DNA from: Lachnospiraceae bacterium
GTDB lineage: Bacteria > Bacillota > Clostridia > Lachnospirales > Lachnospiraceae
Direction of reading: 5' to 3'
Length of the DNA: 37,505 nt
Assembly (NCBI GenBank): GCA_017461775.1
Contig: JAFTXD010000034.1
Location: forward strand, 1 to 37,505
Shown: positions 1-37,505 of the stretch, in pieces
How the letters are laid out: each line of letters starts with the position of its first letter
How positions within the stretch are numbered: position 1 is the stretch's first letter
Program-made: the position numbers and the translations under genes
Notes under the pieces: generated by a model
What the model saw: the letters and a program-made list of their open reading frames with translations, nothing else
Databases searched by the model: none
What the model was told of the DNA's origin: nothing

Positions 1-176
1 GATAATATGTATGGAAGAGTCCGTTAGGGCTTTGAGTACATCAAAATATGTGTGTGTACATCAAATGTACATCAATCATAAAGGAATAATACCCAATAAT
101 ACGCTGTTTTAGTTTGGACGATAAAGGTCAAAACTTCAATAATACAGAGTAATACGGGATAAAGTGTGAGCGCTGT
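1..176. repeat. Repeat-rich non-coding DNA abutting a gene fragment
   Basis: No convincing coding frame is visible. The nonamer GTACATCAA occurs three times between about 36 and 75, and AATAATAC occurs three times between about 85 and 145, with a related AGTAATAC just after. Short direct repeats packed beside a gene break look like the multiply repeated ends of some transposable elements (IS21-type ends are one example), but no transposase or second end is in the window. It could also be ordinary intergenic DNA or an assembly join. Confidence 0.4.
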
Positions 177-353
177 ATGAGTTTGGAAGAGAAACAGACC
201 ATTGTAGCACTGGGGGCAGGAAGCATTACCAAGCTGGTTCTGCCGGACGGAAGAATCGAGCGGTGTGACAATGTGAAGGATGTGAAGCTTTACATTGAGA
301 AAATTGAGGAGATGCTGGAACGCAAGGAAGCGTTGTTTTCCTTAGAGAAATAG
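177..353 (+). pseudogene. 3' fragment of hemZ-like coproporphyrinogen dehydrogenase gene
   Basis: The frame is open from 153 (stop at 150-152) to a TAG at 351-353, with an ATG at 177. The 58 residues include EEKQTIVALGAGSITK, then DGRIERCDNVKDVKLYI and a helical tail EKIEEMLERK. From memory this resembles the extreme C-terminus of HemZ, the anaerobic radical-SAM coproporphyrinogen III dehydrogenase, which commonly lies just upstream of hisS in Lachnospiraceae. The radical-SAM core that should precede it (about 400 residues) is absent; upstream DNA is repeat-rich and has stops. Either the gene has been interrupted or truncated, or the window starts at an assembly join. A 58-residue stand-alone product is unlikely to be functional. 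Confidence 0.6.
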
Positions 354-362
354 ATGGCATGG

Positions 363-391
363 TTGACAGGAAAGACCAAAGTATATATATT
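363..391 (+). promoter_or_regulatory. Promoter of hisS-aspS operon
   Basis: TTGACA at 363-368, a 17-bp spacer and TATATT at 386-391. It lies between the hemZ fragment and hisS, giving a short 5' leader of about 30 nt. No T-box motif is seen. Confidence 0.75.
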
Positions 392-429
392 ATTGATAGA
401 CAAATTGAGTAAAAAAGAGGATAAAAGCT

Positions 430-1692
430 ATGGCACTTAGTAAGAAACCGGTTACCGGTATGAAGGATATTTTACCGGAGGAAATGCAAATCAGAGATTA
501 TGTAATGGGTGTTATCAAGGAGACCTATGCAAAGTTTGGATTTACCTCCATTGAGACTCCATGTATGGAGAATATCGCCAACCTGACCAACAAGCAGGGT
601 GGTGATAATGAGAAGCTTATTTTCAAGATTTTAAAGCGCGGTGAGAAGTTAAATGTGGCAGCAGCTACCAACGAAGAGGAAGTGGTGGACGGTGGTCTTC
701 GTTACGACCTGACCGTTCCCCTCGTGCGTTATTATTCTAATAATAGTGCAAATCTGCCTTCACCTTTTAAGGCATTGCAGATGGGGAATGTATGGCGTGC
801 GGATCGTCCTCAGAGAGGTCGTTTCCGTCAGTTTATGCAGTGTGATATTGATATTTTAGGCGAGCCATCCAACCTAGCAGAGATTGAGTTAATTCTTGCA
901 ACTACCACTACCTTAGGTAAGCTGGGCTTTAAGAATTTCCAGATTCGTATCAATGACAGACAGATTTTAAAGGCAATGGCTGCATACAGTGGTTTTGCAG
1001 AAGAGTCTTATGACAGTGTATTTATCACCTTAGACAAGATGGACAAGATTGGTTTGGAAGGTGTTGAGAAGGAGCTTTTAGAGAATGGTTTTGCACAGGA
1101 ATGTGTGGACAAGTATTTAGCTCTTTTCAAAGGTCTTGAGACCGCAGAAAATAAGGTTGCATACCTTGCAGGAGAGCTGGAAGGCTTCCTTGCGGAGGAG
1201 GTACACACCGGTCTTACTGAGATTATGGAAAGTGTGCAGGCCACCAAGTGCTCCGATTTTGAAATCGTATTTGATGCCACCCTGGTACGTGGTATGTCAT
1301 ACTATACCGGTACTATTTTTGAAATCGCCATTCCGCAGTTCGGCGGAAGCTGCGGTGGCGGCGGACGTTATGACAAGATGGTAGGAAAATTCACCGGACA
1401 GGATGTGCCTGCCTGTGGTTTCTCCATCGGCTTTGAACGTATCGTAATGCTGCTGGTAGAGAGCGGCTTCAAGGTACCCGGCAGCGCCAATAAGGTAGCA
1501 TACCTGATTGAAAAGGGTGTGGGCGGACAGGACCTTTGCAACGTGATTGCACAGGCCCAGGAGAAGCGTGCGGACGGCACCCAGGTGCTGGTAGCCCGTA
1601 TGAATAAGAACAAGAAGTTCCAGAAGGAACAGCTGATGGCGCAGGGCTATGAAGAATTTGTGGAGTTCTACAAGGACCCATTAAAGAAATAG
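430..1692 (+). CDS. hisS: Histidyl-tRNA synthetase
   Basis: Charges tRNA-His with histidine in the cytosol. The 420-residue product has the normal bacterial length and the class II motifs: RYDLTVPLVRYY near residues 92-103, motif 2 around FRQFMQCDIDILG (about 133-145), the histidine-binding stretch LVRGMSYYTGTIFE (about 286-299), GGGGRYDKM, and motif 3 GFSIGFERIVMLL. The C-terminal anticodon-binding part is present, though its tail is short. The ATG at 430 follows an AAGAGG ribosome site and a consensus-like promoter. It is 15 bp from aspS, so the two synthetase genes form an operon, a common pairing in Firmicutes. Confidence 0.97.
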   Translation: MALSKKPVTGMKDILPEEMQIRDYVMGVIKETYAKFGFTSIETPCMENIANLTNKQGGDNEKLIFKILKRGEKLNVAAATNEEEVVDGGLRYDLTVPLVRYYSNNSANLPSPFKALQMGNVWRADRPQRGRFRQFMQCDIDILGEPSNLAEIELILATTTTLGKLGFKNFQIRINDRQILKAMAAYSGFAEESYDSVFITLDKMDKIGLEGVEKELLENGFAQECVDKYLALFKGLETAENKVAYLAGELEGFLAEEVHTGLTEIMESVQATKCSDFEIVFDATLVRGMSYYTGTIFEIAIPQFGGSCGGGGRYDKMVGKFTGQDVPACGFSIGFERIVMLLVESGFKVPGSANKVAYLIEKGVGGQDLCNVIAQAQEKRADGTQVLVARMNKNKKFQKEQLMAQGYEEFVEFYKDPLKK

Positions 1693-1707
1693 AGAGGTAA
1701 GTTAATT

Positions 1708-3513
1708 ATGGCAGAGTCAATGAAGGGCTTAAAGAGAAGCTATAGATGCGGTGAAATCAGTACCGCAAATATCGGTGAAACCGTAACCGTCATGGGTTGG
1801 GTGCAGAAGCAGCGTAACAAGGGCGGTATCGTATTCGTCGATCTTAGAGACAGAGCAGGTATTTTGCAGGTAATCTTTGAGGAGAGCGAGTGCGGAACAG
1901 AGTATTTTGAGAAGGCTGGAAAGCTTCGTAGTGAGTTCGTAGTAGCAGTAGTTGGTAAGGTTTGCAAGCGTGAGGGCGCAGTAAATGAGAACTTAGCTAC
2001 CGGTGAAATCGAAATCCGCGCTACCCAGGTGCGTATTTTATCCGAGGCGGAGACCCCTCCTTTCCCTATTGAGGCAGATTCCAAGACCAAGGAAGAGCTT
2101 CGATTAAAGTATCGTTATTTAGACCTTAGAAGACCGGATATTCAGAAGAATCTTATCCTCAGAAGTAAGATTGCAACCACCATTCGTGCATATCTTGCAG
2201 AGGAAGGCTTCCTGGAGATTGAGACCCCGATTTTATGTAAGTCCACTCCTGAGGGAGCAAGAGACTATTTAGTGCCCAGCCGTGTACATCCCGGCAATTT
2301 CTATGCACTTCCTCAGTCTCCACAGATTTTCAAGCAGCTTCTGATGTGCTCCGGATACGATAGATATTTCCAGATTGCAAAGTGCTTTAGAGATGAGGAC
2401 CTTCGTGCGGACAGACAGCCGGAGTTTACCCAGGTGGATATGGAGCTTTCCTTCGTAGATGTGGATGATGTCATCGCAGCTACGGAAGGGATGGTAGCAA
2501 GAGTTTGTAAGGAAGCTATCGGCCATGAGGTAACCTTACCTATTCCTCGTATGACTTGGCAGGAGGCTATGGACCGTTTTGGTAGTGACAAGCCGGATAC
2601 CCGTTTCGGTATGGAGCTTGTGAATGTATCTGAGGTTGTGAAGGATTGTGAATTCGGTGTATTTACCGGTGCTTTAGCAGCAGGCGGCAGCGTTCGTGGT
2701 ATCAACGTAAAGGGACAGGCAGGAATGCCTCGTAAGAAAATCGATGCTCTCACTGCATTTGTAAAGGATTACGGCGCAAAGGGTCTTGCTTACCTTGCAG
2801 TACAGGAGGATGGCACTTATAAATCTTCCTTTGCAAAGTTTATGACGGAGGAGCAGTTAGATGCTCTTGTGAAGGCTATGAACGGTGAGAAGGGTGACCT
2901 TTTATTCTTCGCCGCAGATAAGAACAGCGTAGTATGGGCGAGCCTTGGCGCACTGAGATGCGAAGTGGCTAAGCAGCTGGACATGATTGATGAAAATAAA
3001 TTTAACTTCCTCTGGGTAACCGAGTTCCCTCTCCTTGAGTGGGATGAGGAGTCCGAGAGATTTGTAGCTATGCATCATCCGTTCACCATGCCTATGGATG
3101 AGGATTTAGAGTATCTGGATACTGACCCGGGCCGTGTACGTGCAAAGGCTTACGATATCGTGCTTAACGGCGTAGAGCTGGGCGGTGGTAGTGTGCGTAT
3201 TTTCCAGAGCGACGTACAGGAAAAGATGTTCAAGTGCCTTGGCTTTACCATGGAGGCAGCTTACGAGCAGTTTGGCTTCCTGTTAAATGCATTTAAGTAT
3301 GGTGTGCCACCTCACGCAGGACTTGCTATCGGTTTAGACCGTTTCGTAATGCTCCTTGTAAAGGCTGACAATATCCGTGAAGTCATTGCCTTCCCGAAGG
3401 TGAAGGATGCATCCTGTCTCATGACCGATGCTCCAAACCTTGTAGATCCTAAGCAGCTTGACGAATTAGAGATAGCTCTTGCGTTAAAGCAGAAAGAGGA
3501 AGTTACAGAATAA
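1708..3513 (+). CDS. aspS: Aspartyl-tRNA synthetase
   Basis: Charges tRNA-Asp with aspartate. The 601-residue protein has the full bacterial architecture: an N-terminal OB-fold anticodon-binding domain (VMGWVQKQRNKGGIVFVDLRD, about 28-48), the class II catalytic core with FLEIETPILCKSTPEGARDY and FRDEDLRADRQPEFTQ, the bacterial GAD insertion (roughly 285-420), and motif 3 AGLAIGLDRFVMLL near the C-terminus. AGAGAGG precedes the ATG. The stop codon shares one base with the start of the next gene (TAATG), suggesting translational coupling. Whether the enzyme also charges tRNA-Asn cannot be told by eye. Confidence 0.97.
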   Translation: MAESMKGLKRSYRCGEISTANIGETVTVMGWVQKQRNKGGIVFVDLRDRAGILQVIFEESECGTEYFEKAGKLRSEFVVAVVGKVCKREGAVNENLATGEIEIRATQVRILSEAETPPFPIEADSKTKEELRLKYRYLDLRRPDIQKNLILRSKIATTIRAYLAEEGFLEIETPILCKSTPEGARDYLVPSRVHPGNFYALPQSPQIFKQLLMCSGYDRYFQIAKCFRDEDLRADRQPEFTQVDMELSFVDVDDVIAATEGMVARVCKEAIGHEVTLPIPRMTWQEAMDRFGSDKPDTRFGMELVNVSEVVKDCEFGVFTGALAAGGSVRGINVKGQAGMPRKKIDALTAFVKDYGAKGLAYLAVQEDGTYKSSFAKFMTEEQLDALVKAMNGEKGDLLFFAADKNSVVWASLGALRCEVAKQLDMIDENKFNFLWVTEFPLLEWDEESERFVAMHHPFTMPMDEDLEYLDTDPGRVRAKAYDIVLNGVELGGGSVRIFQSDVQEKMFKCLGFTMEAAYEQFGFLLNAFKYGVPPHAGLAIGLDRFVMLLVKADNIREVIAFPKVKDASCLMTDAPNLVDPKQLDELEIALALKQKEEVTE

Positions 3514-4055
3514 TGATTTACATTCTTTCCATGAAAGAACTGGATAAAGAAAAACGGAAAGAGGCGCAGAGGCGCCTTTTTTCGTATGGAGTTTTTCAGA
3601 AGGCCTGGGAAAAGTACGGTATTTGTGAAGTGACCAGGGAGATGTTACCCACAGAGGACTGTGGGGTAGAGATACTGCGTGGTGAACATGGAAAGCCCTA
3701 TGTGAAGGACAATCCCTGGTATTTTAACACGTCGCACTCCGGGGAATATCTGGTGATGGTATTTGACACTATACCTGTGGGAATTGATGTGCAGGAATTA
3801 AGACCGGTGAGAAAACCGGAGCTTATAGCGAAACGCTTCTCCGAAAAAGAGCAGGAGTATATTGCATCCGGGGGAGAAGACGCCCTGTACCGGGTTTGGT
3901 GCCGGAAGGAGGCCTATGCCAAATGTGTGGGCAGGGGACTGACGGATGAGATTTTGCAGATGGATTCGCTTGATGTGCCGGAGGGGTATGAGATGACAGA
4001 GAGTATGGTAGCAGCGTGGTATAGGATGTGTGTGTGTAGGAGAAGAGAGAAGTAA
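3513..4055 (+). CDS. Sfp-type 4'-phosphopantetheinyl transferase
   Basis: Predicted to move the phosphopantetheine arm of CoA onto a serine of carrier proteins. The 180 residues show the Sfp/AcpT signatures in order: GKPYVKDNPWYFNTSHSGEY (about 60-80), the Mg-binding VGIDVQ, RFSEKEQEYI, and WCRKEAYAKCVGRGL. It is shorter than Sfp itself (about 220) but keeps the core. Its ATG overlaps the aspS stop by one base, so it is co-transcribed with the synthetases. No carrier protein, polyketide or NRPS gene is in the window, so the target is unknown; ordinary acyl-carrier protein is possible. It is followed by a palindrome with a T-run that may end the operon. Confidence 0.88.
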   Translation: MIYILSMKELDKEKRKEAQRRLFSYGVFQKAWEKYGICEVTREMLPTEDCGVEILRGEHGKPYVKDNPWYFNTSHSGEYLVMVFDTIPVGIDVQELRPVRKPELIAKRFSEKEQEYIASGGEDALYRVWCRKEAYAKCVGRGLTDEILQMDSLDVPEGYEMTESMVAAWYRMCVCRRREK

Positions 4056-4096
4056 TATAGAAAAATACGTATCTATGAGAGAAGATATGGATTTCG

Positions 4097-4136
4097 CATG
4101 ACGTTTATGGAAAAGAAAATTTTCATAAACGTCATG
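4097..4136. promoter_or_regulatory. Candidate operator 1 (CATGACGTTT inverted repeat), possibly also a terminator
   Basis: The outer 13 bp on each side are perfect inverted repeats (CATGACGTTTATG and its complement), with GGAAAA/TTTTC inside. The whole site spans exactly 40 bp, as does the matching core of the palindrome at 6814-6853. A TACAAT that could be a -10 box follows at 4158-4163, 21 nt after the site, nearly the spacing seen at the second site. A run of T follows at about 4139-4146, so the hairpin could also terminate the hisS-aspS transcript. Both roles are possible. Confidence 0.55.
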
Positions 4137-4234
4137 TATTTTTTTTAGTAAAATAAGTACAATGTAATTGTAACGTTACAAAAGAAACATTTTAATTGAT
4201 GGAGTAAGAAATTATTATACGAGGAGAAGAACAT

Positions 4235-4317
4235 ATGCGAAGACTGTTACAAATGCAAGCAAGGTGGAATATTCTGATGCTGGATTTAATTGGAAACTTT
4301 CATCAGTAGTATACTAG
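4235..4317 (+). pseudogene. Short gene remnant between operator 1 and the lipoprotein gene
   Basis: A GAGGAGAAGA ribosome site precedes an ATG at 4235 that opens a 24-codon frame of no recognisable character, ending at 4309. The next frame reads KTVTNASKVEYSDAGFNWK then LSSVVY and a stop at 4315-4317. That looks more like the polar C-terminus of a secreted protein than chance. A one-base shift after the start codon would join the two. I interpret it, weakly, as a decayed or internally deleted small secreted-protein gene under operator 1, mirroring the intact gene at 6950. Confidence 0.3.
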
Positions 4318-4327
4318 GTGAGTAAAG

Positions 4328-4675
4328 ATGAAAAGAATATTAATAATCATATGTTGTATGCTGTTAACTGCATGTGGTAAGGATACATATGTTGAAACAC
4401 CAAATTCCCAGAGACCATCCATTAATGTCGGGGGAACTATATATCATTCTACCGGGTATGAAGCACCGAAGGAAGAGCTGTCAGCTGAGGTTTTGGGGTA
4501 TATTAGCTCCGTTGTAAATCTGTCAGAGCTTGCGGAAAAGGACGGAGAAGCAAATATCCCCTTTGAAGGGGCACCCTATGCCTTATGTGGAGAGGGTATT
4601 GCAGTGAAGATGGATGAGGTGTGGACATTATTCCTTCCGGCGGAGAATGGAGCCCACGCATATGTAAATGAATAG
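4328..4675 (+). CDS. Small putative lipoprotein of unknown function
   Basis: The 115-residue product starts with a short signal peptide ending in a lipobox, LLTAC, with the lipidated cysteine at residue 16. The mature part contains NVGGTIYHSTGYEAP followed by an acidic region and GEGIAVKMDEVWTLF. This resembles, from memory, small lipoproteins common in Lachnospiraceae, but no function is assigned. It should be anchored on the outer face of the membrane. It sits downstream of operator 1 and its putative -10 box, and ends at a strong terminator, so it may belong to the same regulon as the secreted protein at 6950. Start at ATG 4328 gives a proper signal peptide. Confidence 0.7.
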   Translation: MKRILIIICCMLLTACGKDTYVETPNSQRPSINVGGTIYHSTGYEAPKEELSAEVLGYISSVVNLSELAEKDGEANIPFEGAPYALCGEGIAVKMDEVWTLFLPAENGAHAYVNE

Positions 4676-4690
4676 TGATGTGTAATGAAG

Positions 4691-4739
4691 AAAAGTCATT
4701 CCCTTATTTGGTATTGCCATTTGGGGGAGTGACTTTTTT
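4691..4739 (+). terminator. Rho-independent terminator after the lipoprotein gene
   Basis: AAAAGTCATTCCC at 4691-4703 pairs with GGGAGTGACTTTT at about 4726-4738 through one G-U pair, then runs into T residues. It separates the lipoprotein gene from the regulator gene. Confidence 0.8.
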
Positions 4740-4743
4740 ACTC

Positions 4744-4772
4744 TTGGCAAAGGTCTAAATGAATAGTAAAAT
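4744..4772 (+). promoter_or_regulatory. Promoter of the tandem HTH regulator gene
   Basis: TTGGCA at 4744-4749, 17-bp spacer, TAAAAT at 4767-4772. Transcription would start near 4779, which excludes the upstream GTG at 4775 and supports the ATG at 4808 as the regulator start. Confidence 0.7.
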
Positions 4773-4807
4773 AAGTGAAAGGAGTAGAACATTGCAAGGA
4801 GATAGGT

Positions 4808-6601
4808 ATGATTAAGCTTCAAATCGGTCAAATGCTTTATGATATCAGAACAGAAATGGAGATTACACAGGAAGAATTATGTGAGGGGTTATGTACGGTA
4901 TCTGCATTGTCAAAGTATGAGAACGGAACGAGATTTCCGGATAGTCTTTTATTCCATGCCCTTATGCAAAGATTGGGAAAGTCACCCAGCAGGATTAATA
5001 TTATGGTTTCTGAGCAGGAGGCAGTTTATTATGAGTGGAAAAAGAAGACGTTAGATGCTATCAAAGCGCAGAGGTGGGAAGAGGTAAAGGCGCTGCGAGA
5101 AAAAGGGCATGAGGAGAATGCGTTGATTAATGAGAGTTTGCAAAGGCAATTTGAATTGTACTTGGATTCCATAATATGGGATAAGCTACATCATAATCAG
5201 GAAAAGTCATATGAGTGTATAGGAGAAGCTATCCACTTAACCATGCCGGATATCGATAGCTGGGATGGAAAGAGGAAGCTTATCAGTGGGGATGAGATGA
5301 ATATGGCTTTTTTATATTTGCGTGCAGAGAAAAAGCTGGGGATAAAGAGTGATGCTGAGCTTAAGAAGCAATTTGATGCTTTTACAAGATATGTGAATCA
5401 AAGAGTGGATGATGTTTTTGAAAAAGCAAAGCTTTATCCACGACTAGTTTGTGCACAGATATATTTAGTGGATATGGATGTACGGGAACGAATTTTTCTG
5501 GAGAAAAAGGCTTTGAGCTTACTTAAGCAAACCAGGGAAATCTATGATATGCCGGAAGTCTTACGATTACTGGTGAAGGATTTGCGTAGTGTGGGAGCGG
5601 AAGATGTTGTAATTTATGAAAAGCAGAGGGCTGCGTTGGTTGAAGTAATCAATGAATTTGGTACGCCGTATACCTTCCGACTGGAGAATTGGTATGATAG
5701 TAATGAGCAGATTTGCCTGATGAATGAGTATCTGAGGGCAGCCAGAATGCAGAAACAGATGACGCAGGAGGAGCTGAGTGAGGGGATTTGTGCAGTGGAG
5801 ACATATTCCCGCATTGAAAGCGGAAAGAGGTCTCCGAGTAAGAGGAATTATCTGGAATTGGCAGAGAAGCTTGAGGTCAATTGGGGGTATTATCGTGGGC
5901 AAATTGTAACAACGCATTTTAGAGATTTTGAAATAATGACGAAGCAGCGCTTTGCTATGCTGGATGATAGATTGGAGGAATCCGAAGAGTATTTATATGA
6001 TTTAAAAAAGAGTCTGGATATGGAGGACATTGAGAATCGGCAGTATATTGGTCTGCAAGAGCTGATTCTAACGGACCAAAGGGGAGAAATAGTGGGGGAA
6101 GCATTTGTAGAGAGGTGCGAGGAGCTCTTGAAATATACACTGGAGGATTGGAGGGAGACGGAACGCTTTTTGACTAAAACGGAATTAGAGTTGATTTTTC
6201 AAATGGGCTGGTATTATGAGAGTAAGAAGGAATATGGGAAGGTTGTGTATATTTTAGAGAATGCCTTAAGGAAATACGAAACGAGAAAATACTCTTCATG
6301 GTATGAGATAGGTCTTATGAAGCGTATGTTGGCAGGTGGATATTCTGACTTAGGAGAGTATGAAAAAAGCAATGAGATGATGAATGCGTTAATTCGGGAA
6401 ATGCTAAATTGGCAGGATGGACAAGCACTGGCAGAGGCTGTTTATCTGCTGGGATGGAATTATGAAAATCAGAAAAAAGCCTGTGACGATTTGTATGTCA
6501 AAGCCTTTTACCTGAGTGATTTATTTGAAAATCATATGCATCATGCAATTTTTCAGAAATACTATGAGGATAATTTTAATTCTGAGATGCAATGGTATTA
6601 A
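4808..6601 (+). CDS. Tandem XRE-HTH / helical-repeat regulator (RRNPP-like)
   Basis: Predicted cytosolic transcription regulator of 597 residues. The first HTH lies at about residues 6-63 (TQEELCEGLCTVSALSKYEN) and the second at about 300-357 (TQEELSEGICAVETYSRIES). Each is followed by some 240 residues of acidic, amphipathic helices that look like TPR-type repeats, for example WYYESKKEYGKVVYILENAL near the C-terminus. The halves are each about 300 residues, the size of a single PlcR/Rgg-type regulator, so the protein looks like an internal duplication. ATG 4808 has a good AAGGAGA site and fits the promoter. The gene ends tail-to-tail with a tiny signal-bearing peptide gene, sharing two bases. 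By analogy with PlcR-PapR this suggests peptide control, but peptide binding is inference. Confidence 0.8.
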   Translation: MIKLQIGQMLYDIRTEMEITQEELCEGLCTVSALSKYENGTRFPDSLLFHALMQRLGKSPSRINIMVSEQEAVYYEWKKKTLDAIKAQRWEEVKALREKGHEENALINESLQRQFELYLDSIIWDKLHHNQEKSYECIGEAIHLTMPDIDSWDGKRKLISGDEMNMAFLYLRAEKKLGIKSDAELKKQFDAFTRYVNQRVDDVFEKAKLYPRLVCAQIYLVDMDVRERIFLEKKALSLLKQTREIYDMPEVLRLLVKDLRSVGAEDVVIYEKQRAALVEVINEFGTPYTFRLENWYDSNEQICLMNEYLRAARMQKQMTQEELSEGICAVETYSRIESGKRSPSKRNYLELAEKLEVNWGYYRGQIVTTHFRDFEIMTKQRFAMLDDRLEESEEYLYDLKKSLDMEDIENRQYIGLQELILTDQRGEIVGEAFVERCEELLKYTLEDWRETERFLTKTELELIFQMGWYYESKKEYGKVVYILENALRKYETRKYSSWYEIGLMKRMLAGGYSDLGEYEKSNEMMNALIREMLNWQDGQALAEAVYLLGWNYENQKKACDDLYVKAFYLSDLFENHMHHAIFQKYYEDNFNSEMQWY

Positions 6602-6747
6602 TGTTTGGAACCACGTGAGGTAGGGGGAGTATCTAAGGACATTACTTCATAGATATCCTCGGACGGAAGCGTATCAGGGATGATGGGCGTAAGTACCAGA
6701 CAGCCAATCATGGTTAAGAGTAAAAGTTTTTTGATTAGATTTTTCAT
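6598..6747 (-). CDS. 49-residue secreted peptide precursor, candidate pheromone
   Basis: On the minus strand an AAGGAGA site (6756-6762) precedes an ATG at 6747 by nine bases. The product starts MKNLIKKLLLLTMIGCLVL, a classic short signal sequence, then TPIIPDTLPSEDIYEVMSLD and ends TPPTSRGSKH. The size and layout (basic start, hydrophobic core, short polar tail) match precursors such as PapR (48 residues) that are exported, trimmed and reimported to control an HTH-TPR regulator. It lies beside such a regulator and has its own promoter running off the 48-bp palindrome. A longer frame from 6816 is open but lacks this ribosome site. The cysteine at residue 16 makes a small lipopeptide an alternative. 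Confidence 0.7.
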   Translation of the reverse strand: MKNLIKKLLLLTMIGCLVLTPIIPDTLPSEDIYEVMSLDTPPTSRGSKH

Positions 6748-6786
6748 TCGTGAGTTCTCCTTATATATTAAATATTTACAGTAAAT

Positions 6787-6809
6787 AGTATAGGATATGG
6801 TAAGATTCT
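6787..6809 (-). promoter_or_regulatory. Promoter of the peptide gene, activator-dependent type
   Basis: On the minus strand TATACT (6792-6787) is preceded 17 bp upstream by the end of the palindrome (TGGGAA), with no consensus -35. The palindrome occupies the -35 position, as expected for an activator-dependent promoter. Confidence 0.55.
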
Positions 6810-6857
6810 TTCCCATGACGTTTTCGGAAAATTAATTTTCCGAAAACGTCATGGGAA
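6810..6857. promoter_or_regulatory. Operator 2: 48-bp perfect palindrome between divergent promoters
   Basis: Each 24-bp half reads TTCCCATGACGTTTTCGG then AAAATT, with perfect dyad symmetry centred between 6833 and 6834. The core CATGACGTTT...AAACGTCATG spans 40 bp (6814-6853), the same geometry as at 4097-4136. It lies between the peptide gene (minus) and the secreted-protein operon (plus), touching the -35 position on both sides: the -10 boxes sit 17 and 16 bp from its ends. It is not followed by a T-run on either strand, so a terminator role is unlikely. The best reading is a regulator binding site, probably for the tandem HTH protein. Confidence 0.7.
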
Positions 6858-6879
6858 TTGGAACAAGAAACGGTATAAT
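6858..6879 (+). promoter_or_regulatory. Promoter of the secreted-protein/ABC operon
   Basis: TATAAT at 6874-6879 lies 16 bp after the palindrome end, and no consensus -35 exists; ATGGGA is in its place. The transcript would start near 6886, at a tandem ATGTTGCA repeat, leaving a leader of about 65 nt before the AAGGAG site of the gene at 6950. Confidence 0.6.
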
Positions 6880-6949
6880 GATGTTGCAATGTTGCAATAG
6901 AAGGGATAGCTACTCTGAACCACAATACAATATATAAGGAGAAAAAGAT

Positions 6950-7363
6950 ATGTTTGAGAAATCAAAAAAAGTAATTTTAAGAGCATTAGTAGTTCCTGCT
7001 TGTATGGCAGTAATGTCAATGACGGCATTTGCCGGAAATAGTTTCGAGGGTTATGATACCAATGTTGGTATGCTTAATGGATCTGGTTATTCTAATACTC
7101 AGGTTAAGGCAACTTCCGGGGCAAATGGAGCCATTAATTCAACTAGTGTCAGCGGTGATTATTTAGTTGATGTGAGAATGGAGAAGAATGATGGTTCTGC
7201 ATGCGGTGATTGGTTCAGAGATCTTAATGATAATATGCAAACGGGTTATGTTATAGATGGCCATAAGGGACAAGCATATGGAGATAGTGTAAGATTGAAG
7301 TTTTCTAATGATTTAACTACGCTTGTGAAGGTACAGGTGGTTGGTACTTGGTGTAGTCAGTAA
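6950..7363 (+). CDS. Secreted 137-residue protein, bacteriocin-like or DUF2712-like context
   Basis: A Sec signal peptide covers residues 1-28 (basic start, hydrophobic core, MTAFA then cleavage before GNSF). The mature part is about 109 residues, rich in Gly, Ser, Asn and Thr, with two cysteines (85 and 135) that could form a disulfide, and ends VVGTWCSQ. The family is not recognised. Small secreted proteins followed by two membrane proteins and an ABC ATPase are known from lactococcin 972-type loci and from DUF2712 loci in Firmicutes; the resemblance is in gene order and the final beta-like VGxW stretch only. A strong AAGGAG site precedes the ATG. The operator-linked promoter suggests density-dependent expression. 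Confidence 0.75.
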   Translation: MFEKSKKVILRALVVPACMAVMSMTAFAGNSFEGYDTNVGMLNGSGYSNTQVKATSGANGAINSTSVSGDYLVDVRMEKNDGSACGDWFRDLNDNMQTGYVIDGHKGQAYGDSVRLKFSNDLTTLVKVQVVGTWCSQ

Positions 7364-7375
7364 AATTAATTTGTG

Positions 7376-7405
7376 TGCCGAGTGCACTGGTAAGTGTACT
7401 CGGCA
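7376..7405 (+). terminator. Intercistronic hairpin after the secreted-protein gene
   Basis: TGCCGAGTGCACT pairs with AGTGTACTCGGCA (one G-U) around a GGTA loop. No T-run follows. It may be a 3'-stabilising or partial-termination hairpin that keeps the secreted product more abundant than the transporter genes starting 16 bp later. Confidence 0.5.
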
Positions 7406-7420
7406 TATTGTGAGGAAAGT

Positions 7421-8158
7421 ATGACGAGTAGAAAATATAGAATATTAGAGTTTGGAGTTGTTATAATTGTTGGGTTGTTTGTGTATTGTATCAATATTTT
7501 AAGTGTTGCTAATAATACAACCTATAGGTATGCAATAGAAGTTTGGAATTATGGAAGATCTTTTTTGAATGTATTATATCCTGTTATTTTTACCGCGCCA
7601 TTTTGTTGGTTATTGTTTTATGAGCAAAACAGTTTTTACTGGCAATATATATACAACAGGATGATGCTTAAAGCGTATCTACGAAGAAGAGGTATTACTT
7701 TAATAGGTTTATCGTCTATAGCAATGTTTATTGTATCTGTTGGAGGGTTTGTATTTGCATACATAGTAGAGCCAATTGGAAGAGTGTTGGAGTATGAACC
7801 GATGATGACATATTTATTTTTAGGAACTTTTCAAATTGATAATCCGGTGGTATATGTTTTAGTTTTGTCGTGCTGGCGCGGAGTATTAGCTGGTTTATAC
7901 ACATTTTTTTCCATAATGATAACATTGTCTACAAAAAATATATTTGTTGCTATGACTAGTGCATTTGTATATTCCATAATGGAAAATTTTATTCTTGCGG
8001 TATTACAGGTTCCGGAATTAAGTATTTGTACTTCTTTTTACCCCAATAGACTAACTGGTTCGGCTATTTCCTATGGTAAGTTAGCTGTTGGGCCGATTAT
8101 TTTGCTGGTTATTACGTTACTAACGTATTTTTATAATAAATGGAAATATAAGAGATAG
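7421..8158 (+). CDS. Multi-pass membrane protein, putative ABC-2-like permease subunit
   Basis: A 245-residue integral membrane protein with about six hydrophobic segments: FGVVIIVGLFVYCI, VLYPVIFTAPFCWLLF, ITLIGLSSIAMFIVSVGGFV, LVLSCWRGVLAGLYTFF, VAMTSAFVYSIMENFIL and GPIILLVITLLTYFY. The ATG at 7421 has a GAGGAAAG site; an upstream in-frame start at 7394 lies within the hairpin and is less likely. It lies between the secreted protein and a second membrane protein, with the ATPase two genes on, so it probably forms part of a transporter for export of, or immunity to, the secreted protein. The family is not recognised by name. AT content is clearly higher than in the flanking housekeeping genes. 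Confidence 0.65.
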   Translation: MTSRKYRILEFGVVIIVGLFVYCINILSVANNTTYRYAIEVWNYGRSFLNVLYPVIFTAPFCWLLFYEQNSFYWQYIYNRMMLKAYLRRRGITLIGLSSIAMFIVSVGGFVFAYIVEPIGRVLEYEPMMTYLFLGTFQIDNPVVYVLVLSCWRGVLAGLYTFFSIMITLSTKNIFVAMTSAFVYSIMENFILAVLQVPELSICTSFYPNRLTGSAISYGKLAVGPIILLVITLLTYFYNKWKYKR

Positions 8159-8167
8159 AGGTGTTGT

Positions 8168-9697
8168 ATGCGCCAAATTACGAAGTATTATACAAAGGTT
8201 TTATTTTATGAATTTTATAATTTGAACTGGAAATTACTGCTTACAATAGCGGTTTTTTCTTTTTATACATCTTACAATTTAAAAGAGATAAGCGATTGTA
8301 CAATTTATGAATATTCGCTTTTGGCAATGAGTGATTACTACTACTTTATATTCTATTTTTTTATTTTATATACTACGTTGATATTCAAGTTAATCAAAAA
8401 TGAGAGTGAATTGATTATTATAAGGACGAAAAAATTTTTTTGCAATTATTTTAGCAAGCTTCTCGCGGTTGCGGTATTTACACTGAGTCTTTTGTTTTTG
8501 CACATCTTAATCGCTATGCTGTTAGGTGTGCCAAAATGTAATATGGAAAATCAGTTTGCTCTTTTGACGAATATTAGGGGCGATTATTCGAAGATTAATG
8601 CTATATATAGTGCTTATTTTAAAAACCCTGTTCAGGCTATTTTGGGGAGTTGTATATTCACATCATTAGGACTAATTTGTTATTCGGGAACTCTAATGCT
8701 GGTATCACATTTTCTTAATGAGAAATGTGCAATACTTTTAGTGATTATATCATTTTTTGCTACTGTTTTAGCTCTTCATGTAAATGTTGATAATGGTGCT
8801 CCTTATCTTTTTCTTATCAATTATCTTTTTTTTCATAGAGCAGTTATAAGTAATGTGTCTTTATATTTATTTTTAGGAATAGAGGTTTCTTTCTTTGTTT
8901 TTTTGCTACTGTGGACGAAATGCAGAGGTGTTTCTCATGCAAAGAAAATACTTCTTCCCGTTCGAATGTTGAATAATGTTTTTACAACAAAAAATATGGT
9001 GTTGTTTATATTTGTTATATTAGTATTATCAATCATGAATATACTAAAAAATTATGGTGGTGCAAATTCGGGGCTGGAATATGCCATATTGGGGTATGAC
9101 GGATACGGATTAGGATATTTAAATGTAGTAGAATTTTTTAATTTAATTATAATAAACGGGATTCCGATATATATCATCTCTACATATCTAAGTAGTAAAA
9201 ATTCTATGAGAAATATGGTCTTAATTAGGTATAACTCGAAAAAGAAATATTTTTTTCATCTGCAATGTTCTATGCTGATGATTATAATAATAGAAATGCT
9301 GGCTTATACCTTTTTTAATATATTGCTTGGAACTGGTGTTACATATGGTAATGACGTAAAAATTTCAGCTTTAGATGTACTACTGATTAGTGCTGTATTA
9401 AGAATATCTGAATTGATGTTTTTGGAAATATTATATTTGCTGTTATTTTCCGTTTTGAAAAATACAACATTTTCTTTCTTTTGTACTATGGCATTCTATC
9501 TGTTAATAGTGCTGTTTGATTATGAGTGGCTACCTTTTGGTTTATCGTCTATTAAGCGAATGATTGGCCTGGATAATGAGAGCATAAAAAATATGGCATT
9601 GACCTCATGTTTATTATTTTGGGGTATTTATGGTTTGGGATATTTATATTTAAACAAAAGTAAAACAATTGAAAAAATTATAGGTGAAAGGAATTGA
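8168..9697 (+). CDS. Large polytopic membrane protein of the ABC cassette
   Basis: A 509-residue protein with roughly eleven or twelve hydrophobic helices and few charged loops. An AGAGG site overlaps the stop region of the previous gene. It resembles, in size and position only, the large membrane proteins associated with bacteriocin ABC cassettes. It has no visible extracytoplasmic enzyme motif. Together with the 245-residue protein and the ATPase it would make one transporter. Codon use is extremely AT-rich, with many ATA and TTA codons, consistent with horizontal acquisition of the whole island. Its stop lies four bases before the chosen ATPase start. Confidence 0.65.
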   Translation: MRQITKYYTKVLFYEFYNLNWKLLLTIAVFSFYTSYNLKEISDCTIYEYSLLAMSDYYYFIFYFFILYTTLIFKLIKNESELIIIRTKKFFCNYFSKLLAVAVFTLSLLFLHILIAMLLGVPKCNMENQFALLTNIRGDYSKINAIYSAYFKNPVQAILGSCIFTSLGLICYSGTLMLVSHFLNEKCAILLVIISFFATVLALHVNVDNGAPYLFLINYLFFHRAVISNVSLYLFLGIEVSFFVFLLLWTKCRGVSHAKKILLPVRMLNNVFTTKNMVLFIFVILVLSIMNILKNYGGANSGLEYAILGYDGYGLGYLNVVEFFNLIIINGIPIYIISTYLSSKNSMRNMVLIRYNSKKKYFFHLQCSMLMIIIIEMLAYTFFNILLGTGVTYGNDVKISALDVLLISAVLRISELMFLEILYLLLFSVLKNTTFSFFCTMAFYLLIVLFDYEWLPFGLSSIKRMIGLDNESIKNMALTSCLLFWGIYGLGYLYLNKSKTIEKIIGERN

Positions 9698-9701
9698 TGT
9701 A

Positions 9702-10337
9702 ATGGAGAAAATTATAGAGCTGATAGGGGTAAAAAAGGTTTTTAAAGGGAATGAATTATTTTCAGATGTTAATTTGCAAATAGAAAAGGGAACAATAGTG
9801 GGATTTAAGGGAAGGAATGGTGTAGGGAAATCTGTTTTATTCAAAATGATTTCCGGCCTATATATGCCAGACGAAGGAAGTATATATGTAAGAGGGAAAA
9901 AAATAGGAGAGGACATCGACTACCCTTCTAATATGGGTATAATGATAGATACGCCGAGTTTTATCGAAGTTCTTTCCGGTTATGAAAATCTGCTTATGTT
10001 AGCAGAGATTAACGGTATAATAAGTGGTGATAGAATTAAAGAGGAGATGGTTAAATTTGGTTTAGACGCAAACAGCAAAAAAAGCGTGAAAAATTATTCC
10101 CTAGGAATGAGAGCAAAATTAGGAATCATTCAAGCAACTATGGAAGGACAGGATATAATCGTTTTAGATGAACCATTTAATGCGTTAGATGAGAAGTCTT
10201 GTGAGTATGTATATGCTCTAATTAAGACATTAAAGGCAAAAGGAGCCACTATTTTGTTGACATCACACAATCAATCAGATTTGGATGAATTATGTGACAT
10301 TCAATATTTGTTACCTACATTTACAGCATCGAATTAG
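9702..10337 (+). CDS. ABC transporter ATPase (BcrA-like subfamily)
   Basis: Energises the adjacent membrane proteins. The 211 residues include Walker A GRNGVGKS (Lys 43), the signature YSLGMRAKLGII, Walker B DIIVLDEPFNALD, and an H-loop TSHNQSDLDELCD. The expected Q-loop glutamine is replaced in IMIDTPSF, as I recall for bacitracin-type (BcrA) ATPases, which bind membrane permeases made of separate polypeptides. The ATG at 9702 is chosen with GAAAGGAA upstream; a GTG at 9684 is a weaker start. The C-terminus is short and ends LLPTFTASN instead of the usual strand-turn-strand, so a small 3' frameshift is possible, though core motifs are intact. Confidence 0.88.
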   Translation: MEKIIELIGVKKVFKGNELFSDVNLQIEKGTIVGFKGRNGVGKSVLFKMISGLYMPDEGSIYVRGKKIGEDIDYPSNMGIMIDTPSFIEVLSGYENLLMLAEINGIISGDRIKEEMVKFGLDANSKKSVKNYSLGMRAKLGIIQATMEGQDIIVLDEPFNALDEKSCEYVYALIKTLKAKGATILLTSHNQSDLDELCDIQYLLPTFTASN

Positions 10338-10357
10338 GATATGTTGGGAGAGTGAAT

Positions 10358-11011
10358 ATGAAGAAAAAATATTACATAGCAATTATCGCGTTGTTGGTGA
10401 TTTTAATAATAATGAATGCAGGCATGCTGAATAAAGGGAATGGAAGTCCTAATTTTGATGAGAATATCGTACAACTGATGACGCAGTACAATGAGGAGTA
10501 TGAAGGCATAGAGCTCACGGCCCCCATGGAAATTGTAGTGCATGAGATTTATTATGGCTCGTTTTCTGCTAAGGACGCGGACGAGATGCTTGTGGTATGT
10601 AAGGTATTAAACGCACCCCATGTGGCAGGGCTGGATAAGACTTTATGCGCTGTATTAGAGGCAGAGACATTGGAGCTGGTGGCATACGAGCAGTTCGAAG
10701 CGGATAAGGTAGTGACTGCATGTGTGAAAAATAGTGAAGGTCAGAGCCGGATTTTGGTTTCCGCGGTTGCCGGTAGTCAGGGCTTTTATTCACAAATGCT
10801 CAGTCTTTTTTCTGTTGAGGATAAGCAATGGGTAAGTATTCCACAGGAGAACTTGGATTACTTTGGTGAGGAAGCTTATTACTTTGTGGGGGAAAATTGT
10901 CTCATCGTGTCCTCGTCTGCTAGTGAGTTAAAGACGGAGGAAATCGTAGCCGTGCTTCATTGGGATGCATATGCGGAGCAATTTGTTGCAGAGAATACTA
11001 GTGGTAATTGA
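10358..11011 (+). CDS. Membrane-anchored extracellular protein of unknown function
   Basis: A 217-residue protein with one N-terminal hydrophobic segment (YYIAIIALLVILIIMNAGML) acting as an uncleaved anchor or signal, then a soluble domain rich in acidic residues and beta-like stretches such as DEMLVVCKVLNAP and EIVAVLHWDAYAEQF. The ATG at 10358 follows GGGAGAG closely; a GTG two codons upstream is the alternative. It starts 20 bp after the ATPase gene, so it may be the last gene of that operon, although its base composition is less AT-rich. No family is recognised. Immunity to the secreted protein is only a positional guess. Confidence 0.6.
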   Translation: MKKKYYIAIIALLVILIIMNAGMLNKGNGSPNFDENIVQLMTQYNEEYEGIELTAPMEIVVHEIYYGSFSAKDADEMLVVCKVLNAPHVAGLDKTLCAVLEAETLELVAYEQFEADKVVTACVKNSEGQSRILVSAVAGSQGFYSQMLSLFSVEDKQWVSIPQENLDYFGEEAYYFVGENCLIVSSSASELKTEEIVAVLHWDAYAEQFVAENTSGN

Positions 11012-11100
11012 ACGGCGAAAAAGCTGGATAATCGTGTGCAGCTTTATCTGGATGAGAGAAAATAGGTATTTGCCGGCAGCATACAGGAATATAGCACTAT

Positions 11101-11129
11101 TTGACAATATACGTAAAACAACGTATAAT
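11101..11129 (+). promoter_or_regulatory. Consensus promoter
   Basis: TTGACA at 11101-11106, 17-bp spacer, TATAAT at 11124-11129: a perfect sigma-A consensus, implying strong expression of the small membrane protein gene at 11172. Confidence 0.88.
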
Positions 11130-11171
11130 TTCTCATGATAATATTATTTTCTTACATAGGAGGAAAAATTC

Positions 11172-11588
11172 ATGGAAAAGACAAAATTAGGCATTTCTGT
11201 TGGTTTCTTTGGTGCGATGGTGTTCCTTATTGCACTGGGCGGAGGTATGACTCCACTTTTATTACTTGCAGGTTATGTATTCTTTAAGGAAGAGAATGTA
11301 TGGCTGAAGAAGAATGTAGTGAAGGCTATCGCTGTATTATTAGTATATTACATTGCATATTATGCATTGGGACTTATCCCTGATGTACTTGGTGTATTGT
11401 TTGATACCCTTGGTTTATTTGGAGCACAGGTTTCTTTATCCTTCATCAATAATCTGGTTTACATTTTGAGAGATATTGTAGCACTGCTTAGAACCTTAGT
11501 CTTATTATTAAGCGGTTTATCTGCACTGAATATGGGAACCATCAAGGTTGCTTTCATCGATAACCTGATTGAGAAACACTTGAACTAA
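11172..11588 (+). CDS. Small integral membrane protein of unknown function
   Basis: A 138-residue protein with about four hydrophobic segments: GISVGFFGAMVFLIALGGG with PLLLLAGYVFF, VVKAIAVLLVYYIAYYALGL, and a C-terminal LVYILRDIVALLRTLVLLL. Charged residues are confined to short loops (FKEENVWLKKN). An AGGAGG site precedes the ATG. It is a single-gene transcript: a perfect-consensus promoter lies just upstream and a strong terminator follows. The strong promoter suggests an abundant protein. No function is assigned; the size and helix count recall small membrane proteins annotated only as hypothetical. Confidence 0.7.
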   Translation: MEKTKLGISVGFFGAMVFLIALGGGMTPLLLLAGYVFFKEENVWLKKNVVKAIAVLLVYYIAYYALGLIPDVLGVLFDTLGLFGAQVSLSFINNLVYILRDIVALLRTLVLLLSGLSALNMGTIKVAFIDNLIEKHLN

Positions 11589-11605
11589 TTTTATAAGGTC
11601 ATTTT

Positions 11606-11636
11606 GGGGCGCAGAATTGTTTCTGCGCCCTTTTTG
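11606..11636 (+). terminator. Rho-independent terminator
   Basis: GGGCGCAGAA (11607-11616) pairs with TTCTGCGCCC (11621-11630) around TTGT, followed by TTTTT. Confidence 0.92.
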
Positions 11637-11679
11637 TGCTATGATTTGTTTATCTGTTTTTATACAAGGAGTAGTTTTT

Positions 11680-13419
11680 ATGAAAAAATTATTTGTGTAC
11701 TTAAAAGGTTATACCAAAGAATGTGTCCTTGCGCCTTTGTTTAAGCTGCTGGAAGCATCCTTTGAGCTGTTTATTCCCCTTGTTATCGCATCCATCGTGG
11801 ATAAAGGAATCAGTACCCAGGATACGGGCTACATATTAAAAATGGGCGGTATTCTCTTACTGCTGGCCATCGTTGGTCTTGTCAGTGCAGTGACTGCTCA
11901 GTTTTTTGCGGCAAGGGCAGCAGTGGGCTTTGCGGGGAAGCTTAGAAGTGCTTTATTTGCCCATGTTCAGGGACTGAGCTATACCAATCTGGACAAGGCA
12001 GGAACCTCTACCTTAATCACTCGTATGACCAGTGATATCAATCAGGTGCAGTCCGGTGTAAATATGGTATTGAGACTGTTCCTTCGTTCTCCGATTATCG
12101 TATTTGGTGCTATGATTATGGCCTTTACCATTGATGTAAAGAGTGCCCTGATTTTTGTGGTAGCCATCCCACTTCTTGCCATCGTGGTATTTGGTGTGAT
12201 GATGGTGACCATTCCTCTTTATCGTAAGGTGCAGAGCAGTCTGGATAAGGTGTTGGGGATTACCAGAGAGAATCTGACAGGTGTTCGTGTGATTCGTGCT
12301 TTCCATAAGGAGGCAGAGGAGCAGGAGAAGTTTGGGAATTTAAATGATACGCTGGTGGATTTACAGAACTTTGTAGGAAAAATCAGTGCCATTATGAACC
12401 CGGTTACCTATGTGATTGTCAACGGTGCCATTGTTCTTCTCATCTATACCGGTGCGGTGCAGGTAAATGTGGGCAATCTGACCCAGGGTGAGGTTGTGGC
12501 AATTATTAACTACATGTCCCAGATTCTGGTGGAGCTGGTGAAGCTGGCAAATCTGATTGTGACAGTGACCAAGGCCATGGCCTGCGGCGACCGTGTGGCT
12601 GCGGTATTTGAAATTAAAAACGAAGAGATTGCTCCGGCAGAAAAGTTTTTGGCAAAGGGAGCAGAAGTTCCCTATATTGCTTTTCAGAATGTGTCTTTGA
12701 AATATAATGGAGCCGGAGAAGAGACTCTGACAAATATCAATTTCTCCGTGAAAAAGGGAGAAACCATCGGCGTTATCGGTGGTACGGGATGTGGTAAAAC
12801 CTCTTTGGTAAATATGATTGCGGGATTTTATAAGGCCACCAGTGGAGGTGTGTTTGTAAATGGCACAGATATTAAGGAACTGCCGGCGGAGAAGCTGGGA
12901 GATATGGTAGGAATCGTTCCTCAGAAGGCGGTGCTTTTTAAGGGAACTATCCGCAGTAATCTTCTGTGGGGAAACAAGGATGCCACGGAGGAGCAGCTTT
13001 GGGAGGCAATTACTCTTGCCCAGGCCAGGGAAGTGGTAGAGGGCAAGGATGGTAAGCTGGATGCCCATGTGGCTCAGAATGGTAAGAATTTATCCGGTGG
13101 ACAGCGGCAGCGTCTGACCATTGCCAGAGCTCTGGTGAAAAAGCCGGAAATTCTGATTTTGGATGACAGTGCATCCGCACTTGACTATGCTACGGATGCA
13201 AAGCTTCGGTCAGCTCTGAAGACCATTGAGGATACGACGACTACCTTCATTGTATCCCAGAGAGCATCCACCATTCTTCATGCAGACCAGATTATTGTAC
13301 TGGAGGACGGCGAACTGGCGGGTATCGGTACCCATGAGCAGCTGTTAGCGACCTGTGAGGTGTATCAGGAAATTTATTATTCTCAGTATCCAAAGGAGGG
13401 AGGGGCAGCAAATGAATAA
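11680..13419 (+). CDS. Heterodimeric ABC exporter, subunit with degenerate ATP site
   Basis: A half-exporter of 579 residues: an N-terminal six-helix ABC type-1 membrane domain and a C-terminal nucleotide-binding domain. Walker A is GGTGCGKTS (Lys 373) and the signature is LSGGQRQRLTIARAL. Walker B reads ILILDDSASALD, so the catalytic glutamate is Asp 496, and the switch histidine is Gln 527 in VSQRAS. These two changes define the degenerate-site partner of heterodimeric exporters such as BmrC/LmrC/TM287. ATG 11680 has an AAGGAG site; the earlier frame start at 11617 lies in the terminator of the previous gene. It overlaps the partner gene by eight bases. Likely role: drug or lipid efflux. 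Confidence 0.92.
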   Translation: MKKLFVYLKGYTKECVLAPLFKLLEASFELFIPLVIASIVDKGISTQDTGYILKMGGILLLLAIVGLVSAVTAQFFAARAAVGFAGKLRSALFAHVQGLSYTNLDKAGTSTLITRMTSDINQVQSGVNMVLRLFLRSPIIVFGAMIMAFTIDVKSALIFVVAIPLLAIVVFGVMMVTIPLYRKVQSSLDKVLGITRENLTGVRVIRAFHKEAEEQEKFGNLNDTLVDLQNFVGKISAIMNPVTYVIVNGAIVLLIYTGAVQVNVGNLTQGEVVAIINYMSQILVELVKLANLIVTVTKAMACGDRVAAVFEIKNEEIAPAEKFLAKGAEVPYIAFQNVSLKYNGAGEETLTNINFSVKKGETIGVIGGTGCGKTSLVNMIAGFYKATSGGVFVNGTDIKELPAEKLGDMVGIVPQKAVLFKGTIRSNLLWGNKDATEEQLWEAITLAQAREVVEGKDGKLDAHVAQNGKNLSGGQRQRLTIARALVKKPEILILDDSASALDYATDAKLRSALKTIEDTTTTFIVSQRASTILHADQIIVLEDGELAGIGTHEQLLATCEVYQEIYYSQYPKEGGAANE

Positions 13420-15160
13420 GAAGAGTAATCAGCTTGTGATTATGAAAAAGATTTTGCGATATATTCGTAAATACCGATTTTTTGTGGGGCTGTCCATTTT
13501 ACTTGCTGCACTGACTGTGGCTCTGACCTTATATGTGCCCATTTTAACCGGTGATGCAGTGGACCTTATCATTGATAAGGGACTGGTGGATATGCCGGGG
13601 ATCTTTGGGATACTTAAAAAAATTGTGATTGCCATGATTTTAACTGCGGTATTCCAGTGGATTATGAATACGGCAAATAATTATATTACCTATAATGTAA
13701 TCAAGGACGTGCGCAGGGATGCCTTTGCAAGGCTGCAAAAGCTGCCATTAAAGTATCTGGATGGTCACGCCACCGGAGATATTGTAAGCCGTGTCATTGC
13801 GGACGTGGATACCTTTGCGGACGGTCTGCTGATGGGCTTTACCCAGCTGTTTACCGGAGTGATTACCATTTTCGGTACGCTGTTTTTTATGTTGATGACC
13901 AATGTACCTATTACTTTGGTGGTAGTGTGTATCACACCCCTGTCCTTTGTGGTGGCAAAGTTTATTGCCCAGAGCACCCATAATATGTTTTCCTTACAAT
14001 CCACTGCCAGAGGGGAGCAGACCTCACTTGTGGAGGAGATGATAGGAAATCAGAAGGTGGTAAAGGCCTTCCATCGGGAGGATAAGGTTATTCAGGAATT
14101 TGAGGAAATCAATGAGAGGCTGGAGAAGTATTCTTTGAAGGCGATTTTCTTTTCCTCACTTACGAATCCCTGTACCCGTTTTGTGAACAGTATTGTTTAT
14201 GCGGGAGTGGGCGTGTTTGGTGCCTTTGTAGCCATAAGTGGTGGTATCAGTGTGGGAAGATTATCCTGTCTTCTTAGCTATGCAAACCAGTACACCAAGC
14301 CCTTTAACGAGATTTCCGGTGTCATTACGGAGCTTCAGAATGCTATAATTTGTGCGGGAAGAATCTTTGAACTGATAGAGCAGGAGCCTCAGATACCGGA
14401 TGCAGAGGATGCAAAAGTGCTTACAGATGCACAGGGTATTGTGGAGCTGGAGAATGTGGACTTCTCTTATGTGCCTGAGAAGGAGCTGATTAAGGATTTC
14501 AATCTCCAGGTAAAGCCGGGGCAGAGAGTGGCTATCGTTGGCCCCACCGGCTGCGGAAAGACAACGGTTATCAATCTGCTTATGCGTTTTTATGATGTGA
14601 ATAAAGGAGCTATCAAGGTGGATGGAACGGATATCCGGGATATTACCAGAGGAAGTCTGCGTACCAGCTATGGTATGGTGCTGCAGGAGACCTGGCTTCG
14701 CGGGGGAACCATTTTGGACAATATTCGTACCGGCAGGCCGGAGGCTACGGAGGAAGAGGTAATCGCGGCGGCAAAGGCGGCACATGCCCACAGCTTTATT
14801 AAGCGTCTGCCGGAGGGCTATCATACGGTGATTACAGAGGACGGTGGGAGCTTGTCCCAGGGGCAGAAGCAGCTTCTTTGCATTGCCAGGGTTATGCTCT
14901 GTCTGCCACCTATGCTGATTTTGGATGAGGCGACCTCCTCTATCGATACCAGAACGGAGCAGCAGATTCAGCATGCCTTCGGAAGAATGATGGAGGGCAG
15001 AACCAGCTTTATTGTAGCTCATAGATTATCTACCATCCGGGAGGCGGATATCATTCTGGTAATGAAGGATGGTAATATTATCGAGCAGGGAAATCACGAG
15101 ACACTGCTTGCTAAGGGTGGTTTTTACAGTGAATTATACAATAGTCAGTTCGCCGGATGA
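13412..15160 (+). CDS. Heterodimeric ABC exporter, catalytic subunit
   Basis: The partner half-exporter, 582 residues, with a six-helix membrane domain and a nucleotide-binding domain that has intact catalytic residues: Walker A GPTGCGKTT (Lys 383), Walker B MLILDEATSSID (Glu 506) and switch His 537 in VAHRLST. Its signature is LSQGQKQLLCIARVM, where glutamine replaces the second residue, as is usual in the consensus-Walker partner of BmrCD/LmrCD-type pumps. The ATG at 13412 lies inside the end of the upstream gene (overlap ATGAATAA) and follows GGGAGGGG, giving translational coupling and balanced subunit amounts. The substrate cannot be told from sequence. Confidence 0.92.
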   Translation: MNKKSNQLVIMKKILRYIRKYRFFVGLSILLAALTVALTLYVPILTGDAVDLIIDKGLVDMPGIFGILKKIVIAMILTAVFQWIMNTANNYITYNVIKDVRRDAFARLQKLPLKYLDGHATGDIVSRVIADVDTFADGLLMGFTQLFTGVITIFGTLFFMLMTNVPITLVVVCITPLSFVVAKFIAQSTHNMFSLQSTARGEQTSLVEEMIGNQKVVKAFHREDKVIQEFEEINERLEKYSLKAIFFSSLTNPCTRFVNSIVYAGVGVFGAFVAISGGISVGRLSCLLSYANQYTKPFNEISGVITELQNAIICAGRIFELIEQEPQIPDAEDAKVLTDAQGIVELENVDFSYVPEKELIKDFNLQVKPGQRVAIVGPTGCGKTTVINLLMRFYDVNKGAIKVDGTDIRDITRGSLRTSYGMVLQETWLRGGTILDNIRTGRPEATEEEVIAAAKAAHAHSFIKRLPEGYHTVITEDGGSLSQGQKQLLCIARVMLCLPPMLILDEATSSIDTRTEQQIQHAFGRMMEGRTSFIVAHRLSTIREADIILVMKDGNIIEQGNHETLLAKGGFYSELYNSQFAG

Positions 15161-15301
15161 TGCAGAGCCGTGCAGCTTTAACATGTCACCCCTGCAAGCT
15201 TGTTTGCAAGGGAGTGACATGATAAAGCTATGCGGCGAGAAGCCGCGCGTGAGCAAAAGGAAAGCAGCGAAGCTGCGATTTTGCGAATGTGGGCTCTGCA
15301 T
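15160..15301. repeat. Multi-hairpin palindromic element or structured RNA
   Basis: Outer arms ATGCAGAGCC (15160-15169) and GGCTCTGCAT (15292-15301) are perfect complements. They enclose three hairpins: a long stem 15174-15229 containing CATGTCAC/GTGACATG, GCGGC-GAGAA-GCCGC at 15232-15246, and a nested GCAAAA/TTTTGC with GCAGC-GAA-GCTGC at 15253-15284. The fold is a four-way junction of about 140 nt. It starts on the last base of the ABC exporter stop codon and has no U-tract, so it is not a simple terminator. It could be a dispersed palindromic repeat, a non-autonomous mobile element, or a structured 3'-UTR RNA. Confidence 0.6.
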
Positions 15302-15312
15302 TATCGATGTGT

Positions 15313-15344
15313 ACAATTGGTGCTGAAAAATGAACAATTGGTGC
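15313..15344 (+). repeat. Direct repeat ACAATTGGTGC, 21-bp period
   Basis: ACAATTGGTGC occurs at 15313-15323 and 15334-15344, two helical turns apart, about 30 bp upstream of a TAAAAT (15375-15380) that could be the -10 of the glucosidase operon, which lacks a good -35. Either an activator site or a remnant of a transposon end with repeated motifs. Confidence 0.5.
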
Positions 15345-15403
15345 GAAACGGAGTTTTTTTGCGGAACAATCATGTAAAATAGATTCGATTGGAGGAGAAG
15401 GGA

Positions 15404-16711
15404 ATGGGTTTTCCAAAGGACTTTTTATGGGGAGGCGCCAGTGCGGCGTTTCAGATTGAGGGAGCATACAATGAGGATGGCAAGGGGCTTGGCATCTGGG
15501 ATGCTCTGTCAGAGGGGCATATCCGGTTAAATGCTACCGGAAACAGAGCCTGCGACCATTATCACAGATATAAAGAGGACGTGGCGATTATGAAGCAGCT
15601 GGGTTTTAAATCCTACCGCTTCTCCATCAGCTGGCCCAGAGTAATTCCCAGGGAGGGAGTAGTTAATGAAAAGGGGCTTGCCTTTTATAAGGATTTAGTG
15701 AAGGAGCTGACCGAGGCAGGGATTGAACCCATGGTGACCCTGTTTCATTGGAACCTTCCCATGTGGATGCATGAGAAGGGGGGCTGGGTGAATCCACAGG
15801 TGGCAGATTACTTTGCGGAGTATGCCCAGGTAGTGGTGGATGCCCTGTCGGATAAGGTTAGATACTGGATGACCATCAACGAGCCCCAGCTTTTTGCCGG
15901 AGCGGGATATGTGGATGGAAATCATGCACCTTTCCTGAGAATGCCAGCGATGTTTGGCAGAATTTCCCGGAATATTATGGTTGCCCACGGTAAGGCTGTA
16001 AAGGTAATTAGGGAAAATGCCAAGCTCGTTCCCATGGTGGGCATGGCTCCTACGGGAAGTGCTGTGATTCCTAAGTCAGATTCTGCAGAGGATTTAGAAC
16101 AGGCGCGTTTTGAAACCTATGAGGGAGACGGACCTAATGGGAATGCCTGGTGGGCGGACCCCATTTGCCTTGGTATCATACCGGAGGGACTTAAAGACGA
16201 TATCACCCCGGAGGATTTGGAAATCATATACCAGCCATTGGATTTTTATGGATTTAATATCTATACCGCCCAGAATTTCTGGACTCAGGACAAAGGGGTA
16301 AATCCGGAACTATACGATGGTATGCCCCGAACCGGTTTTGACTGGGTCATTAAGCCGGAGAGTATTTACTATGCGGCCAAGTTCCATTATGAGCGCTACG
16401 GGCTTCCGGTAATCATTACGGAAAATGGAATGTCCAACCCGGATTTTGTAATGCTGGACGGCAAAGTACACGATCCACAGAGAATCGACTACATCCACAG
16501 ATACCTTTTACAGCTAAAGCGTGCAGTGGATGAGGGCGTGAAGGTTATCGGATACCAGTATTGGTCCATTTTAGACAATATGGAGTGGACGGAAGGGTAT
16601 GAGAGACGTTTTGGACTTGTCCATGTGGATTATCAGACCTTAAAAAGAACCATCAAGGATTCCGGCTATTTCTATGCGGAAGTAATCAAAACAAACGGAG
16701 AGAACTTATGA
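15404..16711 (+). CDS. GH1 family beta-glucosidase
   Basis: Hydrolyses terminal beta-linked glucose or galactose from short oligosaccharides, presumably in the cytosol since no signal peptide is seen. The 435-residue protein has the GH1 hallmarks: the N-terminal FLWGGASAAFQIEGAY, the acid/base Glu 160 in TINEP, the nucleophile Glu 340 in ITENG, and the substrate-binding WSILDNMEWTEGYERRFGL near the C-terminus. The length is normal. ATG 15404 follows GGAGGAGAAGGGA. The stop overlaps the moxR start (ATGA), so a sugar hydrolase and a MoxR module share a transcript. No phosphotransferase components are nearby, which favours unphosphorylated substrates. Confidence 0.94.
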   Translation: MGFPKDFLWGGASAAFQIEGAYNEDGKGLGIWDALSEGHIRLNATGNRACDHYHRYKEDVAIMKQLGFKSYRFSISWPRVIPREGVVNEKGLAFYKDLVKELTEAGIEPMVTLFHWNLPMWMHEKGGWVNPQVADYFAEYAQVVVDALSDKVRYWMTINEPQLFAGAGYVDGNHAPFLRMPAMFGRISRNIMVAHGKAVKVIRENAKLVPMVGMAPTGSAVIPKSDSAEDLEQARFETYEGDGPNGNAWWADPICLGIIPEGLKDDITPEDLEIIYQPLDFYGFNIYTAQNFWTQDKGVNPELYDGMPRTGFDWVIKPESIYYAAKFHYERYGLPVIITENGMSNPDFVMLDGKVHDPQRIDYIHRYLLQLKRAVDEGVKVIGYQYWSILDNMEWTEGYERRFGLVHVDYQTLKRTIKDSGYFYAEVIKTNGENL

Positions 16712-17643
16712 CAGGAAAAGAATTCGGACAGAAAATCAAAGAAAATATCAGTAAAGTAATTATCGGTAAGGAGGAGACCATCCACCTTCTTCTGACCGCA
16801 CTGTTGGCAGACGGTCATGTGCTCCTCGAGGATGTGCCGGGAACCGGTAAGACCAAAGTGGCAAAATCTCTGGCGGCATCCCTGGATGCGGAGTTTAGCC
16901 GTATTCAGTTTACACCGGATCTTCTTCCGGGAGATATTACCGGTCTTACCATCTATGACCAGAAAAAGGGAGAGTTTGTGCTTCGTAAGGGACCGGCTTT
17001 TACCAATATTCTTTTAGCAGATGAAATTAATCGTGCCACACCCAGAACCCAGTCAGGACTTCTGGAGTGTATGGAGGAGCGTCAGATTACCATCGACGGG
17101 GAAACCCTTCCCGCTGGTGTGCCCTTCTTCGTTATCGCCACCCAGAATCCGGTGGAAACCGCAGGTACATTTCCTCTTCCTGAGGCGCAGATGGACCGTT
17201 TTATGATGATGCTTTCCATGGGACTTCCGGGAAAGGATGAGGAAGTGCAGATTATGGAGCGCTATATGAAGGGGGAGCCGCTGGCAGAGCTTAAAGCAGT
17301 TGCCACCTTAGAGGAGCTTGCAAAGGCTAAGGAGGACGTGGAGAATGTCTTTGTACATAAGTGCATTTTAGAATACATGGCGGAAATCGTGGCAGCTACC
17401 AGACAGGGAGAAAATGTGATGATGGGAGTAAGTCCCCGTGGTACGCTGGCTTTCCTTCGTTGCGTGAAGGCCCACGCTTATCTGGAGGGCAGAGATTTTG
17501 TAACTCCCGATGATGTGAAGGCTTTGGCGGAGCCGGTTCTTGCCCATCGTATTGTTATGGGCTATGGAAATGCAACCGAGAGCAGACGCATGGTGGAGCA
17601 GATTTTAAAGACCGTGCCGGTACCTACAGAGGATTTTAAATAA
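16708..17643 (+). CDS. MoxR-family AAA+ ATPase
   Basis: A 311-residue AAA+ ATPase thought to act as a chaperone-like assembly factor. Walker A is LEDVPGTGKTK (Lys 48), the MoxR signature region includes RIQFTPDLLPGDITG, Walker B is ILLADEINRATPRTQSGLLE, sensor 1 is VIATQNPVE, and sensor 2 lies near VSPRGTLAFLRCVKAHA. The length is typical. It overlaps the glucosidase gene by four bases and is followed without a gap by a DUF58 gene and then a polytopic membrane protein: the classic MoxR-DUF58 operon. The client is unknown; cell-envelope or surface-enzyme maturation is the usual proposal. Confidence 0.94.
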   Translation: MTGKEFGQKIKENISKVIIGKEETIHLLLTALLADGHVLLEDVPGTGKTKVAKSLAASLDAEFSRIQFTPDLLPGDITGLTIYDQKKGEFVLRKGPAFTNILLADEINRATPRTQSGLLECMEERQITIDGETLPAGVPFFVIATQNPVETAGTFPLPEAQMDRFMMMLSMGLPGKDEEVQIMERYMKGEPLAELKAVATLEELAKAKEDVENVFVHKCILEYMAEIVAATRQGENVMMGVSPRGTLAFLRCVKAHAYLEGRDFVTPDDVKALAEPVLAHRIVMGYGNATESRRMVEQILKTVPVPTEDFK

Positions 17644-18765
17644 ATGAAGATTATTGCAATTGGATTAATCGCCCTTTTTCTGTTCTGGCTGGAGAGAGAA
17701 ATCTATAAAAAGCTGTGGAAGGACAAATTGGTGGTATCCGTTTCCTTTGACCGGGGAAGCATGGAAGAGGGAGAGACAGGAAATGTCATCGAAGTGGTGG
17801 AAAACCGTAAGAGACTGCCACTGTCCATGTTGAAGGTGAAGTTTCAGACCTCCCGAAATTTGATTTTCTCCGATGATAAGGGGTCGAAGATGACGGATCT
17901 ATATTACCGTAATGATGTGTTCCGCATCGGCGGAGGTGAGCGAATCACCAGAACCCTTCCCTTTGCAGGAAAAAAGCGCGGTTATTATAACATTAAAGAA
18001 ATTGATTTGGTGGGAATGGATTTATTTCTGTCTGCGGAGATGGTACATAGCTTTAAAACCAATTGTTATTTGTATGTGTACCCCAAGACATTTCGTTCCC
18101 GGGAAATGCAGATATCCTTGCAGAACTTAAATGGTGAGGTGCTGACTAAGCGCCATCTTTTGGAGGATCCCTTTGAATACCGGGGAATCCGGGAGTATCA
18201 GCCCTTTGATGATATCCGCAGCGTAAACTGGAAGGCCACGGCAAGAACCGGCAAGCTGAAGGTAAATCAGAAAAATTATACGGCCCTTTGGACCATACGC
18301 ATTTATCTGAATATTGAGGATAAGGGAATTCTGAAAAAAGAAGATGCGGTAGAAAGCTCCATGCAGATCGTTATGGGACTTTCCAAATTCTTTTTATCCC
18401 AGGGAATCTGTGTCAGTGTGGGAAGTAACGGTAGGGACGTGATTACCGGGGAGCCGCTGCGTATTAAGAGCAGCGCCGGTGCATATCAGGAGGAACAAAT
18501 CTGTAAAGGACTTGCCCGGATTTCTACGGAAGCAGAGCCCTATAGCTTCTCACAGCTTTTCGAGGAAGAAATTTTGGAGGAAGCCAAGGGTACACTGACC
18601 TTGTTTGTATCCCCTAATGGGTATGATGATTTTACGCAGTTACTGAACAAATGTCAGGAAAAGAAGGTGTGGTATAAATGGTTTTACCCCACCATGGAAA
18701 AAGAAGAACCGGAATTTGAACCTGCCATACAGGAAAATCTTACGGTTTTACACTTAAGGAGCTGA
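17644..18765 (+). CDS. DUF58 domain protein (MoxR partner)
   Basis: A 373-residue protein with one N-terminal hydrophobic helix (IIAIGLIALFLFWLE) and a DUF58 core, recognisable from DPFEYRGIREYQPFDDIRSV followed by NWKATARTGKLKVNQ at about residues 175-210. This core is related to von Willebrand A-type folds and is nearly always encoded beside moxR. It begins at the base after the moxR stop (TAAATG) with no room for a strong separate site, so it is translationally coupled. The predicted place is the inner face of the membrane, working with the ATPase upstream and the membrane protein downstream. Confidence 0.9.
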   Translation: MKIIAIGLIALFLFWLEREIYKKLWKDKLVVSVSFDRGSMEEGETGNVIEVVENRKRLPLSMLKVKFQTSRNLIFSDDKGSKMTDLYYRNDVFRIGGGERITRTLPFAGKKRGYYNIKEIDLVGMDLFLSAEMVHSFKTNCYLYVYPKTFRSREMQISLQNLNGEVLTKRHLLEDPFEYRGIREYQPFDDIRSVNWKATARTGKLKVNQKNYTALWTIRIYLNIEDKGILKKEDAVESSMQIVMGLSKFFLSQGICVSVGSNGRDVITGEPLRIKSSAGAYQEEQICKGLARISTEAEPYSFSQLFEEEILEEAKGTLTLFVSPNGYDDFTQLLNKCQEKKVWYKWFYPTMEKEEPEFEPAIQENLTVLHLRS

Positions 18766-18773
18766 TAATCGGA

Positions 18774-20003
18774 ATGAGAAGAAGCAGAATTGAAATAGCC
18801 AAAGAGCTTATTATAACACAGATGAACCATTGGTTTTATATATCCATAGCACTTACCGCGCTCTGTCTCTTTAATTCCACAGAGCCATATATGCTTCTGT
18901 GCATATGTATGGGAATTCTGCCGGTGTATGGGTTTGTGCTCAGAGAAAAGATAAAGGTATTCCCTTTATTTTTGCTGCTCAGTGTAGGGCCTGCGGTGGT
19001 ATTTTTTATTCTTCCGCTGCGTGACAGCTATGCAAAAGCATTGATGGTGGTGTTTGCAATCGTTTATGCGGTGTATTCCATTTATCTGCGCACCAAAACA
19101 GAAAAGGGCCTTGAAGCAGCCATTTCTCCGGTGGTGGCATTCTGCGTTTCCGGTGGATTGTTTATTTTGCAGAATTCCCAGAGAGAGGTTCCTTGGGACA
19201 GATATTATATTCTGGCAGCAGTGGTTTATTTTGCTGGCTTTTTGATTCAGTATTTTCTGACCCACTTTCTTACGTTTATCACGGTGAATGACAGTAGTGC
19301 ATCCAATATTCCGGAGCGGGCTATTTTTGAAACCGGTATAAAGCAGACCATACTTTTTACCGTAGCGGTGACAGTATTTCTGGCACTGGTGGGCAATATT
19401 GACTGGCTGGCATCCCTTCTGGGCCAAATAAAGAGTGTAATTGTAGAATTTATCAGTAAATATCTGCAATTTACGCCGGAGCAAGGCGCTGATTTGTCGT
19501 ACATAGGGACTCGTTTAGAGACCGGTGCCGGTGGCTTCTTCGATAATCCACCGGAGCCTGCTCTTATTTGGGTGATTTTGCAGTATGTGGCAATTGTGGC
19601 GGTAATGGGAGGCTTGATTGCTGTGGCCTGTTATGCTGTCATTAAAGGGTATCAGGTGCTGAGCAAGGGCTTTAACAAAGTGCAAAAGGGCAAGGAGCAG
19701 AGGCTGGCAGAGAACGATGATATTCATGAACAGGTTGAAATCCTGCGTAAGGAGCGGGAAAAAGGGAAAAATATTTTTGACGCCTTTACGATTACGGAGC
19801 GTATTCGTAAAGTTTATCGCAAGAGAATGGAGAAGGAACGTTTTACCCTGGTAAAAGATGGGGATTTGCATTCTCTGTCTTATCTCACAGCAAAGGAAAG
19901 CTGTGAGCGCATCAATGCTCAAGGATTGATGCTGGCCTATGAAAAGGCCCGCTATTCTAATGCAAATTGCACAAATGAAGACCTGAAAGCTGCAAAAAAC
20001 TAG
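18774..20003 (+). CDS. Polytopic membrane protein, DUF4129-like C-terminus
   Basis: A 409-residue protein with about eight membrane helices in its first 290 residues, then a basic cytosolic tail. The tail ends RIRKVYRKRMEKERFTL, SLSYLTAKESCERI and LAYEKARYSN. The T-x-x-E and Y-x-x-ARYS pattern is that of DUF4129, often found at the end of membrane transglutaminase-like proteins in MoxR/DUF58 operons. The Cys-His-Asp transglutaminase core is not seen, so this appears to be the membrane plus DUF4129 portion only. It starts eight bases after the DUF58 stop and has a weak ribosome site. Function unknown. Confidence 0.72.
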   Translation: MRRSRIEIAKELIITQMNHWFYISIALTALCLFNSTEPYMLLCICMGILPVYGFVLREKIKVFPLFLLLSVGPAVVFFILPLRDSYAKALMVVFAIVYAVYSIYLRTKTEKGLEAAISPVVAFCVSGGLFILQNSQREVPWDRYYILAAVVYFAGFLIQYFLTHFLTFITVNDSSASNIPERAIFETGIKQTILFTVAVTVFLALVGNIDWLASLLGQIKSVIVEFISKYLQFTPEQGADLSYIGTRLETGAGGFFDNPPEPALIWVILQYVAIVAVMGGLIAVACYAVIKGYQVLSKGFNKVQKGKEQRLAENDDIHEQVEILRKEREKGKNIFDAFTITERIRKVYRKRMEKERFTLVKDGDLHSLSYLTAKESCERINAQGLMLAYEKARYSNANCTNEDLKAAKN

Positions 20004-20051
20004 GGGAAATTGTTGAAATTGAAGAAAAAATTAAAAAAATGAAAAAAGTGC

Positions 20052-20080
20052 TTGCAATTTCTTTGGATTTATATTATTAT
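20052..20080 (+). promoter_or_regulatory. Promoter of tRNA-Glu
   Basis: TTGCAA at 20052-20057, 17-bp spacer, TATTAT at 20075-20080, about 90 bp upstream of the tRNA. Confidence 0.6.
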
Positions 20081-20086
20081 AAACAA

Positions 20087-20170
20087 GTGCTCAAGAGAGC
20101 ACAGCAAAAAACTCCAAACAATGGAGAAATGCGAAGCATTTACTCCGAATGAATTTCGGAGAAATTCATT
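20087..20170 (+). repeat. Cluster of short palindromes in the tRNA leader
   Basis: Four hairpins follow in a row: GTGCTC-AAGA-GAGCAC (20087-20102), CTCC/GGAG (20112-20126), AAATGC-GAA-GCATTT (20127-20141) and CTCCGAA/TTCGGAG (20143-20161). The last can also refold as AATGAATTT/AAATTCATT (20148-20170). They lie between the promoter and the mature tRNA 5' end, so they belong to the precursor. They could be a dispersed palindromic repeat or processing structures. Confidence 0.5.
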
Positions 20171-20172
20171 TT

Positions 20173-20244
20173 GGCTCGTTGGTCAAGCGGTCAAGACGCC
20201 GCCCTCTCACGGCGGAAACAGGGGTTCGATTCCCCTACGAGCTG
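20173..20244 (+). tRNA. tRNA-Glu (anticodon CUC)
   Basis: Acceptor arms GGCTCGT (20173-20179) and ACGAGCT (20237-20243) pair with one G-U. The anticodon stem is CCGCC/GGCGG with loop CTCTCAC, giving CTC for GAG codons. The T arm AGGGG-TTCGATT-CCCCT is canonical. The discriminator is G and the CCA end is not encoded. A promoter lies about 90 bp upstream and a terminator directly follows, so it is a single-gene unit. Confidence 0.95.
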
Positions 20245-20246
20245 TC

Positions 20247-20280
20247 AAAACCTTGAAAGTGATTGCTTTCAAGGTTTTTT
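20247..20280 (+). terminator. Terminator of the tRNA-Glu transcript
   Basis: AAAACCTTGAAAG (20247-20259) pairs with CTTTCAAGGTTTT (20266-20278) and runs into a T tract. Confidence 0.92.
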
Positions 20281-20292
20281 CTTTTCCTCAAA

Positions 20293-20322
20293 TTGACAAA
20301 ATGTGTCTGTCGAAAATACTTT
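20293..20322 (+). promoter_or_regulatory. Promoter of the purC leader
   Basis: TTGACA at 20293-20298 with TACTTT at 20317-20322 (18-bp spacer). The transcript would start near 20329 and meet the hairpin at 20363 before reaching purC. Confidence 0.55.
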
Positions 20323-20362
20323 ACAAATCAAATAAAAAGGAATAGACTACAACCCGTGAGAC

Positions 20363-20407
20363 AAAGAGGTCGGAGATGCTACCAGCATCTTGCGGCCTCT
20401 TTTTTTG
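20363..20407 (+). terminator. Strong terminator or attenuator in the purC leader
   Basis: AAAGAGG (20363-20369) pairs with CCTCTTT (20396-20402), and AGATGCT (20374-20380) pairs with AGCATCT (20384-20390), with a small internal loop between, then a T-run to about 20406. It lies between a promoter and purC with no gene in between, so it is either an attenuator of the purine operon or the end of a short RNA. I do not see the conserved bases of the purine, ZTP or ykkC-type riboswitches. Confidence 0.65.
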
Positions 20408-20460
20408 ACAAAATCTGACAATGGGGAAATGGTAACGTTAGGGCAGAGGAGGAGTAGAAA

Positions 20461-21165
20461 ATGAAAAAGTGTGAGCTGCTGTATGAGGGAAAGGCAAAGA
20501 AGGTGTTTTTGTCGGATGCTCCGGATATATTAATTGTGGATTATAAGGATGATGCCACTGCATTTAATGGGGAGAAAAAGGGAACAATTGTAGGAAAGGG
20601 AGTCATCAATAACCGCATGGCAAATCACATTTTCAGGCAGCTGGAAAAGGAAGGGATACCTACCCATTTGGTGGCGGAGCTCAGCCATAGGGAAACCGCA
20701 GTAAAGAGAGTGGAAATTGTGCCACTGGAGGTCATTGTGCGTAATGTGGCAGCGGGGAGCTTTTCCAAAAGACTGGGAATTGCAGAAGGAACCTCTTTAA
20801 GTGAGCCAACCATAGAGTTTTCCTATAAGAATGATGCGCTGGGGGATCCGCTGATTAATGATGATTTTGCCAGAGCCCTTTCCCTGGCAAACCGGGAAGA
20901 GCTTGAGACGATTAAGGAATATGCCCACAAAATCAACGGCATTTTAAAACGGTTCTTCTTAAAAGCAGATTTGAGATTAATTGATTTTAAACTGGAATTT
21001 GGACGTTTTCATGGGGAGATTATTCTTGCGGATGAGATTTCGCCGGATACCTGTCGTCTGTGGGATATCCACACTGGCGAGAAGCTGGATAAGGACAGAT
21101 TCCGAAGGGATTTGGGAAATGTAGAAGAAGCATACAACGAAGTGATGAAAAGACTTGGTCTTTAA
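20461..21165 (+). CDS. purC: SAICAR synthetase
   Basis: Joins CAIR and aspartate to give SAICAR in purine biosynthesis. The 234-residue protein shows the PurC signatures: [11 protein letters not shown] at the N-terminus, the glycine-rich [30 protein letters not shown], and the aspartate/ATP-site stretch [10 protein letters not shown] followed by [14 protein letters not shown] near residue 190. The length is typical of the Firmicute enzyme. It has a GAGGAG site and is the first gene of purC-purB-purA. Together with PurB the enzyme makes AICAR. Confidence 0.96.
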
Positions 21166-21176
21166 GGAGGATAAAT

Positions 21177-22628
21177 ATGCAGACAGATTGTTATCAGAGT
21201 CCATTATCAGAAAGATATGCCAGTAAGGAGATGCAGTACATTTTCTCGCCGGATATGAAGTTCCGCACTTGGAGAAAGCTGTGGATTGCTCTGGCGGAGA
21301 CGGAGATGGAGCTGGGACTAAGCCGGAATGGTGAGCCGGTGATTTCCATGGAGCAGATTGAGGAGTTAAAGGCCCACGCCGAGGACATCAATTATGATGT
21401 GGCAAGGGAGAGAGAAAAGATCGTGCGCCATGATGTAATGAGCCATGTATATGCTTACGGACAGCAGTGCCCGGGGGCTGCGGGAATCATTCATCTGGGG
21501 GCAACCTCCTGCTATGTGGGAGATAATACGGACATTATCGTGATGGCAGAGGCGCTGAAGCTGGTGAAGAAAAAGCTGGTAAATGTGATGAATGCACTGG
21601 CGGATTTCGCAGAGGAGTATAAGGCTTTACCCACCTTAGCATTTACTCATTTTCAGCCGGCACAGCCCACTACGGTGGGAAAGAGAGCCTGCTTGTGGCT
21701 CCAGGAATTCATGATGGATTTTGAGGATTTGGAATATGTGTTATCCGGTTTAAAGCTTCTGGGTTCTAAGGGAACTACCGGAACTCAGGCATCCTTCTTG
21801 GAGCTTTTTGATGGGGACCAGGAAACCATTGACAAGATTGACCCCATGATTGCGAAGAAGATGGGCTTTGATGCCTGTTATCCGGTATCCGGTCAGACCT
21901 ACTCCCGGAAAGTGGATGTAAGAGTAATGAATGTTTTATCTGGAATTGCGACTACAGCTCACAAGATGAGTAATGATATCCGACTTTTGCAGCATCTGAA
22001 GGAGATTGAGGAGCCCTTTGAGAAAAATCAGATTGGCTCATCTGCCATGGCGTATAAGAGAAATCCCATGAGGAGCGAAAGAATTGCCTCTCTTGTACGG
22101 TTTGTGATAGTGGATGCATTAAATCCGGCGTTCACATCGGCAACCCAGTGGTTTGAAAGAACTCTGGACGATTCTGCCAACAAGCGACTGTCCATCCCAG
22201 AAGGATTTCTGGCAGTGGATGGCATCCTGGATTTGTGTCTGAATGTGGTGGATGGTCTGGTGGTTTATCCTAAGGTGATCGAGAAGAGACTTCGCAGTGA
22301 GCTGCCCTTCATGGCCACAGAAAATATCATGATGGATGCGGTGAAAAAGGGTGGTAACAGACAGGAGCTTCATGAGCGTATCCGGGAGCTTTCCATGGAA
22401 GCAGGACGGAATGTAAAGGTGGAAGGGAAGGAAAACAATCTATTGGAACTGATTGCACAGGATTCTGGTTTCCAGGTGACGCTGGAGGAGCTTGAAGAGA
22501 CGCTGGAGCCTTCCAGATATGTGGGATGCTCAAAAGAACAGGTGGAAGCCTTTTTGGAAAATCATATTCGGCCAATTTTGAGAGAGAATGCGGCCCTTTT
22601 GGGATTATCTGTAAAAATCAATGTATAA
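21177..22628 (+). CDS. purB: Adenylosuccinate lyase
   Basis: Cleaves SAICAR to AICAR and adenylosuccinate to AMP, releasing fumarate. The 483 residues carry the fumarase/aspartase superfamily features: HDVMSHVYAYGQQCPGAAG and HLGATSCYVGDNTD, THFQPAQPTTVGKRA with the catalytic-region histidine, and the signature loop GSSAMAYKRNPMRSERI (about 284-300). The length matches the longer clostridial/eukaryote-like PurB rather than the roughly 430-residue Bacillus form. It starts 11 bp after purC with AAGGAGG. Confidence 0.96.
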   Translation: MQTDCYQSPLSERYASKEMQYIFSPDMKFRTWRKLWIALAETEMELGLSRNGEPVISMEQIEELKAHAEDINYDVAREREKIVRHDVMSHVYAYGQQCPGAAGIIHLGATSCYVGDNTDIIVMAEALKLVKKKLVNVMNALADFAEEYKALPTLAFTHFQPAQPTTVGKRACLWLQEFMMDFEDLEYVLSGLKLLGSKGTTGTQASFLELFDGDQETIDKIDPMIAKKMGFDACYPVSGQTYSRKVDVRVMNVLSGIATTAHKMSNDIRLLQHLKEIEEPFEKNQIGSSAMAYKRNPMRSERIASLVRFVIVDALNPAFTSATQWFERTLDDSANKRLSIPEGFLAVDGILDLCLNVVDGLVVYPKVIEKRLRSELPFMATENIMMDAVKKGGNRQELHERIRELSMEAGRNVKVEGKENNLLELIAQDSGFQVTLEELEETLEPSRYVGCSKEQVEAFLENHIRPILRENAALLGLSVKINV

Positions 22629-22643
22629 AGTAAGGAGTATCAA

Positions 22644-23918
22644 ATGGTAAAAGCAGTAGTAGGAGCAAACTGGGGAGATGAAGGTAAGGGGAAAATCACG
22701 GACATGCTTGCGAAGGATGCGGACATTATTATCCGCTATCAGGGTGGCGCTAATGCGGGGCATACCATTGTAAATTCCTACGGAAAGTTCGCGCTTCATA
22801 CCCTTCCCTCCGGTGTTTTTTATGATCATACCACCAGCATTATCGGTAATGGTGTGGCGCTGAATATTCCTTCGCTGTTTCAGGAAATTCAGTCCATCGT
22901 AGAAAAGGGGGTACCTGCCCCAAAGATTCTGGTTTCGGACAGGGCGCAGATTGTGATGCCCTATCACATCCTCTTTGACCAGTACGAGGAGGAGCGGCTG
23001 GGAAAGAACTCCTTCGGCTCCACCAGGTCTGGGATTGCGCCATTTTACTCGGATAAATACGCAAAAATCGGCTTTCAGGTAAGTGAGCTTTTTGATGAGG
23101 CGCAATTACAGGAGAAGCTGGAAAGAGTTGTAGCGCAGAAAAACGTTATTTTGGAGCATTTATATCACAAGCCTGTTTTGAAGGTACAGGAGCTGATGAA
23201 GACGCTTAGGGAATACCGCGAAATGGTAGCACCATATGTGGCGGATGTGTCCGCATTTTTGGATAACGCTATCAAGGAAGAAAAGACCATTCTTCTAGAA
23301 GGACAGCTGGGTACCTTAAAGGACCCGGATCATGGTATTTATCCTATGGTTACCTCATCTTCTACACTGGCGGCTTATGGTGCCATCGGAGCAGGAATTC
23401 CACCCTATGAAATAAAGCAGATTATCACGGTCTGCAAGGCATATTCCTCCGCCGTGGGAGCCGGTGCCTTTGTCAGTGAAATTTTTGGACAGGAGGCGGA
23501 CGAGCTTCGAAGAAGAGGAGGAGATGGCGGCGAATACGGCGCAACCACGGGACGCCCCAGAAGAATGGGATGGTTTGACTGTGTGGCATCAAAGTATGGC
23601 TGCCGTATGCAGGGAACCACGGACGTGGCATTTACGGTGCTGGATGTGCTGGGATATCTGGAGGAAATCCCGGTCTGTGTGGGCTATGACATTGATGGAG
23701 AGGTGACTACGGAGTTTCCGGTGACCCATCTGTTAGAGAAAGCAAAGCCGGTGTTTGAGGTACTTCCCGGCTGGAAAGGTGACATCCGCGGGATTAAAAA
23801 GTACGAGGAGCTTCCGGAAAATTGCCGCAGATATATTGAATTTATTGAGGAGAGAATCGGTTATCCTATTACCATGATTTCCAATGGACCGGGAAGGGAG
23901 GATATTATCTATCGATAA
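22644..23918 (+). CDS. purA: Adenylosuccinate synthetase
   Basis: Uses GTP to join IMP and aspartate, the first committed step to AMP. The 424-residue protein has the N-terminal GANWGDEGKGKITD with the catalytic Asp, YQGGANAGHTIV, EGQLGTLKDPDHGIYPMVTSS in the middle, and TGRPRRMGWFD near residue 305. The sequence EGQLGTLKDPDHG differs slightly from the common EGAQGTLLDIDHGTYP, but the surrounding motifs are intact. It lies 15 bp after purB with AAGGAG. Together purB and purA convert IMP to AMP. No clear plus-strand terminator follows. Confidence 0.95.
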   Translation: MVKAVVGANWGDEGKGKITDMLAKDADIIIRYQGGANAGHTIVNSYGKFALHTLPSGVFYDHTTSIIGNGVALNIPSLFQEIQSIVEKGVPAPKILVSDRAQIVMPYHILFDQYEEERLGKNSFGSTRSGIAPFYSDKYAKIGFQVSELFDEAQLQEKLERVVAQKNVILEHLYHKPVLKVQELMKTLREYREMVAPYVADVSAFLDNAIKEEKTILLEGQLGTLKDPDHGIYPMVTSSSTLAAYGAIGAGIPPYEIKQIITVCKAYSSAVGAGAFVSEIFGQEADELRRRGGDGGEYGATTGRPRRMGWFDCVASKYGCRMQGTTDVAFTVLDVLGYLEEIPVCVGYDIDGEVTTEFPVTHLLEKAKPVFEVLPGWKGDIRGIKKYEELPENCRRYIEFIEERIGYPITMISNGPGREDIIYR

Positions 23919-23971
23919 AAGAAATGATAAAATAATGAAGCGGATTTTATTCAGAGATTAAAAAGAGCCAC

Positions 23972-24000
23972 TTGAAAAACAAGTGACTCTAGTGTATAAT
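23972..24000 (+). promoter_or_regulatory. Promoter of the candidate antitoxin RNA
   Basis: TTGAAA at 23972-23977, 17-bp spacer, TATAAT at 23995-24000. It overlaps a hairpin (23964-23990: AGAG-CACTTG and CAAGTG-CTCT) whose minus-strand reading is followed by five T, so that hairpin could also stop leftward transcripts before purA. Confidence 0.7.
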
Positions 24001-24005
24001 CTACT

Positions 24006-24106
24006 CGAAAAGGTTATCGGAGCAAATTCCGATTGCCCCAGTGAAGTTTATATTGTGTTAAAAACTAGCATCCAACTTTCTCAGGGCGGGATGCTAGTTT
24101 TTTCTA
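24006..24106 (+). ncRNA. Candidate antisense antitoxin RNA
   Basis: A transcript from the promoter at 23972-24000 would begin near 24006 and end in the terminator at 24061-24106, giving about 100 nt with no open frame. It has a small ATCGGA/TCCGAT hairpin and overlaps the 3' end and stop codon of the minus-strand toxin gene. This 3'-overlapping convergent design is that of TxpA/RatA-type type I systems. RNA production is inferred from promoter and terminator only. Confidence 0.6.
24061..24104. terminator. Bidirectional terminator shared by toxin mRNA and antisense RNA
   Basis: AAAACTAGCATCC (24061-24073) and GGATGCTAGTTTT (24089-24101) form a perfect 13-bp stem. T-runs follow in both directions, so it can end both the plus-strand RNA and the minus-strand toxin mRNA. 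Confidence 0.85.
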
Positions 24107-24174
24107 TGTTGGTCTATATAAGACAGAGCCGCGAAAACTACTAACAACAAAGTAAGAACTTCGATTGTGTTCAT
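24094..24174 (-). CDS. Small hydrophobic peptide, candidate type I toxin
   Basis: A 26-residue product, MNTIEVLTLLLVVFAALSYI followed by DQHRKN: a single hydrophobic helix with a short charged tail, the layout of holin-like type I toxins (TxpA/BsrG/Hol-Tox style) in Firmicutes. The ATG at 24174 follows an AAGGGGGGG site, which can pair with CCCC just upstream (24181-24203), as in toxins whose ribosome site is masked. It has its own promoter about 75 bp upstream and its stop codon lies in the shared terminator stem. A second ATG seven bases upstream opens a non-hydrophobic frame and is rejected. Confidence 0.68.
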   Translation of the reverse strand: MNTIEVLTLLLVVFAALSYIDQHRKN

Positions 24175-24249
24175 ATGGCATCCCCCCCTTAAAGACTAGG
24201 GGCATACATCGGAAAATTGCATCCACCTTCGATTCGATTATGCGGTATA

Positions 24250-24278
24250 AGTATATCACAAGGTAAATATAAATTCAA
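24250..24278 (-). promoter_or_regulatory. Promoter of the toxin mRNA
   Basis: On the minus strand TTGAAT (24278-24273), 17-bp spacer, TATACT (24255-24250). Transcription would start near 24243, leaving a structured leader of about 70 nt. Confidence 0.65.
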
Positions 24279-24304
24279 TTAACAATATGGTAAAAAACGA
24301 GCTA

Positions 24305-24333
24305 TTGATAAAATGGCATGTATATGCTATGAT
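24305..24333 (+). promoter_or_regulatory. Promoter of the ABC-F gene leader
   Basis: TTGATA at 24305-24310, 17-bp spacer, TATGAT at 24328-24333. The start site near 24340 leaves a leader of about 240 nt before the ABC-F start codon. Confidence 0.65.
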
Positions 24334-24378
24334 TATGAATAGAGTAAAAATGAGTAAGAAAGGTTCAAAGGGTGAGAA

Positions 24379-24393
24379 ATGCGAAGTAGATAG
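24379..24393 (+). CDS. Four-residue upstream ORF (leader peptide candidate)
   Basis: An AAAGGGTGAG site precedes ATG-CGA-AGT-AGA-TAG, encoding MRSR. It lies about 40 nt into the ABC-F transcript, upstream of a stem GCAGACAAG/CTTGTTTGC (about 24407-24452) and of the terminator-like hairpin at 24523. Very short leader ORFs with attenuators are known for several antibiotic-resistance ABC-F genes. A longer 43-codon frame from 24350 overlaps it but has no ribosome site. Confidence 0.45.
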   Translation: MRSR

Positions 24394-24522
24394 TTTAATT
24401 TGGAATTGCAGACAAGGAAAGTGGAAGCCTGTTTTCAGGTCTTGTTTGCGTACGCCGAATTGGATTATCCTGCTGATTTAGAACCCTTTATTTTTTGAAA
24501 TATAATAGGTTTTATTTGAGTG

Positions 24523-24557
24523 CGGTCTGTTTTCGGGTACGGAAACAGACCGTTTTG
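24523..24557 (+). terminator. Attenuator-like terminator ahead of the ABC-F gene
   Basis: CGGTCTGTTT (24523-24532) pairs with AAACAGACCG (24543-24552), followed by TTTT. It ends only about 22 bp before the ABC-F start codon, with the ribosome site in between, so it can only regulate that gene. Confidence 0.75.
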
Positions 24558-24578
24558 TGCTTCCAAAAGGAGGTATAT

Positions 24579-26120
24579 ATGTTACAAGTAAAGAATTTAA
24601 CCATTACACATAAAAAAGATTTCAGAGTTCTTTTAAAGGATTTTTCCTGTACATTCAACTACGGAGACAAGGCCGTAATTATTGGGGAAGAGGGGGACGG
24701 AAAGTCCACTCTTCTTCGGTGGATATATGATGAAATGTTGATTGAGACATATGCGAAGGGAGAAGGGGAGCGTGTCCTTGGGGGCGAGAAGCTTGCCTAT
24801 TTGCCACAGGAGCTTTCCGAGGAGCATAAGGTGATATCGGTATATGAGTTTTTCTCTATGGAGCCCATGTTTTGGGAGCAGACACCAAAGGAACTGGCGC
24901 TTTTGGCAAGGAAGATGCATATGTCTGGAGACTTTTTCTACAGCGAGCAAAGGATGGGGACATTGTCCGGCGGAGAGAAGGTGAAGGCTCAGATGATGCG
25001 GATTTTAATGGGAAAACCCACGGTACTGCTTCTGGATGAGCCTTCCAACGATATTGATATTGCTACTTTGCAGTGGCTGGAGCAGGAAATCTTGGATTGG
25101 CCCTATATAGTGGTGTTTATCTCTCATGATGAAACGTTGATTGAGCGTACCGCTAATATGATCATTCATATCGAGCAGCTGAAGAGAAAGCAGGAGTGCC
25201 GGTATACGGTATCCAAGACTTCCTACGAAAGCGACAAGGAGGAAAGAGGGCTTATCTTTGCAAATCAGCGGCAGCAGGCATTAAACGACCGCCGGGAAAA
25301 GAAAATCCGGGACGAGAAGTATCGGAAGCTGCAGCAGAAGGTGGAAAATGCACAGGCCAGTGTATCAAGGCAAAATCCCCATATTGGGCAGCTTCTTAAG
25401 AAAAAGATGCATGCAGTAAAGTCCATGGAGCGCCGTTTTGAAAGGGAGGATGCCAATATGACCCAGATGCCGGAGGAGGAGACTGCCATCTTCTTTAAGC
25501 TGGGGAACGAGGAAGCAACGATTCCGGCGGGAAAGGTAATACTGGATTTCTCTTTGGAGGAACTAAGGACACCGGATGGACAGGATACTTTGGCAAGAGA
25601 TATCCGGCTTTTTATAAGGGGGTCCCAGAAGGTGTGTATCATCGGAGAAAATGGAGCAGGGAAAACCACACTCTTAAAACGAATTGCGGAGGAGCTGCTT
25701 GCGAGGAAGGATATCCATGCGGAGTATATGCCCCAGAATTATGAGGAGCTTTTGGATATGGAGAAGTCCCCGGTGGATTTTCTGGATAGGACCGGAGATA
25801 AGGAGGAGCGCACCAGAATCCGAACCTACCTGGGTTCCCTAAAGTACACCGCCGATGAAATGGAGCATCCCATCCGGGAACTGTCCGGTGGACAGAAGGC
25901 TAAGGTGCTGCTCCTGAAAATGAGCTTATCCGGTGCAAATGTGCTGATATTGGATGAGCCGACCCGAAATTTCTCACCCCTGTCCGGGCCGGTGCTACGG
26001 GGAATTTTAGCAGAATTTCCGGGAGCTATTATCAGCATCTCCCATGATAGAAAGTATATAGAGGAGGTATGTGATACCGTTTATCAGCTGACAGAGGAGG
26101 GACTGGTCCCTGCGGAGTAG
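24579..26120 (+). CDS. ABC-F family ATPase, possible ribosome-protection protein
   Basis: A 513-residue soluble protein with two ABC ATPase domains and no membrane segments, the ABC-F layout. Domain 1 has GEEGDGKSTLL, LSGGEKVKAQMM and LLLDEPSNDIDI; domain 2 has GENGAGKTTLLK, LSGGQKAKVLLLKM and LILDEPTRNFSPLSGPV. A charged linker between them (about residues 225-320, rich in Arg, Lys, Gln) corresponds to the P-site tRNA interaction motif. ABC-F proteins bind the ribosomal E site; resistance members displace antibiotics from the peptidyl-transferase centre. The DEPTRNFSP variant and the attenuator-bearing leader favour an antibiotic-induced member, but the drug class cannot be named. ATG 24579 has AAAGGAGG. 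Confidence 0.88.
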   Translation: MLQVKNLTITHKKDFRVLLKDFSCTFNYGDKAVIIGEEGDGKSTLLRWIYDEMLIETYAKGEGERVLGGEKLAYLPQELSEEHKVISVYEFFSMEPMFWEQTPKELALLARKMHMSGDFFYSEQRMGTLSGGEKVKAQMMRILMGKPTVLLLDEPSNDIDIATLQWLEQEILDWPYIVVFISHDETLIERTANMIIHIEQLKRKQECRYTVSKTSYESDKEERGLIFANQRQQALNDRREKKIRDEKYRKLQQKVENAQASVSRQNPHIGQLLKKKMHAVKSMERRFEREDANMTQMPEEETAIFFKLGNEEATIPAGKVILDFSLEELRTPDGQDTLARDIRLFIRGSQKVCIIGENGAGKTTLLKRIAEELLARKDIHAEYMPQNYEELLDMEKSPVDFLDRTGDKEERTRIRTYLGSLKYTADEMEHPIRELSGGQKAKVLLLKMSLSGANVLILDEPTRNFSPLSGPVLRGILAEFPGAIISISHDRKYIEEVCDTVYQLTEEGLVPAE

Positions 26121-26153
26121 AAAAATATGTCGAAGAAAACTTTTAAACTGTAC

Positions 26154-26182
26154 TTGACAAAAGTGTAACACAGTGATACGAT
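26154..26182 (+). promoter_or_regulatory. Promoter of the polyamine operon leader
   Basis: TTGACA at 26154-26159, 17-bp spacer, TACGAT at 26177-26182. The start near 26189 lies about 485 nt before the first gene. A weaker second promoter (CTGATA, 17 bp, TATGAT around 26430-26460) could produce a shorter leader. Confidence 0.7.
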
Positions 26183-26184
26183 GA

Positions 26185-26410
26185 ATTCACTTTTTGGAAA
26201 GATATGTAAATTTTTGGAGTCTTTTCAGAGCAATATACGGACCACCAGAAATGGTTGAGGCCATACGGACAGCCGGGTCCACTGCCGATTCGCGACGTTT
26301 CGTTGCATTATTGATTGAGTTAAAAGCTCAAATTTTATAAGTTGGTTTCTTATAAACCTCAAATGTGCCAGTGGCGCTGACTTGTGAAACGGTCAATAAG
26401 AGTAGTAAAA
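26185..26410 (+). ncRNA. Structured leader RNA of the polyamine operon, unidentified
   Basis: No coding frame is apparent, but several local stems are. GGACC/GGTCC (26239-26243, 26276-26280) encloses ACCA-GAAA-TGGT, a GNRA-capped hairpin, and GGC/GCC, forming a three-way junction. TTGAG/CTCAA (26315-26331) follows, then a perfect TTTATAAG/CTTATAAA stem (26334-26356). A terminator hairpin follows at 26516. The arrangement of fold, terminator and operon is that of a riboswitch or a trans-acting small RNA. It does not match the SAM, lysine, T-box or guanidine consensus that I know. Confidence 0.5.
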
Positions 26411-26515
26411 GTGTGATTGCTATATAGACTCTGATAATTCCGATATATTTGTGTATGATATCTTTCCATGTTTATTTATGAATATGGGTGTTTTGATTTT
26501 GTGAGCAAATGTAAA

Positions 26516-26551
26516 GCATAGGTTAGTGTGGCACTGACCTATGCTTTTTTT
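26516..26551 (+). terminator. Terminator in the polyamine operon leader
   Basis: GCATAGGTTAGTG (26516-26528) pairs with CACTGACCTATGC (26532-26544) with one G-U, followed by seven T. It lies upstream of speA inside the leader, so it acts either as an attenuator or as the end of a separate small RNA. Confidence 0.88.
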
Positions 26552-26648
26552 GTGTGTTCTGTGTGGTGATGATACCCTTATAAAGGTGACTAGCCACCGC
26601 TTCGGAACCTTTATAAGGGTATCATCACCATGCAGAACACACAAAAAA
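26546..26648 (+). repeat. 42-bp inverted repeat just upstream of the decarboxylase gene
   Basis: The arms 26546-26587 and 26607-26648 pair along 42 bp with only two G-U pairs and a 19-nt loop. The base is formed by TTTTTT and AAAAAA; the T arm is also the U-tract of the preceding terminator. The arm top is GATACCCTTATAAAGGT. The right arm ends 25 bp before the speA start, so it abuts the ribosome site. This is far longer than a normal terminator; RNase III cleavage or translation control is possible. Confidence 0.8.
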
Positions 26649-26673
26649 GCAATAACCCAGGTGAGGAGTAAAC

Positions 26674-28128
26674 ATGGAGAGAAAAAATCTGAATCAGTCC
26701 ATAGCGCCCATTCATGAGGCTTTAGAGCGTTTTCGGCATATGAGAGTAGTACCCTTTGATGTGCCGGGGCATAAGAGGGGACGGGGGAACCCGGAGCTTG
26801 CAAAATTCCTTGGGGAGCAGTGTGTGGGAGTGGATGTAAACAGTATGAAGCCCTTGGATAATCTGTGTCATCCGGTGTCCGTGATTAGGGAAGCGGAGGA
26901 GCTGGCAGCAGAGGCGTTTGGGGCGGCTCATGCTTTCCTGATGGTGGGGGGAACTACCAGCGCAGTACAGAGTATGGTGCTGACCGCCTGCAAAAGAGGG
27001 GACGAAATCATCCTTCCCAGAAATGTGCACCGCAGCGTCATCAATGCACTGGTACTTTGCGGAGCTATCCCGGTATATGTAAACCCGGAGGTGGATACCA
27101 GACTGGGTATTGCCCTGGGTATGAAAAGGGAGCAGGTGGCAAAGGCCATCAAAGAACATCCAAATGCAGTGGCGGTACTGGTAAATAATCCAACCTACTA
27201 TGGTATTTGCTCAGATTTAAAGGCCATTGTGGAGATGGCTCATGAGGCTGGGATGCTGTGTCTGGCAGATGAAGCTCATGGAACCCACTTTTATTTTGGC
27301 GAAAATCTACCGATCTCTGCTATGGCAGCGGGGGCAGATATGGCAGCCATCTCTATGCACAAAAGCGGGGGAAGCCTGACCCAGTCCAGCTTTCTGGTAG
27401 CAGGACCGAATATGAATGCAGGATATATCCGGCAGATTATCAATCTGACCCAGACTACATCGGGAAGCTATCTGCTGATGTCCAGTCTGGATATTTCCCG
27501 GAAGAATCTGGCGCTTCATGGCAAGGAGGTGTTCCGTCATGTGTGCAATATTGCGGAGTATGCCCGAAATGAGATAAATGCCATCGGTGGGTACTATGCG
27601 TTTGGTCAGGAGCTTGTAAATGGGGATTCGGTATATGCCTTTGACCCCACCAAGCTCAGTATTCATACTCTGGATATTGGTATGGCGGGTATCGAGGTCT
27701 ATGATACCTTGCGAGAGGATTATGATATTCAGATTGAATTTGGTGATTTGGGAAATGTACTGGCTTATCTATCCATTGGTGACAGGGCACAGGAGGTGGA
27801 AAGACTGGTAAGCGCCCTGGCGGAGATTCGCAGAAGATATAAGAAGGATCCTTCGGGAATGCTTTCCCAGGAATACATCGCCCCGGAGGTGGTGGCAAGT
27901 CCTCAGGACGCTTTCTATGCGGAGAAAATCAGCCTCCCCATTGAGGAGACGGAAGGGAAAATTTGTAGTGAATTTGTGATGTGCTATCCACCGGGAATAC
28001 CCATTTTGGCACCGGGGGAGCGTATTACCAAGGATATCTTAAAGTACATTGCCTATGCCAAGGAAAAAGGCTGTAGTATGACCGGTCCGGAGGATGCGGC
28101 CATCGAGAGGTTGAATGTACTGAAATAG
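26674..28128 (+). CDS. speA: Arginine decarboxylase (Orn/Lys/Arg decarboxylase family, fold-type I)
   Basis: PLP enzyme predicted to convert arginine to agmatine and CO2. The 484-residue protein begins with VPFDVPGHKRGRGNPELAKF, has GGTTSAVQSMVLTACKRGD, the cofactor-binding DEAHGTHFYF, and the PLP lysine at residue 230 in SMHKSGGSLTQSS. The C-terminal domain has YPPGIPILAPGERIT. The size matches Bacillus SpeA-type enzymes that lack the wing domain. The family also includes lysine and ornithine decarboxylases; agmatinase two genes later favours arginine. The ATG at 26674 follows GTGAGGAG. Expression is probably governed by the long leader upstream. Confidence 0.92.
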   Translation: MERKNLNQSIAPIHEALERFRHMRVVPFDVPGHKRGRGNPELAKFLGEQCVGVDVNSMKPLDNLCHPVSVIREAEELAAEAFGAAHAFLMVGGTTSAVQSMVLTACKRGDEIILPRNVHRSVINALVLCGAIPVYVNPEVDTRLGIALGMKREQVAKAIKEHPNAVAVLVNNPTYYGICSDLKAIVEMAHEAGMLCLADEAHGTHFYFGENLPISAMAAGADMAAISMHKSGGSLTQSSFLVAGPNMNAGYIRQIINLTQTTSGSYLLMSSLDISRKNLALHGKEVFRHVCNIAEYARNEINAIGGYYAFGQELVNGDSVYAFDPTKLSIHTLDIGMAGIEVYDTLREDYDIQIEFGDLGNVLAYLSIGDRAQEVERLVSALAEIRRRYKKDPSGMLSQEYIAPEVVASPQDAFYAEKISLPIEETEGKICSEFVMCYPPGIPILAPGERITKDILKYIAYAKEKGCSMTGPEDAAIERLNVLK

Positions 28129-28139
28129 GGGGGAGAACA

Positions 28140-28997
28140 ATGGATTTTTGGTTTAGTGAAAGTCACACGCCGGATGTGAAGCTAAGTCTGAAGGTGAAAA
28201 AACAGCTGTATTCCAGAAAAAGTGATTATCAGAAGATTGATGTATTTGATACCCACGAATTCGGAAAGGTGTTGTCACTGGACGGAAATATCATGCTGAC
28301 GGAGCGGGATGAGTTTATATATAACGAGATGATTGTCCATGTTCCCATGGCAGTTCATCAGGGGATTAAACGGGTGCTGGTCATCGGTGTAGGTGATGGC
28401 GGCGTGGTAGGGGAGCTTACCAGATATGAGAGAATAAAGCGCATTGATTTGGTGGAGATGGATGAGCAGGTAGCGGAAGCCTGCCGGCAGTATCTTCCCG
28501 CCAATGCCGGCAGACTGGACGATGAGAGAGTTCATATTTACTACGAAAATGCCTTGAAATATATCCGCCGGTGTGAGGATAAATATGACCTGATTATCGT
28601 GGATTCCAATGACCCCTTTGGACCTTCGGAGGGACTTTTTACCAGAGAATTTTATGGGAACTGTTATAAGGCACTGACCAGCGACGGAATTATGGTGAAT
28701 CAGCAGGGAAGCCCCTTTTATGCAGAGGACGCGGATGCTATGCAGAGAAGCCATAAGCGTATTGTAAATACCTTTCCCATCAGTAGGGTGTATCAGGCAC
28801 ACATCCCTTCCTTCGCGGCAGGATACTGGCTCTTTGGCTTTGCCAGCAAGAAATATCATCCCATTGATGATTTAAATGCCGAGGAGTGGAACGCACTGCA
28901 TTTAAAGACCAAGTATTATACGACCAGACTCCATAAGGGGGCTTTTTATCTGCCCGCCTTTTTGGAGGAGATGCTGCAGGAGGTGGAAGAGGTATGA
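28140..28997 (+). CDS. speE: Spermidine synthase-like aminopropyltransferase
   Basis: Expected to transfer an aminopropyl group from decarboxylated SAM to putrescine or a related amine. The 285-residue protein starts with a beta-domain (MDFWFSESHTPDVKLSLKVK, then QLYSRKSDYQKIDVF), followed by the Rossmann core with VLVIGVGDGGVVGEL and LVEMDEQV, and DLIIVDSNDPFGPSEGLF with the catalytic Asp. Length and motifs are those of SpeE. No speD for decarboxylated SAM is in the window, while an alternative carboxyspermidine route is encoded downstream. Its stop overlaps the agmatinase start (ATGA). Confidence 0.92.
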   Translation: MDFWFSESHTPDVKLSLKVKKQLYSRKSDYQKIDVFDTHEFGKVLSLDGNIMLTERDEFIYNEMIVHVPMAVHQGIKRVLVIGVGDGGVVGELTRYERIKRIDLVEMDEQVAEACRQYLPANAGRLDDERVHIYYENALKYIRRCEDKYDLIIVDSNDPFGPSEGLFTREFYGNCYKALTSDGIMVNQQGSPFYAEDADAMQRSHKRIVNTFPISRVYQAHIPSFAAGYWLFGFASKKYHPIDDLNAEEWNALHLKTKYYTTRLHKGAFYLPAFLEEMLQEVEEV

Positions 28998-29866
28998 TGG
29001 AGAGAAATGTAGAGACCTTTATTGGCTGTGATGCCAGTTATGAGGAAGCGGAGATGGTGCTTTTCGGAGCGCCCTTTGATTCCACCACCAGCTTCCGGCC
29101 GGGAGCCAGATTTGGCAGCAGTGCCATTCGACATGAGAGCTTTGGGCTGGAAACCTACAGTCCTTATCAGGATGAGGATTTGACGGATTATAAGGTGTTT
29201 GACGGTGGGGATTTGGAGCTGTGCTTTGGAAGCGCAGAGAAGGCACTTAAGGATATCGAGGAATATGCCCGACAGGTTTTGGCAGATGGAAAAATCCCAC
29301 TGATGCTGGGGGGAGAGCATTTGGTGACTCTTGGCGCAGTGAGAGCCGCTTTCGAAAAATACTCGGATCTGCATATCATTCACTTTGATGCCCATGCAGA
29401 TTTGCGGGATGATTATTTGGAGATGTCCCTCAGTCATGCCTGTGTGCTTCGCAGATGTCATGAGTTGGTGGGAGACAGTAGAATTCATCAGTTTTGTATC
29501 CGCAGCGGGGAGCGGGCGGAGTTTGCTTTTGCCAAGGAGCACACGGATATGCATCCCTTTTGCTTTGAGGGGCTGAAGGAACTGGTAGAGGAGCTGAAGG
29601 ACAAGGAGGTACCGGTGTATTTTACCATAGACCTGGATTGTCTTGACCCCGGCTTTTTCCCGGGAACGGGTACGCCGGAGGCCGGGGGAGTGACCTTTAT
29701 GGAGCTTCTTGGGGCCATCTGCGAGGTTGTAAAATGTAGGGTAGTGGCTGCAGATGTGAATGAACTGGCGCCCATGCTGGATGTGAGTGGAGCATCCACG
29801 GCAGTTGCTTGTAAAGTAGTAAGGGAATTGTTATTAGGAATGTTGAAGGAGGAGAAAAATAGATGA
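28994..29866 (+). CDS. speB: Agmatinase
   Basis: Mn-dependent ureohydrolase predicted to split agmatine into putrescine and urea. The 290-residue protein has the arginase-fold metal ligands: GGEHLVTLG, HFDAHADLRDDY, the SLSHACVLRR loop and FTIDLDCLDPGFFPGTGTPE, plus GGVTFMELLGAI. Length is normal. It overlaps speE and the next gene by four bases each (ATGA), so translation is coupled. Downstream of an arginine decarboxylase it completes the arginine to agmatine to putrescine path without N-carbamoylputrescine. Confidence 0.94.
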   Translation: MMERNVETFIGCDASYEEAEMVLFGAPFDSTTSFRPGARFGSSAIRHESFGLETYSPYQDEDLTDYKVFDGGDLELCFGSAEKALKDIEEYARQVLADGKIPLMLGGEHLVTLGAVRAAFEKYSDLHIIHFDAHADLRDDYLEMSLSHACVLRRCHELVGDSRIHQFCIRSGERAEFAFAKEHTDMHPFCFEGLKELVEELKDKEVPVYFTIDLDCLDPGFFPGTGTPEAGGVTFMELLGAICEVVKCRVVAADVNELAPMLDVSGASTAVACKVVRELLLGMLKEEKNR

Positions 29867-31122
29867 GCAGAGTACTTATTATCGGATGTGGAGGCGTGGC
29901 AAGTGTAGCCATTTCCAAGTGTTGTCAGGTTAGTGAGGTGTTTACGGAAATCTGTATTGCCAGCAGAACCAAGGAGAAGTGTGATAAGCTGGCTGCAGAG
30001 CTGGCGCCGAAGACAAAGACAGTGATTACCACCGCCCGGGTGGATGCAGATAAGGTGGAGGAGGTCATGGCGCTGATTAAAGAATATCAGCCGGAGCTGG
30101 TAATGAATATTGCTCTTCCTTATCAGGATTTGACCATTATGGATGCCTGCCTTGCCTGCGGTGTAAATTATATGGATACCGCTAATTACGAGCCGGAGGA
30201 CACCGATGACCCGGAGTGGAGGAAAATTTATGAGGAGCGCTGCGAAAGAGAAGGTTTTTCTGCATATTTTGATTATTCCTGGCAGTGGGCGTATAAGGAG
30301 AAGTTTGAAAAGGCAGGACTCACCGCTCTTCTTGGCTGCGGCTTTGACCCGGGGGTGACTCAGGCTTACTGTGCTTATGCCTTAAAGCATGAATTTGATG
30401 AGATTGAAACCATTGACATCCTGGACTGCAATGGTGGTGACCATGGATATCCCTTTGCTACCAACTTTAACCCGGAAATCAATCTTCGTGAGGTGTCTGC
30501 ACCGGGAAGCTATATTGAGAACGGCAAGTGGGTGGAGATTCCGGCCATGAGCATCAAAAGGGAATATGATTTTGATATGGTGGGACAGAAGGATATGTAT
30601 CTTCTGCATCATGAGGAACTGGAATCTTTGGCAAAAAATATTCCGGGAGTAAAGAGAATCCGTTTCTTTATGACCTTTGGTCAGAGCTATTTAACCCATA
30701 TGAAATGTCTGGAAAATGTGGGGATGCTTTCCACCACTCCTGTGGTTCATGATGGTGTGGAGATTGTTCCTATCCAGTTTTTAAAGACCCTTCTTCCTGA
30801 CCCGGCAAGCCTCGGTCCCAGAACTGTGGGAAAGACCAATATTGGCTGCATTTTCACCGGAAAGAAGGATGGAAAGGACAAGACCTTCTATATCTACAAT
30901 GTGTGTGACCATCAGGAATGTTACCGTGAAGTGGGCTCCCAGGCTATCAGCTATACCACCGGTGTACCTGCTATGTGTGGTGCGTTGATGCTGCTGACCG
31001 GCAAGTGGAACAAGGCCGGCGTTTATACCGTAGAAGAGTTTGACCCGGATCCGTTCCTGGATGCACTGGATAAGTACGGACTTCCCAGAAGTATCTGCAA
31101 TAATCCGGTATTGGTAGAGTAA
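29863..31122 (+). CDS. Carboxynorspermidine/carboxyspermidine synthase (saccharopine dehydrogenase family)
   Basis: Predicted NADPH-dependent reductive condensation of aspartate semialdehyde with putrescine (or diaminopropane) to carboxyspermidine (or carboxynorspermidine). The 419 residues start with a Rossmann nucleotide-binding motif, VLIIGCGGVASVAISKC, and contain YMDTANYEPED, LLGCGFDPGVTQAYCAYAL and GTRTVG-like GPRTVGKTNIG. This is the saccharopine dehydrogenase family. The next gene is the matching decarboxylase, which separates it from lysine-metabolism relatives. An AAGGAGGAG site precedes the overlapping start. In gut bacteria this pathway supplies spermidine without decarboxylated SAM. 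Confidence 0.9.
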   Translation: MSRVLIIGCGGVASVAISKCCQVSEVFTEICIASRTKEKCDKLAAELAPKTKTVITTARVDADKVEEVMALIKEYQPELVMNIALPYQDLTIMDACLACGVNYMDTANYEPEDTDDPEWRKIYEERCEREGFSAYFDYSWQWAYKEKFEKAGLTALLGCGFDPGVTQAYCAYALKHEFDEIETIDILDCNGGDHGYPFATNFNPEINLREVSAPGSYIENGKWVEIPAMSIKREYDFDMVGQKDMYLLHHEELESLAKNIPGVKRIRFFMTFGQSYLTHMKCLENVGMLSTTPVVHDGVEIVPIQFLKTLLPDPASLGPRTVGKTNIGCIFTGKKDGKDKTFYIYNVCDHQECYREVGSQAISYTTGVPAMCGALMLLTGKWNKAGVYTVEEFDPDPFLDALDKYGLPRSICNNPVLVE

Positions 31123-31123
31123 A

Positions 31124-32341
31124 ATGAAGTTTGTAGAGAGTGGTCATCCTGCTTTTGGCAGGGTGACAGAGGAAAAATGGAAGATCTTATGCCAGCTGCC
31201 CACACCCTGTTATGTGCTGGATGAGGAAGCTTTGCGTGCAAATGGAGAGGTACTTTTGCAGGTACAGGAGGAAAGTGAATGTAAGATTTTACTTGCCCAG
31301 AAGGCCTTCTCCAATTTTGATGTGTATCCCCTGTTGTTTGCTTATCTGGCAGGTACGGAGGCCAGTGGTTTGTACGAGGCCAGGTTGGGAAAAACATATA
31401 TGCCTGACGGGGAGTGCCATGTATTTTGCGGAGCTTACCGGGAAGGGGAGTTTGAGGAATTGCTAAAATATGCAGACCATATCGTATTTAATTCTCCGGC
31501 TCAGCTTCGAAGGTTTGGGAAGAGGGCAAAGGAGGCCGGAAAAAGTGTGGGAATTCGCATCAATCCGGAATGCTCTACCCAGGAGGGGCATGAAATTTAT
31601 GACCCCTGTGCGCCAGGAGGACGTCTGGGAACCACCAGAGCAGCTTGGGAGGAGCAGATGAATCCGGAGCTTGTGGGGCTTTTGGACGGGCTGCATTTTC
31701 ATACGCTTTGTGAGCAGAATGCGGATGCTTTGGAGATAACCCTGCAGGCAGTAGAGGATAAATTCGGTGATGCGTTAAAGAATGTAAAATGGCTGAATAT
31801 GGGAGGCGGTCACCATATCACGAGAGGGGACTATGACAGAGAGCTTTTGGTGAGGTGTATCCGTAGAATCCGGGAGAAATATGATATAGAAGTATATCTG
31901 GAGCCGGGAGAGGCAGTGGCATTAAATGCGGGGTATCTGGTCAGTGAGGTATTGGATGTAACCAGAAATGGGGCAGTAACAAATGTCATCCTGGATATGT
32001 CCGCGGCATGCCACACCCCGGACGTTATCGAAATGCCTTATAGACCACCGGTTATGCATGGCATGGAGGCAGGGGAGAAGGCTTACACATATCGCTTTGG
32101 CGGTCCCACCTGCCTATCCGGCGATGTGGTGGGGGACTACTGCTTTGCAGAGCCCCTTAAGGAGGGGGACAAAGTTCTCTTCGGGGATATGGCAATCTAC
32201 ACTACCTGTAAGAATAATACCTTTAACGGAATGAAGCTTCCGGATATATATCTTTTGAAAAAGGATGGGAGCGCGGAGTGCCTTGCCCGGTTTGGGTATG
32301 AGGATTTTGCGTGCAGACTGGGTGGGAGAAAGCCCTTATAG
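31124..32341 (+). CDS. nspC: Carboxynorspermidine/carboxyspermidine decarboxylase
   Basis: PLP enzyme of the alanine racemase-fold (fold type III) family predicted to decarboxylate carboxyspermidine to spermidine. The 405-residue product has LPTPCYVLDEEAL near residue 27, the PLP lysine at about residue 60 in LLAQKAFSNF, GIRINPECST, GLHFHTLCEQNADAL, the glycine-rich phosphate loop NMGGGHHITRGDYD, EPGEAVALNAGYLV, and FGGPTCLSGDVVGDYCF with the active-site cysteine. It starts one base after the previous stop. Its end overlaps the convergent helicase gene by six bases, and no separate terminator is seen there. Confidence 0.93.
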   Translation: MKFVESGHPAFGRVTEEKWKILCQLPTPCYVLDEEALRANGEVLLQVQEESECKILLAQKAFSNFDVYPLLFAYLAGTEASGLYEARLGKTYMPDGECHVFCGAYREGEFEELLKYADHIVFNSPAQLRRFGKRAKEAGKSVGIRINPECSTQEGHEIYDPCAPGGRLGTTRAAWEEQMNPELVGLLDGLHFHTLCEQNADALEITLQAVEDKFGDALKNVKWLNMGGGHHITRGDYDRELLVRCIRRIREKYDIEVYLEPGEAVALNAGYLVSEVLDVTRNGAVTNVILDMSAACHTPDVIEMPYRPPVMHGMEAGEKAYTYRFGGPTCLSGDVVGDYCFAEPLKEGDKVLFGDMAIYTTCKNNTFNGMKLPDIYLLKKDGSAECLARFGYEDFACRLGGRKPL

Positions 32342-34447
32342 GGCAATCATCCCCGCGCGGAACTGCACCCGTCTGGTGCCTTTGATTTTTTCGAAATCTA
32401 CCTCGTAGATTTGGCGGGCATCGTCCACACCCACCACAATGCCCTGTCCAAAGACATTGTGAAGAACTTTCGTGCCCACAGCAAAGCTGGCCTTGGGCAA
32501 CACTTCTGTAAAAGTATTGGATAAGTGAATGTAGCTACCCTCCGTATAATCTAAAAGATCCGGGCGGATATCGCCTAAAAAGCAGGACTGGGTACAGGGA
32601 TAATCCAGTGCCTTGTTACGATACCCACTGAGATAGAGCATTTCCTCAGCGCGGGTGATTGCTACATAGAGGAGGCGTCGTTCCTCCTCCATTTCATCAC
32701 TGTTACGAAGCTTTTTGCTGGGAAACTGGCCATCCACTAGACCGTTTACAAAGACCACAGGAAATTCCAGGCCTTTGGCGGTGTGGATGGTCATTATTTT
32801 TATCACATTGTCCTCATCCATATCGTCCTGCTCGCTAAAGAGGGCAAAATGGGAAAGGAGCTCGGTTAGGGGCAGGGTATCCCCATTTTCTTCTTCCAAA
32901 TAACCGATGTGCTGTACCAGCTCGGATACATTGTCAAGCTTCGACTGGTTGATATCCTCCTGGAGCTCCCTGCGGTAGCCGATGTCCAGTACCAGATTCA
33001 CCAGCTGCTTGGCAGTGTGCTGTTTATGACTTTCGTGGAGCTTTTTAATTTCGGTATAGTAATGGATAAGGGGCAGCTTGGTAATCTTTCCTTCGCTGAT
33101 GAGCTGACCAAGGGTTTCAAACATGGACAGTCCCCTGCGCTTCGCCTCTTCCCGTAAATCCTGAAGGCTCTTTTTGCCAAATTTACGCTTGGGGCGGTTG
33201 ATGGTGAATATAAAGTCCATATCGGAAAGGGAGTAAATCATCCGCAGATAGGAAAGGGTGGTGCGTATTTCCTCCGAGCTGTAGAATTTGGCCCCGGAAA
33301 GAATTTTATAGGGTAATTTCTTTGCAATAAAGGCTTCCTCTAAGGCTCTGGTCTGGGAGGCGGCACGGACTAAAATCGCATGGTCCTTATAGCTTTTCCC
33401 TTTTTGTACATCGTCTCTGATTTGTCCGGCTATCCAGAAGGCTTCCAGCTTCTGGGACTCTGCTTCATGGTAGAGAGGCTTTACGCCGTGGGGGTTATGG
33501 GTGAACATTTCCTTTTCCAGGCGGTTTTGATTAGTAGAAATAAGAGACTTAGCTACATCGATAATCTCCGGGGTGCTGCGGAAATTCTCCGTCAGCTGAA
33601 AGAGGATGGTATCCTCATATTTTTCATCAAAATGTATCATGTAATCGGACTTGGAGCCACGCCAGCCGTAGATATTCTGGTCATCGTCCCCCACCACAAA
33701 CAGATTTTCAAACTTGCCACTGATGAGGGAAAGCAAAAGCTCCTGCTCCTCATTGACATCCTGATACTCGTCACAGAGCACATACTGGCAGCGGTCCTGC
33801 CATTTCTCCAGAATATCTTTATGCTTCATAAGAATGTAATTGGTAAAGTGAATCAAATCCCCGAAATCCAATACATAGTTATCCCGCTGCTTAAGCATAT
33901 AGCTGTAAATCATCCGCTTTTCGTCGCAGTGGGCCTGGGAAAGAGCGTGGAGCAGTTTTTCCTTATCTTCTCCAATCATGTACTGGATATAGCCCGGTTT
34001 TATTTTATATAAGCTGATTTTCTCCATATAATCAGCGGCGGTGATATCCTTTAGGGTAAGTCCCAGCTCATCTGCCACTTCTTTAATTAAATCAATCTGG
34101 TCTGCTTTATCTAAAATGGCAAAGGTTTTCGGCCAGGAAAGCTTGTGGATATCCTCCTTTAGCACGGTGTTGCAAAAGCCGTGAAAGGTCCCCATGAAGC
34201 AGCCTGCTTCATCGCCGATTAAGTCTTTCAGACGCTTTTTCATAGATGCAGCAGCCTTATTGGTGAAAGTCAGCCCCACGATAGAAGCCGGCTCAATATA
34301 AAGCTGGGTAATCAGGTAGGCGATACGTCTGGTCAGTACAAAGGTCTTGCCACTGCCGGGAACTGCGGCACAGCGCTGGTAGCCTTCGGTGGATTCTATG
34401 ATTTGTTTCTGTTCTTCGGTAGCATTGTCAAATCTTACAACATTCAT
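32336..34447 (-). CDS. UvrD/PcrA/Rep-family DNA helicase
   Basis: Superfamily 1A 3'-5' DNA helicase of 703 residues. Motifs in order: Q-motif region NATEEQKQIIES, Walker A AVPGSGKTFVL (Val where Ala/Gly is common), Ia LTFTNKAAASMKKRL, II DEYQDVN, III GDDDQNIYGWRGS, IV TENFRSTPEI, V TIHTAKGLEFPVVF and VI LLYVAITRAEE. The C-terminus has a small beta domain, GTKVLHNVFGQGIVVGV, like the PcrA Tudor-like RNA-polymerase-binding module. It is slightly shorter than PcrA, and the genome may hold a second paralogue. The start MNVVRF has GGAG eight bases upstream. The promoter contains a LexA box, predicting SOS induction. Confidence 0.93.
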   Translation of the reverse strand: MNVVRFDNATEEQKQIIESTEGYQRCAAVPGSGKTFVLTRRIAYLITQLYIEPASIVGLTFTNKAAASMKKRLKDLIGDEAGCFMGTFHGFCNTVLKEDIHKLSWPKTFAILDKADQIDLIKEVADELGLTLKDITAADYMEKISLYKIKPGYIQYMIGEDKEKLLHALSQAHCDEKRMIYSYMLKQRDNYVLDFGDLIHFTNYILMKHKDILEKWQDRCQYVLCDEYQDVNEEQELLLSLISGKFENLFVVGDDDQNIYGWRGSKSDYMIHFDEKYEDTILFQLTENFRSTPEIIDVAKSLISTNQNRLEKEMFTHNPHGVKPLYHEAESQKLEAFWIAGQIRDDVQKGKSYKDHAILVRAASQTRALEEAFIAKKLPYKILSGAKFYSSEEIRTTLSYLRMIYSLSDMDFIFTINRPKRKFGKKSLQDLREEAKRRGLSMFETLGQLISEGKITKLPLIHYYTEIKKLHESHKQHTAKQLVNLVLDIGYRRELQEDINQSKLDNVSELVQHIGYLEEENGDTLPLTELLSHFALFSEQDDMDEDNVIKIMTIHTAKGLEFPVVFVNGLVDGQFPSKKLRNSDEMEEERRLLYVAITRAEEMLYLSGYRNKALDYPCTQSCFLGDIRPDLLDYTEGSYIHLSNTFTEVLPKASFAVGTKVLHNVFGQGIVVGVDDARQIYEVDFEKIKGTRRVQFRAGMIAL

Positions 34448-34478
34448 CTTGATTCTCCGTCAGAAGTATGATATGAAT

Positions 34479-34507
34479 AGTATATCAGAACATTTGTTCT
34501 GCGTAAA
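34479..34507 (-). promoter_or_regulatory. Helicase promoter with embedded LexA (SOS) box
   Basis: On the minus strand TTTACG, 17-bp spacer, TATACT (34484-34479). The spacer contains AGAACAAATGTTCT (34487-34500), matching the Firmicute LexA/DinR core GAAC-N4-GTTC perfectly and with full dyad symmetry in the outer bases. The start codon is about 32 bp downstream of the -10 box. Confidence 0.8.
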
Positions 34508-34611
34508 GAGTGGAATTATGAAAACGTTAAGCTTTTTATCGTGTAGCAAAAGAAGCTGTTTTTCGGAAGGAAGTTGCGGTAGAATAGGGACATCAGAAAG
34601 GGGATGAGAAA

Positions 34612-35223
34612 ATGCAGGGAATCATGGAAATACTGTCCTTTTTAAAGGATTACCTGGTGATTGTCACCATTGTGGACATCGCGTTAATCGGCCTTCCCAT
34701 ACCGGTGTTTGCGTTAAAACGGGTGAAGGAACGTTTTATGATTGAAGAGGAAAACTATAGTGAAAATCAAGGAAAGTGTGAATGCGCCGGCTTTTCCTCT
34801 GCCTATGTGTACCGTCATCTGGGGCTGGAGGCGAAGGGGATGGATACCTATAAGGAGATGCCCTGTAAGGGCCCCAAGGGCTACGTTTATTGCAGGGGAA
34901 TTGTACGTCTTGCCAGAAGACACGGACTAAAGGCCATGCTTCGTACCGGCAATCTGAATGCCTTGAAAAACGCCGTGGCAAGGGGAAATCCTGTGATTGT
35001 AATGCTTCGTTCCAAAATGGGCTCCACAGGTCTACATTATGTGCCTGTGGTGGGGTATGATGAGGAATATATTTATCTGGTGGATTCCGTAGGAAGTAAC
35101 CGGAATGAGAAAAATCCTCACTACAACCGCAAACTTTCCATAGAGGATTTCCGCAAATTGTGGAATATCAGTATGATAAGGCAGCCCCTGTATTTTAATC
35201 TTTTTTTCGAAATCCATAAGTAG
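34612..35223 (+). CDS. C39-like cysteine peptidase, membrane-anchored
   Basis: A 203-residue protein with an N-terminal hydrophobic segment (residues 14-36, YLVIVTIVDIALIGLPIPVF) and a papain-like domain of the C39/BtpA-like type. The likely catalytic residues are Cys 58 in KCECAGFSSAY, His 142 in GLHYVPVVGYD and Asp 158 in YIYLVDSVG. The domain is not fused to an ABC transporter, so it is not a bacteriocin-processing transporter. The protein is probably held at the membrane with the domain outside. GAAAGGGGATGAG precedes the ATG. The neighbour downstream is a secreted GH5 enzyme. Substrate unknown. Confidence 0.72.
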   Translation: MQGIMEILSFLKDYLVIVTIVDIALIGLPIPVFALKRVKERFMIEEENYSENQGKCECAGFSSAYVYRHLGLEAKGMDTYKEMPCKGPKGYVYCRGIVRLARRHGLKAMLRTGNLNALKNAVARGNPVIVMLRSKMGSTGLHYVPVVGYDEEYIYLVDSVGSNRNEKNPHYNRKLSIEDFRKLWNISMIRQPLYFNLFFEIHK

Positions 35224-35301
35224 GGGAAGTTTTTATGTACCATTTGCCCGGTTTGTGGTAAAATGTAGGGTACAAAATAAGGGACTATGAATAGGGGAAA
35301 T

Positions 35302-36483
35302 ATGAGGAATATAAGGAAGCTTTTATGGCTGGGGATGTTGTGCCTTGCCCTTTCTGCCTGTGGGGGGAAATCGGTGGAAGAGAAGCCAAGGGAGACTGTG
35401 GCAGAAAGTGAGTCTGTAGTAGAAAGGGAGTCTTTTGCAGAAAGGGAAATGCAGGAGGATGAGAAATTGACAATTGCAGATATTACACCCACAGAATTAG
35501 TAGCGGATATGAAGATTGGCTGGAGCCTTGGAAATACACTGGATGCTTTTGGAAGAACGGATTTAACCTCTGAAATCTGTTGGGGGAATCCGGTGACGAC
35601 TCCGGAGATGATTGCGGCAGTGGTGGACAGAGGCTTTAATGTGGTGCGAATTCCGGTGACCTGGGTGGGTCATGTGTCCGCACCGCCGGAGTATAAGATA
35701 AATGATAAATGGATGGCAAGAGTGAAGGAAGTGGTGGATTACGCCTATGACAGAGGAGTGTATGTAATCATCAATCTTCACCATGAGGAGTGGCTGTATC
35801 CTTCCTATGAGAATGAGGAAGAGATTATAAAGAGAGTTTCTGCACTGTGGAAGCAGATTGCGGAAGAATTTAAGGATTACGACGAACACCTGATTTTTGA
35901 AGGTCTGAACGAACCTCGAAAGATGGGCACCAATGTGGAGTGGAATGGTGGTGACAAAGAGGGGCAGGAAGTGGTAAATCATGTACTTGCAGAATTTGTA
36001 AAGGTGGTAAGAGAAAGCGGTGGAAACAATACCCTTCGCCATCTGATGATTCCCGGATATGGTGCGTCTTCTTCGAAACGTGCCATCAAGGCCATAGAGC
36101 TTCCGGAGGATGATAAACTGATTGTGTCCGTTCATGCGTACATACCTTATGATTTTGCGCTGAATACTGCCGGAAAAGCCCAATGGAACAATGATACCAG
36201 GGATATTGACGAACTGATGGAGCTTTTGGATAAGGAGTTTGTGAGCAAAGGAATTCCCGTAATTATCGGTGAATTTGGCGCCATGAACAAGGAGAATGAC
36301 GAGGAGCGTATTGCCTGGGCAAAATACTATATTTCTGCAGCCAAGGAAATCGGCGTTCCCTGTATCTGGTGGGATAATAATGCATTTACTACCGATGGGG
36401 AGAACTTCGGATTGTTAGACAGGAGAGCGTTGAACTTCCCAAATGAGGAGTTGGTGGAGGCTTTGATTTCTTCTGCACAGTAA
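35302..36483 (+). CDS. GH5 family glycoside hydrolase, lipoprotein
   Basis: A cell-surface endo-glycanase (cellulase, mannanase or xyloglucanase). The 393 residues start with a lipoprotein signal ending LALSAC (lipidated Cys 20), then an acidic linker rich in Glu and Ser, then the GH5 barrel from about residue 55 (WSLGNTLDAFG). The acid/base is Glu 204 in FEGLNEP and the nucleophile Glu 324 in IIGEFGA; NLHHEEW and VHAYIPYDF line the active site. The pattern recalls subfamilies GH5_2 or GH5_4, not resolved here. The ATG at 35302 has AGGGGA directly upstream; the ATG at 35287 lacks a site. No carbohydrate-binding module is present. Confidence 0.9.
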   Translation: MRNIRKLLWLGMLCLALSACGGKSVEEKPRETVAESESVVERESFAEREMQEDEKLTIADITPTELVADMKIGWSLGNTLDAFGRTDLTSEICWGNPVTTPEMIAAVVDRGFNVVRIPVTWVGHVSAPPEYKINDKWMARVKEVVDYAYDRGVYVIINLHHEEWLYPSYENEEEIIKRVSALWKQIAEEFKDYDEHLIFEGLNEPRKMGTNVEWNGGDKEGQEVVNHVLAEFVKVVRESGGNNTLRHLMIPGYGASSSKRAIKAIELPEDDKLIVSVHAYIPYDFALNTAGKAQWNNDTRDIDELMELLDKEFVSKGIPVIIGEFGAMNKENDEERIAWAKYYISAAKEIGVPCIWWDNNAFTTDGENFGLLDRRALNFPNEELVEALISSAQ

Positions 36484-36591
36484 CGTGCAAAAAATGCACG
36501 AATGAGACAGGATATATGCACATATATCATATATACAAAAAGGGCAGATAGTTATACAATTAGGCTATCACAAAAGAAGGGGGTATAAAAC

Positions 36592-37505
36592 ATGCCATTT
36601 TTATTAATTTTAGTTCCAATCATTTTAGTAGTTCTTTTAATCTTAGCGATCTTCGGATATGTGAAAGCATCTCCGGACACCGCCATTATCATTTCCGGTC
36701 TTCGTAAGAACCCGAAGGTGTTAATCGGTAAAGCCGGTGTAAAGATTCCTTTCCTGGAGAGAAAGGATGAGCTGAATCTCCAGCTGATCCCTATCGATGT
36801 AAAGACTTCTAATGCAGTACCTACCGCAGATTACATCAACATCAATGTAGATGCGACCGTTAACGTGAAAATCAGTGATAACGAGGACAGACTCAAACTC
36901 GCTGCGCAGAACTTTTTAAACAAGAATCCGGAGTACATCGGCAGAGTGGCCAGAGAGGTTCTGGAAGGTAATGTCCGTGAAATCGTAGGTAAGATGGCTT
37001 TGGAAGAGATGGTTTCTGACCGTCAGAAATTTGCTAATCTTGTAAAAGAGAATGCAGAGCCCGACCTTGCAGCCATGGGTCTTGATATCATCAGCTTTAA
37101 TGTGCAGAACTTCGTAGATGGTAACGGTGTGATCGAAAACCTTGGTGTGGATAACATCGTAAAGATTCAGAAGAACGCAGCAATTTCCCGTGCAGAGAGT
37201 GAGAAGGAAATCGCTAAGGCACAGGCAATGGCAAGAAAAGAAGCCAACGAGGCACAGGTACAGGCAGATTCTGAAATCGCTGTAAAGCAGAACGAGTTGG
37301 CAATCAAGAAGGCTGAGCTGAAGAAGGATGCAGATATTAAGCAGGCGGAAGCAGATGCTGCTTACCGTATCCAGGAAGAGGAACAGCGTAAGACCGTAGA
37401 AATCACCACTGCAAATGCAAATATTGCAAAGCAGGAGAAGGAGATTCTCTTAAAGCAGAAGGAAGCCGAGGTAATGGAGCAGGCTCTGGATGCACAGATT
37501 AAGAA
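36592..37505 (+). CDS. Flotillin-like SPFH protein, 3' end beyond the window
   Basis: The frame is open from ATG 36592 (AAGAAGGGGG upstream) to the window edge, 304 complete codons. An N-terminal membrane segment, LLILVPIILVVLLILAIFGY, is followed by an SPFH/band 7 domain (IISGLRKNPKVLIGKAGVKI, VDATVNVKISDNEDRL, and GLDIISFNVQNFVDGNGVIE), then an alanine- and glutamate-rich coiled coil (SEKEIAKAQAMARKEANEA). This is the flotillin (FloT/YuaG) layout, scaffold proteins of membrane microdomains. The usual C-terminal part is missing only because the window stops. Often such genes are paired with a NfeD-like gene, not seen in the 100 bp upstream. Confidence 0.9.
   Translation, partial: MPFLLILVPIILVVLLILAIFGYVKASPDTAIIISGLRKNPKVLIGKAGVKIPFLERKDELNLQLIPIDVKTSNAVPTADYININVDATVNVKISDNEDRLKLAAQNFLNKNPEYIGRVAREVLEGNVREIVGKMALEEMVSDRQKFANLVKENAEPDLAAMGLDIISFNVQNFVDGNGVIENLGVDNIVKIQKNAAISRAESEKEIAKAQAMARKEANEAQVQADSEIAVKQNELAIKKAELKKDADIKQAEADAAYRIQEEEQRKTVEITTANANIAKQEKEILLKQKEAEVMEQALDAQIK

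Follow-up and report, generated by a model that had tools for sequence, protein, structure and literature searches.

The window analysed here, a 37,505-nucleotide stretch of DNA from a Lachnospiraceae bacterium, carries a doubled RRNPP-like regulator gene, a small convergent gene for a signal-bearing peptide, and long palindromes set before the promoters of neighbouring genes. The best reading of this arrangement is a peptide-responsive activator of the RRNPP/PlcR type with a fused (covalently doubled) receptor, to which we assign a probability of roughly three in four. Sequence comparisons support the recurrence of the architecture, the geometry of operator and promoters, an old doubling of the regulator, the PlcR-like character of its C-terminal half and the exchangeability of the output. 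The pheromone system proposed in an initial annotation of this DNA holds in outline, through the recurrence of peptide and palindrome and through the regulator's relatives, and had to be corrected in the size of one gene overlap; a second operator and exchangeable outputs are additions to it.

RRNPP peptide quorum sensing has been studied mostly in Bacillus, Streptococcus and Enterococcus, and in few clostridia, while the Lachnospiraceae are a gut-associated family that is abundant in mammals. Among the matches listed for open-licence PMC papers we found no description of RRNPP-type peptide quorum sensing in Lachnospiraceae, and the available excerpts of PMC10626739 and PMC10838665, which mention RNPP and Lachnospir, contain nothing resembling a double-receptor system. 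What we describe appears to be a recurrent, hitherto undescribed Lachnospiraceae version of known signalling, in which a doubled receptor, a peptide and a long palindrome would govern interchangeable sets of secreted or antimicrobial-like gene products. The recurrent operator with its fixed -10 spacing allows target genes to be predicted, each peptide-bearing locus supplies a candidate pheromone open to synthesis, and both cell-cell signalling among gut commensals and the control of RiPP- or bacteriocin-like products become testable. The existence of fused and split forms of one receptor pair also raises the question of why linkage is needed.

A doubled regulator with halves from two old clades

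The regulator (4808-6601, forward strand; 597 aa) comprises two HTH domains and two helical-repeat halves, as judged from domain and profile matches. Both HTH domains are of the HTH_3 type and are encoded on the same strand at 4826-4987 (residues 7-60) and 5723-5881 (residues 306-358), whereas the TPR-like repeats were found solely by profile searches with PDB sequences; the earlier description of an HTH plus helical-repeat protein is borne out. Against PDB profiles, the C-terminal half matched PlcR best (E 2.7e-22, profile positions 9-298 of 307). The top matches of the N-terminal half were engineered TPR proteins (to 2.2e-31), followed by 5w4m, a 'Transcriptional regulator' that we take to be Rgg (E 1.7e-6, residues 5-106), and it also matched PrgX (E 1.4e-4) and PlcR (E 0.0092 over 1-274), so that its relatives appear, in the HTH region, to be Rgg/PrgX-type regulators. 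The proposed kinship with PlcR and Rgg therefore stands, divided between the two halves, and the regulator shows the hallmark of RRNPP/RRNPPA proteins, an N-terminal HTH with TPR-type repeats akin to those of PlcR, Rgg and PrgX. Two observations weigh somewhat against the favoured reading. With an E cut-off of 0.1, the Pfam model RNPP_C picked up 7 of 28 C-terminal halves (strongest match 2.2e-7), that of the window not among them, and the column aligned to Asn201 of PlcR, presumably a peptide-contact residue, holds Asn in 15 of the 28 and Met in the window regulator.

The tandem duplication noted for this gene is family-wide. Homologues of the double-HTH regulator occur in 31 of 299 Lachnospiraceae genomes (source genome counted), and the module is present in, for example, Velocimicrobium porci and Anaerocolumna aminovalerica; their N-terminal and C-terminal halves form two separate old clades, and split versions exist as two neighbouring genes of ~310 aa apiece. 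Tentatively, and at less than even odds, these features may describe a two-headed receptor, a specialised RRNPP pair (old N and C clades; fused or adjacent genes) that would be obligate on a 40-50 bp palindrome, would integrate two inputs, and would serve as a plug-in controller with different output operons attached to it in different species. An example of two inputs would be a precursor-derived pheromone and a second peptide, leaderless or cargo-derived. A system chiefly of phages or plasmids is disfavoured, as at E 1e-5 the regulator had matches in 3 of 50,697 records from phages and in 1 of 72,556 from plasmids.

Putative operator, promoters and the convergent peptide gene

Between the peptide gene and the divergent secreted-protein operon lies a perfect 48-bp palindrome (6810-6857; 2 x 24 bp, core CATG...CATG at 6814-6853), just as initially reported, which we regard as a putative operator between divergent promoters. 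A -10 hexamer for the peptide gene, TATACT (6787-6792, reverse strand), stands 21 nt from the operator edge, and one for the operon, TATAAT (6874-6879, forward strand), stands 20 nt from the other edge. Across regulator loci, long palindromes (CATGACGTTTnnGGAAA and variants) are frequent upstream of the peptide gene, 36-59 bp in length and mostly with CATG(A/T)C edges. A palindrome score of at least 14 was reached at 18 of 40 regulator loci but in just 6 of 223 control regions taken from upstream of other genes, and two of these six control palindromes (both L070) are operators of the same type before other genes; an ATG-edged palindrome was absent by rule in 19 of 61 regulators, 4 of which were accepted by eye. 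The recurrence at homologous regulators that the initial annotation called for was thus seen, and with a constant distance to the promoters flanking the palindrome: on the two sides, 30/41 and 26/41 operators have a -10 hexamer at a spacing of precisely 21 nt from their edge (at most 7 in 300 shuffles), and the best -10 falls at 20-21 nt on the peptide side in 29/42 and on the operon side, where L109 is mis-trimmed, in 20/42. Such fixed spacing in both directions is what an operator serving two divergent promoters would be expected to show. In a partial Mantel test (39/40 loci), operator distance tracked HTH2 distance in every part tested (partial r 0.16-0.50), with nothing clear from HTH1 (partial r -0.06 to 0.10); the idea that HTH1 and HTH2 read the outer and inner element of each arm was unsupported by this test.

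At the window -10 hexamers no sigma-70-like promoter scoring at least 9/12 was found, so the -35 elements are poor, which is what one would expect if the promoters depend on an activator. This bears on whether the regulator might instead be a repressor released by the peptide, as happens in some RRNPP systems; according to the available part of PMC7376267, for instance, QsrB is counteracted by QspB-derived peptides. We consider repression rather unlikely, since the operator edge overlaps the -35 position and the -35 is poor at both divergent promoters of the window, a pattern typical of activated promoters.

The 49-aa peptide precursor is encoded on the reverse strand at 6598-6747, convergent with the regulator. 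The signal-bearing, opposite-strand gene was described correctly from the start, but the stops overlap by 4 nt (6598-6601) and not by two bases. By a rule asking for a convergent, signal-bearing ORF of 35-75 aa that ends at the regulator stop, with signal peptides called from hydropathy, such an ORF was found at 24 of 40 regulators vs 1 of 285 other genes, and at 22 of 34 further regulators in a second locus set. The adjoining small precursor gene, probably exported by the same hydropathy measure, that typifies RRNPP/RRNPPA systems is therefore present in the window and at these loci, and the initial annotation's own ground for abandoning the idea, a peptide gene not conserved beside homologous regulators, does not apply, though many homologues lack it by rule (16/40 and 12/34) and the G047 homologues L035, L036 and L070 have no peptide gene beside them. 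At L086, a 69% orthologue in the same chromosomal site, peptide, stop overlap and palindrome are all kept. Peptide identity between the two is 13/17 in the signal-like start, 5/15 in the middle and 11/17 at the C-terminus, and because start and C-terminus are kept above the middle, the pattern agrees with a signal peptide followed by a pheromone at the C-terminus. The conserved C-terminal region reads YEVMxLDxPPxSxGxxH, and YEVMSLDTPPTSRGSKH, the C-terminal stretch of the precursor, is a starting candidate for the pheromone.

The peptide could alternatively be a product of the regulon (antimicrobial or immunity), with the regulator sensing, e.g., an operon product or an internal signal. The regulators without a peptide by rule, the differing short ORFs behind the operator at other loci (10 aa at L035, 8 aa at L110, 32 aa at L036) and the absence of Asn at the PlcR Asn201 column in the window would all suit such a role. 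It nevertheless seems improbable to us, given that the stop overlap with the regulator stays as output genes change, that the C-terminal half resembles PlcR, a peptide receptor, and that the peptide C-terminus is better kept than the middle, though less well than the signal-like start.

A second putative operator and exchangeable outputs

A second operator-like palindrome, CATGACGTTTATG...CATAAACGTCATG (4097-4136), is related to that at 6810-6857 and has a -10 hexamer, TACAAT (4158-4163, forward strand), 21 nt from its edge. The initial annotation left this palindrome out, though its coordinates start at 4097. When the entire window was scanned for palindromes (arms of at least 13, at most 1 mismatch, loop at most 12), four were found, these two and others at 20247 and 26513 that look like terminators. 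The source assembly (2.9 Mb, completeness rating 82%) contains the exact pattern CATGACGTTT-N(4-30)-AAACGTCATG at 4097-4136 and 6810-6857 and nowhere else. It is very improbable that such palindromes have no operator role and serve as terminators in both directions or represent repetitive elements: A/T runs do flank several of them, and 4097-4136 scores as terminator-like too (hairpin and T-run), but both copies of the exact pattern stand beside the regulator, the spacing to the -10 hexamers is fixed on two sides, the palindromes lie upstream of two divergent genes, where a terminator is unneeded, and operator distance tracks HTH2 distance. It is hardly credible that the peptide ORF, short and without a convincing match to Pfam or NCBIfam models, arose by chance, in view of its frequency beside regulators and of base differences from L086 (15/11/26 at codon positions 1/2/3) that are in excess at the third position.

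Past the second operator, the first ORF has 24 codons (4235-4309, forward strand) and a strong Shine-Dalgarno sequence, its coding status being uncertain, and a 115-aa lipoprotein-like gene (4328-4675, forward strand; lipobox by eye) is the probable target of this operator. The divergent operon is as originally outlined, with genes on the forward strand for a secreted 137-aa protein (6950-7363), two membrane proteins of an ABC cassette (7421-8158 and 8168-9697) and the ABC ATPase (9702-10337); a gene for a membrane-anchored exported protein (10358-11011, forward strand), 20 nt past 10337, may belong to it as the last gene. This four-gene cassette is conserved, and the secreted protein has matches in 6 of 299 genomes (source included; one a fragment with stops). 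It gave no convincing match in Pfam, NCBIfam, PHROG or PADLOC, and among PDB sequences matched designed proteins only, over ~22 residues; a known bacteriocin family was rejected on these grounds.

The L086 module faces a radical-SAM operon, an output that differs from that of the window, and several related loci adjoin radical-SAM genes; the secreted protein at L090 has no detectable homology to that of the window, and cassettes of the window type stand elsewhere behind two-component genes. Judged from these gene neighbourhoods, the secreted protein of the window is one output among several that can replace each other.

Proposed circuit and known systems

For the peptide-responsive activator that we favour, the 49-aa precursor would be exported through its own signal sequence, cut near the C-terminus in the YEVMxLDxPPxSxGxxH region, and returned to the cell as a mature peptide, probably through an oligopeptide permease; an oligopeptide-binding-protein homologue was found in the source genome. 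The helical-repeat part of the regulator would bind the peptide, and the regulator would then occupy the palindrome through its 40-bp core, the outer edges of the palindrome overlapping the -35 positions of both divergent promoters. Activation, which we infer over repression, would switch on the peptide gene in positive feedback and likewise the secreted-protein/ABC operon, and the second operator would place the 24-codon ORF and lipoprotein unit under the same control. The secreted protein is perhaps bacteriocin-like, with its own transporter.

The search idea of a receptor plus a neighbouring precursor is shared with RRNPP_detector, which, in the part of PMC10075063 available, pairs receptors of 250-500 aa (validated 285-473) with adjoining precursors of 10-100 aa. 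The 597-aa regulator with two HTH domains falls beyond this default length rule, as would a 600-aa double receptor generally, while each half alone passes it; the terms lachno, blautia and roseburia do not occur in its main text. In Qsr/Qsp of Clostridium acetobutylicum, as far as the accessible portion of PMC7376267 goes, an HTH-TPR regulator is likewise combined with a small precursor gene (39-50 aa, downstream), but C-terminal P and W are conserved across all Qsp, and that portion includes neither a double receptor nor a long palindrome.

Streptococcal Rgg/SHP group III resembles the present system in layout, its SHP genes being convergent and overlapping the rgg end in the excerpted account (PMC13361665), as is the case here with a 4-nt overlap. 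Rgg/SHP systems also govern radical-SAM RiPPs (RaS-RiPP clusters) in the excerpts seen, and several of our loci lie beside radical-SAM genes. The present system differs in its doubled receptor with a PlcR-like C-terminal half, its longer precursors (35-75 aa by the search rule) with a Sec-like start, and its long palindromic operator.

PlcR is one 293-residue chain, whereas the receptor here is a fused double protein of ~600 aa or two adjacent genes. The PlcR box is the 16-bp TATGnAnnnnTnCATA, unlike the operators described here, palindromes of 36-59 bp that in most cases carry CATG(A/T)C edges and stand between two promoters at a constant spacing, accompanied by a convergent peptide gene. With PlcR-PapR of the Bacillus cereus group (RRNPP/RRNPPA), our system nevertheless shares a C-terminal half that aligns with PlcR across HTH and TPR (E 2.7e-22), a small Sec-type precursor adjoining the regulator, and a palindromic operator before the promoter, with positive autoregulation suggested.

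Regulator, convergent peptide gene and their recurrence

The regulator (4808-6601, + strand) is a 597-aa RRNPP-like protein with two HTH_3 domains. Facing it from the minus strand is a 49-aa ORF (6598-6747) whose product has basic residues at its start and a hydrophobic segment (signal peptide calls being based on hydropathy); this ORF ends within the regulator's stop codon, giving a 4-nt overlap. Between this peptide gene and a divergent operon (6950-10337, + strand) for a secreted protein, two membrane proteins and an ABC ATPase lies a perfect 48-bp palindrome (6810-6857), and a second, related palindrome (4097-4136) lies 5' of a 24-codon ORF followed by a lipoprotein-like gene. In the window's own genome, an assembly of 172 contigs with 82% completeness, these two sites were the only ones with the exact pattern CATGACGTTT-N(4-30)-AAACGTCATG; this genome also encodes an oligopeptide-binding protein, which would allow re-import of the peptide. 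The 24-codon ORF (4235-4309, MRRLLQMQARWNILMLDLIGNFHQ) has a strong Shine-Dalgarno sequence, and the lipoprotein-like gene (4328-4675) follows it downstream of the same operator. At the other end of the locus, the ATPase (end region 10300-10337) has 211 aa vs 223 aa in three homologues, which align with it only up to residue 204, and its C-terminus is different or truncated.

The initial annotation had paired the regulator with this peptide gene, and the convergent peptide proved to recur beside many homologous regulators. Regulator homologues (E <= 1e-10) occurred in at least 31 of 299 family genomes, own genome included, a count that may be low as at most 4 first-look candidates were scored per genome. 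Forty stretches fetched from this search gave, with the window, 41 regulators, one of which was left out for having no downstream sequence. By rule, a peptide was called where an antisense ORF, 35-75 codons long, began with ATG behind a Shine-Dalgarno sequence, encoded Lys/Arg early on as well as a hydrophobic segment, and stopped -50 to +60 nt from the regulator end. Such ORFs accompanied 24 of 40 regulators vs 1 of 285 other genes on the same stretches, and in many loci the overlap was exactly 4 nt (offset -3). The single positive control lies in L056, where the regulator frame is interrupted by a stop, so that this ORF may in fact be the peptide belonging to that regulator. A scan of named genomes gave a second set of 43 loci; after removal of six that repeated earlier contigs, one without an ORF and two with <300 nt downstream, 22 of 34 had a peptide by rule, and L088 also carries one, overlooked because its regulator frame is broken.

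Putative operators and promoter geometry

Palindromes were scored over 250 nt 5' of the peptide start, or 3' of the regulator end where there was no peptide. Scores of >=14 were reached at 18/40 loci vs 6/223 regions upstream of other genes, and two of those six controls, both in L070 and including the top control score (33), are operators of the same type before other genes. Detected as outliers in the control set, these two, of the AATGACGTTT...GGAAATT type, lie 5' of minus-strand frames 1502-2353 and 9622-10608 (reverse-strand coordinates), and the genes behind them are possible further regulon members in that genome, G047. ATG-edged palindromes of >=34 bp were found by rule at 42 of 61 regulators: 24/37 in the named set and 18/24 in the first set, the latter a biased sample, hand-picked from the 40 mostly for a peptide or palindrome. 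L086, L092, L100 and L123 were included in the palindrome set by eye and L041, L059, L094 and L101 removed, which left 42 rows. Typical arms are CATGACGTTTTTGGAAAA, CATGTCAAAACTGGAAAA and CATGTCGTATTTGGAAAA. Operator length ranged from 36 to 59 bp, with 40-42 bp in 24/41 and 49-52 bp in 8, and the gap between these two groups is about one helical turn. Operator distance tracks HTH2, not HTH1. Short ORFs with strong Shine-Dalgarno sequences stand behind the operators of L035 (after 10747, 10 aa), L110 (after 7079, 8 aa) and L036 (after 5779, 32 aa, RiPP-precursor-like).

Counting as -10 any hexamer with >=5 matches to TATAAT, we found one exactly 21 nt from one outer operator edge in 30/41 rows (L109 not trimmed) and from the other edge in 26/41, side labels being arbitrary for perfect palindromes; no offset exceeded 7 in 300 shuffles. 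With sides kept, the best -10 lay at 20-21 nt on the peptide side in 29/42 rows and on the operon side in 20/42 (one row mis-trimmed); since the rows are mutually related, these counts are not independent events. In the window, the operator at 6810-6857 is flanked by TATACT (21 nt) and TATAAT (20 nt), that at 4097-4136 by TACAAT (21 nt), and a consensus scan gave no promoter of >=9/12 at the -10 sites of either operator. Given this spacing and the lack of a consensus promoter there, the operator edge stands where a -35 element is expected, which is a usual position of an activator.

Orthologue, paralogues and exchangeable outputs

One orthologue, L086 from a roe-deer MAG, has a regulator with 69% best-segment identity and shares with the window the upstream histidyl- and aspartyl-type tRNA synthetases and phosphopantetheinyl transferase, identified by Pfam in the window and by matching start sequences in L086. 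Its peptide is 59% identical (13/17 in the signal-like start, 5/15 in the middle, 11/17 at the end, YEVMSLDTPPTSRGSKH / YEVMPLDIPPFSKGTGH), with stop overlap and palindrome kept. Base differences between the peptide genes number 15, 11 and 26 at codon positions 1, 2 and 3, a distribution like that of coding sequence. This syntenic locus has neither the second palindrome nor the lipoprotein gene, and the leading genes of its divergent operon are radical-SAM and transporter-like, the transporter being judged by eye. Matches to the window's secreted protein were found in 6/299 genomes, own genome included. In L081, L082 and L084 this protein lies next to the two membrane proteins and the ATPase, and a response regulator and histidine kinase (in L082 a frame of the ATPase part alone) precede the cassette in place of the double regulator; in L083 its neighbours are membrane protein 1 and an ATPase frame of shorter length, with no response regulator or histidine kinase before these genes. 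Outputs at ten hand-chosen other loci comprised five radical-SAM, two ABC, one LytR_cpsA_psr and two proteins without a match. The differing L086 output, the cassette's association elsewhere with two-component genes and these varied outputs together indicate that sensor module and output are exchangeable.

Two more double regulators in the window's own genome, L049 and L052, are each accompanied by a separate peptide and by a single operator of a different type (AATGCCCAAA...TTTGGG(C/T)ATT), so that three separate channels may coexist there. L048 comprises two closely similar double regulators of one genome (4522-6309 and 15599-17404) with near-identical operators and one peptide each, the peptides differing, possibly a recent duplication with peptide divergence.

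Origin of the probable doubled receptor and its relation to known systems

Profiles of the N- and C-halves (33 sequences each) aligned over 259 columns with a probability of 99.9, and a tree of 74 halves placed 32/33 N-halves and 32/33 C-halves on opposite sides, the exception being L074, with long branches for both halves. Three pairs of split genes were also placed (L058, L065, L071), and in each the upstream member grouped with N-halves and the downstream member with C-halves; last frames of just 301-350 aa in 17/42 named loci suggest that split pairs are common. Class- and phylum-wide samples had matches in 8/341 and 9/348 genomes (own genome counted in each; at most 3 first-look candidates were scored per genome, so counts may be low), with full-length double matches in Lachnospiraceae only, the remainder being single relatives of ~300-330 aa or partial. 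The two-sided tree, the split pairs and these samples point to a duplication that is old and, among the genomes sampled, limited to Lachnospiraceae, with the possible exception of L114. This match, in a MAG labelled Anaerolineaceae, which we take to be Chloroflexota, is possibly contamination or transfer. Three 6-kb human-faeces records labelled 'Bacteriophage sp.' (MT837868.1, MT837704.1, MT837634.1) also match the double regulator.

The C-half profile had PlcR as its best PDB match, over the whole length (E 2.7e-22). For the N-half, engineered TPR proteins stood on top, followed by PrgX and 'Transcriptional regulator' entries, which we presume to be Rgg, via the first 60-100 residues; PlcR matched weakly over the full length (0.0092). 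Pfam RNPP_C matched 7/28 C-halves, that of the window giving no match. The column of PlcR Asn201, presumably a peptide-contact residue, holds Asn in 15/28 C-halves and Met in the window, and canonical peptide contact in the window C-half would thus be disfavoured.

Among the matches listed in the open-licence PMC literature, we found no description of a tandem-fused RRNPP receptor. The detection rule of PMC10075063 has a default receptor length of 250-500 aa, and the main text of that paper makes no mention of lachno, blautia or roseburia; the parts consulted of PMC9765709 make no mention of 'lachno', 'two HTH', 'fusion' or 'convergent'. Excerpts of PMC2464732 and PMC7376267 cover the PlcR box and Qsr/Qsp, respectively. 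A convergent layout is described for group III Rgg/SHP in the sections consulted of PMC13361665, as are leaderless communication peptides of 8-10 aa, which the short ORFs of L035 and L110 resemble in size.
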